Below, one piece after another: positions 1 through 64,000 of a DNA stretch of 64,000 nt. The stretch's first letter is position 1. Every line of letters begins with the position of its first letter. The notes under the pieces were generated by a model that saw nothing but the letters and a program-made list of their open reading frames with translations, was not told where the DNA came from and made no database searches. The DNA comes from Stentor roeselii (Eukaryota > Ciliophora > Heterotrichea > Heterotrichida > Stentoridae): positions 1-64,000 of the forward strand of contig RSEH01000067.1 in the NCBI GenBank assembly GCA_006503475.1, written 5' to 3'. A program made the translations under genes and the position numbers.

Positions 1-1641
1 ATTTAAGTTTACTTATATTAGAAAGTATTTATAAATATTGCATATGATTAAAATAAAATTTTAGAATAATAAAGATATCTATATATAAGATTTATTTGCA
101 GAATATAGTTTAATGTATAGATACTCTAACTAATAAATCTTAGGAATGAAGAACTATATAATTACTAAAACAAATTGAGTTAATAATTCTCAATGAATAA
201 TATATAAATAGGAAAATAACTCTAATAAATTCGATGGCTATAATAATGATCAATATAGAAATACTGAATTAAATAAAATAATAAAAAATCACTAATTTAT
301 TAGTTAATAATTACTTGAATGAATGATCTTTTTCGATTTGAATAAACTTTTCTAACATGCCATTGCGGATTTGATGCCTATCTGTAAATTACTTTTGCTT
401 TAAGTTTTCCAAAGTCAACACTTACGGGCATGCTCTAAATCATATTCCAATTAATCATTTAATTCTGAATCAAATTTAGTAAATTTCTTGCAGTTTGTAG
501 TAAACAATAAATTTTTTTTGGAAGGCGCTCACAGACATACTTATTATTTTCTTACTCTTTTAGCATAATTTTAACTCATAACTCAATTTAATTCCTGAAA
601 AAAATCCTTGAATTTTTATGGTAGTAGCTTGAAGCTATTTGTAGATAAGAAAGAACTAATCTTCTGTGCTATGAATAATTTTCATATGAAAATTGTTTGA
701 GTTAAATCTTAAATCATATCCAGAATCAATCGTTATCTAATAAGGGTTACCAGATCCAAGCTATTTTACATAAATCTTTATAGTAAGAGAATATTGTAAT
801 TTGAGGTATTTATTAAATAATTTATACTTGTATCGACTAGATTTAGTTGTTATGGTTATTCGAGGAAATTTTCTGAAGATAGGAAAGAATTTGTATTCGT
901 ATATGCCTTATAATTCGTTTTTTATTATTGCTAAATTATAAACTTGATTAGTAGAGAATGATCACATTTCAAATTTAGCTTGTATAGATTTTAAAATTAG
1001 GTTACTATAATAGTTTCGAATATTTATTTCATTCATTCAATAGTTCAAATAAGCTAAAATTTAGAAGTCATTGATGAATATTGATAACAAGACCAGAATA
1101 TTTTTTTTTGGACTTCTGCTAATAAATAAAGACAGCACAGTGCACCCAGATAATATCACCTTCTGCCAAATCTTAACCTAAAGTACAGAAAATATTATTT
1201 TTATTTATCATAAAATAGAATATAAAAACCAAGGCCAGAAATTGAATGATGCTTGTCAAAAGAAGTCATTTCTCGACCCCAACTTTGATTAAATATCTTA
1301 GTCCCCTTAAAATATTAAAGCAGATAAAAAATTAACTTGACTGAAACTACTTTATCAATATTTTTTCAATAAGGGTTGTAAAAGGCCTAGTAATTTTATT
1401 TTTTTCGCCAGATGTAAATAGAAAACTCAATTCATATTCAGTATAAGATATATATATATGATATATTCTGAATATCTAGTTTGATATATAATCTTCAAAC
1501 TTTGTTCAGTTCAAAGCCAGATTTTTACATGCTTAATTAAATAAACATAATCTTATTATTTTAACTAAGTGCAGGTTACCACTCTTTATATTTTCATCTT
1601 TTTCTATATCAAATAAGAATTAAATATAATTCCTAGTAATC
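1..1641. other. AT-rich intergenic region, no gene seen
   Basis: I find no open frame of useful length or recognisable domain here. The tract is strongly A+T-rich with short homopolymers and a small TA-rich palindromic patch near 1448-1465. It lies downstream of the 3' end of the minus-strand gene that ends at 1642. It may hold eroded sequence like other gaps in this half of the window, but nothing is identifiable. Confidence 0.6.
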
Positions 1642-2973
1642 TTAACTATATTTTGAGTTACTCAAACTGCATCTAATAGGTAGTAATCCTCCAGTATTAC
1701 ATCCACCTCTTTCTAATCCGATTTTTCCCGTTCCTTCGCTTTGTTTCTTTTTGAAATTTTCAGTAAAGCAATTAAGTGTAATATTTGAATCCCCAAAGAG
1801 GAGATATTCAGCAGCTTCTCTTGAAACATTGATAACAGGTTTTCCAAAAATCATTTCTTCAAGACTAAATCCAGCTTCACCTTTTATTTCTCGTCTTTCT
1901 CTCTCAGTTTTATAATCCTCATCATAAACTATTTTCTTGTTAGTCTCAATTGATATAGGAGTTAAAGTATTTCTTGCTTCTTTAAATGTGTTACAGTTCA
2001 CCCTTCTCAGCACGTTAGCTAGTTCATGCAGTAAAATAATGTAAATTACAACTCTGCGTTGATGATCACCTATATGTTTCAATATCGATGGAGTTCCCCT
2101 ACTGATAAAAATATATTGATTATATGTGCTCAAACCACAACAAGAACTTGTTGTACTGGTCAAGTAAACATTTTCTAATAATCTTTCTATTGTTTGTTGA
2201 GTATCAACATCTGATGCATTGAAAAGTTTAAGGCAGTCCATAATAAATTTTTTTCCTAAAATTGTGCGGAATTCCGTTATTAGTACTGAGAAATCTTTGA
2301 ATTTCGTGAAGGATAACTTACTGAACAAATTTAGATTAAAAAAATAAAAAAAATCTTTTTCAATTCGAGTCGTAATCAATGAAAATACAATAAAACTTTG
2401 AGAAATGCTTGAACTTTTTTCTAATTCATCAAAAAACATTAAAAAGTCAGTAATTGATATCAATATTTGACTTTTTAAAAGCCAAGATAACCGAAAGAAT
2501 CCAATTTTATTTTTGTATAAAAACTTTAGTGAGGTTTTTAAGAAAATCATTGATCCATCAATTATCTTTACATCGCTAGAGTCACAACAGATTTGATTGA
2601 ATGAGTCTAATGCAATGGATAAATCATCACCATATTTATCTAAAGTATAGCCAATAGCCATCAAAGTCTCATTAAATTTATCCCAATCTTGTGAAGATAA
2701 AGTATATTGGTTATAACCAACAGTTAAAACATAAATTTTTGAAGAGGAAAATGGTTCTGGGTTCATTCTAGTTTTTATTATCTCAGTTTCGCTTCTTTTA
2801 TCTTTTACCTCCATTGTAAAATTAATCGACTGTATTTCTGAAATTATTTTGTAAAATGCTTTAGCAACTTCAATTAATTTATCCATCTTTATTATATTTG
2901 AATTGAATTGACTCTTTTGTTCTAGAGTAGATGTGCATCTTAATCTTTCTGATATAATAACACTTGTTGCCAA
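1642..2973 (-). CDS. Degenerate zincin-like protein, probably the C-terminal half of the pseudokinase gene
   Basis: 443 codons beginning at a TTG; the first ATG is codon 30 (2886). The frame stays open upstream to about 3024, through the end of the pseudokinase ORF (3002-3886), so this is probably its continuation rather than a separate gene. The N-terminal 300 residues look helical and have no recognised domain. Residues 316-320 read HELAN inside a hydrophobic helix (LLHELANVLRR), which resembles the HExxH zinc helix of metallopeptidases with the second His replaced by Asn. A later segment (365-373, GEAGFSLEE) sits where gluzincins place the third, acidic ligand. If this is a zincin fold, the missing His predicts no catalysis. 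Codon use is very A+T-rich (Asn, Ile, Lys, Phe), as in several genes of the sparse half. The zincin relation is inference from one motif. Confidence 0.55.
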   Translation of the reverse strand: MATSVIISERLRCTSTLEQKSQFNSNIIKMDKLIEVAKAFYKIISEIQSINFTMEVKDKRSETEIIKTRMNPEPFSSSKIYVLTVGYNQYTLSSQDWDKFNETLMAIGYTLDKYGDDLSIALDSFNQICCDSSDVKIIDGSMIFLKTSLKFLYKNKIGFFRLSWLLKSQILISITDFLMFFDELEKSSSISQSFIVFSLITTRIEKDFFYFFNLNLFSKLSFTKFKDFSVLITEFRTILGKKFIMDCLKLFNASDVDTQQTIERLLENVYLTSTTSSCCGLSTYNQYIFISRGTPSILKHIGDHQRRVVIYIILLHELANVLRRVNCNTFKEARNTLTPISIETNKKIVYDEDYKTERERREIKGEAGFSLEEMIFGKPVINVSREAAEYLLFGDSNITLNCFTENFKKKQSEGTGKIGLERGGCNTGGLLPIRCSLSNSKYS

Positions 2974-3001
2974 TTCAATAAGTTTACGAATTTTTAATTT
3001 A

Positions 3002-3886
3002 TCACATTTTTTTATAATTTTTTTTTATATTGTCTTCAAAGTTATTTATCGAGTCCAGAATTGTTTCTCTTTCATATGGATCAACTATTGATTGGTATAG
3101 ACAGTTTGTATTCTGGTTTATGAGAAAATGGTTAAAATTATATCTGCTGAAATTAAAAATAAATGGCTCTTGGTCTTCTTTATATATTTTCAAACTGATG
3201 CATCCTGCTGCAAAGAAATCGATAGCTTTTGGGTCTACTAATTGATAATTATATTCTAGTTTATTGCTTGCAAATATTACTTCCGGCGCTAAGTATTGAT
3301 TATATATTTTTAGTGATTTCAGTATGTTGAGGTAATTTTTTAATTGAAATTCATCAATTCGAAGAATGAAGAAATTCAATTCAATTATAGGATTTTGATT
3401 CTCTGTAACAAAAATTGTATCAGGGGTTAAAAATCCATGAAAAAAACCTTTAGAATGCAAATAGATGATGGCCTGGAAAATTTTTGAAATTTTTTTTTCT
3501 GGTTTCTCTTTTGAATGTCGTGCCACGAAGCAAATATTGTAAGGGTAGTAGGCAGACAATAAAGCATACTCTATTTCATCTAATGTATAATTTTTTATAG
3601 AGAAGCCTAAAACCTCGTAAAAGAGTGGATTTTCTTTTACCGAATTATAAGCAAGTAGTATAGATTGAATATATGTAAATAATTTTCCTATAGGTCCTTG
3701 AATTGCACTTACTTTATAAAGAATATTTGAATCTCCAAATGTAGCAAATAAAGTCCTTATTTTCACTCCATCAACCTCAGATTCATTAATATTAATTCTT
3801 ACTGTCATTAAATCACTTTGGAATCGCTCTAATCCTGAATTTATCCCCAAATTAATCAGATCCTGAACCATATCTTGATTTTCCAT
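3002..3886 (-). CDS. Pseudokinase (protein-kinase-like fold, catalytic residues lost)
   Basis: 294 codons from ATG 3886; the stop TGA lies directly after an A-run. The C-lobe is recognisable. Residues 150-158 read HGFLTPDTI where active kinases have HRDLKPENI, so the catalytic Asp and the Mg-binding Asn are replaced. The DFG position is LNF (170-172). The APE motif is kept (APEVI, 200-204), as is the helix-F Asp/Gly pattern (DFFAAGC, 223-229). The glycine loop and VAIK lysine are not evident. The protein is therefore predicted to bind or scaffold rather than phosphorylate. The kinase C-lobe ends close to the stop, and a second long frame (1642-2973) begins without an ATG and overlaps this end, which suggests one longer gene with a frameshift. 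The start fits an AT-rich context (TATAAT before ATG). Confidence 0.7.
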   Translation of the reverse strand: MENQDMVQDLINLGINSGLERFQSDLMTVRININESEVDGVKIRTLFATFGDSNILYKVSAIQGPIGKLFTYIQSILLAYNSVKENPLFYEVLGFSIKNYTLDEIEYALLSAYYPYNICFVARHSKEKPEKKISKIFQAIIYLHSKGFFHGFLTPDTIFVTENQNPIIELNFFILRIDEFQLKNYLNILKSLKIYNQYLAPEVIFASNKLEYNYQLVDPKAIDFFAAGCISLKIYKEDQEPFIFNFSRYNFNHFLINQNTNCLYQSIVDPYERETILDSINNFEDNIKKNYKKM

Positions 3887-4027
3887 ATTATAATTATATC
3901 AAATATATAATAAAAGTGAATCTGTTTATGAATTTTTCTGAGGAGATTTCATTTTTGTTGCATGCCTAAATCTCAGTGCTCTTAACACTTCTTACTAATC
4001 GGTTGCATGCGCAAATAAACTTCTTGG

Positions 4028-4560
4028 ATGAGGATTATTTACTTTTTTAAAAACACTTTCGCTGCGACTATCGATGGAGAATTGGTGGCCAGGGCATGGA
4101 ACAAGGAGTGTTACAGACTGAGGGGAAAGATCTACCACAGATCAAGCATTAGAGCTAAAACCAAAGACCAGTTGCGAGGGTTCAACTGGTCAGAAAACGA
4201 TTTTGACTACTCGATACCCGAAACCGCAACAAAGCCCTCAACTTAAACGAGGCATGTCAGGTATATTACTAGACCAGGAGACAATTGCCAGAAAAGGACT
4301 TTCCAAAAGTGACCAGGAGAAAAAAAGGTTTTATTCACTTATAAAACGCAAGGAATCAATCTGCAGAAAGTGCAGTTGACAGGAAGTTTCGACAAATGGC
4401 AAATACGACACCCTCTTTCATATGATAACGAAAAAACCTTTGGTACATAAATCTACTGCTACCGAAGGGAAAGTTTTACTACAAGTTCATCTTGACGGGA
4501 GCACTTGGGTGCTCTCTTTTGATCACCCGACTGAAAAAGATCATCTTGAATATCTAATTT
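4028..4560 (+). pseudogene. Eroded gene containing a CBM48 (AMPK-beta type) glycogen-binding domain
   Basis: A more GC-rich island in AT-rich DNA. A 72-codon ORF (4028-4246) ends at a stop. From about 4328 another frame reads FTYKTQG, then VQLTGSFDKWQ (from 4370) and HPLSYD; after a frame change comes GKFYYKFIL (near 4470), and after a further change DGSTWVL and HPTEKDH. This order is the signature of CBM48 domains: beta-strand, GSFNxW, PL, then GxYxYKFxVDG and W. Each block is in a different frame and stops lie between them, so this is a dead copy. In ciliates such domains occur in AMPK-beta-like and laforin-like proteins; the parent cannot be named. The first 72 residues may be part of the same dead gene. 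Two TTGCATG copies lie just upstream (near 3960 and 4005). Confidence 0.6.
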
Positions 4561-6144
4561 AGAAATTTAGAAATCTTCATATTGAATTTTAAAAAATCAC
4601 GAAGAATTTCAAATTCAACTCGAAAATATTGAAGAAGTTGCTGTTAAGGGCGCGAGAGGCAGCCGCTCAGGGAATTTTAAAACTAAAGATTCTTAGATCT
4701 CACTCCTGCTCAAGTTGAATCTCATCGGACTTCAACTTCACAATATCGAGCCTACAATTTCGGGTAGCTCTGAGCAGGGCATACAAAAAAGATTTTCCAC
4801 ATAAACTCAGAGGCAACCTTCGTAAAATTGAAAATTACTGGGTCTGCTGCATCAAGAAATAATGTTAGAGATTTGAATGATGCATTCAGGAATTTGAAAT
4901 AGATGTTGATGTAACCCAGTAAAAGGATCAGTTTTAGGTCTTCATCAGCAAGCGACTCATATAAATATAAAAAATCAACTCAAAGTTTGTTTAAAGACCG
5001 TTAGACTTAAAGATCATTCAATAATTCTCAATAAGAATTGTGATGTCTTGATGTCAGAAACAAATATACTACACTTCATTCTTAAAGAATTACGAAAATA
5101 TTTCTGTATTATGTGAAAGCTTAAAAAATTATATTGATTAAAACAGCTATTTTTGGAAAATCTCCACTTTATTACTCTAAAATAGCTAAAAATTAAACTG
5201 CTTTATATTGTATTTAACGAGCTTATAAATATAAGAAATAAGCAGTTTTATTAAATACGAAAGACTTCATACTTTTAGTTGAAAGTTCATCCTCATATCT
5301 GAGTGATTATTTCTCAAGAATTTTATTCCTATCTAGGAGTAAGCTATCAATGCCTGCATCAGTTTATTTCATATGATATTATCAAAATTAGTCCTGGTTT
5401 AGAAATGGATTTTACCAGCCGCATGCCCAGTGATACTAATATGACAATAATTTCGAGTCAATCAAAATATAAAAATCCCTATTGAGCTTTAATCAAAAAT
5501 ATTATATCAGCATTTCGAGTAATTACATATTACTCCAAAAAAAAATATACAATTAGTCCAATAAAATTACACAAAGATCTTTTAATTCAATATTTCATCG
5601 ATTATAATTTGAAGTAAGTATTTCGATGGGGTATTCCTACTCTATGCTTATTTGGATACAAATAAAATTATACGGAGCTTTCTGATTGATGATTTCAATA
5701 TTTTTATAAATTTTTTCGTAGAATAATAATTTAAATCTCCTCTTTTCGTTTAATACCTAGATAAAAATAATTTGCATTCTGATCCAGTTTTCAGATTATT
5801 TTCATAAGGAGGGTGAGAACAGCAAAATTCCCAGTCTGAAAGCCCATCCAAAGTTAGTTATTTACTTTTTTCTTTATATTTCTGTCTTTTATAGTTTATC
5901 TCTTGATAAAGTTGTCAGATAATTTCAATAAAAATTTAAAACAGTAATTATCCAATACACTTACACAAAAGCAAATCTTTAATTAAATTTTAATAATCCC
6001 GATTTCCAATAAAAGGAAATAATTTTCTTAATTTTTTTAGCCTCCAATAAAAATCATTCATTCATGTTGTTACCTTATCTGAATTATCAAGATTTTGGTA
6101 GTTTAAATTTGGAATAAAAATATTATAACCTTACTAATATATAA
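4561..6144. other. Intergenic region with decayed sequence
   Basis: No intact gene. The first 350 bases remain fairly GC-rich and may extend the CBM48 pseudogene. A 60-codon ORF at 5303-5485 shows no domain, and its surroundings are full of stops in every frame. The last 150 bases form the 5' flank of the LanC-like gene and are AT-rich. Confidence 0.45.
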
Positions 6145-7338
6145 ATGGATTTCCTTGAGTACTTTGAACACCAGGACTTTTCTCTCCCTTCAGACATTGA
6201 ATCAAAACTAAGGCAAAAGATCTCTTCCTGCGCAGATGACATAAGACAAAACTCACCTTTAAAACTACTGAAAGCTCAAACATCTCTAGGAATCCTTGAG
6301 TCTAAATCTCGAATATACACAGGGTATGGAGGCAAACTTGTAACCTTTTGGAAATTAAGCAGCTTCGACCCTTCCTATTATTCTGATTTCCAAATAATCT
6401 CTACTCTCCTATCAAACCACCTTCCAAACCTCGAATCAAACGGGCCAACATTTTTCCAAGGAAAAGTCGGAATTTCAAGTATTTTATCAGTTTCAAGTAA
6501 AAACTCTTCCTTAATCCCCGAGATCCTGAGTTCAATTCCAAATCATTTCAAAAAGTTCGAACTTTTATACGGCGCCGCGGGTTCTCTGTACGTTCTCGGC
6601 TTCTTGTTAAAGAACTGGGAAGAAGTTCCAGAAAGGGAATCTATCATTTCAAAAATCCGAAAGATTGCGAATTATTTAGTAAAAAAATCTGAATACGAAA
6701 ATCTTCTGATTCACAAATACCCTTCCAGCTCTGGATCAAAGTACTACCTTGGAGCGGCTCACGGGACTATTGGGATCCTTTACATAATGCTTCAACTCAA
6801 GCATCTCTTTCCAGAGCATGATCTTTACATTAAAAATTCGATTGACTTCCTCATCACTCTGCAGCTGCCTTCTGGGAACTTCCCTTCCAAGCTAAATTCT
6901 GATAAAGATGAATCAATTCACTTCTGTCATGGGTCAGTCGGAGCTGTTCCTCTTTTATGTCTGGCTTTTCAGGAATATGGAAAAATTGAGTATTTGCAGA
7001 GTGCTCTAAGGGCTGGGGAAGATATCTGGAAAAGAGGAGCTTTGAGGAAAGGAAGAGGACTTTGTCATGGCATTGCTGGGAATGGTTATGCGTTTTTGGC
7101 ACTTTGGAAAACCACTGCAGATGAAAAGTGGAGAGAGAGAGCCATGAAGTTCGCTTTTATCTTGGCTTATGATCAAGACTATGAACAAAGTGTCAAGAAT
7201 TATAAGGATCCACAAAGACTTGTTATTGGAGTACCTGATTATCCTTATAGTTTGATGGAAGGAATTTGTGGAACTGTTTGTTTTTTGGTAGATTGTATTC
7301 AGCCGCATCAGGCAAAGTTTCCAGGATATGATCTTTGA
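6145..7338 (+). CDS. LANCL: LanC-like protein (LANCL family)
   Basis: 397 codons, close to the usual LANCL length of about 400. The alpha/alpha-barrel motifs follow in order: YGAAGSLYVLG (142-152), GAAHGTIGILY (203-213), HFCHGSVG (259-266), GLCHGIAGNGYAFL (305-318) and the C-terminal EGICGT segment. The zinc ligands expected in this family are C261, C307 and H308, and all are present. Eukaryotic LANCL proteins are cytosolic or membrane-associated enzymes reported to add glutathione to dehydroamino acids in damaged proteins; bacterial relatives cyclise lantibiotics. The zinc site is intact, so activity is plausible, but the substrate here is unknown. The start at 6145 directly follows ATATATAA. 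No intron is evident. The gene stands alone between two eroded regions. Confidence 0.9.
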   Translation: MDFLEYFEHQDFSLPSDIESKLRQKISSCADDIRQNSPLKLLKAQTSLGILESKSRIYTGYGGKLVTFWKLSSFDPSYYSDFQIISTLLSNHLPNLESNGPTFFQGKVGISSILSVSSKNSSLIPEILSSIPNHFKKFELLYGAAGSLYVLGFLLKNWEEVPERESIISKIRKIANYLVKKSEYENLLIHKYPSSSGSKYYLGAAHGTIGILYIMLQLKHLFPEHDLYIKNSIDFLITLQLPSGNFPSKLNSDKDESIHFCHGSVGAVPLLCLAFQEYGKIEYLQSALRAGEDIWKRGALRKGRGLCHGIAGNGYAFLALWKTTADEKWRERAMKFAFILAYDQDYEQSVKNYKDPQRLVIGVPDYPYSLMEGICGTVCFLVDCIQPHQAKFPGYDL

Positions 7339-9502
7339 GTCTAATTTCTTAAGCTAGTATAAAGTGAATTAAGTTAAATGATTTAAATTAGCATCCTCAA
7401 AAAAATCCTGCAATCTCAATTATTTTAAAATCATGAAATATTATCTCATATAATAAACTTTAAAATTCACAAATAAAAATATTATGCTAACATCTCTAAT
7501 GATTTCAAGATTATGCCTTTTAAAATTTATAATGAATTTGCGTTCACTTATGACATGCTAGAATATATTAAACCTATCTTATAAAAGGAATTCATCCATT
7601 AAAAATTATAATGAAATATTCCTTACACATTAGATATCAATATTGTTACAGACTCAAGGATTATATCATTGATTGATTTTATTGCGATTAAATTCAAAGA
7701 CGAAATTTTACAAACTAAAATATTCTCTAAACAATTTTGACTTTGCATAAATTTCAGCTGAGGTTGAAGAGCTTATAATATTTAACTACTTTGAACAAAA
7801 TAAAATAATAGTCTTTTCATGAATCTCAATTCAAAAATTCTAACTTTGGACTTACTTCGCCAAAACTTCAACCGTTTTCAGATAGAGCCTTTCATTTATT
7901 ATCCTCAAATATTTTAAAAATAACTTGACAGTCTCATTAAAATATTCATCTAAATCAATGTTAGAAAATAACTTGCTTGTCTTATTCAAGAGTTATATAG
8001 ACAACGCTTGGATTTCTTAAAAAATAATTCCTATTGATTCAACTATTTATCGATTAAAATTTTATTATATCTTACCTAAAAAAATTATGCTATTAAGTGT
8101 TTTTTGTGGCCAGCATGGTAGCTTCAATTTACAAAGATGACTATTTAAGCAAAAATTTTACTATCTATCAATTATTATTGATAGCTTATTTTATCCATCC
8201 TTTCATTTGAACCTTGCGGTGGTCTTCTCAAGGCACAAAATATCAAAAATAATGCTAAGCCATAATCTTCTAAGTGCATTCGATTTCCAATAAGATAATA
8301 TAGAAACTTATACTGCCTTTCCAAATCTTAACTGTCCTTTGTTCATCTTAGTATCACTTTCAGTTCTAATAAATCAAGAAGAACTCCAGAAAACGAATCT
8401 TTTCTCAAAGCTAATCCTTGAATTTCTCATCGTTATTACAGATGCTATTTTTTGCACTTTCAAAAACAATTTAATATCCTCAAGTTCAAAGACTGAAGTA
8501 CTGATGAGCTTTTGACTCTTTATGCATAGAAACTGGATCAATAATGCTAAAAAGGCGAGGATAAACTTATGGTCACATCTAAGTTCTTTAATTACTATTC
8601 CTTCAGACTTACCAGAAAGAGTCTAAAGTGGACATCCAGACAAGAGTAAATCAGGATTATTTCAAGTTTTTTTCCTTGTGCTGAGTCGGGAAACTTTCGA
8701 AAAAATCTGCAAATGCTATCAAGTTTTTCATGGTTTAGGGTTTTAGATTTTAATTTACTACGAATTAAGTCGTCAAATAATGAAAAATCGAATATTTTCA
8801 ATTGAATGTTCATTTTCGCTCTTGAAATATGATATTTGAAAGTTTTTAAAATTTTATTTTTTGAAACTCAACTTAAATCATCCTAATATAGAGATCGGTT
8901 TGAACTTCGATATTGGCTACGAGATTTCACTCGATATCTGAGAAGACTCATAAGTGATGACGATTTCCTGGTTTCTATTCGATAAAATTTGGCTGAGAAG
9001 CAGATAATTTTTATAGTAATATTGAACTAAAAATTACTTCTGAAAGAAGAATATGCTTAGGTGGGAAATATAAGTTTTACTTAGAATAGAGATTTTTTAC
9101 TTTGTTTAGCTTTGCATTTCTATGTAAAATTTCTATTTGCATACCTAAAAACAACAAAATTTATAATGTTCATGGCAGTTTTATACAATTTATTAAACTA
9201 TTGATATCAAAATTCAAAATATTCTTCGGTTGATACCACTGAATTGAAATCAAATTACAATAATCATCGGCTAATTTGTTTAAATTTCGTTTACCAGATT
9301 TTCAGTAATTACTTCCTTTAGCGAAATTTGATTCTTATAAATGTTTAAAAACTGAAAAAATTGTAAAATAGGAGGCTAATTGAGTTTAGTACTATACAAC
9401 AAATCTTTTTTCTATTTCCTATCAAAACCTAATGAGTATTCCCAAACTTCAGGCCTAATCGATTAATAATCAAGTAATTTTTCTTCGATAGAACGATATA
9501 AA
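7339..9502. other. Intergenic region with possible gene remnants
   Basis: About 2.2 kb with no intact conserved gene. Stretches near 7850-8800 are less AT-rich and show short interrupted coding-like frames on both strands. The best is a 72-codon minus-strand ORF at 8595-8813, listed separately. The last 100 bases are the 5' flank of the receptor gene. Confidence 0.45.
8595..8813 (-). CDS. Small hypothetical ORF, possibly a gene fragment
   Basis: 72 codons from ATG 8813 to TAG. The predicted peptide is charged at first (FDDLIRSKLKSKTLNHEKLD) and hydrophobic at the end, with no recognised motif. Composition is coding-like compared with the flanks, and interrupted frames continue downstream on the same strand. 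It may therefore be the N-terminal remnant of a decayed gene rather than a functional small protein. I cannot name a family. Confidence 0.25.
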   Translation of the reverse strand: MNIQLKIFDFSLFDDLIRSKLKSKTLNHEKLDSICRFFRKFPDSAQGKKLEIILIYSCLDVHFRLFLVSLKE

Positions 9503-12500
9503 ATGAAACTAATGTTTCTGGTTATTCATCTTATCCAGTCCGCTTCTGGAAATGCGTTGTTGTTGATATTCAGTCAGAAAACTCCAAGAAAAGTCCAAGA
9601 TTTCTTCTCAGATATTCCTTCAGTGACGCTGAAATCCTTTCTAGAACCTTCGTTCACGCCATCACAAGAGGAACCATCATTAATCCTCGATGCAACCTTG
9701 GACCCAAGCCTTTTTTTGATAATCGATTCACTAGCAGCTCGTTTCCAGAGTCCTTACTTGACGATTTCAAGACCTTCTATTGCCGAAAACTCATTTTACC
9801 GATTTTATGCATTTCCATCAATACATGCGGAAGCTGAGTCTTTGATGAAAATGCTGAAGTACTTAAATTGGAAGACTTTTACAGTGTTTCTCTCAAATTC
9901 AATGGAAAATCTTCTGACTTTGGACTTGATTCGTAAAAATTTCAGCAATATTAATATTAAAAGTTGTATTTATGACTCTGAAATCGAGGAAGACCAGTTA
10001 GATAGTCTTGTAAAGAGATTTCTTAAAGTTACTGATGATCATAACTTGTTAGTCCTTGATCAAGGATCCTCGTTGGAGCTACTTTCAAATCTTTTGGTCA
10101 AGAGAAAAATTGGAAAATTTGGGAAATATTTTCTTTTTGGACCTTCAAATAGCTACCCTGCAAGTCTTGAAGGGTCACTTTCGCTTGCTTATCGAGAAAG
10201 TTTGAATGTGAGTTCATCTGATGACTTTTATATTGAAATCTTGACAAGTTTGATAAAAAATTTCAACAATTCCAACAAATTAGCTCTTGATCAAAGATGC
10301 CCTGAGCAAGTTTGCATCTCAGAACTGCTGATAATAAATCAGAGAAATGGAGAAAAATGTATTGTTGGAAATGTTGGAAATTCAGTAAATATTACTGATA
10401 AAATTATATTTCCTGGAAACAACACAGAAAAAGCTTCTGGGTTTAAAAAGACTCTCCTTCCTATAATGATTGCGAATGGAACACGAGAGCCAAATGATTT
10501 GGGTAACAGTGAAGTGACTTCTCGTTTCTATTATGGAGCACTTTTAGCAGTCGAGCACGCCAATTCTCAACTCAAAAACTTTGAATACCAGTTGATTCCT
10601 ACTGACTGTGGAAACACAAAAGTCAACATCTCCTGGAGTATTGGATGTTTGAGTAGCTTTGCAAGTACCAACAGCCTTGCTTACATCACCGCATACTGGC
10701 CTCAATCAACCTTTACAAATTTATTAGCTTTTCAAAATTTTCATCGTTTTCTTCCTCAAATATCGCCAGCAAGTTTTTCAGATATTTTGAACAATAAGAC
10801 ACTTTATCCGGAGTTAATCAAACTTGCAGGCCGACTGTTTGAGTTTACTGAAAACACTATTTTTTTGTATCGCTTTTATAATTGGAAAAAAGTTATCTGC
10901 ATTACTGGAGAAGAAGAAATTTGGAGGAATTATTTTGATTATCTTCTGCAGATTATGGAAAATATGGAAATTAGTTGTGTTAATCCTAAAGAGTATCGAT
11001 ATTTACCTAGTAACTATACAAGGGATGACTTTGAGAACTACAAACACATTTTCGAGTTTGCGAAAAATTCAAGATGCCGAAACGTTTTCCTTATAGCTTT
11101 TGATACAGGTGTTATCTATGAAGGCTTTTACGATGCTGGACTTCGTAAGGGAGACATTATTGTCATTGGATATATGGAAAGTTATTTAGCATTAGTTGAA
11201 AACATTGATGAAAGATTCCTTATAAAAAGAAAAGAAATTAGTAATGGAGGTCTAATAACCAATCAAGTTCAATATAGAGGAGAACTTGGAAAGGAAATCG
11301 AAAATGAACTGAAGAAAAAACACGGAACAGTTGTAAATATGTGCGTCACTTACGACGCCTTTAAAACTATCAACAACTCTATCTTTTACATAGCCAACAA
11401 AGGAGAAGATTATGAAGACCCTCAACTTTTAATGAAAGTCATGAGAAATCAAAGGTTTGTTGGATGCTCTGGAGAAGTTTATTTTATTTCGGGTGAAAAT
11501 TCGAGAGATAATTCATGGCTTGAAATTTCACAAATAAAAATTGATCCTAAGACGAATCAAGTCGATTTATTTCAGATTTCAGAATTTAATAAATTTTCAA
11601 TGATTGCTGCAAGAGAAATAAACGAACCTGAGTGGCCGACTGGTGAAAAAAGTGTTCCAAGTAATTTTAGACCTGTTCAAATTTGTGTTTATGAAAAGAA
11701 TCCTCAAATTTCGAAGTATGGAAAACTGAGTCTTCATATTGTTTCATTGATTTATTTGATATTGGTGATAGTTTGTGCTGTTTTCTCTTATCGAAGATTC
11801 AATTACTCAGTTCCTGCTTTGAATGAAAATGTTCATATTACCTATAATGATATCATCCACAATTTTTCACTAATCTGCAATTTATTTCAAATTCTCTCAC
11901 TAGAGCCAGCTGATGGTCTCTTTTCAACATTTACAAAAGGTTTAAATATAAAGTTTGGTCTAGATATCCTTAGGGCCTTTGACTTCAAAAATGATACATT
12001 TTGGTATTTTTACACTCTTTTATTAGTCTTATGTGGTGTATGGTCAGTTTTGGCATCACTTTCGTTTTTAATAAAAAGAGAAGTTCTTAATTCCAATCAA
12101 TATTTATTCATTCTCAAGTTTCTCTCAAATTCATTCATTCCTATCATCGGGAATATCTGCTTTCTCCCTCTCTCTTTAATGCTTCTCAGTATTTACAAGT
12201 GCGAAGAAGGGATAAGCGATAACTTGTTTGAATCGTTTTTATATAGAGACTGTACTGAGTTCTGCTATAAGGGGAAGCATAAGCAAGTAGTAATTATTTC
12301 AAGTTTGACAATAGCGATTTTCTTAAGTGTTTCTATTTTCTTACGACCTACTTGGGAAATTGGTCAAGATGATCAACATATAAGGACAAAGGTTTGTTAT
12401 TTTTCAGTTTTAAGTGTTTTTCAATTCGTTCTTGTTCTGATTCATGTAAATTTTGAGAAAATTGGAAGAATTTTTGAAGGATTTTTGATGTTTGGGGTTT

Positions 12501-12862
12501 TGATTTGCATGATTTTGATTACAGTACGGATGAAACCTTATAACTATGAAAAATCTAATATTTTTCATCTAACTATTCTTTCTTTATGCTCATGGAATAT
12601 TATAGTGACAAGTGTCTTTTTCGTGCTACCCTACAAAAATTATCTAATAATCACTTTGCTTATAGGAATAAGCATAATTTTGGGTCTCGGGTTTAAAATT
12701 TCAAGTCGTTTTCCAGGCAGGTTTATCAGTGATCATAATTTCGCTATTCCTATTTTGATAAAGTTTCAATTTTCTAACAATTTTGGTCAGACTATCAAAC
12801 AGAATTCATTCTATAGGAACATAGAAATGAAGATTACTCCTGAAAGAAAAGAATTAGGCTAG
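9503..12862 (+). CDS. Receptor with PBP type-1/ANF-like ligand-binding ectodomain and multipass membrane domain
   Basis: 1119 codons. Residues 1-16 form a signal peptide. Two Rossmann-like regions follow: a divergent one at about 50-280, and a clearer ANF-receptor/periplasmic-binding-protein type-1 unit at about 316-700 (LLPIMIANGT, FYYGALLAVEHANSQL, later DTGVIYEGFYDAGL and GYMESY). The region from 740 to 1066 holds about nine hydrophobic helices (741-763, 784-800 weak, 833-857, 870-900, 928-948, 963-983, 990-1008, 1019-1043, 1046-1065). This layout recalls class-C GPCRs such as GABA-B receptors, but the membrane part has more helices and no recognised 7TM signature. A ciliate-specific receptor family is equally likely. 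The tail is short (about 50 residues), with no kinase or cyclase domain. Many N-glycosylation sites occur in the ectodomain. Start ATG follows GATATAAA. Confidence 0.8.
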   Translation: MKLMFLVIHLIQSASGNALLLIFSQKTPRKVQDFFSDIPSVTLKSFLEPSFTPSQEEPSLILDATLDPSLFLIIDSLAARFQSPYLTISRPSIAENSFYRFYAFPSIHAEAESLMKMLKYLNWKTFTVFLSNSMENLLTLDLIRKNFSNINIKSCIYDSEIEEDQLDSLVKRFLKVTDDHNLLVLDQGSSLELLSNLLVKRKIGKFGKYFLFGPSNSYPASLEGSLSLAYRESLNVSSSDDFYIEILTSLIKNFNNSNKLALDQRCPEQVCISELLIINQRNGEKCIVGNVGNSVNITDKIIFPGNNTEKASGFKKTLLPIMIANGTREPNDLGNSEVTSRFYYGALLAVEHANSQLKNFEYQLIPTDCGNTKVNISWSIGCLSSFASTNSLAYITAYWPQSTFTNLLAFQNFHRFLPQISPASFSDILNNKTLYPELIKLAGRLFEFTENTIFLYRFYNWKKVICITGEEEIWRNYFDYLLQIMENMEISCVNPKEYRYLPSNYTRDDFENYKHIFEFAKNSRCRNVFLIAFDTGVIYEGFYDAGLRKGDIIVIGYMESYLALVENIDERFLIKRKEISNGGLITNQVQYRGELGKEIENELKKKHGTVVNMCVTYDAFKTINNSIFYIANKGEDYEDPQLLMKVMRNQRFVGCSGEVYFISGENSRDNSWLEISQIKIDPKTNQVDLFQISEFNKFSMIAAREINEPEWPTGEKSVPSNFRPVQICVYEKNPQISKYGKLSLHIVSLIYLILVIVCAVFSYRRFNYSVPALNENVHITYNDIIHNFSLICNLFQILSLEPADGLFSTFTKGLNIKFGLDILRAFDFKNDTFWYFYTLLLVLCGVWSVLASLSFLIKREVLNSNQYLFILKFLSNSFIPIIGNICFLPLSLMLLSIYKCEEGISDNLFESFLYRDCTEFCYKGKHKQVVIISSLTIAIFLSVSIFLRPTWEIGQDDQHIRTKVCYFSVLSVFQFVLVLIHVNFEKIGRIFEGFLMFGVLICMILITVRMKPYNYEKSNIFHLTILSLCSWNIIVTSVFFVLPYKNYLIITLLIGISIILGLGFKISSRFPGRFISDHNFAIPILIKFQFSNNFGQTIKQNSFYRNIEMKITPERKELG

Positions 12863-15076
12863 TTATTTAGTTTAGTAAATTCTTGATCAATAATTACATG
12901 AGTAATTTTTATATCTTCATTAAATGTAATATTGAAGAGAGATTTGATCCTTGAACTTTACATCAATTTTATGTAATTAGTATTTATACTCATAGGATTT
13001 TCTCCCTTAAAAAAGATTAAATTATGAATTTCAACAGGTATAAATCTCTCATTTTGATGAACCAGTTTATGCTTTCTAGTTATTTGAATAATCACTATGT
13101 AATCAATAGGATTTTGTTTACATAAATTCAACTATATATTTCAGCTTTTTAATAAATTAAATCTTAATTCTTAGTTTTTAGATTATAGTAATTAATACGA
13201 ATTAAGTCTAAGTGCAATATTTAAGATCTAACTATTTTGGTTTGAATTATGAATTCTAGAGTTGTGAGGTTTAATTGAAGATTTAAGATTTTCTTCATGA
13301 TTTAAGTAAATATTCAGCTATTCTTTCATAATTTATGAACCATTTCAAGTCTTTGTTCATTGATCATATCCTAAAAATCTAAAAAAAATCGAATGAAGAT
13401 ATAATAATTATATTAAAGCAAATATAAACATTTCAGAATCATTTTTTTTAAATATGGATTTTGGATGAACTTATTTTTGGAAATTTGCAGCTTTACTCTT
13501 AAGATGTATTTCATAGCTCATACTTTATCCTTCTTTAAAAAAATTTAAATAAATAAAATTGGAAATTTGCATTTGCTTACTAACTTTTGGATTTATTAAA
13601 CTATTTGAAATCAGATTTACATAAAAATTTTCTATATTAGTATTATTTACTTATCATAAGTCTTAAAATTATGTAATCAGCGCATTAAACAGTTACCAAG
13701 TTTGACAGTAAGTATAATTCATACTTGATAAATATAATTAACTTAAATATTATTAAAGATTGGAACAAATTCGTTAAATAAGATAGAATTTAAAGTTACT
13801 CTTCTCCAAGACTAACTCTTTGTGATTTCATGATTAGTTATTTCAACTCATAGATGTATAAATTTATGTTTAGAAACAAAGTGATTATTAGGAAAACTTG
13901 GTTTACAATCATGATAATAATCTTGACAGACTTCACTATGAAGATCAACTTTGCAAATAGCTAACACAATATAAAGAAATCATAAAATGGGAATTAATAG
14001 TTCTTTACTTCAAGGATATTAAAATGATGAATGGAGTAGATCGCCTTGATAATAAGACGAGACAAATTTACGATCAGCCTTGACTTGGATGCTGATAATT
14101 TTGTTGGGTTGAAACTTTTGTGCTTTGAAGATGATTATTGTCAATGGCTTTTAAGATCTGATATACTTACAACTAAATATTTTGCCAAAGGATTGATTGA
14201 TAAGTATTGAAGGATATGTAGAGGTTTTAATGATTTATTTATCTTGAAAAAGAGCCGAAGTTTTCCAAATTTGTTAGAATTTATAAAGAGTAATTTTTGT
14301 TTTTGATTGTTGATGAAAGGTTCAAGTGTTTATATTAGTAAGATATAGAATCTATTAAAAGTCAGTTGTTGGAAACTAAATTAAAAGAAATGTTGTTTCT
14401 GGGGTAAAGTTAAATTTATAATTTCAATTCACTCACCTTTATATTACCTACTCTTACATTTTCTACTTATAGTAGATTAATTATCTCAAAATACTCTCTT
14501 ATTCGAACCACTGCAACTGGTTGTTGAACACTAAGGATTTAAGCCAGGTAAATACTTAGGGCTTTTATATGTAGTAGTTTAGATAAATATTAAAAAATTA
14601 TAAACTCATTTACTTTATTAATAAAATCTATCTGCAATAATTTACCGAAACATTCGTTATTGATAGCCTAATTTCGTGTATCAGAAATAAATCAAAGTTA
14701 ATTGTTTGAAAAGAGAAAATCGCTTAAACCATTACCTAGACCATATTTAGATAGAAAATAAGCAACTTTAATTTTCTCTTTAACCTCGTAATGCATGAGC
14801 TATTTAATGTAGAATTATTAATAATGATATAGATAGCTTAAGATGATTATGTTAAATATAGATGTTTAATTATCTTAATAATTTTAGCTTTTGTCTATAA
14901 TCAATTACGTTATTTTGAAATACTTCCAGTTATTTTAAGTAGTTTAATTATTTATATGAAATTACAGTATATACCCTGCCATTATAAATTTCAATACAAC
15001 ATTAAATTTTTAAGAAGTATGTTTCGGGTATTAAAAATAACCATACATAAAACTATTTATTCTCATGAAATAACTT
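12863..15076. other. AT-rich intergenic region
   Basis: About 2.2 kb without a supportable gene. A stretch at about 13,800-14,420 has slightly coding-like composition but stops in every frame. Around 14,490 an antisense T-loop-like string was examined as a tRNA and rejected because no stem pairs. The tract separates the receptor gene from the 3' end of the broken WD40 gene. Confidence 0.5.
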
Positions 15077-15484
15077 TTAGTTAAGATAACCATGACTAAT
15101 TTTAAGTGATGATAAAATCGCACTTCCTTTACTCAAACTCAATTCTTTTTTTTTCGTAGTAAAGTGTTTTAGTCCTTTCGAACAAACTAATTTAACTTCA
15201 TTCTCTTTTCTCTTTATATTTAATATAATCAAACTTGAAAAAATATCTTTCAAAACAATATAATCAAAAGATCTGCACCAAAATAATTGAAAACTATGAA
15301 CCTTACTGATTTTTCTCATAGTCATAAAGTTATTTGAAACATATACATCAAAATCACAATCCAAAAATACAAAAATGTTTTCTCTAAATTTTCCAACCAT
15401 AATTCTTTTAACATGAGTCAATAAAATCTTTGAATGTCTCAAATCTTCAACATATGATTTATTTTCACTCGAATAACTTATCAC
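15077..15484 (-). CDS. C-terminal piece of the split WD40 gene
   Basis: 135 codons whose first codon is GTG, not ATG. The frame continues upstream into the preceding segment (SPIVFVRTTKNWEVISY), where it overlaps the end of the ORF at 15505-16350. The peptide alternates short hydrophobic strands and turns, as expected for degenerate propeller blades, but lacks a clean GH/WD signature. I read it as the C-terminal end of the propeller gene spanning 15077-17033, displaced by a frameshift near 15540 beside a short A-run on the minus strand. A 14-nt GT...AG stretch at the same place would also restore the frame, but that is shorter than any heterotrich intron known to me. Confidence 0.5.
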   Translation of the reverse strand: MISYSSENKSYVEDLRHSKILLTHVKRIMVGKFRENIFVFLDCDFDVYVSNNFMTMRKISKVHSFQLFWCRSFDYIVLKDIFSSLIILNIKRKENEVKLVCSKGLKHFTTKKKELSLSKGSAILSSLKISHGYLN

Positions 15485-15504
15485 TTCCCAATTTTTTGTT
15501 GTTC

Positions 15505-16350
15505 TTACAAATACAATAGGAGAAACTCCAAAGAAATACTTTTCTTAATTTCCAAAAAAGGAGTATCAACACAATAAATATACCCCTTCCGTGTTCCACA
15601 CAAAATAACTGAACTTGAAAACACTAAATAAGAAACACCACTTTCAAATGACCTGCTACAAATATCAGAGTTCGAAATAAGACTGTACAAATAAACTGTT
15701 TCATATCCATACACAATCAGCTTCAGTTTGATTGAAACTGATAAAATATCAGAATAAAATTTTCTCTGAGAGTTTCTTTTGATTATTCTTTGAAACGAAA
15801 AATCGAAATATTCAATCTCGTTTGTACTTGAATAAAGTTTATTGTTTACCAGTTTTACACAAAAAACACTTTGTTTGAAATGATCAAACACTTTTAAAAG
15901 TAAAAATGATGACAAACTCCATACTTTTACATTTTGATCATGAGATCCTGAAAACAACTTTCCAGTTTTTAAGCAGTAGTCTAATGAAATTATTTGTTTT
16001 GAATGGGCTTTGAAAGATTTGAAGAGTTGATATTGTTTTAAAACTTGAATAAATCCATCTCCATGGCCACTTATTAAAGTTTCAGTTTCTTCTATAAAAC
16101 TGCTGCATAGTAGTGGTTGTTTATATTGTTTTTTGATTAAAGGATACTTTTGAGGTAGTTTGAATGTTTGAATGAACCCTTGATAGGTTGAGCAGATCAA
16201 AAAACAATCGTTTTGTATAAATCTTACAAACATAACAGAAAGATCAGCAAAAACTTGAAAAACAAGATTTTTGTTTTTAATGCTCCATATTTCAATATAT
16301 CCTTTTCGTGATCCACTAACAAAATATTGAGAGTTTTCCGAAAACTTCAA
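15505..16350 (-). CDS. Middle piece of the split WD40 beta-propeller gene
   Basis: 281 codons starting at TTG. Blade signatures are clear: FVSGSRKGYIEIWSI (residues 10-24), SGHGDGFIQVL, FKAHSKQIISLDY followed by LFSGSHDQNVKVWSL, and CGTRKGYIYCV near the end. The frame is open upstream of the TTG (TFNGPISSLKFSENS), giving a complete blade strand that belongs to the preceding ORF. WD40 propellers are scaffolds for protein complexes; no partner is indicated. The lack of an ATG and the continuity of blade spacing across the joins show this is an internal part of one gene (15077-17033). Confidence 0.7.
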   Translation of the reverse strand: MKFSENSQYFVSGSRKGYIEIWSIKNKNLVFQVFADLSVMFVRFIQNDCFLICSTYQGFIQTFKLPQKYPLIKKQYKQPLLCSSFIEETETLISGHGDGFIQVLKQYQLFKSFKAHSKQIISLDYCLKTGKLFSGSHDQNVKVWSLSSFLLLKVFDHFKQSVFCVKLVNNKLYSSTNEIEYFDFSFQRIIKRNSQRKFYSDILSVSIKLKLIVYGYETVYLYSLISNSDICSRSFESGVSYLVFSSSVILCGTRKGYIYCVDTPFLEIKKSISLEFLLLYL

Positions 16351-17033
16351 AGAAGAGATAGGCCCATTAAATGTTTGAAAAAGAGCTTCAAGTTTTTTTT
16401 TTTAATATTGAACAAACATATTTTTGAATCATCAGACCCAGTTATGCAATTGTTGGATTTGATATCGATTATAACGATCCTTGATTTATGGTAAGAAAAA
16501 GCTGCGATTTGAGAAAGACTCTCAAGGTTGAAAAAACGAACAGTTCCGTCTGTGCCACCGCTTACAAGAATTTTGAAGTTTTCTTGTATTGAGATTGAGT
16601 TTATTTCTGAAGTATGAGATTTGATAAATAAATTGAAACTCTTATGAATAGTTTTTTTAAGATATTTGAAGTAAGTTATTTCTTTTATAAATTGATTAAA
16701 TAATAATTTGATATTTTTGTAAATTTGGGAATGCTTTGAGTTTTTAGTATGGGATTTTATAAGTAAATTTATGCAAAGATGTTTGAGAATTATAAGAGCA
16801 TTGTTTTGAATATTTTGATTAATGTTTTGATTGATTTGAGCTAGTTGAGTTTTTGATGACTTTATAAATTTGATTCTTTGTTGAATTTGAGTGATTTGAT
16901 TGTGAGATTTTTTATTTTTGGGTGGTGTAATAATATGTTGAAGTGGCTTGAGTAGATGACTCTTGAGTTCCGAATATGTTAAGGTTTTTGTTTGACAAGC
17001 ACATTTGTATTTGTTTTTTTCTGACGTCATCAT
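16347..17033 (-). CDS. N-terminal piece of the split WD40 gene
   Basis: 228 codons from ATG 17033, in the context ATAATAAATATG. The first 140 residues are Lys/Asn/Gln/Ile-rich and helical, possibly coiled coil, with no known domain. Then come two WD40 blades: SHTSEINSISI with VSGGTDGTVRFFNL, and HKSRIVIIDI with TGSDDSKICLFNI. Right after this last blade strand the gene runs into an 11-A homopolymer (minus strand) and the frame is lost; one more A would carry it directly into the next ORF. The N-terminal helical segment followed by a propeller resembles many ciliate WD40 proteins. Composition is extremely A+T-rich. Confidence 0.65.
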   Translation of the reverse strand: MMTSEKNKYKCACQTKTLTYSELKSHLLKPLQHIITPPKNKKSHNQITQIQQRIKFIKSSKTQLAQINQNINQNIQNNALIILKHLCINLLIKSHTKNSKHSQIYKNIKLLFNQFIKEITYFKYLKKTIHKSFNLFIKSHTSEINSISIQENFKILVSGGTDGTVRFFNLESLSQIAAFSYHKSRIVIIDIKSNNCITGSDDSKICLFNIKKKNLKLFFKHLMGLSLL

Positions 17034-20000
17034 ATTTATTATAATGGAAGATTTTTATAAAAGGTTGTATAAATGGGAATAAAATTAGAAATGAATATAT
17101 TGTACTATTTTTTATTTTTACACAAAAAGCTTCAAAAAGAGGATAATAACTCAATTGAAACATGATAAATTTGAATAAACAATTACATATCCACTAAATA
17201 AACAATTCATGGAATGCCAAAGTTGAATTTTAAGAGTTATTTAAATATTTCTTGTCTTTAAGATAGGAAGAAAAAGAAGAAGTCTAAAAAAGCGAAAAAT
17301 TTTTAATTCCTTCAAAACATTAATTTTGGGACTTCGAAAAATCGGGTACTTATCAATCATGAAATTCATGGGAAATGCTCATTTGGTGATGATGGGACAA
17401 GAAGAAGCCAGACTTATTGACCATGACTTAAAAGCCATTATCCAACCTCCTGGATTATGCTTTCCGATAGTTTAAACTACTTGAATAATTTAGAAACTCT
17501 AACTGATTTGATTTTCATACTCTTTAGATCCAATTGCTACTATAGATTCTATAGTTACCGTAATAGTAATCCGGTTTGTTGACTTTCTATAACCCTGAGA
17601 TCACCCTTTGCCTTAGGGTTGGTTTTTACCTAATAGACTCAATCCAATTTCCAAAGCAGAAGAGAGCCAAAAAGACAAAACCAGTAGTTTACTTAATCCT
17701 AACCCTCTTACAAGCCTTTGATTTACGGCTTCTTATTCACTATCAATTCCTCCTATAAAGATAAGGTGTTTGCCACACCCACAATAGAAGATCACGAAGG
17801 TGGGCATCGAAGCTAGTAGTTTCTGGCCATAGTCCACCAAATGAAAACATCTATTACCATCTACAGTCCTTAAAGGCTACTGGGGCAATGGATGAGGACT
17901 TCCCACCACAGGCTTTGATGCTGGGAATTTGGATCTCCACATCAGATCAGTACGCTAGGGTCTAAGGACCTACTCACTCACGTGTTATAGTCCTAGAAAA
18001 GAAAAGAGGAGCAGTAGTTATCTTTTCACATTTAGACTCAGGTAGCCTGATGAGAATCATCGATTTGAATTCAAAAATATCGAGAGAAGGATATGAGCAG
18101 TGAAAACTATCCTCAAATCAGGATAGGACTTGTAAGCAAATCTTCTATCGAGAATGTTTAGGAGATCGAGAAGGACTAAAAGTATGAGTTAGTTGGAGAA
18201 TACTTTTTCATGGAATAAAGGGTTTTAAGATTGAGATTTGGAGAAGTATGAAAAGTAAATTGAAGAAATCAGGTCTTGTGAAGGTGTTCTTGAGATGGTT
18301 ATCAAGGAAATGAAAATGTGAAGATTCAAATTGAAGAATAGTATTGATAGTTAGTATAGTCTAACAATTCCAATCCAAATATAATTCCAAGTGAAAAAAT
18401 TATCTTCTTTCTTATGCTAATAATGTATAATATTGAATATTTAAATGCTATTAAAAGCAAAGATTTTTCTCCAATTGCTGCCAAGACCTTATCTGTTCAT
18501 CTTATCTAAAAATACGAAAATACGCAAATATTAAAACTTTGGAATAAAAATCTACAGCAAGTAAAAATCAAGTTTTCATCAAAAGTTCCAAAACTAGAAA
18601 TGCATGAAGAAAACAAGCAGCTCTTAAGTCAGATTCCCTCAAAGCTCTTCAAGTCCTGCCTGAGCAACCCAATGAACCTGTTTATCATTTCCCTATCAAT
18701 GAAAGTTTTTCAGACATTCCAAGTTATTTGAAATTCATCTAAAACTATATCGAAAACCCAAAAAAAGCAAAAGATTCATCTAACTAATTCTGAATTTCCT
18801 TGAAATCTGCTGCATGTTGTGCTTAAAGACTTTAAAACCACTGAAAATATAGAAACTCTGAGAAAACTATTACCTTAAATTTTCTTCAGAGAAAGGAAAA
18901 TACAAGAGGCTTCTCTGAATTAAATACTTCAACTGAACCAGCGATGAAAGCTCCAGCATCAGCAACTTGAGGATAAAAGATTTAAAATTTTCAGGAAATT
19001 CAACTGCGTCGGTAAATAATTTGCTTTTGTAAACACCTTTTGACTAAAGAAATCCGAACACTTCCAATACTATGAAGAGTCAATATAAAGAATTTTTTTT
19101 TTCAATTGTAGCATGTTGAAGGGATCAAAAAATCAGCACAATATTTGACTTTTTGAGTTTTGCCGACTTTGTGGAAAAAATTTGGAAACCCTGTAGAAAT
19201 GATTCTTGAATGTAGTCATTCTGTTTTCTTTGAATGTGATGATTTTTTTTTCTGCTGCATTATTGTGAACTTTATTAAAGATAACCAAAAGTTAAGAGAA
19301 AAATATTTGTATCTTTTGAGCTAGTATAATACATTCTGAATTTGTAGTGAAGGTACTCTTCAGGTTTATTGCAATTTGTGCTGACCTTTTAGAAAGACTT
19401 ATAAAAATTCTGAAATGTTATAAACTGAGCTTTCAGTATGACTTCTCAAGACTTCCTTTCAGTATTGCCAAGTTCATCATAACTTCAGTTGGGAAAGTAG
19501 AAAATGTGTGAAAGTATCTGTGAAGACTTGAGAAGAAGCATTTTATATAAAAAATTACCCCTGAGTATAAAGAAACTTTTATTGATTTGGGTGCTCAGTA
19601 TTATCATTCTCATTTCATTGAAATCTAAGTCAAACTAGGGAAAAGTCTAGGTATTAATTGACTTTTTATCACTGGGTGCTCTGAAAACTTGGAGGTTGTT
19701 TTTAATGTGCAGGTAAAAAATAATGGGTATGATTATTTCAGTCTTTATTTCGATTAGATTAGTTTGAGATGTAAGTTGCTAGAATTTCCTTATTATTTTA
19801 CTTTTTAATGAATAAATCAGGAATTTATTTATAATTTTTTGGTTAATATATAATTTTTCTTGTATTCATAGATTTTAAATCAAGTACCAGCTAATATATC
19901 CATTTTCTGAAAATTAAGAAAATAAACTCATTAAATTTCTTAGTGATATTCGCATACAATAGTAATCGAAGAAAACAGAGATCCCTTAAAGAGAAAATAG

Positions 20001-20868
20001 CTATTTTAAGATTTAAACCCACAAGTCTATCGTGAAATTGTAACTCAAGGAAAAAGTTACCCTTGCTTTGAAAAAGATAACTTTGCTATATTTAAAGACT
20101 TCTTATTGAATAATAAACTAATTTTCTAAGTATAAGTTGCCATTCTGATGCCAGATGTTTGAGTTTCTTCCACTCCGAAAAACATAATATAACTGAGAAA
20201 AACGTAGAATTTACATTCATCACAGGTAAAATTGAAGATTTTATTTCAATGTTTGCTAAATTTTAAACCTCATTAAAGTCCTTCAAATAAGTCATTCCTG
20301 CTTTACACTAAGAAAATTAGAGAAGATCCATATAGCTGATGAACCCCGAATTTCATACAAAGATAGTCTCTAAAAATAATTTATGCAGTTTTAAAAGCGA
20401 TTCCCAATGCAATGTGAGCAGTTTCTTGACTAACACATTATGCTGGATCCTCTATAAATAGAAAGACTTTTCTAATTTTTCTTCTTTCGTTTAGAAAAAA
20501 TAACTCTTGAACACTTTAACCAATGTTATGATTTTTAATAAATTTGATAAAAGTTAGTTTAAATTAAGATTAAAATATAATTATGGCGATTTGTCTAGTT
20601 TATATTAATAATTAATTAAAGGCTATTATAATATTGATAATGCTCTTGATCATCAATATTAAACATACTTACTAGTCATAATAACCAATTATTATAATTA
20701 ACTAATAATTTTTATTAACTGATCTAATAAAATACCTATCTTTTGCTTACTATCAAATTCTGTTCTCGAATCATATAAAAACATTAAAATCTTTGATTCA
20801 TATATCAATTCAATATCAACTCTTTTATTTTGGATTTTAGAATTAAAGTTTACAAGAATTTTGCTAGA
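17034..20868. pseudogene. Long gap with at least two unidentified eroded genes
   Basis: Two GC-richer tracts stand out. At about 17,340-18,350 (+), a short open piece from ATG 17,359 (38 codons) and a long frame near 17,810-18,350 interrupted only by TAA and TGA look like a dead gene. At about 18,590-19,700 (+), a 49-codon open piece from ATG 18,601 and further broken frames form a second remnant. I could not match either to a family. A 60-codon ORF at 17,576-17,758 lies inside the first tract and is not credible alone. The remaining sequence to 20,868 is AT-rich with no gene. Confidence 0.4.
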
Positions 20869-22728
20869 TTAATCGTTAAGATGTTGAATCCTATAATTCA
20901 TTTTTGCGAATTTGACAAGAAATTCTGATAATTCCAGAGCTATCTCAGAGCTTTTTTGTATATGAAATTCTAGGAGTAATTTATTCACAATGATTGGTAG
21001 TTGTTCCTCAATTTTCACTTTGCTTTTATTATATTCATTATAGTAATTATGAATAAATATAGCTACTTTTGCATCTTTAAATAGTAATTTAATATCTTCT
21101 CTTTGAATGATGCACCTAGAAAGATTTTCATGTAGAACAAAAAATAATTTGTTCCAATAAGCTATCTTAAGAATATTAGAACTGTAAACAGCTAGTAGAT
21201 ATTTTTCATTCTCTATAAAGGACAAGCCTATAAATTTAGAAGTTTCATAAGTTAAAATGAAATCTTCTCTATTTTCCGAAATATTCCAAAATGAAATAAT
21301 ACCATTATCATTCCATTTAATACTAAATAATCCATGATCCGTAGGTTGTTTGATGCTAGTAATTGAATACTTATATGGCTTAACAAATCCTTTCAAGTCT
21401 TCAACTTTATTTTCTTTGCTCACGTTAGTATGAGTATGTAAATTTAGATCTTCTAATTTATTTTTAATTTTACAAATTTGAAACTTATAATCACTTGATC
21501 CAATTACCAGATACTTTCGATCAAGAGAGTAACTACAGCACAAAATTGAATTAGAAATTCCATTTAAAGTAAATTCTTTTGTTCGTTCTTTAATATTCCA
21601 AAATTGAACCGTTTGATCATCTGATCCAGTTACAAGATATTTTTCATCAGGAGAGTGAGAATAGCAATAAATTAAACCTGAATGTCCATTTAAATTAAAT
21701 TCCTCTCTTTCTTCTCCAATATTCCAAATTATTACCTTTTTATCAAATGATGCAGTTGCCAGATAATTTCCAGAAGGAGAAAAACAACAGGAATTAACCC
21801 AATCTGAATGTTCATACAAAGTAATCCCTGCTCTTCGTTCTTTAATATTCCAGATTTTAACTGTTTTATCTCTAGATCCAGTAAAGATATAATTACCATC
21901 AAAAGAATAACAACAGCATAATACCCAATCTGAATGTCCATTCAAAGTAAACTCTTCTCTTCGTTCTTTAATATTCCAGATTTTAACACTTTTATCTCTT
22001 GATCCAGTCGACAGATAATTCCCATCAGGAGAGTAAGAACAGCATATAACCCACTTTGAATGTCCTTTAAGAGTAAACTCTTCTCTTTGCTCTTTTATAT
22101 TCCAGAATTTTATAGTCTTGTCATCTGATCCAGTTGCAAAATAATTTTCATCAGAAGAATAAGAACAACATCGTATTGAACCGGAATGTTTATTAAGGGT
22201 GAGCTCTAATCTTTGTTCTTTTATATTCCAGATTTTAACTGTTTTATCTTTAGATCCAGTTACCAGATAATTTCCAAAAGGAGAATAACAACAGCAATAG
22301 ACCCAATCTAAATGTCCATTTAGAGTGAATTCTTCTCGTTGCTCTTTAATGTTCCAGATTTTAATCCTATTTGATGTAGATCCAGTTGCCAGATAGTTCC
22401 CATCAGGAGAGTAGCAACAGCAATATACTAAATCTGAATTTAGAGTGAACTCTAATTTTTGTTCTTTTATATTCCAGATTCTCACTGATTCGTCTCTTGA
22501 TCCAGTTGCTAGATAATTTCCATCAGGAGAGTAAGAACAGCAAATTACCCAATCTGAATGGCTTTCGTCAAATATTTTCATCGGCCAGGAATAATTTTGG
22601 TTTGAGTAATTTGAGTATTTTGAGTAGTACTTGTATAACTTTTTTTTAGTTTCTTCACTGAGTGTATGATGTTCAAGAGTCTGGAATATCTCCGCCTTCT
22701 TTACTGTTTGTGAACTAGATTTATTCAT
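20869..22728 (-). CDS. WD40 protein made of nine near-identical blades
   Basis: 619 codons from ATG 22728, directly after CTATAA. A short helical N-terminus (1-56) is followed by nine consecutive blades of 39-42 residues (57-429). All share the core CCxYSPDGNYLATGS, then a short D/K segment, IWNIKEQREEF and TLNGHS. More degenerate blades follow (about 450-550), then a helical tail of about 70 residues. Total length allows a double propeller. The blades are so alike in DNA that recent tandem duplication of a 126-bp unit is certain; this resembles the high-internal-repeat WD40 genes of HET/NWD-type proteins. No NACHT, TIR, F-box or other effector domain is present, so the role is a scaffold of unknown partner. 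An odd feature is the Cys pair in almost every blade. Confidence 0.85.
   Translation of the reverse strand: MNKSSSQTVKKAEIFQTLEHHTLSEETKKKLYKYYSKYSNYSNQNYSWPMKIFDESHSDWVICCSYSPDGNYLATGSRDESVRIWNIKEQKLEFTLNSDLVYCCCYSPDGNYLATGSTSNRIKIWNIKEQREEFTLNGHLDWVYCCCYSPFGNYLVTGSKDKTVKIWNIKEQRLELTLNKHSGSIRCCSYSSDENYFATGSDDKTIKFWNIKEQREEFTLKGHSKWVICCSYSPDGNYLSTGSRDKSVKIWNIKERREEFTLNGHSDWVLCCCYSFDGNYIFTGSRDKTVKIWNIKERRAGITLYEHSDWVNSCCFSPSGNYLATASFDKKVIIWNIGEEREEFNLNGHSGLIYCYSHSPDEKYLVTGSDDQTVQFWNIKERTKEFTLNGISNSILCCSYSLDRKYLVIGSSDYKFQICKIKNKLEDLNLHTHTNVSKENKVEDLKGFVKPYKYSITSIKQPTDHGLFSIKWNDNGIISFWNISENREDFILTYETSKFIGLSFIENEKYLLAVYSSNILKIAYWNKLFFVLHENLSRCIIQREDIKLLFKDAKVAIFIHNYYNEYNKSKVKIEEQLPIIVNKLLLEFHIQKSSEIALELSEFLVKFAKMNYRIQHLND
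21442..22560 (-). repeat. Nine tandem 126-bp WD40-coding repeats
   Basis: Direct repeats inside the coding region at 20869-22728. Units start at codons 57, 98, 139, 181, 223, 265, 307, 349 and 391; six are exactly 42 codons. The DNA of neighbouring units, for example the segments encoding the IWNIKE and GNYLATGS cores, is nearly the same. Such arrays change copy number by unequal exchange. Confidence 0.85.
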
Positions 22729-24235
22729 TTATAGATCTTGATTTATACTAATTATCGTCAGAGATGCTCCTCTTGAAATTTTTAACCCTCGATCTCTTGA
22801 GATAGTAGCAAATGACTCTATTAAGTAATAAGAGATTATTTAAACTCTTTAGTAATCCTTTCTGTATAAACTCTGTGGTTATTTGGAGTTAAAATTTTTA
22901 TGAAAAATATAAACCTAAGGTAATAATTAGTTAATAAATACTTAAATACTAACAGAAGCATCTCGCTAAGGAACACCTTCAGCATATTGAAGAATAGAAA
23001 TATAGAACTCATGAATTTTATCAAATATTTAGCTCGAAATAATTATTTACTTAATTATTAAATGGCAGCAAGTAGACAAATGATCTAATATCATCTTCTG
23101 TCTTCTCTTGAAACAGTTGTTAACATCTTTATAAAAAATTAAAGATCCTAAAAAATTGATACTAGAAATAATCAGTCTTTCTAATATAAATAATTCAAGC
23201 GATTTTCATCAAACTAGTCTCAAGTAAGTCCTTTCTTACTAGCCCAGTTTAAAACTGAGAAGTTTAAACAAGAAACCGAAAATATAGGCAAAGACAATAA
23301 ATCAAAATATAATTTGAGAGTCCTAAAAAATACTGTAAGTTCCAGCCTAAAAGTCTCATTTAATAAATTTTATACCCAATCAGCATGAAATAACAACATC
23401 TGGTTTCATCTTAAAATACTTAGTCTTTCATTAAATGAATTTTTTGAGTCTTTTCGAATTAAACATAATCCAACCGAAGACAATCGAGGATTACCAAGAG
23501 CTTTACTGGGTGAAAATCACAGAAGTTAACAATCAAATGAATAGCAAGAAGTTATCCAATGTCCTAGACTTTAAAAAAACTTGGGTGGTCTTGAATGAAT
23601 TGTAAGAGATTTTCTGAGGCCTCATTTGAGAAATTAATTTTAAGATCTGGCCGAGTATGTGATTAGCGAAACTTCATGAATGCTAAGATTTGACGAATTT
23701 CAAGATTTTTAGAATAAAAGGAATTTGTGTTGAATAGAAACCTGGACATAATTTTATCATAAGTAGTTGCGATTTGAAAAGACTTAAACAGACCTCACTT
23801 CAATTTCATATTTCTTGTAGGGAAAGGTATTTAATAATACAGCCTACTTTATTGAGAACTTGATGGGAATTGATGAAGGCATGAACTTAAACTCAGCTTT
23901 TCTAGTTAAGTGATATAAATCTCCTAGAATATTAGATACAATCAGCAATTAATATCTAAATGTTTATAAACAAATCTACAAAATATTCTAACAAAATTTG
24001 AAAAAAATAATACCTTGTCTATTTAAAATGTATAGCATATCAAATTTGAAGCAAAATTCAAGAAAGGACTTCAGGTTCATGTAATATCATGTATTAATTA
24101 ACAATATCGAATGAAATTTCATAAAAATCCTGACTATGCTAAAGTATTAGTAATTCATCCTTGGTCTCTAAACTTAAAAAAGTCACTTAATCTACCCAAA
24201 ATCATCATTAATAATAAAATAATCTATCTAAAGCC
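22729..24235. other. AT-rich gap with faint gene remnants
   Basis: No intact gene. A 62-codon hydrophobic minus-strand ORF (22836-23024) has no support beyond being open. Between about 23,440 and 23,940 a plus-strand frame with stops includes a coding-like stretch ending near 23,910, probably a dead fragment of unknown family. Confidence 0.4.
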
Positions 24236-25930
24236 TTACTCATGATGCTCCTTCACGTAAATTTTCATAGTTTGATATTGAATATTATCACCATCTAAAT
24301 AAGTTGCATATTTATTGAGTTGAGTGAATGATGGATTATCTTTCGTTGAAACTTTTGTCCCATCTTCTAAAATCGCCTTGTGGTACCAGGATGATCTGAT
24401 AAATATAATGTTATTGAACTGAATTTTCACATTGCAAATCGGGCAAACAGATAGATTATTAATTAAAGTCCTCAAATCGAAATTGCCATAACCTAATGTT
24501 TTATATACCCATTGATCATTTGCTCTGCATAAACTATTCTTGCATATCCCATTTATGCTTAGACCAAATCCAACATCAGCCCAATCAGGCCCATTTAAAG
24601 AGAATTCACAATGTTGAAGGTTAGACATCGAATTAAATGTCATACCTGAAAGAATAGTAATTTTTGGGCCACATCCACCTCCTCTCAATCGTATTACAAG
24701 ATGAATTTTTGATTCATTTTCAATATTATAATATGATAATTGTTTGTCATCTTCAAGCTGTGTCCGATCATAAATCAATCGTTGATTACATGGAGAAATT
24801 CCTTCCATCTCTTCTATAATCAATTTAATATCTTCTGTTTTAAATGACAAATCACAAAAAATAGTTAATGTTTTACCGGTTATAGTTTTAACAAAAATTT
24901 TAGTTTTACAAATCTTTTTTAATATTGTATAATTCATATATAGATTTATTACGCTACTTGTATCTATTCCATAAAATTGTATATTATTTTCACTGAGCAG
25001 TAATCGTTTATTATAATATAATTTCTGCTGATCTGAAGGTATTCCTTCATACTCCTCGATTTTCTTCTGAATCTGTGAGATCGTAGTTAAAATTCCACAG
25101 CTTAATGATAATTTTATATTAGATGGTAGTTGGATAAAGAAATTAATTTTTTCTTTTGCAGGTTCTATTGAAAGAAAAAAAATTTCCTTCTTGTAATTTA
25201 TTTCATAATCTCTGATTATAAAACTATTTATGAGTTCGATATCATTAAAAAAGAGTTTCTGATTGTATTTAGATATTTTAAATTCATTCTCAATCTTTGA
25301 TTTTAATTCTTTGACATTTAATTCCGGTATACCACTAAACAAAATTAATAGACCCGTAGATGTTTTAATTATAATTGAACTTTCATTGTATTTATTATCA
25401 AAATCTATGAGATTAATTTGATCTTTATTCTTTATCTCGTAATCATTGAGTGTTTTTTTATTTTCGAGTATTTTTCTTCCAAAGATTAATATCTGGTTCT
25501 CAATTTTAATACCTTCTAAATCCTGGATTTTTCGTTTAATGATATTGATACTATCAATATATCTACAAGTTAATGTTATTACTTGTCCATTTAATTTCAT
25601 TATAAGCAGAGTTATCTCTTCATTCAATTTTTTAGAAACGCTTGACTTCAAATGTCCTTTTTCGATATTTTCTTTTACAAGATAAATTATTTCACCGTTT
25701 TTTATTGAATAATAAGTGAGCTTTTTATTATCATCAAGTTTTTTTCCTTTATAAATTAATATTTGATCACATGGTTCAATTTTGGAAAATTTAAAAAGTT
25801 TTTCTTTTACTTTATTTATGAGTTCTGAAAGCTGAAAATTCAAAGAATATTGTTGTCCTGAACTGTCTTTGATATAGATTTCAATGCTTGGAGAGTATTC
25901 TTGATTGTTGATATTTCTTTGTAAATCCAT
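24236..25930 (-). CDS. Five ubiquitin-like domains fused to a C-terminal Cys4 zinc domain
   Basis: 564 codons from ATG 25930, after TTTATAA. Five ubiquitin folds lie head to tail: 14-86, 106-175, 185-255, 262-332 and 343-418. Each has the pattern K/Q-x-K-I, QxLIYxGKxL and a final strand. Only the last is close to ubiquitin itself ([14 protein letters not shown]) and it ends in RLRGG (414-418). The others are diverged and lack GG. The tail (419-564) has the conserved order [17 protein letters not shown], GxGxFD, CPIC and a W-containing strand; C463, C468, C496 and C499 are the likely zinc ligands. I recall the same tail fused to ubiquitin in fungi and amoebae. Processing after GG, as in ribosomal-protein fusions, would release it. 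The function of the tail is unknown. Confidence 0.85.
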
Positions 25931-27880
25931 TTATAAATCATTTATAATCTTAATACACATATTTTAATTTTGCATATTGGAATACAATAAATTTTCGATT
26001 GTCTATATTTTTAATAAAATGAATTTCTAATATTAGACAAATTTATTAAGATTAATGATAGTAATATATTTGATGACACTCATTAAAAACTGGAAATAGA
26101 TTTGAAGATATTATACTTTAAGAATTAAAATTAATAATCAATCCTAGGATGAAAAATTTAGTTATAAACCTTGCAATTATTCATTAATTCAAAATTTGTA
26201 AGTATTTAATTTATCTCTTTTTTTAGAATCATAGATGCAGAGAAATATCTTTAGATCTAATAATACTCTAATTAATTGATCTATTCTCTCTATCTTTTAA
26301 ATACTATTATAGTTTATGGTTTATTCTAAATCTAAGGATCAGTCTAAATTTGTCTACAAAAAAGAGTATACATTTTTATATTCTTTAATGTCTTCAAAAT
26401 CGATAATTGGTCTACAATATTTTTCTACAAAAAATTATAGCTATTTCAATTTTCCTTTATATTAAAAATTAGGCTACAAGTTTATCAACAAAATTTATCA
26501 TCACCATTTATTGTTAAGTAATATATTTAAGTTAGGTTTAACTTAACCCCATACCATCTTATATGATTTTCAAAGATATAAACTAACTAATTTAACTTTA
26601 AAACAATTTCCTTAATGATAATAGTTATATCTAGTAGCTTAGTTCATAAGTATTCAACTCTATTTACAACCCAAAATTAAAATCTCAGTATCAAGAATCT
26701 GTGAAGTATAAAAATATTATAATTCTTCGAAGTAAATCTATATTTTATATAACTGTGATATTTTTTAATGCACTTATAATCGAAATTTCAGTACTTAAAG
26801 CTATTAATACTAAAATATTAAAAAAATTTTATGATCATATATATTAATTATGAATTTAGGCTTAAACGGAATTCAATATGTTGTTAAAAACTATCAGTAA
26901 AAATTTTATTAAAAGGATGATGCTTATCTTAAGCTTCTCTTGGCAATTCTTCCAATTGTTAAGAGCTCTGAGAGATTTAATATGGATAATTAATCATAAT
27001 CAAAGATATTTTAAAAGTAAAAAGTACTAATGTTGATACAGTGGTTTGGGTAAATCTCTTAATATGTAGATGTTTTAGTATGAAGTATGGGATAGAAAAC
27101 TAGATATTTAGATAATTACAAAAATATCAGAATGAAGTTAAGTATTGTAAAATTCGATTATTATTTACCCATAAAATATAAGAAATATGCAAGGCCAGAG
27201 TTTGAAGTAACAAATTTTTGTTTGAAATACACCTTATCATACTTATATTCAAACCTCTCAGTGCTGCTCAAAATGATATCAATAATTAATATCTTTGCAA
27301 AATCTTATTTAAATATTAGGAATAATTATTAGAATTATTAACTATCTCAATGATAGGAAATATTGGATGATTAGATAAATTCGATTATGTAAGAAAAATA
27401 ATTTTCATTAACTCAATTAATTACCTTATTCATTAGAATTATTATCATTTTTGCCCCAAAGAAACCTGGATCACCATTTAATTGATGCAAATTTTAAAAA
27501 AAAATCAAAAATCTTAATCAGCAATACAGTTAATCTGTTAAAATTCATTAACTTTCCATCAAATAATTATAATAAAACACTTAAAACTTGTCAAAACCAG
27601 ATAAAAATACAAAAAACCCTTCAATTCAAGTACTTTATATAAAATTAAAACACTTAATAGTGTTTAAAGCCTTTTGATTTATTTTAAAGAAGTTTTCTTG
27701 TAACAGTAGGGTATTCAGATTATCACTGCAGGCACGACAGGCTCTGCAGGCATTGATTCTACTATAGGGCAAATTATCTGGTCTCATATCTTAAAGTGAT
27801 GCATATCTAATTAATTAACTACATGATTCCTCAAATCTAAGATTAATTCCCTAATATACAGGGTTAATGATAAAATTTAA
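25931..27880. other. AT-rich intergenic region
   Basis: About 1.95 kb, very A+T-rich. Two short ORFs (27132-27332 and 27451-27642, plus strand) are Asn/Ile/Lys-rich chance frames. A small GC-rich spot near 27,725-27,765 repeats CTGCAGGCA twice but has no evident function. Confidence 0.5.
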
Positions 27881-29941
27881 CTAAGATAAGTACTTGGTCA
27901 AGTCAAACTCTAGATCTCTGTTTCTCTCCAACCAGTCACTTGCTTCATAAAGATTTTTGAAAGCATGCTCTTTTCTCTTCTCACCAATGTTCCAAACAAT
28001 TATCCCATTCCATAGATCTCCTGAGACGAAATATTTATCATCATCAGTGACAAACACCCTCCAGACAGTACATTGATATTCAGACAAGCATGCATGCAAA
28101 GATTTATTTTGAATATCCCAAATAATCACTTTTGCATCTGCTCCTCCAGATGATGCAAATTTTCTGTTTTTTGTAAATTTGACCGATAAAACTTGCCCAG
28201 TATGCCCAATGAATCGAAACTCACATCTACCTGGCAAATCCCAGAGCCTCACAGTTGCCAAGACATCTCCAGATATAATCATTTGCTCATCATTTGAAAT
28301 ATCTACACAAAAGACCGAGTTTTGATGACCATTCAACTCTGATAGTATCGTCTTTCGTTTAAGATCCCAGAGAATTAAGTTGTTTCTTTGGCCATGAGAT
28401 GAGCTTACCAGCAGATTCATTCCTGAAGAAATCACAGCAGCCTGAACCATGCCTCGATGACCATGCAACACAGTTTCATTATTTTGATTCAAGTCAAAAA
28501 TAATAACATCATTAACACTACCAAATGCAACTAAGTTTTTATTCATCATTTCAGATCCTACTCTAAATGGCTTTAAATTCAAAAATTCTTGAAATGATTT
28601 CGAAGATATTTTTGCTACTCCAATTCTAGAGTCTTCAGATGCTGAATAGATAAAGTCATTGAACACAATGACTGAATAAATGGTATGCTTATGAAAAGAA
28701 TATTGATAAATTTTCGCTTTGAACTCGATATTCCATAAGATTATTGTTTGGTCGCAAGATCCTGAAACAATTAACTTATCATCTTCAGTGATTGAAATTG
28801 ATAAAACCTCCTGAACATGCCCTGAAAGAGTTGCATACAGATTCATTAAATTTGATTCCCATATTTTCACTGATGTATCATCAGATCCGGTGATAATAAA
28901 TTTATTATTTTTGGTTAGTCCTAGTGAACTTATATGATTATTATGAGCCTTCATTGATAAATTTGCTGTAAAGGTATTTAAATCCCAGATTTCTAAGTGA
29001 TTTCCAATCCCAGAATAGTAAATATTTTGTAAAGTGATCAACCCACAACATACTTTATCACTAGCAATAATCTTCATCAAACATTGATTAGAATCAGTCC
29101 TCCAAATCATAATCTCATTCCCCCTACTTCCCGAAACAATTCTACTACAATCCTGACTAATCACAACAGTATAAATTCCTGATAAATGGCCAGTATAAAT
29201 ATTCTTAAAGCTCTTATTCCTCATATCCCAGAGAATAAGAGTTTTATCAAAAGACCCAGAGACTGCAAAACTATTATCACTCGACAAAGCAATACAAAAA
29301 ACAAGAGATTTATGCAAAGTGAGACAAGCGACTTGACTTTTCCTCAACAAATCCCAAACACGCACAGAAGTATCTTGAGACCCAGAAACAAGCATTTTTC
29401 CGTCATTCGAAATAGCCAAACATTGAAACCCTCCATTGTGAGTTTTCAAAAATTCATTCTTTTTAACCTGCTTGATTTTTATAAGGTCAGGTGTGAACGA
29501 GTAAGGTTTTTTTGAATAAGCATCTTTGATTTCTCTATGAAGGTTTTTTAGTGGAGAGTCTTTTATAGTCATCTCTGAATCTAGAATAAATCGAATTTTT
29601 TCTTCTTCTGGTTTTAGAAAAGTTGTTGTTATAAGGTTGAGATAGTCTTTGTAGAGTGAGTTGATTTTTTCTAGAATTGAACTGCTGCAGAGCTTTAGAA
29701 GTTTTATGGATTCAGTTGTTTCTCGGATGATTTGAAGTTTTAACTTTTTTAAAGATTTTATCCATCTTTGTAGTTTTTTGTCGAGCATGGATTTTTCGAG
29801 GAAGTTGATTTCTTCGGATAGTCTTTGATATTTGTGATTTCCAGTTTTTATTAAGTGGCTACCAAGGTGCTGATCGCATAAATAAACGTTTGAACAGTGG
29901 CATATAAAGGAAGGAGAGTAGAAGCAATTTCGGCATTCCAT
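27881..29941 (-). CDS. B-box-like zinc finger, coiled coil and WD40 protein
   Basis: 686 codons from ATG 29941. The N-terminus has C3, C6, C14, C16, C22, H25 and H29, the spacing of a compact B-box-like zinc finger (ending CDQHLGSH). Residues 40-130 are helical and Lys/Leu-rich, probably coiled coil. From about 165 to 660 come about 12 WD40 blades, enough for two propellers; examples are SNDGKMLVSGSQDTSVRVWDL, TGSDDTSVKIWESN, VSGSCDQTIILWNI and SGGADAKVIIWDI. The order finger-coil-propeller resembles TRIM proteins without the RING, so the gene may encode a scaffold or a substrate adaptor; ligase activity cannot be claimed. Blades are diverged from one another, unlike the array at 20869-22728. 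Confidence 0.85.
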   Translation of the reverse strand: MECRNCFYSPSFICHCSNVYLCDQHLGSHLIKTGNHKYQRLSEEINFLEKSMLDKKLQRWIKSLKKLKLQIIRETTESIKLLKLCSSSILEKINSLYKDYLNLITTTFLKPEEEKIRFILDSEMTIKDSPLKNLHREIKDAYSKKPYSFTPDLIKIKQVKKNEFLKTHNGGFQCLAISNDGKMLVSGSQDTSVRVWDLLRKSQVACLTLHKSLVFCIALSSDNSFAVSGSFDKTLILWDMRNKSFKNIYTGHLSGIYTVVISQDCSRIVSGSRGNEIMIWRTDSNQCLMKIIASDKVCCGLITLQNIYYSGIGNHLEIWDLNTFTANLSMKAHNNHISSLGLTKNNKFIITGSDDTSVKIWESNLMNLYATLSGHVQEVLSISITEDDKLIVSGSCDQTIILWNIEFKAKIYQYSFHKHTIYSVIVFNDFIYSASEDSRIGVAKISSKSFQEFLNLKPFRVGSEMMNKNLVAFGSVNDVIIFDLNQNNETVLHGHRGMVQAAVISSGMNLLVSSSHGQRNNLILWDLKRKTILSELNGHQNSVFCVDISNDEQMIISGDVLATVRLWDLPGRCEFRFIGHTGQVLSVKFTKNRKFASSGGADAKVIIWDIQNKSLHACLSEYQCTVWRVFVTDDDKYFVSGDLWNGIIVWNIGEKRKEHAFKNLYEASDWLERNRDLEFDLTKYLS

Positions 29942-31607
29942 TTGATACTTTAAGTTTATTTAAGTTAAATATGCCCGGGTTTATTACAGATAAATGGGAA
30001 GATTTAAAAATATTGAAAATTATTGTAATCTTTTAAAGTAATTTTTTTATGATTTTTGATTTTTATCGATTTTCAAGTACATAGTTTCTGTAAGATTTTA
30101 TTTGGTTTTCAAAGTAGGGCATTTGAATTTTCATTCAACTTAAGGTAAACAAATCATATTAGTTATAAGTTTAGATATTAAAGATTAGTTTGATCTTAGG
30201 CAAGCTATCTCTTCTCAAAGTTTTTAACGAAAATTCATAAATCTTTAGTAGTAGCATATTATGAAAATAATTCTAAGGTTTTGATTACCGTGAACCAACT
30301 TGATTAATTAGAATTACGACCATTATGATGCATCTCAAGAGCTTTAGCTCTCAGGGATAATTTTACCCAAACATAGAGCTTGGATGTCTTTTGCTCAATT
30401 ACCTTACTTGATAGATTTGAAAAAAAAAAAAGAGTGCAGTTGTTCTTACAATTATGTACGCAAGAAAATCATGAGAATTTACTTTAAAATTTGAATCAAA
30501 TACAAAATTTTGAATTTAATTATTTATAAATTGCTGATTTCAAAAATGATGCAAATTATTCATATCTTGAAGTGATTTTTGAATTCAAGTTTATTCATAT
30601 AAAAATTCATAGAAATAGTGTAATTTGAATAATTTTTGATATTAGACTATTTCTCTTCATACTTTAAATATACTCCAAGAGTTGATGGATAATGAGAAAA
30701 ATTCTTATCTACATGTTTCCAGCAAATATGTTCCATCATTCTTCAAATGATGTTCAAAGAACATTGATTATTAAATATAATATTAGAATAATTACTCATA
30801 CATATATTCAGCCCAATACCAGGCAAAGACTTCTATATAGAGCTTTTCTTTAACCTAGAAAAGTATCTCTAGAAGAAAAACTTCACTTATCCTCCTTAGT
30901 CCTTCTAATATAACAGACTCAACATAAAAACTAAACATCAATCATTTTCTAAACTTTTACATAAAAATCCAAATATGATGAAGTAATTATCTTCCTCGCC
31001 AGAGACCTTAAACCTTGAACCTGAAGAGATCTCAGTAATCCTAAAAGAGTATTTCATCAGATTTTTCAAAGCAAAACACACTTTTCATCATTTCAAGAAT
31101 GACTTCAGTAAACCTAGCTGCAAAAAAAAAGAAATTCTGATTAATTAGCAAATCTTGATTCAAGGATCTTCAATTAAAAGTTTAATGGTAAAAATTATGC
31201 CTTTTCTGATGTGGCCCTCAGTCCTTTGTTTTATGAAATTTAAGAATTATGGGAAGGCTTATCCAATTAAATGGGAACATCTGTATCGGTGAGTGTTGAG
31301 AATACTGAAAAGTTTGGAATATGAAAGTGTTTTTTTTATATTCCTTTGTTGTTTGATTGATGATATCACTGTGGAGAGTATTGATAAAGAGTATTCGATG
31401 AAAAGCTAGAGCCAGTTTTCTGCAAAAGTCCAGTTTTACATTGATTAGATCAAGTTGAGACCTAGTTATGATGATTGATTGAGGGAAATACTTTGGGACT
31501 TCCTGAGATTATTGTCACTTTAGAGAAAAGTTCTGCCAAAGTTATTGATCAAGGAGTTTAATTTAAAACACCTAAGATTTAGCTAAGATAGATTAACCTA
31601 GAAATAC
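29942..31607. other. Intergenic region with an eroded gene on the plus strand
   Basis: The part from about 30,830 to 31,570 has coding-like composition on the plus strand with many stops. The longest clean pieces are near 31,030-31,130 and 31,195-31,400. I could not assign a family. The first 850 bases are plain AT-rich sequence and include a run of 12 A near 30,420. Confidence 0.4.
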
Positions 31608-33515
31608 CTAATGAAGATTGTAAATAAGTTGTATATATTCATGTCCTTTGATAAAATCAATTTGATTCAACTCATGTTTTTTAAAGCAAACCATTGCTTG
31701 TTTACTAATAATTTCATATAAACAGCCTGTGCAAAAAATACATCGACATAAGAACCCAAAGAAGTACAAATCTTCTCCAATATATCCACATTTCGGGCAT
31801 TTCAAATTTCCCAAACTAGCAGAACCATTAAACCCAGTATTACAAACAATACAAATTCCTAATCTTCCAGAAACAAAGGCACATTTTTCACAAAGATAAT
31901 GATCGCCACATTGAAATTTCATAGAAGAATTCATTCCACATTGACAAATCGAGTTTTTCATAAGAAAACAATTATTAAACTTGATCAAATCTTCATAAAT
32001 CCTCGAAACTTCATCTCTTTCTTCTTTTTTCACCTGCAAAGAAAGAACTTTCACATTTCTTACCAGTTCATGAAAAACATGAAAAATTTCTTCATCAGTT
32101 TGAGAAATCTTTTCTCCGATTTTCAAGACACATTCAAAGACCTTAGAAACTTTCAGTTCTTCTTCAGCATGAAAGATTAAATCAGCTTCAACAGGCTGTT
32201 TATAAAAAAGAGTTTCACAATCATATCCATCGAATTCCATCATCGCTTTCGAGTAAACAATTCTTAGATTTTTCGCACTTTTGAAATAAATAGTTGGAAA
32301 ACCTTTTCTTTCAAAGGTTATGGGAGAGTGACTGATCCATTCATTTGACGAGGTATCAACAACAAAAACAGCGACTTTAAACCGCTCGCTGATCAAGTTG
32401 AAGTTAAAAGGTTTGAGAAACATTGACTGAGAACAATTTTGAAGGATTTTGTTGTTATCTTTAAAAATTTTATAAAGCTCTTCGATGGTTCCTGCCCTGT
32501 AGTCTCGAGTGAGTTCAAAGATTCTTTCAACTCTGTTTAAGTTATTATTTGAACATCTTATCATCAAATTTTCCAAGTCTTCTTTAAGCACTGCTTTGCC
32601 AGGCCAGCTGGGGTAACGAAAAGAGACTTCAAAAAGACTAAGTAATAGAATAGTACTGTCTTCCATGTAGTCTACTCTCTTCGCGAAAATTTCAGGACTT
32701 TTCGTTCTCAGTCTTTCGCCGTGGACTGGTGAGATGTTCAGTTCATTAATTTTAATTTCACTTAAATCTTTATCGACTTTCTTGCTATCAACTTGAACCT
32801 CTGCAAATATTTGAGACATCTTTGTAGTCACTTTTACCTCGACTCCGATATACTTAACGACTAATTCACGATTGAATAGTTTTTTGTTTGACTTGAAAAA
32901 AACAAAGTCTTTGGAGATTTGATGAGGGACTAAACGGTCATCGTGTAAAGCGATGTACTCAGTGTTTTTCTTTGCTTGACCTTTGTTTAACTCGTCGAGA
33001 TAATAGATGTTTACTAATGTTTCTTTTAGAATTCTAGCTTCTATTGGAATGTCTTTGTTAAAGTAAACTATTGCGAATTTACCGAAGTAGGATTCGATGT
33101 CTTTTTCGTTTATGCTTGTGGTTTCATCGCTTATTACATTTTTTAGGGGAATGTCTTGGGAAAGGTAAGCATCATCTGAAAAAGTAACTTCTTTGGATTG
33201 GATGGAATAGGATTTTAGTTTCATGAAACCTCCGTTGATTTCTAGGTTACCGTCGATCCAGGCTTCTGTTATTTTGTTGTTTTTTAATGTGCAAAGGACT
33301 TCTGCGTTATTTTGCAATAGATTTCTAGGGGCTGGCTTACCTCTGAATTTAATTTCATGCGGTTTTAAGAAAAAGTCAAGCCTATGCTCGCACGTTTGGA
33401 GTTTGATATTATTGAGGTGAATTTTCTGAATAAATGCTCTTGTGGGTTCCATAAAGTCTATATTTATAAAATGAATATATACTGAAAAAATGTATATACC
33501 TGGAAAAATTGCCAT
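31608..33515 (-). CDS. Large protein with C-terminal RING-like and zinc-ribbon fingers
   Basis: 635 codons from ATG 33515, but ATG 33452 (codon 22) is a better start: residues 1-21 are hydrophobic and AT-coded, while the protein proper begins MEPTRAF. Residues 22-510 have no recognised domain; they look mixed beta then helical, with a Glu/Lys-rich helix before the fingers. The fingers run C524-C526, C536, H539, C542, C545 and C555-C558 (a RING-type cross-brace pattern), then CPKC at 573-576 and CRCIFCTGC near 590-598. A ubiquitin-ligase role is plausible. If the upstream start were used, the first 21 residues could act as a membrane or targeting segment. It is not similar to neighbouring genes. 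Confidence 0.65.
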   Translation of the reverse strand: MAIFPGIYIFSVYIHFINIDFMEPTRAFIQKIHLNNIKLQTCEHRLDFFLKPHEIKFRGKPAPRNLLQNNAEVLCTLKNNKITEAWIDGNLEINGGFMKLKSYSIQSKEVTFSDDAYLSQDIPLKNVISDETTSINEKDIESYFGKFAIVYFNKDIPIEARILKETLVNIYYLDELNKGQAKKNTEYIALHDDRLVPHQISKDFVFFKSNKKLFNRELVVKYIGVEVKVTTKMSQIFAEVQVDSKKVDKDLSEIKINELNISPVHGERLRTKSPEIFAKRVDYMEDSTILLLSLFEVSFRYPSWPGKAVLKEDLENLMIRCSNNNLNRVERIFELTRDYRAGTIEELYKIFKDNNKILQNCSQSMFLKPFNFNLISERFKVAVFVVDTSSNEWISHSPITFERKGFPTIYFKSAKNLRIVYSKAMMEFDGYDCETLFYKQPVEADLIFHAEEELKVSKVFECVLKIGEKISQTDEEIFHVFHELVRNVKVLSLQVKKEERDEVSRIYEDLIKFNNCFLMKNSICQCGMNSSMKFQCGDHYLCEKCAFVSGRLGICIVCNTGFNGSASLGNLKCPKCGYIGEDLYFFGFLCRCIFCTGCLYEIISKQAMVCFKKHELNQIDFIKGHEYIQLIYNLH

Positions 33516-34009
33516 GCTTCAAAGATTGATATATGTAGATATCTGAAACAATCTAAACTAATTATTTAAGTTTATCGATTATTATATATCAAAGTAACCA
33601 AAGGAATCTGAGAATAAATCAAAAAATAATCAATAGTTTAACTACCCTTTATATAGTTTAAAATTAAAGAATTAACTTGAAAAATAGAATCAAATCTCCT
33701 TGCTATTGTTAAATATTCAAGTAAGCTGAAGAATTTAAAGTTACCAAAAAGATTATTCTCATATAGATATACAATTCTTAGATTTTTTAGATACTCTCTT
33801 AATTTAATTGAAATCGACAAATATAGTCCTAGTAATTATTTTGGTAAGTGATATTGCTATAGATGCAGTATATATTCTATATTTTATTATTAAACATCTT
33901 TATTGTATATTTTATTAAAAAATATATGTAAAGGCTTAACTAAAAGTGATGTTAAGAATGCAGGCAATTATAATTTCCTATAACTAATGATTAAATTTAT
34001 AATTATTAA
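33516..34009. other. AT-rich spacer
   Basis: About 0.5 kb between the 5' end of the RING-like gene and the 3' end of the polycystin-like gene. One 60-codon ORF (33638-33820, minus) is low-complexity and unsupported. Nothing else is visible. Confidence 0.55.
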
Positions 34010-37000
34010 TCACCTACAACAATTCAAGAGTCTTTCATAATAAGGGTAAGTATAGAGCTCAATAATTCGAGAAAAAAATCCTATGAAGAATATCTCCGAT
34101 ATTATACATAAACCGATTAAGAGTGAACAAAGAAAGCTTTCATCACTGTTAAAGTTATCGATGAGATAAAAAGTGAAAATGGTTAACCCAAAAACACTCG
34201 ATAAACCTACAAATTTCAGAATTACCTTAACATATATTTCTATAATCATAATAAGAAACCCAATAATTTCACCAAAAACAATCGAAAAAATAGTTTGAAT
34301 TGAAAAAAACCAGATTAAAATTCCAAAACTTTCATTTTTTAAATCACTGTAGTTCATTTTATCAAGTTTTTTAATAATATCTGAAATAAATATGATAATC
34401 AACATAATTTTCAGGACCAGTTTGAGGCATCTTGCAAACTTCGAAGATTGTTTAACCAAACGAATATTCAAGAAAATATTAAAAATTGAATAATCATGGA
34501 CAAAAAGATAAAATAAAGAGTTATTTTCTTGAATTAATCTTCTTAATTCCACATCAGAACGACGTTGACTTGAATCATTAAAATTTGCATCTATTTCATA
34601 TTTTGTACTATAATAAACGAGAAGTATAATAAAAATCGTATAGAAAGTCACAACTGTATAAAAAGCACTTTTAGGACTTTTATATTCAATTCTTTTTTCA
34701 ATGTAAGTCCTTTTTATAGTCAAATTCCAGTTATAAGTAAAAATTAAATCATCTTTAAGTATAAAAGCATTACATTCACAAACAATTATTCCATCATCAA
34801 GTTTCACAAATTCGCATCCATCTTTCACCCACTTTAAATCTTCTCCTGCATACCAGCATTCAATCTCATAATCCAGCTCATCCAGATTAAAATCAACAGA
34901 AAAATTTACACGAAAATCATATAAACCTTTCTTAGGCTTCAAATGATTCATTTTTTTAAGATCTTGAATACTCAGAACAGCCAATTCATTTATTTCTGGA
35001 CTTTCAGGATAAAAAAAAGCAAAGTTTACTAAAAAATTTTTTTCTACTTCAAGTTCTGATAAATAATCAATAATATCAAAAGAGAAACTCTTTTCTTTGA
35101 AGGTAAAATTTAAAGACGCGTTGCGATTTTGAAAGACTGAGACATTAAAGTAAATATTTTCAGATAAAAATTGAGGATTTTCTGGAGTTTTTCTGAATTT
35201 TTCAGTTAAAATGTTTAATTTTTTAATCAAATTGAATGCTTTGAAAAGAATTTCAAGACCTTCAGGATAATTTAAAAACTCTCCAATAATAAGCACTTCA
35301 TCTATTATATTGAAAATTTTTTCATTATACTTAACACTTAACTCTTGAATTTTAACTGCATCAAGCAAAAGATTGATAATTTCAAATATTTTCAAAGTAT
35401 TCTGAATACACTTTTCTCTGTGATCATTCTCAGAGTCTTCTAAAAAAACACAATTTCCATATAAACTCGGTTTTTTTTTAAAAATATCCAAAACCTGTAA
35501 AGATTGATTTAAAATAAACTCATCAACAAAAGATTTATTGATAAATTCATTCATTTTCTTTACACAGTCCTCAAAAACGATTTGAACCAGGCCAGGTTCT
35601 GAGTCTTCCGACAAAACAATTGACTGTAGCAAGCTAATAACAAATCCAGGAATATCATGAAAAAGAATCTGTTTTTTTGAAAGCTCTTCAAAAAGTTCAT
35701 TTCGATTCACTTCAGATAAAATAACCTTAAATTTTTTTTCTTTTCTTGAGCAGTCGCCGAGTGAGTCACAAACAATAACAAAGGCAGTTAAATCTTCATC
35801 AACCCTCGATAAAAAAGTTGAAAAGACTACATCTTGATGATTTATCAAGGTTAATTTAAAGTCCTGAGAAAAATATCCGAATTCATAGAATATTGGGTAG
35901 TCTTCTTCACTGTCTTTCCAGTCAGAAGCGAGGAAAAGGAAGAAAGTTTCAATTTCGACTCCTTGTTCCGGTTCAACTTCGAAGCTTCCTGAATCAGGAG
36001 GCTTGTTTATCTGAAAACTATGAAAAAAAGAGTGAATTTCATTTAAAATTTCAACATCTAGCTTTAAGGTGTAACTTCCTGAATTCAAGTTTTGAGGTGT
36101 AATTTCTAGAAAGTAGTCTGAGCCGAGTGAATTCCAGTCATCGTTTAAATACCAGTTTAATGACTGAATAGGAATTTTTTTTATCAAGACTTCAGCCTTG
36201 AAAATTATTGGAAGAGATTTCGGGAATCTTTCTAAAGGCATACCTGATGAAAGCTCGTTTATTTGAACCTTTGGGATGACTTGGTTTGAGATCTGAAAAG
36301 ATCCTAATAGAGTTTTACAGATGTCTTTGGTATTTTCAAGACAAACTGTCAGATTCACAGAAACAGCATCAGCCTTCGGAAGCTGTATTTCAGAAATTGT
36401 AAGCACTGGATTTGACTGTCTTCGAAAAACACTGTTCTTGATTTTCACTTCCCATCGAAAATTGAGACTAGTGTAGTAAAAGTTCGGATTCTTGCTCAAA
36501 GAACCATTCAAGATAAGGTTCTCATTATTTGAAGCAGGGCCGAAGGACCTTCCAATGTTGATGACTGGTTTTTTTTTCTTGATATTTACTTTTATAGTCT
36601 TTTCATATGTGGCATTGCCTGTCAAGTTTGAGACTTTTACTCGAAAATGATAAGGTTCTTCACTTGGAGAATAATTGTTTTTCTTTATGATAAGAGAAGG
36701 CAAGGACTGGGCATTGAGAATTTTATTAGAAGTGGAATTCAAGCAGCTCCATTCAAACTTGAAATAAGGATTTTCGATACAAGTAAACAATTTTGATATG
36801 AATACTTGGCAGTCTTTATTAAAATCACAGAAATATTCTTTATCTCGTATGGAGGGAAGGCTGATTAAAGACTTTTTAAGGATTTTTACTCTTTTCACGT
36901 GTGTTGAGGTCTTTTCATATATATTTGAAACTTTCAAACTGATTTCTAACACATTTCTTTCGATAACATTGAAAATATTTATTAATTCATTCATCTTCAT

Positions 37001-38680
37001 GTCGATTGTTGAATTTTCCGAGACTATTTCTCCAGTCTTTCTATTGAACCATTCATATTTCAATATATTATTCACAGATCCCTTAGAAAAACTTGCATGA
37101 AATTGAACTTTTCCATCACAATTCCTTAAAATTTCATCTGGGCCTATTATTTCAACAGAAGGTTTTGGAAAGTCCTGATGATTAAGTTGAATAGGAACTC
37201 TTAAGTCAATACAATAAAAATCTTTAATTTTTAGAGTATGACAATTGATCTTTATGTAAAATCGATACAAGTCAGGAGGGTAGTTCTTTCCAAGTACCAG
37301 CTGATATTCATTATCATTAATTTTTTTTAATTGTGGATTTTTTCCAAACAGTGTCTCGGGTTTCTCTTCAAAAACATCTTCAATTACAAAATATTTCCTA
37401 ATAATTTTTGAAAAAGTTATCTTTATCGAAAGATACCCTTCCATGAAATCCAACCTAAGACTATCACGCTCGACACATTCCGACGAATCTTGATTAAAAA
37501 TGAATCCTGAATCACATAAAAAACATCCAAATTCCTCACATTCAGCACAATTACTTACTAAATCCTTACAACTTCTACAAGTTGATTCAAACACATAAAA
37601 CCCGATAGAACATTCCAAGCATTCGAAGTCAGTGCAGTTCAAACAGTGATCAAAGCATTCCCCGCACTCCTCAGAACAAATAAAACAAGACCCTTCGTGA
37701 AGTGTGTGAGTTTCTTCACATATAAGACAAGTTGACGAATTGCATGAAAGACAGTCCCCGAAACATGAACTGCAATTCAAATCACATGACATGCAAAGGC
37801 CTTCGCTTAAAAAATACTCAGTCTTGCATTGAAAACAATCATTTTCGTTACATGATTGACAGTTCGAAAAACACTCAGAACATGAATTTTCACATTTTTC
37901 GCATTTTGAGTCTTTCAAGAAATAACCGGAATTACATTCCTGGCAAAAATCTTCGGAACAAGACTTGCAGTTCGAACAGGATTGCAAAGTTCGAAAGGGG
38001 TTTGATTTGGAAATGGAATTTTTTCGGTTTATTTCGCAGAAAGATGAAGAATTACAGAATTTGCAGGTTTTGTCACATTTTTCGCATTTTTCAGAGATTT
38101 GGAAAAAACCTAATCGGCATGTTTTGCAGGAATTTGAGAGGTGTGGGTTTTCAGGACATTCAAGGCAGCCAGAATCGCAGATTTCTGGCTTTATTTTTAA
38201 GTTATTAATAAATTGGTTGACTTGCAAGATAAAGACCTGTATAGTCAAAGACTCTTCTTGAATAAGGCTCCCTGCAAAGTTTTCAATTGTATCAAACACG
38301 TTTTGGATAGAAGATGGGTCCATATTGGTTGAGTTTCGGAATAATTTTAATCCATTCTCAAGACGGCACATGTAAAGTTTTGGCTCAGATGCGAAATCTA
38401 ATAAAAATAAAGAAACTGTGTTGACTGATGAAGAATTAGTTGAAAATAATGAAAATTCTGGGCAAGTTTCAAAGGTTTCAACTTGATTGAATCTTATATA
38501 TTTTTCTTCTGTATGTAGACTTTTCAAGATTTCTTCAGAATCAGCTAAAGAGGCATAAAGTTTTACTGTTTTAGAAATGTCTTCAATTTCGAATTCTCCA
38601 ATTAGCTGGTATTCGTTTGCAGAAAGTATCAGCTTTACTAAGAGGATAGAGTAAATAAGCTTTACGGAATATTTTGCCAT
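34010..38680 (-). CDS. Polycystin-1/REJ-like membrane protein with Cys-rich stalk
   Basis: 1556 codons from ATG 38680, after CTATAA. A signal peptide (1-21) precedes a furin-like/EGF-like Cys-rich block (168-402) with repeated CxxCxxC units. Then comes a long Ig/PKD-type region (about 505-960) with the REJ pattern (PKPSVEIIGPDE, YEWFNRKTGEI). A helical stretch leads to a GPS-like motif (about 1275-1305): CWYAG, W, DGC, then CECNAF. Cleaved GPS sites read C-x-C-x-H-L/T; here the cleavage residues are replaced, so autoproteolysis is unlikely. One TM helix follows (about 1336-1358), and about five more at 1421-1545. The short membrane part lacks the full 11 helices of PKD1 and no PLAT domain was found. 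Family members sense mechanical or chemical cues at cilia or the cell surface; the ligand is unknown. Confidence 0.8.
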   Translation of the reverse strand: MAKYSVKLIYSILLVKLILSANEYQLIGEFEIEDISKTVKLYASLADSEEILKSLHTEEKYIRFNQVETFETCPEFSLFSTNSSSVNTVSLFLLDFASEPKLYMCRLENGLKLFRNSTNMDPSSIQNVFDTIENFAGSLIQEESLTIQVFILQVNQFINNLKIKPEICDSGCLECPENPHLSNSCKTCRLGFFQISEKCEKCDKTCKFCNSSSFCEINRKNSISKSNPFRTLQSCSNCKSCSEDFCQECNSGYFLKDSKCEKCENSCSECFSNCQSCNENDCFQCKTEYFLSEGLCMSCDLNCSSCFGDCLSCNSSTCLICEETHTLHEGSCFICSEECGECFDHCLNCTDFECLECSIGFYVFESTCRSCKDLVSNCAECEEFGCFLCDSGFIFNQDSSECVERDSLRLDFMEGYLSIKITFSKIIRKYFVIEDVFEEKPETLFGKNPQLKKINDNEYQLVLGKNYPPDLYRFYIKINCHTLKIKDFYCIDLRVPIQLNHQDFPKPSVEIIGPDEILRNCDGKVQFHASFSKGSVNNILKYEWFNRKTGEIVSENSTIDMKMNELINIFNVIERNVLEISLKVSNIYEKTSTHVKRVKILKKSLISLPSIRDKEYFCDFNKDCQVFISKLFTCIENPYFKFEWSCLNSTSNKILNAQSLPSLIIKKNNYSPSEEPYHFRVKVSNLTGNATYEKTIKVNIKKKKPVINIGRSFGPASNNENLILNGSLSKNPNFYYTSLNFRWEVKIKNSVFRRQSNPVLTISEIQLPKADAVSVNLTVCLENTKDICKTLLGSFQISNQVIPKVQINELSSGMPLERFPKSLPIIFKAEVLIKKIPIQSLNWYLNDDWNSLGSDYFLEITPQNLNSGSYTLKLDVEILNEIHSFFHSFQINKPPDSGSFEVEPEQGVEIETFFLFLASDWKDSEEDYPIFYEFGYFSQDFKLTLINHQDVVFSTFLSRVDEDLTAFVIVCDSLGDCSRKEKKFKVILSEVNRNELFEELSKKQILFHDIPGFVISLLQSIVLSEDSEPGLVQIVFEDCVKKMNEFINKSFVDEFILNQSLQVLDIFKKKPSLYGNCVFLEDSENDHREKCIQNTLKIFEIINLLLDAVKIQELSVKYNEKIFNIIDEVLIIGEFLNYPEGLEILFKAFNLIKKLNILTEKFRKTPENPQFLSENIYFNVSVFQNRNASLNFTFKEKSFSFDIIDYLSELEVEKNFLVNFAFFYPESPEINELAVLSIQDLKKMNHLKPKKGLYDFRVNFSVDFNLDELDYEIECWYAGEDLKWVKDGCEFVKLDDGIIVCECNAFILKDDLIFTYNWNLTIKRTYIEKRIEYKSPKSAFYTVVTFYTIFIILLVYYSTKYEIDANFNDSSQRRSDVELRRLIQENNSLFYLFVHDYSIFNIFLNIRLVKQSSKFARCLKLVLKIMLIIIFISDIIKKLDKMNYSDLKNESFGILIWFFSIQTIFSIVFGEIIGFLIMIIEIYVKVILKFVGLSSVFGLTIFTFYLIDNFNSDESFLCSLLIGLCIISEIFFIGFFSRIIELYTYPYYERLLNCCR

Positions 38681-40856
38681 TTATAGATTGATTTATGTAC
38701 TTTGAATATCATATTGAATTGAATTAGTTATCTGAGTTAAGATATATACACTGAGACTTTCTTTAATCGACACATGCTAATCTTGAATAATCTGGCTATA
38801 TCTTATGAATTTTTGTTAAACCAGAATCTAACAAAGCAAAACTCAAGAAATTAAATATTTCTTCATAGATTTGAACTACTTTTTAATTAATATTCTTCTT
38901 AGATTCTGTAGAAGTGACTTCAAGTTTAAATTTGAAGCTTAAGGTAGTGAAGTTTCAATTATTTCTTGTTTTTTGGACTGATCTTTTTAATTTTTATGTT
39001 TATAGAGTGTTTTGACTTAACAAGGACCTGATTTTCTGAATTATTTTTATGTTTTTCGAGATTCTTTAGTGGCTTGTTAATTTGTTGCAATCAAAGAGAC
39101 TTGAGTTATGACTTAGTAGTTTATTCATAATCTATATAAGGGTCAGCCTTTGATCAATGATTACCTTTGCGGGGTTTAATCATAAAATTTATCTTTGAAG
39201 CACTGGAAATGCATTTTGAGTAGCCTAGCATTTCGTGAAGTTGCAGACGTAATATAGAAAAGTAATGATATAAGTGATGGGTAAAGAATGAATAATCATT
39301 AGAATATATGAAATTTGAATATGTGATTTTGTACAATATGAAAAATTATTTCATTGGATTATCTTTTTAGTGTCTATCTTTTTTATCTGTTCAAGCATTG
39401 GACAAGTTTTTGGAACTTAAATAACTGATATTCTTAAACAATCTGTTCTTATAACCATGGTTTTACTTCCATATTTGGATCTCATTTAGGATTTGAATAC
39501 AAATAAAATATTAAATAAGTTCCTATGTGTAAAAGATATGAATCCTCTGAAAAAGACTTTCATCTAGAAACATACAAAAACTCATAAATGAAATTGAACT
39601 GATAAATGTAAGAAAGAAAATAAAATCATTCGATAGATGAGAAAATTGAAGAAAGACAGCCAATCAAAGATATGACAGGAATAAAAAAAAGATGAAAGAG
39701 CATAATAAATAGTTAAAATCAAAGAAGATGCTATTAAAATTGAAGAAGAAAGTAATCAAAAACAAGGAAACAAAAACATTGAAAAACAATCTAGAAAGAT
39801 AAAGAAATAAAATGTTAAACATTAAGAAAACCAGTTAAACATAAAGAAGGAAATGATGAAGTTATCAAGAAAAAAGAAGATATAAAAAAATTCGAAGAAT
39901 AATCAAGTAAATAAGCAAATAAAATATTAAAATGAAGAAAAGCCAGATGAGATTAAACTAGAATAGATAAAATAATTAATCAGCGAGAAGTTGACTCAAA
40001 ATTAGAAGAAAATTCAGAAAACTCAATGAAAGAAAACCTAAAAAATGAAGGAGGATTAGCCAAATGAATGAGAAGAAAAAAAAAAGAAATAAAGTTCAAC
40101 CAAGATGATAATAAAAAGGATAATGAAGGAGCAGCTTACCTCGAATTTGCACTTTTGGAATTATGTTGTTTTATATTCAGAGGGTGCTAAATTTTTATTA
40201 TCTGATTTGACTCAGTTTACGAACTCTTCAACGAAAATTACAAATCATTTAACCAAGAAGCATACTATCCTTTGATGGCCAGCAATCATTATATTATCTG
40301 GAACTTTCCTGGATTTACTTTTATAAAATAATTAATGCTTAAAGATTAGATATATATTTTAGATAAAATTCTAATTGCGATTCTCGAATATAACAAAGGT
40401 TGAAATTTAAGAATAAAGATTCTGCTTCAGTTAAACTCATGATCAAGAAAAAGTCCCTTTCACTATTCTATATTAAATTATAGATATACTATATTTTTCA
40501 TCTATTTTCAAATTTTTCCCTCGGCCTTCATTATTATCCCTTGAAACATAAAAAAAATTGAATCCATTTTCTCGAGTCCCTATGAATTTTATGCATTTAG
40601 TTTATAATAAATCTTAATAATCTTCTACAATACATAAAAAAATCCACCTTTAAATATCAAAAAATAAAATTCCCAAGAAAATACCTTCAAGAACTTCCAT
40701 CTATTCTAAAAATAATAACTAAAATTTCACCACCTCTAAAAAATCATCTCAATCTCCTAACTCCATCATCTAAACAAAATAAAACCTTCTTTTCTTCCTC
40801 ATTCAACCAATCCTTCTTTAAGTCTCTTTATTCTCACTCTTAAGTCTTCCATAAAT
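38681..40856. other. Gap with a purine-rich, Lys/Glu-coding remnant
   Basis: About 2.2 kb. From about 39,600 to 40,130 the plus strand is almost all A and G and would code for Lys, Glu and Asn with many stops. A less biased tail follows (40,140-40,330), where pieces such as EFALLELCCFIF and NENYKSFNQ appear in different frames. This looks like the dead copy of a Lys/Glu-rich protein gene. The last 400 bases are pyrimidine-rich on the plus strand and form the 5' flank of MCM4. Confidence 0.45.
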
Positions 40857-43076
40857 ATGTCAGGAGCCGAAGTTCACGACCCTCAATCTTTAAACGTCTT
40901 TCAAGAAGAAGCAGGTCCTCGATCAGTCCTCTGGGGAACTGACATTAACATGGAAGAGGTTCAAGCTAGATTCAAGTACTTTTTGTTGAACTTCACAGTT
41001 GAGGACTCGATGACAGTCTCAACTCCATATGTCCAGCTTTTAAACGAAATTAAACAATCTGAGATCTATGTACTGACCGTGGACTGTGACCACATTTATC
41101 AGTTTGAGAAGAGTTTGTATCAACAACTTGTCAACTATCCCTCCGATATCATCCCTCTCTTTGACCTTGCCGCGAACGAGTTGTTCAAGCAAATGAACGG
41201 CGAAAACGCTTTAAACGACGAGGTAAAGATCCAAGTACGAACCAACAAGCTTCGACACATAACGAGCATGAGAGAGCTGGGGCCTGAAAAGATGGACATG
41301 CTAGTAGCCATAAAAGGAATAGTAATCCGTTGTTCCGACATAGTCCCCGACATGCGAATCGCTTCATTCCGTTGCGCTCAATGCGGGTTTCTAGAAAAGG
41401 TAACCTTAGAGCGTGGTAAGGTTGAAGAGCCTAACTCATGTGAAAGATGTTTGGGAAAGTACAGTTTCGAACTAATGCACAACTATTCTCTCTTCTCCGA
41501 CAAGCAACACATAAAACTTCAAGAAACTCCAGAAAACATTCCAGAAGGCGAAGTTCCTCACACAGTCCTCATCTGTTGCTACGATGACCTCGTCGACCAA
41601 GTCCGCCCTGGTGACCGAATTGAAGTCACAGGGATCTTCAGGGCATGTCCAATGCGAGTCTCTAGAAATCGAAGAACTCTTAAAAGCATTTACTCCACTT
41701 ATGTCGACGTCGTCTGCTATGAAAAAATCCAAAAGCAAAGCGTGAACCAAGAAGAAGAAATTTTAGACCTCACTGATGAGACCCAGCAGAAAATCTTTGA
41801 AATCTCGAAAAGTCCTGACCTTTACAAACAACTAGTAAAGAGCTTTGCACCGAGTATCTGGGAACAAGACGATATAAAAAAAGGTCTTCTTTGTCAACTT
41901 TTCGGAGGTGTTAACAAAAATTTCGTTGAAAGTGGAAGAGGAAGGTTTAGAGGTGAAGTTAATATTTTACTTGTTGGAGACCCTTCCACTGCAAAGTCAC
42001 AATTATTACAGTTCGTTCATAAGTTATCAAGTCGAGGAATTTACACTTCAGGAAAAGGAAGCTCAGCAGTTGGACTTACAGTTTACGTGAAAAGAGACCC
42101 GGAGTCAAAAGAGATTATCTTAGAAAGTGGAGCACTCGTGTTGAGTGATCGTGGAATCTGCTGTATTGACGAGTTTGACAAGATGGACGACAGCACCCGA
42201 GCCATGCTTCACGAGGCGATGGAACAGCAGACTATTTCAGTTGCAAAGGCCGGAATCATCTGCCAGCTAAATGCGAGGACTGCGATTTTAGCAGCTTCAA
42301 ACCCGAAGCAAAGCAGGTACAACCCGAAGATGTCAGTTGTTGAAAACATCGAACTTCCTCCTACTTTACTTTCACGTTTCGACCTTATTTACCTCATGCT
42401 GGATAAAACAAGTGAACTTAATGATAAAAGACTCGCCGCGCATATACTCGGGCTTTATGGAGATACTCGTGTAGAAGTCATTGATAAAGACGTGATTCCT
42501 CGAGAACTACTTGCAAGTTACATTTCTTTCGCTCGTAAAAACTTCAAACCAGTTCTCACTGATGAGGCAAGTGCGACTCTTACTAAAGCTTATGTCGAGA
42601 TGAGAAGAGTAGGAAATTCAAGTAAAACAATCACTGCAACACCTCGTCAATTAGAAAGCATCATTCGACTTTCAGAGTCACTTGCAAAGATGAGACTTTC
42701 TGAAAGAGTAGAAAAAAGTGACGTTGATGAAGCGATTAGACTCATGAAAGTCGCAACTCAACAGGCTGCAACTGATCCGAAAACTGGACAAATCGATATG
42801 GACTTACTGCAGACTGGAATTACTGCAACTTCTAGAATTAAAGTTCAAGAAACTGCTGGATTCGTTAAACAAGTTCTTGGAGAACTCAAGGAAAATGCTC
42901 GCAGAGGCATCAGGGGACGAACACTTTATGAAGAAAGTAAGAAAAAGGCGGAAACTCTTGGAACTCTTGTCACTGAGCAAGAGTTTTATGAAGCTCTTAA
43001 ACTACTTGAAGATGATGGAATCGTCTCTGCTAGTGGAAAAAGAAATCCGCTCGTTAGACTTATTAGTTTCTCTTAG
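40857..43076 (+). CDS. MCM4: MCM4, subunit of the MCM2-7 replicative helicase
   Basis: 739 codons. MCM4 is one of six AAA+ subunits of the helicase that unwinds DNA at eukaryotic origins. MCM4-specific signs are LWGTDI near the N-terminus (25-30) and YTSGKGSSAVGLTVYVKRDPE (396-416). The zinc finger uses C173, C176, C195 and C198. Walker A is GDPSTAKS (374-381), Walker B CIDEF (436-440), and the arginine finger lies in SRFD (506-509); all are intact. The C-terminal winged-helix region is present. The protein is about 120 residues shorter than the human one, because the long Ser/Thr-rich N-terminal tail targeted by DDK and CDK is missing: only about 22 residues precede the conserved core. Codon use is less A+T-rich than in the sparse half, as expected of a well-expressed gene. 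It opens the dense half of the window. Confidence 0.95.
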   Translation: MSGAEVHDPQSLNVFQEEAGPRSVLWGTDINMEEVQARFKYFLLNFTVEDSMTVSTPYVQLLNEIKQSEIYVLTVDCDHIYQFEKSLYQQLVNYPSDIIPLFDLAANELFKQMNGENALNDEVKIQVRTNKLRHITSMRELGPEKMDMLVAIKGIVIRCSDIVPDMRIASFRCAQCGFLEKVTLERGKVEEPNSCERCLGKYSFELMHNYSLFSDKQHIKLQETPENIPEGEVPHTVLICCYDDLVDQVRPGDRIEVTGIFRACPMRVSRNRRTLKSIYSTYVDVVCYEKIQKQSVNQEEEILDLTDETQQKIFEISKSPDLYKQLVKSFAPSIWEQDDIKKGLLCQLFGGVNKNFVESGRGRFRGEVNILLVGDPSTAKSQLLQFVHKLSSRGIYTSGKGSSAVGLTVYVKRDPESKEIILESGALVLSDRGICCIDEFDKMDDSTRAMLHEAMEQQTISVAKAGIICQLNARTAILAASNPKQSRYNPKMSVVENIELPPTLLSRFDLIYLMLDKTSELNDKRLAAHILGLYGDTRVEVIDKDVIPRELLASYISFARKNFKPVLTDEASATLTKAYVEMRRVGNSSKTITATPRQLESIIRLSESLAKMRLSERVEKSDVDEAIRLMKVATQQAATDPKTGQIDMDLLQTGITATSRIKVQETAGFVKQVLGELKENARRGIRGRTLYEESKKKAETLGTLVTEQEFYEALKLLEDDGIVSASGKRNPLVRLISFS

Positions 43077-43345
43077 GGTTTTGATTTTTGGTGATTTTTG
43101 CAGGATGCTGTTGAAAAACCGTGGAATAAAAGCTCCTCGCATGTTGGGCAGCTTGGTTTTTTTTGAGGGGGTGGCCTGAACATGTCCTGTGTGCAATTCA
43201 CATGCATGGAATAGCTAAAAGTTGGCCTAAAAGATCCTTCAGAGACTGGTTCAATAATCTCATTATTAAGTCGAGTAAGCTCTTCTTTAAGCGATTTGAT
43301 TTTCTCTTTGATTCTTCTGTTTTCACTCTGCTTGTCATTTTTCAT
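43073..43345 (-). CDS. Small coiled-coil protein with Cys/His C-terminus
   Basis: 90 codons from ATG 43345. Residues 1-32 form a charged coiled coil (RRIKEKIKSLKEELTRLNNE). The C-terminus has CPTC, then C and H spaced like a small zinc site (66, 69, 82, 85). It overlaps the MCM4 stop by 4 bases on the opposite strand. Upstream, the same frame stays coding-like for about 170 bases but is cut by one TAA just before the ATG, so the true protein may be longer (see findings). A second ORF in another frame (43342-43542) overlaps the start as ATGA. Family unknown. Confidence 0.5.
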   Translation of the reverse strand: MKNDKQSENRRIKEKIKSLKEELTRLNNEIIEPVSEGSFRPTFSYSMHVNCTQDMFRPPPQKKPSCPTCEELLFHGFSTASCKNHQKSKP

Positions 43346-43568
43346 TTAAATATAAGAACTTCTTTCTCGACTACCTGACGAGTTTGAAAAACTGAAAAAA
43401 ATCCTAAAGTCCTCAATTGTTTCCTCATTAAAATCCCAGTTTCTAAAAAGAAATTCTTTAAAATCTTCAAAATTTCGAAGAACTTTAAAATTAGGTAATC
43501 TAGAATAATATGATAGTATTTTAGATAAAGCCCTACAGCCATGTTTCTAAAGAAATATCTAGAATAAT

Positions 43569-43952
43569 ATGAACTGTCTGATGGAAATCGACTCGCCTTT
43601 CGTGAACTTTGACTATTTAGACCTAGAGAAAAGCATCATTAAAGCCTTGGCCAAGGGGAAAAAAGCCAGGTTAGAAAAAGAAGCAGAAGTAACCCTGTTC
43701 AACTACGAGCAGTACTGCGAGTATATCCTAAAGAACAACCGATTTAAAACCCCTGATGAATTAAATTCCATGAAACCCTCAAGAGAATCACCTTTACTAA
43801 TGCTAGAAGCTGCAAAGCCAAGTCCACAAAGCCCCAACCTCCTTTACAATCAAATGCAAAATAATGTTTCAACCATTAAAAGAAAAATGCATTTTTCACC
43901 CAAACCATTAAAACTCCTGAAGATTTCAAATGGTTGTTATTTTTTTAATTAA
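43569..43952 (+). CDS. Small hypothetical protein
   Basis: 127 codons from ATG 43569. It opens with an acidic segment, then a Lys/Glu-rich helix (about 20-42) and a Tyr-rich stretch (NYEQYCEYILKNN). The rest is Ser/Pro-rich with repeated SP sites (SPLL, SPQSP, FSPKP), likely phosphorylated. No domain is recognised. It is head to head with the frames at 43073-43542, and its 3' end faces the CCCH gene across a tandem repeat. Confidence 0.55.
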   Translation: MNCLMEIDSPFVNFDYLDLEKSIIKALAKGKKARLEKEAEVTLFNYEQYCEYILKNNRFKTPDELNSMKPSRESPLLMLEAAKPSPQSPNLLYNQMQNNVSTIKRKMHFSPKPLKLLKISNGCYFFN

Positions 43953-43957
43953 ACTTC

Positions 43958-44075
43958 CATATTCCTCAATTCCCAAATCCAGCCTTTTCCACCTAAAAAA
44001 AACCCTTTTCTCTTTCATATTCCTCAATTCCCAAATCCAACCTCTTTCCACCTAAAAAAAAACCCTTTTCTCTTC
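43958..44075. repeat. Two-copy tandem direct repeat of 58-60 bp in a 3' spacer
   Basis: Copy 1 is 43958-44015 and copy 2 is 44016-44075. Both begin CATATTCCTCAATTCCCAAA and carry CCACCT, an A-run and CCCTTTTCTC; the second A-run is one base longer and one C becomes CT. A partial third start (CAT) follows at 44076. The spacer sits between two convergent genes, so it probably lies in or next to both 3' UTRs. It is pyrimidine-rich and non-coding in all frames. Confidence 0.8.
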
Positions 44076-44158
44076 CATCTCCCCCTTCCTACCCAGTCGA
44101 TAATTTAAATCCACAAAAATGCCGTTCAGGTCTCCATCTAAATAAAATCCTATAACTA

Positions 44159-44554
44159 TTAATCCGCTTCACTCGTAAGTTTCTCAAAAACCCTTAACCT
44201 TTTCCTTGCACTATCATCATTCTTCGGAGAAACATTAGGAGTATTATCAGCAGTATCCCGATGCTTAAACTGGCATCGGTTGCCATAAATGCAAAAGCCG
44301 AGCTCATGGAATTGTTTGCAGTTCTTGGTCTTGTACTTGAGACCCATGTTGACCTTATCGCGAAGTTCTTCCACGCCATGTGCGAATGCACAACAATCAC
44401 CGAATTCACAAGAGCCGAGTTCCCAGTTCCTGCAAATTTCGGTCTTGTACTTCACTCGGAAGTCCTGGTCTCTTGGAGACCTTTTCGAAAATTCTCTCAA
44501 AAAAGAGTCTGAAAAGTCGAGGATGGTCAGACTTGGAAGTGCCTTTGTAATCAT
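44159..44554 (-). CDS. CCCH tandem zinc finger RNA-binding protein (TTP/TIS11 type)
   Basis: 131 codons from ATG 44554. Two CCCH fingers are each preceded by a YKT lead: YKTEIC at 36-41 and YKTKNC at 74-79. Finger 2 has the standard C-x8-C-x5-C-x3-H spacing (C79, C88, C94, H98). Finger 1 is one residue short, C-x7-C-x5-C-x3-H (C41, C49, C55, H59), with an extra Cys at 54. The distance between fingers is 19 residues, close to the usual 18. TTP-type proteins bind AU-rich elements in 3' UTRs and promote mRNA decay. Flanks are short and basic with possible phosphosites (RSP, VSPK). The family call is firm; the RNA target is inferred. Confidence 0.9.
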   Translation of the reverse strand: MITKALPSLTILDFSDSFLREFSKRSPRDQDFRVKYKTEICRNWELGSCEFGDCCAFAHGVEELRDKVNMGLKYKTKNCKQFHELGFCIYGNRCQFKHRDTADNTPNVSPKNDDSARKRLRVFEKLTSEAD

Positions 44555-44604
44555 AAGATTATAATCAAATGGAGAAAATGGCTTTTTAGAATGGAGGGTT
44601 AAAG

Positions 44605-47211
44605 CTATTTTCCTGTTCTTTCAGTGTCTTGAGATAACAACTCGTAGCCTTGCTTGTATTTAAAGAAAAAGACAGTGCTCACCGCTCCTAAAACAATTAA
44701 TGCTCCGAGGAGTACAAATCCGAAGATCATTTCTTTTGAATTTAAAGTCTCAGCTAGTTCAGAGCAGGAAATAGTCCATTCTATGTCGAAGGAATAAGGA
44801 ATGATGCAGTCCTTTCCTTCAACTTTCTTGAAAGTTTTAATTCCTTTGCTGCAACTGGTTTCTAATGTTTTAAGTTTTTTATATGGGCAGATCGGGCAGC
44901 CGTATTTTGACTTCCAGAGAAAGTGAAATGAACAGTTTGAAGAAGACTCAAGACTAGGCCAACCGATTCCAGTTGACTTGTCGCAGACAAGTCTTAAAGT
45001 TGTTTGAAAAAAATTTCCGAAGTGGTCACAAGTGTCGCCTTCAGAGTATTTTATAAGGATTCCGTTTGTTTCATTTGAAATTGATTCGAGTTTTGAACCT
45101 AGGTTCACTATTACTCGGTCTTCTTCGCAGGACTCGTCGTTTGTGAGTCGCTTGTGGGTCAGTTCGGGCTTTTGGAAGACCCCGAAAGCGTAGCCGATGC
45201 GAGGGTTGAAAAGATTTGGAATTGAATTGAGAGATAGGATTGAAGGGTTCATTACTGATAGGTAAAAGTCTTTGGTTTTTAAGTGTAAAGGACCGTAAAA
45301 GGTCTGGTGGCAGTATAGTTGAGATGAAGGCATATCGCATATACCGCCTGAATATAATTGCTCGTTTTTTCCCACCCCGGTAATGTTTCCTAAGTAGTAG
45401 TGAGTGTCGGATTGTTTTATGATCGGTCTTCCGAGACAGAAGGTCCTGTTTTCACTGCTGAATGATCCTTCTGGACAAGGTTTGCAAGATTCTCCAGGTA
45501 TACTCGAATAAAAATCAGGCCGACAAAGGACACATCTAGACTTATTATCATCAGCTTCATAACCTTCTCGACACTTTAAACATTTAACCCCATCAGTTCC
45601 CGCATGTCTCTGATCACATTTTTCACATCCAATGCGAGCCCCTTCATCACTTCCCCAGACTTCAAAAAAATAAATCCTAGCTTCAACTTCAAGTTCAGAG
45701 AGTGTCCAAAACACAAGTTCGACATCATGAAATCCTTCAAAAACTTCAACAAAATCCTGATTCAAGCCTTCTTCCTTCTTCTGAAGTACTTTCACAACTA
45801 CTCCATCAACATAGACATCAATCCTCGAATGAATCGAGTTCATCAAGTACGCAACATTGAGTTTTCCCTTATGGTTAATAATGTTGATTTTTCTATACAA
45901 ATGTTTGATTTCGTCCTGTTGCACTGATAGAAGTGTCGTCAAGTACCCCTGATGAGCGATCCAAGCTGAATCCGGCTTGCAGGCCCATCCTGAGACAGTC
46001 AAACAATAACTCACGAACCCCGCCGGCAAGGGACTCCATTCAGTGAAGTTAAGGAAAGTTTCAATGTAATGCCCTGGAGGACACCTGGAGCACTGTTGAA
46101 AGCTTTCATTGAAAAACTGATTTTTTTCACATGTTGTGCAGTCTTGAGTTCCATTCACTCGAAATGACCCTTTTTCACATTCTCCACAAGGAACTATCTG
46201 CTGAGCTGGAAGTTGAAAAGCAGAAAAGTCGCACATGACAGGTTTTATCAGTTCAAAGGTCAAATTCCTGATATTGTCAATACAAGGACTGAATACTTTT
46301 TTCATGTCTAGGTCTTGACAAGGCTTTCTTAGTTTGCAAGAGTCTTTCCCGACAGAGCCTTGAATAGAAAAAGTGTCTTCAGGACATTCAAGACAATTCC
46401 CGTCTTCTGCGTATTGGTTCTCATCACAGATATCACAGGAAAAGGCTCCTTCTTTAGAACTGCCAGCAGGGCAGGGCAAACATTGAAAGTCAGCGAATTT
46501 GTCACCAACGACTTGAATTGAAGAGATCTCTGCTTTAGGGTATTGATGAAAATCATCAGAAATCACAGAATATTCTATCAATACCTCCACCTTGCCGATA
46601 GTAAGAGGATGTTTAAATAGCCGCCATTCAGAAAGGCGAAGATGACTGTCCTCAAAGACCTTGATGTTGTTGATAAAGACTGAAAAGGTGCCGACTGTCA
46701 AGCCGTTCATCTTAAACGAGTCTTTTCGATACCTGATGTGAAAAAAGCCTTGCTTTACAATCTGCACACTTAAAACAAGACTCGCTGTATAAGAATGATT
46801 AACATTTGGCTTTGATGATGAAAGGACAGAGTTTTCTTCTTTCCACCCTTCACATAAGTAATTATGATACTCGCTTCCATTCACTTTAACCCAGCACTCA
46901 CTGTAAAGTCCTGATTTCAAAGAATCTGCCCAAGGAATCGACTTCGAGCCAAAAATCGTTGCACCTCCCAATGAAAAAGTCCCTTCCTTGCAAGGCTTGC
47001 AGAGAACATCACCTTTAGATGAAAACTCTAAAAAAGAGCCAGCTGGACATTCAAATCTGCAGTCAAAGTCCTCAATTTTATTAGAAACATCAGGACATTC
47101 AGGTGAATTCATCACCCAGATAGTCCTTTTTAGTTGTTTGTCACAGTCAGTCATGAAAACTTTTGACTTGCAAATCGCCTGAACATAAGAAATAAAGAAA
47201 AAAAGCAACAT
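44605..47211 (-). CDS. ELAPOR: ELAPOR-like type I membrane protein, copy A
   Basis: 868 codons from ATG 47211. A signal peptide is followed by Cys-rich EGF/TNFR-like blocks (CPAGSF, CKPCKEGTFSLGG, CPPGHYIE) alternating with jelly-roll-like segments (near 120-230 and 390-520). A lumenal region with the mannose-6-phosphate-receptor-homology pattern follows (about 600-800; NLGSKLES, CSFHFLWKSKYGCPIC). One TM helix (828-850) ends the ectodomain and a 16-residue tail carries YELL, a tyrosine sorting signal. Order and motifs match human ELAPOR1/2 (about 1010 residues), proteins of the trans-Golgi and endosomes implicated in autophagy and secretion. The cytosolic tail is much shorter than in animals. 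A second copy lies at 55359-58016. It lies 50 bp upstream of the CCCH gene and 31 bp downstream of the ankyrin gene, same strand. Confidence 0.9.
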   Translation of the reverse strand: MLLFFFISYVQAICKSKVFMTDCDKQLKRTIWVMNSPECPDVSNKIEDFDCRFECPAGSFLEFSSKGDVLCKPCKEGTFSLGGATIFGSKSIPWADSLKSGLYSECWVKVNGSEYHNYLCEGWKEENSVLSSSKPNVNHSYTASLVLSVQIVKQGFFHIRYRKDSFKMNGLTVGTFSVFINNIKVFEDSHLRLSEWRLFKHPLTIGKVEVLIEYSVISDDFHQYPKAEISSIQVVGDKFADFQCLPCPAGSSKEGAFSCDICDENQYAEDGNCLECPEDTFSIQGSVGKDSCKLRKPCQDLDMKKVFSPCIDNIRNLTFELIKPVMCDFSAFQLPAQQIVPCGECEKGSFRVNGTQDCTTCEKNQFFNESFQQCSRCPPGHYIETFLNFTEWSPLPAGFVSYCLTVSGWACKPDSAWIAHQGYLTTLLSVQQDEIKHLYRKINIINHKGKLNVAYLMNSIHSRIDVYVDGVVVKVLQKKEEGLNQDFVEVFEGFHDVELVFWTLSELEVEARIYFFEVWGSDEGARIGCEKCDQRHAGTDGVKCLKCREGYEADDNKSRCVLCRPDFYSSIPGESCKPCPEGSFSSENRTFCLGRPIIKQSDTHYYLGNITGVGKNEQLYSGGICDMPSSQLYCHQTFYGPLHLKTKDFYLSVMNPSILSLNSIPNLFNPRIGYAFGVFQKPELTHKRLTNDESCEEDRVIVNLGSKLESISNETNGILIKYSEGDTCDHFGNFFQTTLRLVCDKSTGIGWPSLESSSNCSFHFLWKSKYGCPICPYKKLKTLETSCSKGIKTFKKVEGKDCIIPYSFDIEWTISCSELAETLNSKEMIFGFVLLGALIVLGAVSTVFFFKYKQGYELLSQDTERTGK

Positions 47212-47242
47212 TTCTTAATACTTCTGAAATTTTTTAAAATAT

Positions 47243-48283
47243 TTAAGTCTTTTCATTAAGCAGCCAGATTTTGTAGTACTTTTTTGCTCTGTACAAGTTA
47301 AAAGCTGTTCTGGTCTTCTCGTCTTGAATAATTCTGCCGATGCCAGTCCCTGCGCGAGTCTTTAACAAAGGATTAGCCCCGGAATTGATTAAAAACTGAA
47401 AAATGTCGAAGTTGCTGTATTTCACAGCTAAAAAAATAGGAGTCCTTCCTGCCTGTTTAAGTCTTACAAAGTCGCCAACGTTTATCCAGACCTTCGCCCT
47501 TACCAAAAGTTCTACAACATTCAAGTGGCCTCGAATCACAGCCCAGTGAACAGCTGAGACTCTTGAATGGTCAAAAGAATGAGCGATCCAAGGATTTTCT
47601 TCTAACATTTTAACTACTTCTCTCGAATTTCCTTCTTTGCAGGCCTTTAAAAAATCTCGACTTCCAGGGTGGCCAAAAGCAACACCTGGAAAAAACTCGT
47701 AAAGCTTCGATCGAGGATATTTGTGAAGGTTGAGGTACTTGTAATGGATCAATGCTGCTTTGATTTTAAAGACTTTTGGAAATCGCTTTGATTTCCGCAA
47801 AAGGGACTTTTTTATTGAAGGAAGAGTCGGAATTGACTTTTTCAGTTGTTTTAAAGGATTAGGTGTTTTTTTCAGGTTTAAAAATGATGGCCTTGGAATC
47901 AGCTTTGCCTCGATTTTTGATTTGATTAAAGAGGACTTCAGCAGAGATGATGAGATTTTTTGAAGAGCTTTCTTTTCAGATGTCTCTGTTAAGAAACTTT
48001 TAGAGATTGGAAGAAGATTAGAAGATTTGCTTTGGCTTGACTGAGATGATTGCTCTGCAAGGGTTCTACTTGTAAAGTCTGAATACTGCTTAAAGCGCGG
48101 AGGCGAAGTCGACGATTTAACATTCGAAAACTTAAGAACTTCAAATTTCGGAGGACTAATCTGCTTAATTTTGAAGTTCTCATTGATTTTCGCCCTCTGA
48201 TCCTCTGAAATGCGATTTCCTTGTTGAAAATTCCTGAAAATCACTAGTTTTCGTGCAAGATACTCACTATTAAATTGTTGCAT
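47243..48283 (-). CDS. Ankyrin-repeat protein with basic, disordered N-terminus
   Basis: 346 codons from ATG 48283. Residues 40-180 are Ser/Pro/Lys-rich and probably disordered, with repeated SPP and LKK motifs. Residues 208-310 hold about three ankyrin repeats: FLKACKEGNSREVVKMLEE, then SAVHWAVIRGHLNVVELL and GRTPIFLAVKYSNFDIFQFL. A short helical tail follows. Ankyrin repeats bind proteins; nothing shows the partner. The gene starts 34 bp from CFAP20 on the other strand, so both share a tiny divergent promoter. Confidence 0.85.
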   Translation of the reverse strand: MQQFNSEYLARKLVIFRNFQQGNRISEDQRAKINENFKIKQISPPKFEVLKFSNVKSSTSPPRFKQYSDFTSRTLAEQSSQSSQSKSSNLLPISKSFLTETSEKKALQKISSSLLKSSLIKSKIEAKLIPRPSFLNLKKTPNPLKQLKKSIPTLPSIKKSLLRKSKRFPKVFKIKAALIHYKYLNLHKYPRSKLYEFFPGVAFGHPGSRDFLKACKEGNSREVVKMLEENPWIAHSFDHSRVSAVHWAVIRGHLNVVELLVRAKVWINVGDFVRLKQAGRTPIFLAVKYSNFDIFQFLINSGANPLLKTRAGTGIGRIIQDEKTRTAFNLYRAKKYYKIWLLNEKT

Positions 48284-48317
48284 GTTTAATTATCTTCAAT
48301 ATAATAACAGTTACTAA
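48284..48317. promoter_or_regulatory. 34-bp divergent spacer between ankyrin gene and CFAP20
   Basis: Only 34 bases separate the two start codons. They are nearly all A and T and include ATAATAAC toward CFAP20. Both 5' UTRs and any core promoter must fit in or overlap this space, unless transcripts begin inside the neighbouring gene. Confidence 0.45.
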
Positions 48318-48890
48318 ATGTTCAAGAACACATTTCAATCAGGATTCTTATCAATTCTCTACAGCATCGGGGCGAAACCGCTTCAGATCTGGGACAAAAG
48401 CGTCCGAAACGGGCACATCAAGCGAATCACCGACACAGACATTCAATCCTCAGTGCTTGAAATAATGGGGACGAATGTTTCAACCACTTTCATTACCTGC
48501 CCAGCAGACCCGAACCAGACTCTAGGAATAAAACTGCCTTTTCTAGTGATGATCATCAAGAACCTCAAAAAGTACTTCACCTTCGAAGTTCAGGTCCTTG
48601 ATGATAAAAATATTCGAAGGCGGTTCAGAGCTTCTAATTACCAAAGCACCACCCGAGTCAAGCCTTTTATTTGCACGATGCCCATGAGACTGGATGAAGG
48701 ATGGAACCAGATTCAGTTCAACTTAAGTGACTTTACAAGGAGAGCTTATGGGACTAACTATATTGAAACTTTAAGGGTTCAACTTCATGCTAACTGTAGA
48801 CTTAGAAGAATTTACTTCAGTGATCGTCTTTATTCAGAGGAAGAACTTCCTCCTGAGTTTAAACTTTTCTTGCCTTTACAGAAACAATAA
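48318..48890 (+). CDS. CFAP20: CFAP20, ciliary inner-junction protein
   Basis: 190 codons against 193 in human. Identity is very high along the whole length ([63 protein letters not shown]). CFAP20 (BUG22 in Paramecium and Drosophila) forms part of the inner junction between the A and B tubules of axonemal doublets and tunes ciliary beating; it is also linked to centriole microtubule modification. No insertion or deletion suggests an intron. The presence of this gene shows the organism builds motile cilia. Start ATG 48318 aligns with the family N-terminus. Confidence 0.97.
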
Positions 48891-48994
48891 CTTAAAAGTT
48901 TTAATCATTTTTAGAAATCTCTTAGTTATCAGCTCTTGTTGGATAAAGAACATGGGACCTTGAATAACTGAAGTGATTTCACAGGAGATTAAAA

Positions 48995-49612
48995 ATGTCG
49001 ACCCAAGAAGAACAGCTTTTCAGGATTATCATTGTTGGAGATACAGGCGTCGGCAAATCTTGTTTACTTCTCAGGTTTAGTGAGGATAAATTCAATGAAA
49101 ACCACGATGTGACTATTGGCGTCGAGTTTGGAACACGTTCTTTGAAAGTTGACAATCAGTTAATAAAATTGCAAATTTGGGACACTGCAGGCTCTGAAAG
49201 TTTTAGAAGTATTACCAGGAGCTTTTATAGAAGAGCTGATGGAGTCTTGCTGGTTTATGATGTGACTGCTCGTCATACTTTTGAGAACTGCAGTTATTGG
49301 ATGTCTGAGATCAGGCAAAACGGAAATGAAGATGTGATCATCTTTCTTATTGGAAATCAGGCAGATTTGGTATCACAGAATGAACCTGCTGAAGTTGCTG
49401 TCAAAGATGCGCAGGCTTTTGTTAAGGAAAATGGATTGAGTGGATTCATTGAGACTAGTGCGAAAAGTGGAATGAATGTTGAGAATGCTTTCAAGGAATT
49501 CTGTAAGGTTCTTGTTGGAAAATGGAAAGAACGGCAAGAAAGTGAACCAGCTCCTAAACCACAGATGATCAGTTTGACTCAACAAACCAAAAAGGAGAAA
49601 AAGTGTTGTTGA
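48995..49612 (+). CDS. Rab-family GTPase, Rab2/4/14-like, with atypical nucleotide motifs
   Basis: 205 codons. Motifs in order: P-loop GDTGVGKS (15-22), switch I with TIGVEFG (40-46), WDTAGSESF (62-70), NQAD (121-124), ETSAK (153-157) and a C-terminal CC for prenylation. TIGVEFG and the SFRSITRSFYR stretch place it near Rab2/Rab4/Rab14, which act in ER-Golgi and endosomal traffic. Two key positions differ: the catalytic Gln of DTAGQE is Ser, and the Lys of NKxD is Gln. The first should slow GTP hydrolysis; the second should weaken guanine binding. The rest of the fold is intact, so this is probably a specialised paralog rather than a pseudogene. It follows CFAP20 on the same strand. Confidence 0.92.
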   Translation: MSTQEEQLFRIIIVGDTGVGKSCLLLRFSEDKFNENHDVTIGVEFGTRSLKVDNQLIKLQIWDTAGSESFRSITRSFYRRADGVLLVYDVTARHTFENCSYWMSEIRQNGNEDVIIFLIGNQADLVSQNEPAEVAVKDAQAFVKENGLSGFIETSAKSGMNVENAFKEFCKVLVGKWKERQESEPAPKPQMISLTQQTKKEKKCC

Positions 49613-49683
49613 AATAAAACTAGAGGGTATTAATCTATTTCTCAGCAAGTCAATTCGCTCAACTCTGATTAAATAATTCTTAG

Positions 49684-50061
49684 TTAACCATTAAGAGCCT
49701 CCTCCTCACTTGGACTTCTCATAACAGTAGGTCTGACCATAGCCCTTCCAATACTTCCAATCCAAGCTTCCTTATCCGGGAGGTCCATAGCGCAGAAGTA
49801 AAAAGTTCGATCTCTGGTATCGATTCTAAAGGCATATTCCTTCTTCAGTTCCTCTTCAGCGGACTTAACAGTCCCGCACTCCTGAAGCCTCAGCCTTTCA
49901 GTGGGAGAATCCTTGTATCCCTGCTGGCTCTTGAAGGTGAAAAGGAATCTCGGAGTGAGAACCATCCATCTTCTTCTCCATTCTTTCACAAATCTGCTGC
50001 GCTTTTCAACCCAGCCTTCCTTGATGATGACTTCGAAGTTTTCTGCCGCACTTTCCACCAT
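49684..50061 (-). CDS. Small PH-domain protein
   Basis: 125 codons from ATG 50061. The PH domain fills residues 13-110. It starts IKEGWVEKRSRFVKEWRRRWMVL, with a basic beta1-beta2 loop suited to phosphoinositide binding, and ends with the conserved Trp helix (DKEAWIGSIGRAM). A short acidic tail follows. It probably binds membrane lipids and brings no other domain. It is head to head with the CFA20-domain gene, 26 bp apart. Confidence 0.9.
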   Translation of the reverse strand: MVESAAENFEVIIKEGWVEKRSRFVKEWRRRWMVLTPRFLFTFKSQQGYKDSPTERLRLQECGTVKSAEEELKKEYAFRIDTRDRTFYFCAMDLPDKEAWIGSIGRAMVRPTVMRSPSEEEALNG

Positions 50062-50087
50062 ATAAGTTATTATAACTCTAGTAATAT
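50062..50087. promoter_or_regulatory. 26-bp divergent spacer between PH gene and CFA20-domain gene
   Basis: The two ATGs are separated by 26 AT-rich bases containing TATAAGTTATTATAA. This is the shortest head-to-head spacer in the window. Co-expression of the two genes is a reasonable guess. Confidence 0.45.
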
Positions 50088-51104
50088 ATGCGGAACCATG
50101 TTCAACATTGTGAAATTTTGAACACTGTTAATAAAACAGGACTCAAGAACTGTGCCTTGCAAGGAAGGGTCGAGTATTCTTTTGATGAAGGGTGTAAAGG
50201 ATATCTTTTTGATTTCAATATGGGACAGTTGGTTATTCCAAGGACTTCAAGGGAAAGTTTAGAGATGGTCACTCCTTTTGTTGTTATTCAGATGTTTGTT
50301 TATAGTGGAAAACTTGTGAATATTGAAATTTGTGTTAATGATCTGGATAAAACTCGGAGAAGACTTATCTTCACACAATCGAAACAAATCATTAGAAATA
50401 CGATGCATGCACGGATACCGAATTCGTTTTTAAATAGAAATATTTGGACTGACCTTTGTATTGATGTAAGTTCTGTTTTTAGTATGTGCTTTCCTGGACA
50501 TACCTTCAGGGATATAGATACTTTAACGATTTCTGGAAGTTTAAAACTGAGGAAAATTATTGGGTTGATGAAACCAGCTGATTTGATCTTACCTGGAATT
50601 ACTGAAGTTCCGAAGTTTTCAGTAGTTTCGCAGATGATTGACTTGAACTTATTCCCTGACCAGTCCCCGAAGTACTTTTCCTCGAGTCCTATCAAACATG
50701 TGAATAAAGAAATGAGGGAAAACATGTTTAAAAGAAGTGATCAAAGACTGAAGAAACTCACTCAACTTAAAAGAGAATATTTGGTTAGGGCTAATGTTGG
50801 ACCTCGAGCGATTTTTAAAAGTCCGAAATTGAAGAAAATTGAAGCCCTTGAGAGAAAAATCACCCATAATTATTCTAAACAACCTGATAATTTCGATGAA
50901 ATCGAGGAAAATATCATTATTGAGGGAAACTCTTGGGAAGATGAGTTGATGAAAAAACAGCCTTCGAAGATTTATGATTATCCTGAGTTTTACTTGAATA
51001 AAGTCGCTGAAGTCTGCAGTCATCGGCACCAGACTCCTCCTTTTCTTTATACGAAAGATAATCTTTCTTATAATCCTCTTTATCGGTATTACGAGAACCT
51101 TTGA
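50088..51104 (+). CDS. CFA20-domain protein (CFAP20DC-like)
   Basis: 338 codons from ATG 50088. Residues about 10-175 form a CFA20 domain, the same fold as CFAP20 but diverged: YLFDFNMGQLVIP, FVVIQMFVYSGK, RRRLIFTQS, MHARIPNSFLNRNIWTDLCID. This matches the N-terminal domain of CFAP20DC (C3orf67) better than CFAP20. The rest (175-338) is basic and helical with no named domain. A ciliary or centriolar role is inferred from the domain only. It lies 1.2 kb from CFAP20 on the same strand. Confidence 0.8.
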   Translation: MRNHVQHCEILNTVNKTGLKNCALQGRVEYSFDEGCKGYLFDFNMGQLVIPRTSRESLEMVTPFVVIQMFVYSGKLVNIEICVNDLDKTRRRLIFTQSKQIIRNTMHARIPNSFLNRNIWTDLCIDVSSVFSMCFPGHTFRDIDTLTISGSLKLRKIIGLMKPADLILPGITEVPKFSVVSQMIDLNLFPDQSPKYFSSSPIKHVNKEMRENMFKRSDQRLKKLTQLKREYLVRANVGPRAIFKSPKLKKIEALERKITHNYSKQPDNFDEIEENIIIEGNSWEDELMKKQPSKIYDYPEFYLNKVAEVCSHRHQTPPFLYTKDNLSYNPLYRYYENL

Positions 51105-51195
51105 TAACGTGTTAATATTGAGTTATTTCATAATTTTAATACTTTTGATATTATTCATTATTGTTTCTTATCAATTAACGATTTTCGATTCTTTA

Positions 51196-51579
51196 TCATT
51201 TCTTTTTACCTAATTTCAGATAATTATTTACTGTCAAATTCAACATCTTGAACATTTCAGCTCTGCACTTTTTTTCATCTTGCACAAGACTGTCCATCAT
51301 TCTTCTTTCTTCTCTTGGCATTAATATTCTTTTTATTTCCTTTGAAGAAATCGGCTTTGGAAGTATCTTTAAAGGTTTAGGACTGATTTTTCTTCGAGTT
51401 ACTTGAAATTTCGATTTTTTCCTGGTAAACTTTGAAAAATTGTGAAGTTGTGATGAATTCAAGAAACTTGATGAAAAAAGTCGAGTTGCTGACTTGATTT
51501 CTTGCTTAAGGGAAGGAGGGGAGGCTGACCTCAAGCTCGCTCCAGTTGGACTTTGCATGCGGACAACAGGGAAAATCAT
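51196..51579 (-). CDS. Small basic hypothetical protein
   Basis: 127 codons from ATG 51579. It is rich in Lys, Arg, Ser and Pro (SASPPSLK, RRKISPKPLKILPKP), with a helical end containing EERRMMDSL and a KKK terminus. No domain is recognised. A second in-frame ATG lies at codon 8. It might be a basal-body or microtubule-associated small protein, but nothing proves this. Its composition matches neighbouring genes. Confidence 0.6.
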   Translation of the reverse strand: MIFPVVRMQSPTGASLRSASPPSLKQEIKSATRLFSSSFLNSSQLHNFSKFTRKKSKFQVTRRKISPKPLKILPKPISSKEIKRILMPREERRMMDSLVQDEKKCRAEMFKMLNLTVNNYLKLGKKK

Positions 51580-51638
51580 TAAATATTAGAATTATGAAAA
51601 TATTAGTTAAATCGGTTATTTGATCGTCTATACTTGAA

Positions 51639-52307
51639 CTAATCATCAAAAATATTTAAATTCGAAGGAGACCCTCCTGACATCGGGCTTTTTTCAGCTG
51701 AGTTGCAATGATTTTGATTTGTTCTGCCTCGGGGTGAATGAGATACAAAGTTACTTTCAATGACCTTATGAGAATACTCATCACCTTCAACAATATCATC
51801 AAAAGGGTTATACCGATGAACACCCGCAGACAACGGCGAATTAATTCCTTTCAAATGATCATTTTTTTCATGTATTCCCTTGAAGTCAATAACTAACTTT
51901 TCTCTATTCTTTTCTTTATTAGTCTGATGCCTTCTCTTCCTATTAACTAATTCATCATCAGCAAGATTTTCAACACGAGGCGAGTTTTTCTTATTAATTT
52001 CCTCATTGAATGAAAAGTCTCCAAGTCTCAAGTCAAATTTTCCGTTTTCATATTCAAAAACTACTATTGTGAACTTTTTGATCTTCACCGGATAAGCTCC
52101 GAAGAAATTCGGGTCTTTCGCATTTCGAGAAATCACGTATCCATCAAGCAGGACCACTCGCTTTCCAGACACTCTGCTTAAAAACAAATCAATCGTGTGA
52201 GGGTGTGACTCGAGAAGGAACTTCCAAGAAAGTCTTTTTTTAGAAGACTTTATTAGCTTTCCGACACTGGCTGTGGTAAAATCGACTGGTGTGAATATCT
52301 TATTCAT
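51639..52307 (-). CDS. FAIM-like beta-sandwich protein with NPF/DD tail
   Basis: 222 codons from ATG 52307. Residues about 22-105 fit a FAIM-type beta sandwich: WKFLLESHPHTIDL, SGKRVVLLDGYVI, YPVKIKKFTIVVFEYENG and KFDLRLGDFSFNE. FAIM proteins bind partner proteins and protect against aggregation in animals; in protists the role is unknown. The second half is disordered, with charged low-complexity sequence, an NPFDD motif (EH-domain type) and a similar NIFDD end, which hints at endocytic binding. The FAIM relation rests on the strand pattern and is moderate. Confidence 0.6.
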   Translation of the reverse strand: MNKIFTPVDFTTASVGKLIKSSKKRLSWKFLLESHPHTIDLFLSRVSGKRVVLLDGYVISRNAKDPNFFGAYPVKIKKFTIVVFEYENGKFDLRLGDFSFNEEINKKNSPRVENLADDELVNRKRRHQTNKEKNREKLVIDFKGIHEKNDHLKGINSPLSAGVHRYNPFDDIVEGDEYSHKVIESNFVSHSPRGRTNQNHCNSAEKSPMSGGSPSNLNIFDD

Positions 52308-52352
52308 TATGAGAGGTTAAGACTAATGTGAAGTTGAATGGAAAACGGATTT

Positions 52353-52583
52353 TTACCCTTGTTTTACTTGACTTTGCATTTCTTTGTGGTAATGCTTGCT
52401 GACGTACTCGCCGACCATCAGGTATTTCACTGCACATCTTTCAATGCAGCTTTTTTCAGTGATGTTTAGATCTGCCTGTGAGTTGAAATCGATGCAGACG
52501 TTTTTGCAGACTTTTACCATTTTCCTTAAAAAGCCAGTCTGTGTCTTGATATTCCTCCGGGCATCAATATCAAGAGGTTCCAT
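52353..52583 (-). CDS. Small Tim chaperone (Tim8/9/10/13 family)
   Basis: 76 codons from ATG 52583. Twin CX3C motifs are present: C26-x3-C30 and C46-x3-C50, 15 residues apart, flanked by helices. This is the defining pattern of small Tim chaperones, which escort hydrophobic precursors across the mitochondrial intermembrane space and fold by disulfide relay. The length fits the family. Which of Tim8, 9, 10 or 13 it replaces cannot be told from the sequence. Confidence 0.88.
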   Translation of the reverse strand: MEPLDIDARRNIKTQTGFLRKMVKVCKNVCIDFNSQADLNITEKSCIERCAVKYLMVGEYVSKHYHKEMQSQVKQG

Positions 52584-52762
52584 GTATTATTATCCTTAAA
52601 TATTAAAAATTTAATCTTTAAACCTAAAAACAAGAGATCTTAATACACTTTAGTCCTTTCTCATTAAAACTTTCTTCATTTTAAATCTTTTCAGCTTCAT
52701 TACTAGAAATTCAAGGATTTTCATGAAGGTGAAATTTTAACAAACTATTCAAAATTATTCCA

Positions 52763-53503
52763 ATGGTTAAAATAATAATAATGAGAAAAAGCTTTTCAGG
52801 CATCTCTCAGTCAAAACCACCTCAAGTCAAAAACAAAGCCATCAAATTTTTTTCGAAATTCAATAACCTTGTAAACCAAGCGAAACTAAAAAAAAAATAC
52901 TCAACAATCGTAGCAAGTTCCTTAAAAAACATTCACCAACAACTCGAGTCGATTTCTTTCGGGTCCAGTACGAAGTTCGCAGACAATCCTTTTTACATGG
53001 AAGGAAAGAAAAGACTTTTCTTTCAAAGCAAGCATCACAATGAAGAAGTCGACTTGTTAAACCTGATAAAAATCATCGACAACACCGACCCCAACAAAAA
53101 GAACTTCATTACTCCAGACATCATGAAATCAAAGCTCACTCGAAAAATACTTCAAAGCCGAAAAAGATCTTTCGGGTCAACTGCTTTGAATTCATTAAAA
53201 ACCGAGCCTGATTCTTTAAACTATGAAGGACTTGACTGGAAACAATCCAAGATTCTTCGGAAAGTACTTCACATTAATAGTTGCACGATTTCTCCTATAA
53301 ATGAAAAATTCGAGAATTTTCAGGAAAAAGGAAAAAAAACAGTCAAACCGCTGAGTCTTTCGCCGGTTCTTGAAAGTTTCGAGAAAAATGACATCGACAA
53401 GGACTACTTCCAGGCCTTGAAGAAAACTGACCTTGAAAACGGGCTTCATAAGGTGAGACTTTCAAGACTTGTCAGCTTGAAAGGCGTGTTCAAGGCGAAG
53501 TGA
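52763..53503 (+). CDS. Basic hypothetical protein
   Basis: 246 codons from ATG 52763; a second ATG at codon 7 (52781) gives a cleaner start (MRKSFSG), since the first six codons are AT-rich and hydrophobic. The protein is Lys/Ser-rich, with helices near 25-60 and 110-135, and ends in a basic patch (RLSRLVSLKGVFKAK). No domain is recognised. It lies 33 bp upstream of the CH-domain gene on the same strand. Confidence 0.65.
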   Translation: MVKIIIMRKSFSGISQSKPPQVKNKAIKFFSKFNNLVNQAKLKKKYSTIVASSLKNIHQQLESISFGSSTKFADNPFYMEGKKRLFFQSKHHNEEVDLLNLIKIIDNTDPNKKNFITPDIMKSKLTRKILQSRKRSFGSTALNSLKTEPDSLNYEGLDWKQSKILRKVLHINSCTISPINEKFENFQEKGKKTVKPLSLSPVLESFEKNDIDKDYFQALKKTDLENGLHKVRLSRLVSLKGVFKAK

Positions 53504-53536
53504 TTTTTTTTAATAATCCATTATTTCTAATTTCAA

Positions 53537-55345
53537 ATGAACAGGTCTTTCAAAAGCAGCGACTTCTCATTCGATACCAATGAGCAAAACTCAGTCCTTT
53601 ACCAGTCTTTCACTAAGACCTCGACAAGACTTTCAACAAAAAAACAATTCGAAATCGCCTCCTGGCTTGAAAATAAAGGAATCAGCTTTCCAATTGAGTT
53701 AATCCCTGAAAAGTTCTCATCAGGGTCGATTTTATGTGAAATAATCAATCTCTGTGCAGGAGGGTCGATAAATTACTTCAAAAATCCTTCAAATCCTTTA
53801 GAAAAAAAACTTAATATCAGGAAAGCTTTCGGATTTTTAAGGAAACTGAAAAATTTCAAGTCAAGTCTCTTGTGGAACGAAGACGATATTTTTTTAGGAA
53901 AGTCTCTTGTTATCTGGACACTTTTAGACGACTTGAAAGTCTTTTCTGAATCTCGTAAATCTTTTTCATCTACGAGAAAAGTGAATTCGTCCTTTCGAAA
54001 AACTGCGAAAATGATTCATGAAGATGACCAACAACAAGTCTTAGCTGACTTGGTTTCTAAGGTGAAGACTTGGCTTGAACAACTGGGATTGTCTCATCTT
54101 TTAAAGCCGCATCAGGATTATGTGAGGGATAATTTGAGGAATGGAGTTGTTTTATGCTCTGTTCTTCAGATGATACAAGTTAATGCACAGTTTTGTGAAT
54201 TTCCTGAAAATGCTGAAGAAGTTTATAATAATATTGAAGTCGCTTTGAATGGCTTTGAAGAAGTCATTCCTGTTAAAAAAAAAGAACTTTATTTTTATAC
54301 TGAATGTGAAGAGGTTTGGAATTTGTTGAATACGGTTATGATGTTTTTTCCGCAGATTGTTAGGAGAAGGGATGTGGAGTCGAAACCGTATCCCAAGGAA
54401 CAGACTTTGATGTTGAAGGAATCGGTTTTGGCTTGGGTTAAAAGAGTTGTTCCTAGAGATGATTTGAGGTGTTTTGAGGATGTTTTGGATGCTTTGAAGA
54501 CTGGAGAGTTGCTGGCGAAGATTGTGACGAAAGTCACTGGGAAGGAAGTTCATGGAATTTTAGCCAACCCAAAAACATCTAAAGTCTGCCTCTCAAACAT
54601 TGAAAAATGTTTATCAACCCTTCAATCCGACCGAAGAATATCCCAAGAGTACATCCGAGACAGCGAAAAGATTTTCTCAGGAGACGAAAAATTCGTATTA
54701 CTCCTTCTCGAAGACCTTCACAGAGCACACGCTGGGCTGGCGACCCGTAAACGTGGAAAGTCTTATCACACGGACGGTCCTTTCATAGTTCCAAGCACTC
54801 GTTCAAGCTTAACACCCGAGCGTTCATATTCCAGCACCCTGAGTTTTTCAAAGCCATCAAAACCAGAAGAATCTTCTAAAAAACGCTTTAAATTAATCGA
54901 AAACACTCGAACTGCCCTTGAATTTTACCTTCCACCTGAAGAACTTTCCTTCCCCAAGCAAAATCTTGGAGACTTCCAGTGGCTGGGGAAAATCGGAGTA
55001 AAACTTCCAGTTAGTTTAGACCTGACAAGTGAAAAAATTGAACAACTTGCAGATGGAAGCATTTTTTGCTTGATTTTAAGTCGTTTGGAGTACAGAGATA
55101 TTGAAAATGTTAGTGTTTGTAAGGCAGGGACTCCAGCGGCAAGGCGTAATCTTCGTTTATTTTTAAGTGTTTTGAGGCAGAAGCCAAGTCTTTCAAGTAA
55201 AGTGCTGTACCTGGAAGACCAGCTCTTTGCAGGTGACGGAGAAATGATGAGATTAGTGCTGAGAGAGATTTACCGTATCTATAAAAACACGATTTTCAAT
55301 CTGATTCGGTTCAACAGGAAAAACCGAAACAGTAGTTTTATATAA
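53537..55345 (+). CDS. Protein with four calponin-homology domains
   Basis: 602 codons from ATG 53537. Four CH-type domains occupy about 40-140, 165-280, 290-400 and 485-585. Each has the pattern of a W or L-rich first helix (IASWLENKG, VKTWLEQLG, VLAWVKRVV, FQWLGKIGV), then a G-S/V-x-L-C segment (GSILCEIINL, GVVLCSVLQM, GELLAKIVTK, GSIFCLILSRL) and a final helix. CH domains bind actin or microtubules, alone or in tandem. Four in one short protein without spectrin or EF-hand domains recall fimbrin/plastin, but the domains here are more diverged and the fourth is set apart by a Ser-rich linker. A cortical cytoskeleton role is plausible. A 13-bp gap separates it from ELAPOR-like B. Confidence 0.8.
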   Translation: MNRSFKSSDFSFDTNEQNSVLYQSFTKTSTRLSTKKQFEIASWLENKGISFPIELIPEKFSSGSILCEIINLCAGGSINYFKNPSNPLEKKLNIRKAFGFLRKLKNFKSSLLWNEDDIFLGKSLVIWTLLDDLKVFSESRKSFSSTRKVNSSFRKTAKMIHEDDQQQVLADLVSKVKTWLEQLGLSHLLKPHQDYVRDNLRNGVVLCSVLQMIQVNAQFCEFPENAEEVYNNIEVALNGFEEVIPVKKKELYFYTECEEVWNLLNTVMMFFPQIVRRRDVESKPYPKEQTLMLKESVLAWVKRVVPRDDLRCFEDVLDALKTGELLAKIVTKVTGKEVHGILANPKTSKVCLSNIEKCLSTLQSDRRISQEYIRDSEKIFSGDEKFVLLLLEDLHRAHAGLATRKRGKSYHTDGPFIVPSTRSSLTPERSYSSTLSFSKPSKPEESSKKRFKLIENTRTALEFYLPPEELSFPKQNLGDFQWLGKIGVKLPVSLDLTSEKIEQLADGSIFCLILSRLEYRDIENVSVCKAGTPAARRNLRLFLSVLRQKPSLSSKVLYLEDQLFAGDGEMMRLVLREIYRIYKNTIFNLIRFNRKNRNSSFI

Positions 55346-55358
55346 TTGTTATCAATAA

Positions 55359-58016
55359 ATGTTCCTTTTACTTTTCACGCATGGAGTCCTCGCCTGCCAA
55401 CACAAGACTGAGTTCTCAAAATGTTTAAACTTTGAAAGAAAAGCACTGGTCACTTCCTCATCTTGCGACGCTCCTTCTTCTCAAATAGTTGAGGGACTTG
55501 CCTGTTCTTTTTCTTGTCCTCCCGGGTCATACTTATCTGTAGACCCGAAACTTAAAATTCAGAAATGTTTTGAATGTGAGGCAGGCAGTTATAGCATCGG
55601 AGGAGGAATTCAGATTAACTCCTGGAATATTCAAAGACATCCAATTGTTTCTTTCTGCTGGGTCCTCGAGGCACATGGGTGGGAATTTGATAAAAAATGC
55701 ACAGGGTGGCATTCAAGTGAAGACGAGTACCTTGTTTCAGGCAGGTCTTCTTTTAACAACTGGTACGAAACAGCGATGATTTTTTATCCAGTCATCGTCA
55801 AACAAGGGTCACTTCGAGTGACTTACCGAAAAGAAACTAACACCTTTATTGGACAGGACCCCGGCGAGTTCATGATTTTCGTTGATGATGTTTTGAGACA
55901 TGTTGATTTAAGTACTCACAAGTTGAACTGGCTTGATATTTCTATTGAATTAACACCCGGAGCTCATGAAATTGAAATGATTTTCAGTAGTTTTGTCACG
56001 GAACATGTGAATGAAATACAGATCAAAGAGATTCAAATACGTGGAACGGAACTCGCAAGTCTTGAATGTGAAGCTTGTCCTGTAGGCTCTAATGATCCTG
56101 GCTCTGACACCTGCAAGACCTGTGGAGTCGGAAGCTATTTAAGTGGAAATAAATGTGAAGTCTGCCCTGCTGGGACTTCTTCCTTGGAGGGCAGTGTGGG
56201 TGTTGAAAGTTGCTTAAAACTACTGAAATGTGGAGAAAAAGACTATCATTTCACTTTTTCTGACTGTGAAGACGGCTTTAAAAGCAAGATTTTCGAGTGG
56301 AATTTTCCTTTAATGTGTGATAGTGAAGAGGTTTCTTTACCGGAATCAGAAAAAATTGACTGTTCTTCTTGTCCTGAAGGGCAGATTTATCTGGACCAGA
56401 AATGTCAATATTGTCCTTCAGGACACTTCTTGGATTCTTCAGTCTGTAAAGCCTGCAGTGCTGGGACCTTTGCAGGGAAAAAATCAGTTTACCTTGTTTG
56501 GGACTCGCTTCCGAAGGGGTTTTGGACAGGGTGTAAAAGTGGAAATCAGCTTGACTGCGGGTATGGATGGGAGCCTAGAGGGTCTTTTATCACCACCTCT
56601 CAATTCTTGCAAGAAGGATGGTCTGCCGACCTCCAGACGAACTTGAAAATAGTCCAAAGCAAAGGAAAAGTCTTCTTTCGTGTCACTGTCGAAGGGCAGA
56701 ACTCGTTGTTAGTCTTCGTTGATGGCCACCTTCGAATCACTATAAAAAAAACTCAAGAAAAAGACTTCGAAATTGATTTAAATCCAGGCAATCATCATGT
56801 CAAATGGTCTTGCAACGTCTTTAGTAAAAATCATGAAAGTTGCTCGATTTTTACTTTAAAAGTTGAAGGTAGTCAAGATGGAGGCGCTGTTGAATGCTCG
56901 CCTTGTCCTGAAGGGTTTTATTCTTCTGAAGCTGCTGATCTTTGCAGGCCTTGTCCTGCAGGATTAACTTCAAACTTGAATAAAACTGAATGTGTTCCTT
57001 GTCAAGGTAACACTTTTTCTGTTTCAGGAGGATCTTGTGAAAATTGCTTGAATCAGACGGTTTCTGATGTTGGGCACACTTACTGCTTTATTCCTTCTAA
57101 TTTCACGTTGAACTCACAACTTTTCTTGATGAAGAAACTTGTTGGTGTGAATGATCAGCAGTCTGAGTATTGTGATGAATCAAAAATGGAACTTTATTGC
57201 TTTCAAAGCTTTTTTGGACCTGTCCAGGCCCATGATGACTTTTTTTATGTTTCGGTTGGAAAACCGAGTAAACCTGATTTGCCCAGTTTTGCTTCGATTA
57301 GTCAGGGATTTTCGTATGCTTTCGCCATCTTAGACAAGAATGATGAAATGATTAGTAAGGAATTCTTGGCGATTAGTCAGAATAAAAGTTGTGAATTTGA
57401 TTATTCCAAGGTCGTTGTCAACCTTGGATCTAGGATCAAATCTTTGGAGTCTAGCTTTTCAGGATTTAGGGTCAGCTATGGATCAGGAGATATTTGTATG
57501 GAAAATTCTACTTTTGGAGCTCAAATTGATTTTATCTGTAATAAAAGAGAATTAGAAGGCTGGCCTATTTTTTTAAGCAGGTCAGGATGCGTATACAATT
57601 TTGTGTGGCCGACCATCCACGCCTGTCCAGTATGCGACTCGTCTGAAGTGACCTACAAGTCAAGCACCTGCGAAAACGACCTAAAGACAATCCACGCAAT
57701 AGCTAACAAATCCTGCATATTTTCAGACAGTCATCACTACAAGACTGAAAAACAAAAATGTAAATCAGGTTCATTCTACACAAGTGCAATGTTTATATCC
57801 TCATTGATAATATCGATGCTGATGTTAATAATGATAATTTTAATGTGTTACCTGACATTCCGAACAAAACAAAGATACCAGCGACTTGACCTTCTGACAG
57901 ACCCAGACCCTTTACCATGTGAAGACTGTTCACCCCAGACCCCAGAAAACATAATAAAAGCCTTTCACTTGAAATTCCCAAGTTTCAGTGGATTTCCAAG
58001 TCCTCCTAAAACTTAA
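55359..58016 (+). CDS. ELAPOR: ELAPOR-like type I membrane protein, copy B
   Basis: 885 codons from ATG 55359. The architecture repeats copy A: a signal peptide, Cys-rich modules (CPPGSYL, CFECEAGSYSIGGG, CPAGTSSLEGSVG), jelly-roll-like segments and an MRH-like lumenal part (FNLGSR-type segment, CVYNFVWPTIHACPVC). One TM helix (about 811-833) leads to a cytosolic tail of about 50 residues with YQRL near the membrane. The tail is longer than in copy A and Pro-rich at its end. MRH modules in such proteins may recognise sorting glycans. It differs enough from copy A to be an old duplicate; the two lie in opposite orientation, 8 kb apart. It begins 13 bp after the CH-domain gene. Confidence 0.9.
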   Translation: MFLLLFTHGVLACQHKTEFSKCLNFERKALVTSSSCDAPSSQIVEGLACSFSCPPGSYLSVDPKLKIQKCFECEAGSYSIGGGIQINSWNIQRHPIVSFCWVLEAHGWEFDKKCTGWHSSEDEYLVSGRSSFNNWYETAMIFYPVIVKQGSLRVTYRKETNTFIGQDPGEFMIFVDDVLRHVDLSTHKLNWLDISIELTPGAHEIEMIFSSFVTEHVNEIQIKEIQIRGTELASLECEACPVGSNDPGSDTCKTCGVGSYLSGNKCEVCPAGTSSLEGSVGVESCLKLLKCGEKDYHFTFSDCEDGFKSKIFEWNFPLMCDSEEVSLPESEKIDCSSCPEGQIYLDQKCQYCPSGHFLDSSVCKACSAGTFAGKKSVYLVWDSLPKGFWTGCKSGNQLDCGYGWEPRGSFITTSQFLQEGWSADLQTNLKIVQSKGKVFFRVTVEGQNSLLVFVDGHLRITIKKTQEKDFEIDLNPGNHHVKWSCNVFSKNHESCSIFTLKVEGSQDGGAVECSPCPEGFYSSEAADLCRPCPAGLTSNLNKTECVPCQGNTFSVSGGSCENCLNQTVSDVGHTYCFIPSNFTLNSQLFLMKKLVGVNDQQSEYCDESKMELYCFQSFFGPVQAHDDFFYVSVGKPSKPDLPSFASISQGFSYAFAILDKNDEMISKEFLAISQNKSCEFDYSKVVVNLGSRIKSLESSFSGFRVSYGSGDICMENSTFGAQIDFICNKRELEGWPIFLSRSGCVYNFVWPTIHACPVCDSSEVTYKSSTCENDLKTIHAIANKSCIFSDSHHYKTEKQKCKSGSFYTSAMFISSLIISMLMLIMIILMCYLTFRTKQRYQRLDLLTDPDPLPCEDCSPQTPENIIKAFHLKFPSFSGFPSPPKT

Positions 58017-58044
58017 CCTTATCTAAATGGTTAAATAATTTACT

Positions 58045-58515
58045 ATGTCCGTGGTAGACGCAGTGATCCAGGTGCTGGAGACTTACGTGTCGACCACTGT
58101 CAGCAACTCTTCAATCAAGACGAACTTCCACACGAGTCGTGCTCCGAATATAAGCATCAGGAACTATTTGAGGAGACTAGAACAATACATGAAATGTACA
58201 CAAGAGTCATATGTTGTTGCTTTGATTTATTTAGATAGAGTGACTGCCTTGAAACCTGAAATTGTTTTGAGTAACTTTTGTATTCATAGACTGTTTTTAA
58301 CTGCTTTGATCATATCTGTCAAGTTTTACGAAGATAAATACTACAAAAATTCTTATTATGCTAAAGTTGGAGGGATTTCGAATATTGAGGTGAATACTTT
58401 GGAACATGAGTTTTTGATTTATATTGATTTTGGACTCTTTGTGAAAACGGAAGAATATGAAAATTACCTCAGGACACTTTTAAACTACTTCGGCAGTCAA
58501 GGAGCTAATAATTAA
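58045..58515 (+). CDS. PHO80/cyclin-P-type cyclin
   Basis: 156 codons from ATG 58045. Residues 40-140 form one cyclin fold of the PHO80/cyclin-P class: ISIRNYLRRLEQYMKC, VVALIYLDRV, NIHRLFLTALIISVKFYEDKYY-like order and GGISNIEVNTLEHEFL. These small cyclins pair with CDKs (Pho85-type in yeast, CRK in kinetoplastids) and often control nutrient or cell-morphology responses. The family-typical KFYEDKYY segment is intact. Length is normal for the class. It follows ELAPOR-like B by 28 bp on the same strand. Confidence 0.92.
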   Translation: MSVVDAVIQVLETYVSTTVSNSSIKTNFHTSRAPNISIRNYLRRLEQYMKCTQESYVVALIYLDRVTALKPEIVLSNFCIHRLFLTALIISVKFYEDKYYKNSYYAKVGGISNIEVNTLEHEFLIYIDFGLFVKTEEYENYLRTLLNYFGSQGANN

Positions 58516-58525
58516 GTGTATATAC

Positions 58526-60148
58526 TTAAGACTTGTCGAGTGAATGATGTTTAACAAACTTTGAGCTTTCCCCTGTCACTTTTCCTAGATCGACTGTTTT
58601 CCGGTTGGTTGAAGTGACTTTAAAGGTTGGATGAGCTATTTTCGGCTGTTTCAGGTTCTTTTTGATGACTTCTTCAACTGTCACTTTTCCTACTTTCATG
58701 ATGTAACTATAGCTGGTGTCTCTTCGATGTAAACTGATTTTTGTTGACTTTCTGCCAGAAGGCAGCTCTTCTTCCTTTTGCACAGATTTTTTAACATTCA
58801 TTGATTTTCTGTTCGCAGTCTTAACATCATGCAAAGAATGATTTTCTGGAAGTCCAGTTTGTTCCTTTTCGATATCCTCAAGTTCTTTTTCAATTTTTTT
58901 TATTTCTTCAAGGCGAGAGTGTACATTATCCTTGGGTTTTTCATTATTTTTCTCAGAAAACTCAAGAGCTTCTCTGATCATTTCATCTTCTTGAGGTTCC
59001 AGTAGGTCTTCATCAGACAAAGAAAACAAATCATCATCATCATTGAGGTTAACCAAGCTCTGACTTCCCTGTTCCCTTCTTTTTTTAATAATTTCTATTT
59101 CCAAGGCCCTTCTCTTCTTAATTTCCTCTTCCGTGTACTTCCTGACCTGAATCGGAGTCCACATCGCCTGAAAGCTTAAAGATCCCCTGACCTGCCCAGT
59201 GGAAGTCTTAATAGGAATCTTGACTTTCAATGAAAACTCATTCGGCATGTTCATAGTTTTTTTCCATTGAAAACTTCCAATTCCCTCAACTTTATTCTTG
59301 TTAAGCAACTCGACTTCCACAAGTAAAGGCAAGTCATCTTCAGTTCTATTCTCCAAGAAGAAGTCAGCTCTAAAGTTCCAGTAGTGATTAGCTTCCAAGA
59401 CGTCAGGTGTAAGATATTCAAGAATTCCTGGAAGTTTTATCTTCGCTGAATGAGTCCCTGGCTTCAAGTTTTCCCCTTTCAACAGCATGACAGAGAGATT
59501 TCCATGAATTTTTCCAGGGTCCAAAGGCTTGCTGACGACCATGCAGGCCAAAGGGTCGTTTCTTTCAAGTTGAGCTTTATCTTCAATTAGTTTCGTTCTT
59601 TTCGTGAGTTCATGCAAAGAGATGAAGCCGTCTTTGTTCCCGTCTAACAAGTCAAAGACCGCTTTTGACTCTTCAATTGTGATGCTTGGGTCGGATTTCA
59701 AGAACTCGGCTCTTAGTTCTTCGAATTTGATTTTTCCGTCTTTGTTGATGTCTAAATCGTTGTAAAGGTCGGTAACGGTTCGGTTGTCTCGATGGAAGAT
59801 TTCGAGAACGCGAGTGAAAAGATCAGAAGCGACTTCTTCGTCGTCTTTTATTTCTTGACTCGCGAGTTCTTCGAGGTTCACTGATGAGAAAAGAGACTCG
59901 ATCAGTTGGGGAAGCTTTTGTCGCAGTCCTTTCATTAAGAGGATTGAGTCTAGAGAACTTTGATGAAATTTGCAATGGTTTCGCAATGTCGACTGCATCA
60001 GAGAGGCAAATTCAGAGATTAGGTCGATGTAGCTTATGGATAACTCGTCGTGGTTTGTCTTGATTAACTCGTACCAGGACTGCTTTGAAATCTGTCCAAA
60101 CCATTTTTGAAGCTCTTCACATTCTACCTGGCTTTCGTCGTCTGACAT
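58526..60148 (-). CDS. EF-hand protein with C2-like domain and coiled coil
   Basis: 540 codons from ATG 60148. Two canonical EF-hand loops are complete: D133-E144 (DINKDGKIKFEE) and D169-E180 (DGNKDGFISLHE). Upstream is a helical segment; downstream (about 205-345) is a beta-rich C2-like unit starting GNLSVMLLKGENLKPG, which may bind membranes or proteins. Residues 350-450 are Glu/Lys-rich coiled coil, and the end is basic. This order suggests a calcium-regulated adaptor, but the C2 domain lacks the usual Asp cluster, so calcium binding is predicted only at the EF-hands. It converges on the cyclin gene with a gap of 10 bp. Confidence 0.8.
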   Translation of the reverse strand: MSDDESQVECEELQKWFGQISKQSWYELIKTNHDELSISYIDLISEFASLMQSTLRNHCKFHQSSLDSILLMKGLRQKLPQLIESLFSSVNLEELASQEIKDDEEVASDLFTRVLEIFHRDNRTVTDLYNDLDINKDGKIKFEELRAEFLKSDPSITIEESKAVFDLLDGNKDGFISLHELTKRTKLIEDKAQLERNDPLACMVVSKPLDPGKIHGNLSVMLLKGENLKPGTHSAKIKLPGILEYLTPDVLEANHYWNFRADFFLENRTEDDLPLLVEVELLNKNKVEGIGSFQWKKTMNMPNEFSLKVKIPIKTSTGQVRGSLSFQAMWTPIQVRKYTEEEIKKRRALEIEIIKKRREQGSQSLVNLNDDDDLFSLSDEDLLEPQEDEMIREALEFSEKNNEKPKDNVHSRLEEIKKIEKELEDIEKEQTGLPENHSLHDVKTANRKSMNVKKSVQKEEELPSGRKSTKISLHRRDTSYSYIMKVGKVTVEEVIKKNLKQPKIAHPTFKVTSTNRKTVDLGKVTGESSKFVKHHSLDKS

Positions 60149-60394
60149 TTATTGGTGATGGGAGAATAGGATTTATTGGGATTAGAGGTTTAATTATTAA
60201 GGGATTTTTAGGGTTTCGATGTGAATGTTTGAGGATTGGAGTGAAACGGTTTATTTGAATTGAAAAAAAAATTTAGAGAGAAGATTTTGAAAGGTGTTAA
60301 GGTTGATATGAAATATTTTTAAGTTTTAGGGAAAGATTGAAAAAATTTAATAAGGATGAAAGATAGACATTTTTAATAGGATCTAGAAAGTTTA
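60149..60394. other. AT-rich spacer
   Basis: 246 bases between two minus-strand genes. It is A+T-rich with G-rich patches on the plus strand, and no gene or motif is apparent. It is among the largest gaps in the dense half. Confidence 0.6.
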
Positions 60395-60793
60395 TTACAT
60401 GTTGTTTATATCTGATTTATGGCTTTTTTCTACCTTTTTTCCGATAATTTTACCTGAAACTAAACCGATAGTGCCTCCGATAGCAGATCCCACAGGGCCT
60501 GCTACGATTCCGACTGCACTTCCAATAGCTCCTAAAGAGATCTGTAGAGCTCTTGTCCAGCTTTTAGTATGAAGAACTGAGGCTTTTTTTAGAGTTTCCA
60601 CAGTTTCTTTGGTGTCTGCTATGATGACTTCTTGTTTGACTTCTACAGCTTTTAGATCATCTTCTTGATTCACGACGAATTCGCCAAGATCTTTATAAAG
60701 TTGGTTGATGCACTCGAGGTCTTTTTGGATTTGCTCAAGTTCTTTGGTTTTTTGAGTAGCTTCGTCGTATTCGTATAATTCTAAACTTTCCAT
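60395..60793 (-). CDS. Mini-SNARE with Gly-zipper membrane hairpin, syntaxin-17-like
   Basis: 132 codons from ATG 60793. Residues 15-72 form one SNARE helix: heptads ELEQIQKDLECINQLYKDL then a zero-layer Gln at 43 (VVNQEDDL), so a Q-SNARE. After a short linker, residues 84-117 are Gly/Ala-rich with two membrane segments (GAIGSAVGIVAGP and GSAIGGTIGLVSG) and a basic tail. That Gly-zipper hairpin is the special feature of syntaxin 17, which it shares with few other SNAREs; there it allows insertion into autophagosomes. The N-terminal Habc domain is missing, so the protein is about half the usual length. The Stx17 comparison is inference from architecture. Confidence 0.75.
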   Translation of the reverse strand: MESLELYEYDEATQKTKELEQIQKDLECINQLYKDLGEFVVNQEDDLKAVEVKQEVIIADTKETVETLKKASVLHTKSWTRALQISLGAIGSAVGIVAGPVGSAIGGTIGLVSGKIIGKKVEKSHKSDINNM

Positions 60794-61013
60794 TATTATT
60801 ATAAGTTTATATTTTCAAAAGTTCAAATGGTTTATGTGTAGGAGGATTACTTTCTTTATATATGTTGAGTGAAATGGAATGAGGAAATTTTAATTTGAAA
60901 TAATTTTCGGTGATGGAAGACTTATGAATATGATGAAATTTATAGTTTTAATTTTTTAGAAGATGCTTATCGAGGAATAATATAGATCTCAACTTTTCAT
61001 GATTACTATTAAA

Positions 61014-62561
61014 TTACGGTAACATCATCTGCTTCTCTAAGTCATACTCAGGAAGTAAATAAACACTTTGTCCAGAACTTGCCAAAATACACGAATTTGG
61101 ATGCAATTTAATTCTAGTAATCTCCTGATACAAACTTATCTGACAAAGTGGCTGCAAGTCACTAAGTAAAAACATTTTAATCCCAGAATCATTCCCAGCA
61201 TATAAAATCATTCCATTTCTCGAAATCAACACAGTCCTCGGCCTTTCATCAAAACTTCTCAAAAGTCTCAAATCCTTATCAAGCACCTTGATTTGTTCCT
61301 GAACACAAACAACAAAATCCTGATTAAAATCCGCTGCATGAGCTCCAAAGTCAATTTTTCGAACCTCTTCACCAGAGATCCAAAAGGCTTTCTGCGCAGC
61401 AGAAGCAAAAACCATTTGATTTTTCGCAACAACATTTAAAACCTTTTCATCAATCCTTAACCTTCTAACAACATCAAGTCCATCAATTTTTAGCCATTCA
61501 ATTCCATCCTGAGTTCCTAAAACAACAACTTCTTCTCCCAAATCAACATCAAAACAATTAACTCCAAACGATTTCCCAATCAAAATTTCCTTTTCCTTAA
61601 AAATCACCTCCCCATCGAAAATCCAAAAAAAATCCTTCCCAACTGCAAAATCTTTAACATCTTTTTTAAAACTTTCCAATTTTTTTACCTTTAAATGATT
61701 CAAAAGACTCCACATCCTTATTTTCTTATCAAATCCTGCAGTGACTAAAAACATGTCAAGAACAACAACAGCCGAAACAGAGTCAGAATGAAATTTCCAA
61801 GAATCTTTCAACCCATCTAAAGCCCAAAGTTTTACAAGTTTATCAGACCCAGCGGAGACAATTAGAGGAATTCCTGTATTTGAAGGGTCGAAAATTCCGA
61901 TTTTATTCACAACTCCTTCATGTTCCCCAATCACCTGACTGGACCCATTGGAAGAGTCCCAGACTCTGACAGTGCCGTCGAAAGAACAACTGACAATCAA
62001 GTCACAGAAGCAGTCGACGCACCAGATGGCATCAAGATGTCCTTCAAATCTAGCAAGTTTTTCCAAGTCTAAATTCAAAACTTCTATGAATCCTTCTTCG
62101 CAGCCTAGGTAAAGTCGTTCATTATTTACTTTCACGCAGCAGGCGACTGACTCGAGTTTCAATTCAGAAACTTTGCAGACTGAGGTGAAGTTGAATTTTT
62201 TTATGGTTAAATCGATGGAACTGCTGAAGAGGAAGGGTGAAGAGATGTCGAAACCTGTCACCACTCCTTCATGTGCAGGGATCTGGGCTACTTTGGACTG
62301 GGACCGAAGGTCCCAGATGAAAATTGAACTGTCCTGGCCTCCTGATATCAGCTTTTCTGAACTTATTGATAAAGAGTTCACTGTGTTCGTGTGAGACTTC
62401 AACTCGAATGTCTCGTCATTCGACAGGTCTAGCACCCAGATCACTCCTGATCGAAGACCTGCACAGATATAGTCCTCACTTGAACAAAGTGAATGGACTT
62501 CTGAGGAGGTTTCGTATATGGTATCAGAAAATACACTTTCGAAGACTTCCCATGAGTCCAT
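61014..62561 (-). CDS. WD40 beta-propeller protein
   Basis: 515 codons from ATG 62561, in the context TTATAAAATG. Six to seven clear blades lie at about 20-300: SHTNTVNSLSI with SGGQDSSIFIWDL, AHEGVVTGFDI, GHLDAIWCVDCF with CSFDGTVRVWDS, EHEGVVNKI with SAGSDKLVKLWAL, and FHSDSVSAVVV with TAGFDKKIRMWSL. Residues 300-515 continue as degenerate blades, so two propellers are likely. There is no other domain. The blades are diverged, unlike the array at 20869-22728, indicating an old conserved gene. It is head to head with the helical-repeat gene, 41 bp apart. Confidence 0.85.
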   Translation of the reverse strand: MDSWEVFESVFSDTIYETSSEVHSLCSSEDYICAGLRSGVIWVLDLSNDETFELKSHTNTVNSLSISSEKLISGGQDSSIFIWDLRSQSKVAQIPAHEGVVTGFDISSPFLFSSSIDLTIKKFNFTSVCKVSELKLESVACCVKVNNERLYLGCEEGFIEVLNLDLEKLARFEGHLDAIWCVDCFCDLIVSCSFDGTVRVWDSSNGSSQVIGEHEGVVNKIGIFDPSNTGIPLIVSAGSDKLVKLWALDGLKDSWKFHSDSVSAVVVLDMFLVTAGFDKKIRMWSLLNHLKVKKLESFKKDVKDFAVGKDFFWIFDGEVIFKEKEILIGKSFGVNCFDVDLGEEVVVLGTQDGIEWLKIDGLDVVRRLRIDEKVLNVVAKNQMVFASAAQKAFWISGEEVRKIDFGAHAADFNQDFVVCVQEQIKVLDKDLRLLRSFDERPRTVLISRNGMILYAGNDSGIKMFLLSDLQPLCQISLYQEITRIKLHPNSCILASSGQSVYLLPEYDLEKQMMLP

Positions 62562-62602
62562 TTTATAAGATTCTGATATTTTTCTAGATTTTCATTGTTA
62601 TA
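62562..62602. promoter_or_regulatory. 41-bp divergent spacer between WD40 gene and helical-repeat gene
   Basis: AT-rich, with TTATAAGA read toward the left gene and TTATA next to the right ATG. Both promoters must be very compact. No other signal is visible. Confidence 0.4.
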
Positions 62603-64000
62603 ATGTTCCTTAAAAAGACTGAAAAAAAAAATCTTTTTAACTTTCTTGCTGTTTTGAACTCTATTAAAAGACGAAGAGTTTCACCAGTTCGCAAGATTGA
62701 AAAAATGATGCAAGAAGGGATTTCTTTACTTTCTGATGGGAAGTCCATGAGTCGAAGCCTGGCTCTTTTCACCAGGTCTTTGAAACTTTCATCAGAACTT
62801 TACCCTTCTCTTCCTTTCAACGAGTTCCTGCTGAGATCTGAGGTGAGTCTTGCCTTATTCAACAACGGGTTCAGAACACTAAGCAATGATTATTTAAGAT
62901 CTGCGAGTGAAGCTTTAATTCACGAGCCTCAATATTTTAGCACCCAAAAGCTTTTTACACTTTACCAGAACTTGGGTTATCTTTACTTCAAGCAAGAAGA
63001 TCTTACTAATTCCGAGATTTTTACTCAAAAAGCACTGAGTTTACTTTCTTTTCAACCGGCAGCTTCAAGAGTCAAGTTTTTACTGACAGTGATATTTTGC
63101 AAGCTTTCTGAGAAGAACTACGCGGAAGCTTTGAAGTTTTGTCAAAGTGTTTCTGAAGACCTTTCCTTGCTGAGCACTTCTGAGATCAACATCATGCAGG
63201 TCAAGCTTTTTACTGTTTCTTGTTTGAAAGGCTTGAATAAACTTGAGTCAGCTTTGGAAGAACTGCTTTCTTGTGTTGATTTTTTAGTGAATAACAAATC
63301 AGCTCGAAGGCCTTCTTTTTTAAAACTGACTTTTCTTAGTTTAGCTGATGTTTATGCGAGTTTGAATCAAGGACCTGAAGCTATTCAAGCTGTTATCACT
63401 GGCGCTGGAATGCTTGGTGAGGTGGAAGAGCAGGATATTGTCCTTGAGTACTTAAAAGACGCTTGGGAACTTGTAGAGGATCAAGCGGGAATAGAGAGAA
63501 TCAAGAGAAAAATAGAGGATTTAAATGAAAAGTTGTATGGAAATAGTGTCAGAGCTGTTGATATTCTTTCAATGCTATCGAAAAATAGCTTTTTCAATGA
63601 GGACTTCGAAGAAGCGGTGAGGTTGAGATTCAAGATGCTGAATGTTTACAAAATGAATAATTTGAAAGAGTTTTACTTTGATACCTACTCGATTATTTCA
63701 AGTCTTTACCTTAAGTTCAACTTGAGACTTGCTAAGACTTATATCGGGATCTGTGATAATCTAGTGAAAAGTGATCATCCTAACTCTTCAGAGCATTTGG
63801 TCAACATGCTTTGGTTTAAGTTTTATAAAATCGTTGGAGATGCGGAAAACGCCTCTAAGTACTTCAACAGCTACTTGAAAACTTTCCCTGATGATAAAAA
63901 TCGGCATTCAAGACTTCTTGATGACTATTTCGACTATAGCGATTTTATCAGCTCTCAAAACAGGTTCACGAAATCGATTGAATCTTATGAAAAAGCCTTA
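62603..64000 (+). CDS. TPR-like helical-repeat protein, partial at the right edge
   Basis: An open frame of 466 codons runs from ATG 62603 to the last base of the window without a stop. The start follows TTATA and faces the WD40 gene. The peptide is helical throughout, with helix pairs such as KALSLLSFQPAASRVKFLLT, YAEALKFCQSVSEDLSLL and ALEELLSCVDFLV. The last visible helix (RFTKSIESYEKAL, about residue 454) is a standard TPR helix. Such proteins are scaffolds; the missing C-terminus prevents a family call. Candidate classes are TPR proteins of cilia or protein sorting. Confidence 0.75.
   Translation, partial: MFLKKTEKKNLFNFLAVLNSIKRRRVSPVRKIEKMMQEGISLLSDGKSMSRSLALFTRSLKLSSELYPSLPFNEFLLRSEVSLALFNNGFRTLSNDYLRSASEALIHEPQYFSTQKLFTLYQNLGYLYFKQEDLTNSEIFTQKALSLLSFQPAASRVKFLLTVIFCKLSEKNYAEALKFCQSVSEDLSLLSTSEINIMQVKLFTVSCLKGLNKLESALEELLSCVDFLVNNKSARRPSFLKLTFLSLADVYASLNQGPEAIQAVITGAGMLGEVEEQDIVLEYLKDAWELVEDQAGIERIKRKIEDLNEKLYGNSVRAVDILSMLSKNSFFNEDFEEAVRLRFKMLNVYKMNNLKEFYFDTYSIISSLYLKFNLRLAKTYIGICDNLVKSDHPNSSEHLVNMLWFKFYKIVGDAENASKYFNSYLKTFPDDKNRHSRLLDDYFDYSDFISSQNRFTKSIESYEKAL

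Follow-up and report, generated by a model that had tools for sequence, protein, structure and literature searches.

A gene on the reverse strand of a 64,000-nucleotide stretch of Stentor roeselii DNA (the whole stretch is called the window here) encodes five diverged ubiquitin-like units followed by a Cys4 tail. It is best explained as a ubiquitin-fusion precursor that would be cut once, releasing an undescribed Cys4 domain, and we put the probability of this explanation at about 0.5. The five units would fold in a row, with an LRGG end kept on the last one only, and one of the cell's own deubiquitinases would cut once after G418. This cut would free a 146-aa Cys4 domain that starts with Gly-Cys and probably holds zinc, leaving a leader of 418 residues which comprises all five units and ends in RLRGG. 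The tail would be the active product and the leader mainly a folded carrier delivering it, much like ubiquitin in its fusions to ribosomal tails. Of the two, the tail is more likely to be the product, because it, and not the leader, is strongly constrained between close copies. The most ordinary guess for its role after release is a zinc-stabilized fold binding a partner protein or nucleic acid.

A more far-reaching account, which we consider rather unlikely, has an undescribed, lineage-expanded eukaryotic Cys4 domain freed by a single cut from diverged polyubiquitin-like arrays in which the fold is selected and the surface freed. The array would then act as a carrier, either sacrificial or diversifying, and the freed tail exposing its Gly-Cys end would be the signal.

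Organization of the gene and distribution of its tail

The ORF (24236–25930, minus strand, as are all features below) runs from an ATG start to a TAA stop without internal stops and encodes 564 aa. The ubiquitin fold was recognized in five stretches of the protein (Pfam PF00240, whole-protein E 5.8e-58). All five units were also matched when the Pfam ubiquitin family was searched genome-wide, four of them above the curated cut-off and unit 3 marginally below it (24.9 vs 25.4 bits). In phmmer comparisons with ubiquitin, the matches cover residues 17–85 for unit 1 (25676–25882, i-E 3.6e-10), 108–175 for unit 2 (25406–25609, i-E 9.7e-14), 186–248 for unit 3 (25187–25375, i-E 9.2e-6), and 274–332 for unit 4 (24935–25111, i-E 4.8e-8), and none of these four includes a Gly-Gly. 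Unit 5 (residues 344–418, 24677–24901, i-E 3.7e-23, 67.4 bits) is the closest to ubiquitin and the only one to reach ubiquitin position 76, ending in IRLRGG at residue 418. In alignment it keeps R42, I44, H68, V70, R72, L73, R74, G75, and G76, residues with known roles in ubiquitin.

The RLRGG sequence occupies residues 414–418 (24677–24691), and the deubiquitinase cut is predicted after G418. The tail (residues 419–564, 146 aa, 24239–24676) adjoins unit 5 directly, begins with Gly-Cys, and ends in KEHHE. Both hallmarks of a precursor, a unit of ubiquitin fold directly before the tail and Gly-Gly at the junction, are present, and the initial annotation was correct in placing RLRGG on unit 5 alone, exactly before the tail. 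The Cys4 core of the tail, C463-x4-C468-x27-C496-x2-C499 (24434–24544), likewise bears out the earlier description, as these four cysteines are invariant in all 15 alignable tails of the genome. The layout of five units plus a Cys4 tail is far beyond chance. A predicted structure of the full protein, folded alone, had a pLDDT of 30 and was useless.

When a ubiquitin-like unit ends in IRLRGG and the next residue is not proline, it is a standard substrate of deubiquitinases. Cutting enzymes exist in this genome, given 92 matches to the deubiquitinase family PF00443, two E1_UFD matches, and true ubiquitin genes at C354 and, as a fusion to eL40, at C432. The 92 deubiquitinase matches seem a large set for 44 Mb. 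At least 104 ubiquitin-family matches were seen, and several diverged tandem ubiquitin-like arrays lack this tail (C50, C80, C384, and C514 among them). Inspected by eye, the C80 array carries a TAA in frame where ubiquitin has E34, and so does the fifth unit of the tail-bearing locus C288. The one S27a among the matches listed (C505:76218–76346 region) has a short, diverged ubiquitin-like leader ending in LAGG rather than ordinary ubiquitin. Three single ubiquitin-like genes of ~80 aa, ending in NKGG, YRGG, and NRGG, lie at C77:126800–129000 and C77:144043–144288. With the second E1_UFD match ~15 kb away, they may constitute a distinct modifier that has an E1 to itself.

The genome searched (44.4 Mb, 522 contigs, readable with standard stops) contains 17 tail loci, which were found in searches with three family members. 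The weakest, C331, was reached by one member search at E 0.18; its score with the family profile is 39 bits, and its tree neighbor finds it at E 4e-5. Fifteen of the 17 loci were aligned, C445 and C20:244786 being too broken to align whole. Beyond the four cysteines, one Gly and one Phe are also invariant in the 15 aligned tails, and the C471 and C288 tails have an extra cysteine pair (QCNN...RSC) where the window gene has F and S. The cysteine pattern suggests that the tail may bind zinc.

The tail occurs both fused and unfused, rather than only as an unfused gene as might have spoken against the initial annotation, since a recognizable ubiquitin unit precedes it at eight loci (the window gene, C471, C288, C202, C327, C445, C512, and C92) and not at the other nine. 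Six of these nine (C348, C63, C20:72442, C214, C466, and C137) have other N-terminal parts, little sequence precedes the tail at C331 and at C453:73306 (on the contig of the window but beyond the window itself), and C20:244786 is a fragment. The C214 and C466 proteins start with MGC, which resembles a lipidation signal. Lipidation of the freed Gly-Cys end of the window tail was considered as well and is a weak candidate, the residues after the cut being a poor fit to the N-myristoylation consensus. The seven loci nearest to the tail of the window gene (that gene itself on C453, C471, C288, C202, and C327, chosen by tree, and C445 and C20:244786, chosen by identity) all lie <25 kb from a contig end, which suggests repeated or subtelomeric surroundings.

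Database searches gave the tail no name. The tail of the window gene has no Pfam match at E up to 10. With 11 family members as queries, three Pfam families (best E 0.035) and five NCBIfam families (best E 0.012) were each hit by a single member, and none is credible. Among PDB sequences, a single-sequence query of the tail returned one match, an engineered intein at E 0.075, which is not credible, and a profile query returned four matches at E 1.1–7.5 (VP2, RNF4 twice, and RNF38), which were taken as chance.

Scans of viral, phage, and prokaryote sequences, which reach limited divergence, yielded no relatives in viral contigs (queried with the window tail, with an alignment of four tails from its clade, and with the C512 and C92 tails aligned to each other), no matches in phages (C512 tail as sole query), and no relatives in prokaryote genomes (four-tail alignment). 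A degenerate DNA pattern built on the Cys core matched twice in viral contigs and 23 times in prokaryote genomes, and none of the 25 matches encodes a relative (best E 0.11 against the family profile). In the literature, the tail was named in no title or abstract start found. The same tail presumably follows ubiquitin in fungi and amoebae. Judged from its sequence, the Cys4 tail forms a separate family, one that no Pfam or NCBIfam model finds.

Junctions and constraint between copies

Gly-Gly is found at the junction with the tail in six of the eight family members with a ubiquitin unit (RGG in four of the six), compared with none of the 20 inner unit ends. The hypergeometric p for this difference is 7.4e-5, a value that overstates independence because the copies are related. 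The inner units were counted by hand (four in the window gene, four in C471, seven in C288, four in C202, and one in C445), leaving out the N-terminal parts of C512 and C92, which have no ubiquitin match. Besides those of the window gene and C471, the Gly-Gly junctions read IRIRGG/GLVPK (C288), LRLRGG/GMPPS (C512), PILGGG/GFSMA (C327), and IRLSGG/GGPML (C445). The cut site is lost in C202 (LKLRRE) and C92 (YLTTGA), both of which have ubiquitin and the tail. In the tail tree, the RGG label requires two changes among the labeled rows, and shuffled labels did as well in 72 of 500 trials. Of the arrays lacking the tail, the diverged C50 array has Gly-Gly in none of its eight units, and the near-canonical C80 arrays keep it at some units.

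Codons 415–424 are identical in the window gene and C471, and codons 413 and 414 both differ, so that the LRGG codons are the same in the two copies and the preceding R codon is not. A single cut before the tail, as had been claimed, fits the restriction of Gly-Gly to tail-adjacent ends and the identity of codons 415–424, and the tail is constrained as well. The claim does not extend to the whole family: C202 and C92 lack Gly-Gly, C445 has LSGG and C327 LGGG, and nine of 17 loci have no recognizable ubiquitin, so cleavage is no general need of the domain.

C471 is an 11.4-kb contig collinear with window positions 16843–20255 and 23546–26574 at 83–87% identity, and represents either a segmentally duplicated copy or a highly diverged haplotype. 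The intervening ~3.3 kb of the window (20256–23545), with a WD-repeat-like ORF at 20869–22728, has no counterpart at the corresponding place in C471, a gene-sized insertion or deletion. Nucleotide identity between the copies is 0.963 in the tail, 0.79–0.90 in the leader units, 0.899 in the 5′ flank, and 0.845 in the 3′ flank, with unit 5 changing fastest within the leader (0.79). The dN/dS is 0.26 for the tail (bootstrap 0.08–0.80) vs 0.97 for the leader (bootstrap 0.68–1.42), with Fisher p 0.013 for their nd:sd counts.

Within the leader, codons at 18 positions buried in ubiquitin have a dN/dS of 0.39 (0.14–1.03) vs 1.01 (0.66–1.64) for the other codons (p 0.031 for nd:sd, 2.8e-5 for nonsynonymous density). 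Hydrophobic residues occupy 81 and 82 of the 90 core positions in the two copies, and nonsynonymous core changes are uneven, at 0, 1, 5, 0, and 3.5 in units 1 to 5. A single indel event occurs in 1253 leader columns, compared with 23 in 1263 flank columns (p 2.7e-6). That one-base indel, in a run of A, breaks the C471 frame and may be an assembly error. In unit 5 of C471, position 72 is N and position 68 is V, so surface features important for ubiquitin enzymes are not all kept. From these comparisons, the frame and fold of the leader appear to be preserved, its surface changes at about the non-coding rate, and the tail is preserved.

The second recent pair, C63 and C20:72442, repeats the pattern, with dN/dS 0.78 for the leader and 0.21 for the tail (p 0.039). 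Among wider relatives, the tail of the window gene is 68% identical to that of C288 and 60% to that of C202; for leader residues 1–344, where aligned, the values are 37% and 41%. In the older, saturated pair C512/C92, identity is 55% in the N-terminal part, 34% in the ubiquitin unit, and 48% in the tail, so in this pair another part is better conserved than the tail. Of the seven loci nearest to the window tail, only the window gene and C327 are unbroken. The leader frame is broken in C471 and C202, C288 has its in-frame TAA in the fifth unit, and C445 has several breaks; C63, from another clade, is also broken. C471 is open to the tail end from unit 2, C288 from inside unit 5 of eight, and C202 from inside its last inner unit. 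Some of the breaks among near copies may be assembly errors.

Alternative explanations

A protein that is never cut, in which the units serve as permanent docking or solubility modules, the Cys4 domain is the working end, and RLRGG is a leftover, is unlikely in our estimation, although it fits C202 and C92, which have lost the Gly-Gly end, and for the other relatives, in which the N-terminus is diverged ubiquitin-like or not ubiquitin-like at all. A review proposes that ubiquitin escaping cutting may become a fixed ubiquitin-like domain (PMC11354881), and this route from cut ubiquitin to fixed domain fits C202 and C92. A leftover is harder to reconcile with the distribution of Gly-Gly, kept at six of eight tail junctions and at none of 20 inner ends, and with the identical block shared by the window gene and C471, which spans LRGG directly after two codons that differ. 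Both observations are in keeping with the single-cut precursor.

The leader might also vary freely because the gene is a decaying duplicate in a dying family and the leader is no longer important. The leader dN/dS of 0.97, with divergence like that of the flanks, points in this direction, as do the broken frames of C471, C202, C288, C445, and C63 and the fragment C20:244786. Nevertheless, the ORF of the window gene stays open for all 564 codons, the leader has a single indel compared with 23 in the flanks, change is lower in its ubiquitin core than in its other codons, the tail dN/dS is 0.26, and the C471 break is the one that may be an assembly error. Neutral decay as the sole account of the leader was rejected on the scarcity of indels, the slower core, and the constrained tail, and decay in general seems improbable. 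Still more doubtful is a leader that is itself the product, a 418-residue ISG15-like modifier ending in RLRGG, with the tail as a cap removed at maturation and the surface drift as diversifying recognition. Unit 5 keeps the ubiquitin residues listed above, the surface dN/dS of 1.01 (0.66–1.64) is compatible with diversifying selection, an E1 is present in the genome, and conjugation through the C-terminal Gly-Gly would be compatible with the sequence. However, a cap that is thrown away would not be expected to be better conserved than the rest of the protein, R72 and H68 are lost in C471, and the surface rate is not above neutrality.

Comparison with known systems

The single-cut precursor most resembles the eL40 and eS31 (S27a) ubiquitin fusions, in which a ubiquitin unit ending in LRGG directly precedes a small Cys-rich C-terminal protein. 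Known ubiquitin fusions mainly carry ribosomal tails, and ubiquitin is their frozen part; in eL40 and S27a it is single and nearly invariant. The window gene differs in having five diverged units and a tail that exceeds the leader in conservation between close copies. Identity of the tail with that of S27a or eL40 was dismissed, as the window tail has no Pfam match to either.

Polyubiquitin shares the head-to-tail arrangement of ubiquitin-like units in one frame. The gene was not classed as polyubiquitin, its units scoring 12–67 bits against ubiquitin rather than being near-identical, and its inner units lacking Gly-Gly. ISG15 and FAT10 are multi-unit modifiers with tandem ubiquitin-like units and a C-terminal LRGG, an arrangement that the window protein would share once its tail is removed; they differ from it in that the window gene has five units and a long tail, which is the conserved part. 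In the bacterial-intein-like/ubiquitin-like loci of ciliates, a ubiquitin-like unit lies beside another domain, as here. A Hint or intein-like domain was nevertheless rejected for the tail: the residues after the junction are GC, GL, GM, GF, GG, and VT, with no Cys after Gly-Gly in the relatives, the C-terminal HN is absent (the tail ends in KEHHE), and the lone intein match (E 0.075) is missing from the four PDB matches of the profile.

Fusions of ubiquitin with a zinc RING finger are described in the algae Bigelowiella natans and Guillardia theta (273, 145, and 199 aa), where one or two ubiquitins precede a small zinc domain in a protist (PMC6332867). Compared with these, the window tail has only four invariant cysteines and no credible RING match. 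A RING domain was rejected because the 15 tails have four invariant Cys and no invariant His, compared with eight Cys/His cross-brace ligands; no RING family is among the Pfam matches, and the PDB matches to RNF4 (E 5.4 and 5.6) and RNF38 (E 7.5) do not rise above chance. If cleavage is true, the ubiquitin units have been retained mainly as folded carriers, and an unnamed Cys4 domain family is put on the map. Between close copies, constraint is reversed relative to ordinary ubiquitin genes: the tail and the likely cut site are kept, and the ubiquitin-like surface drifts.
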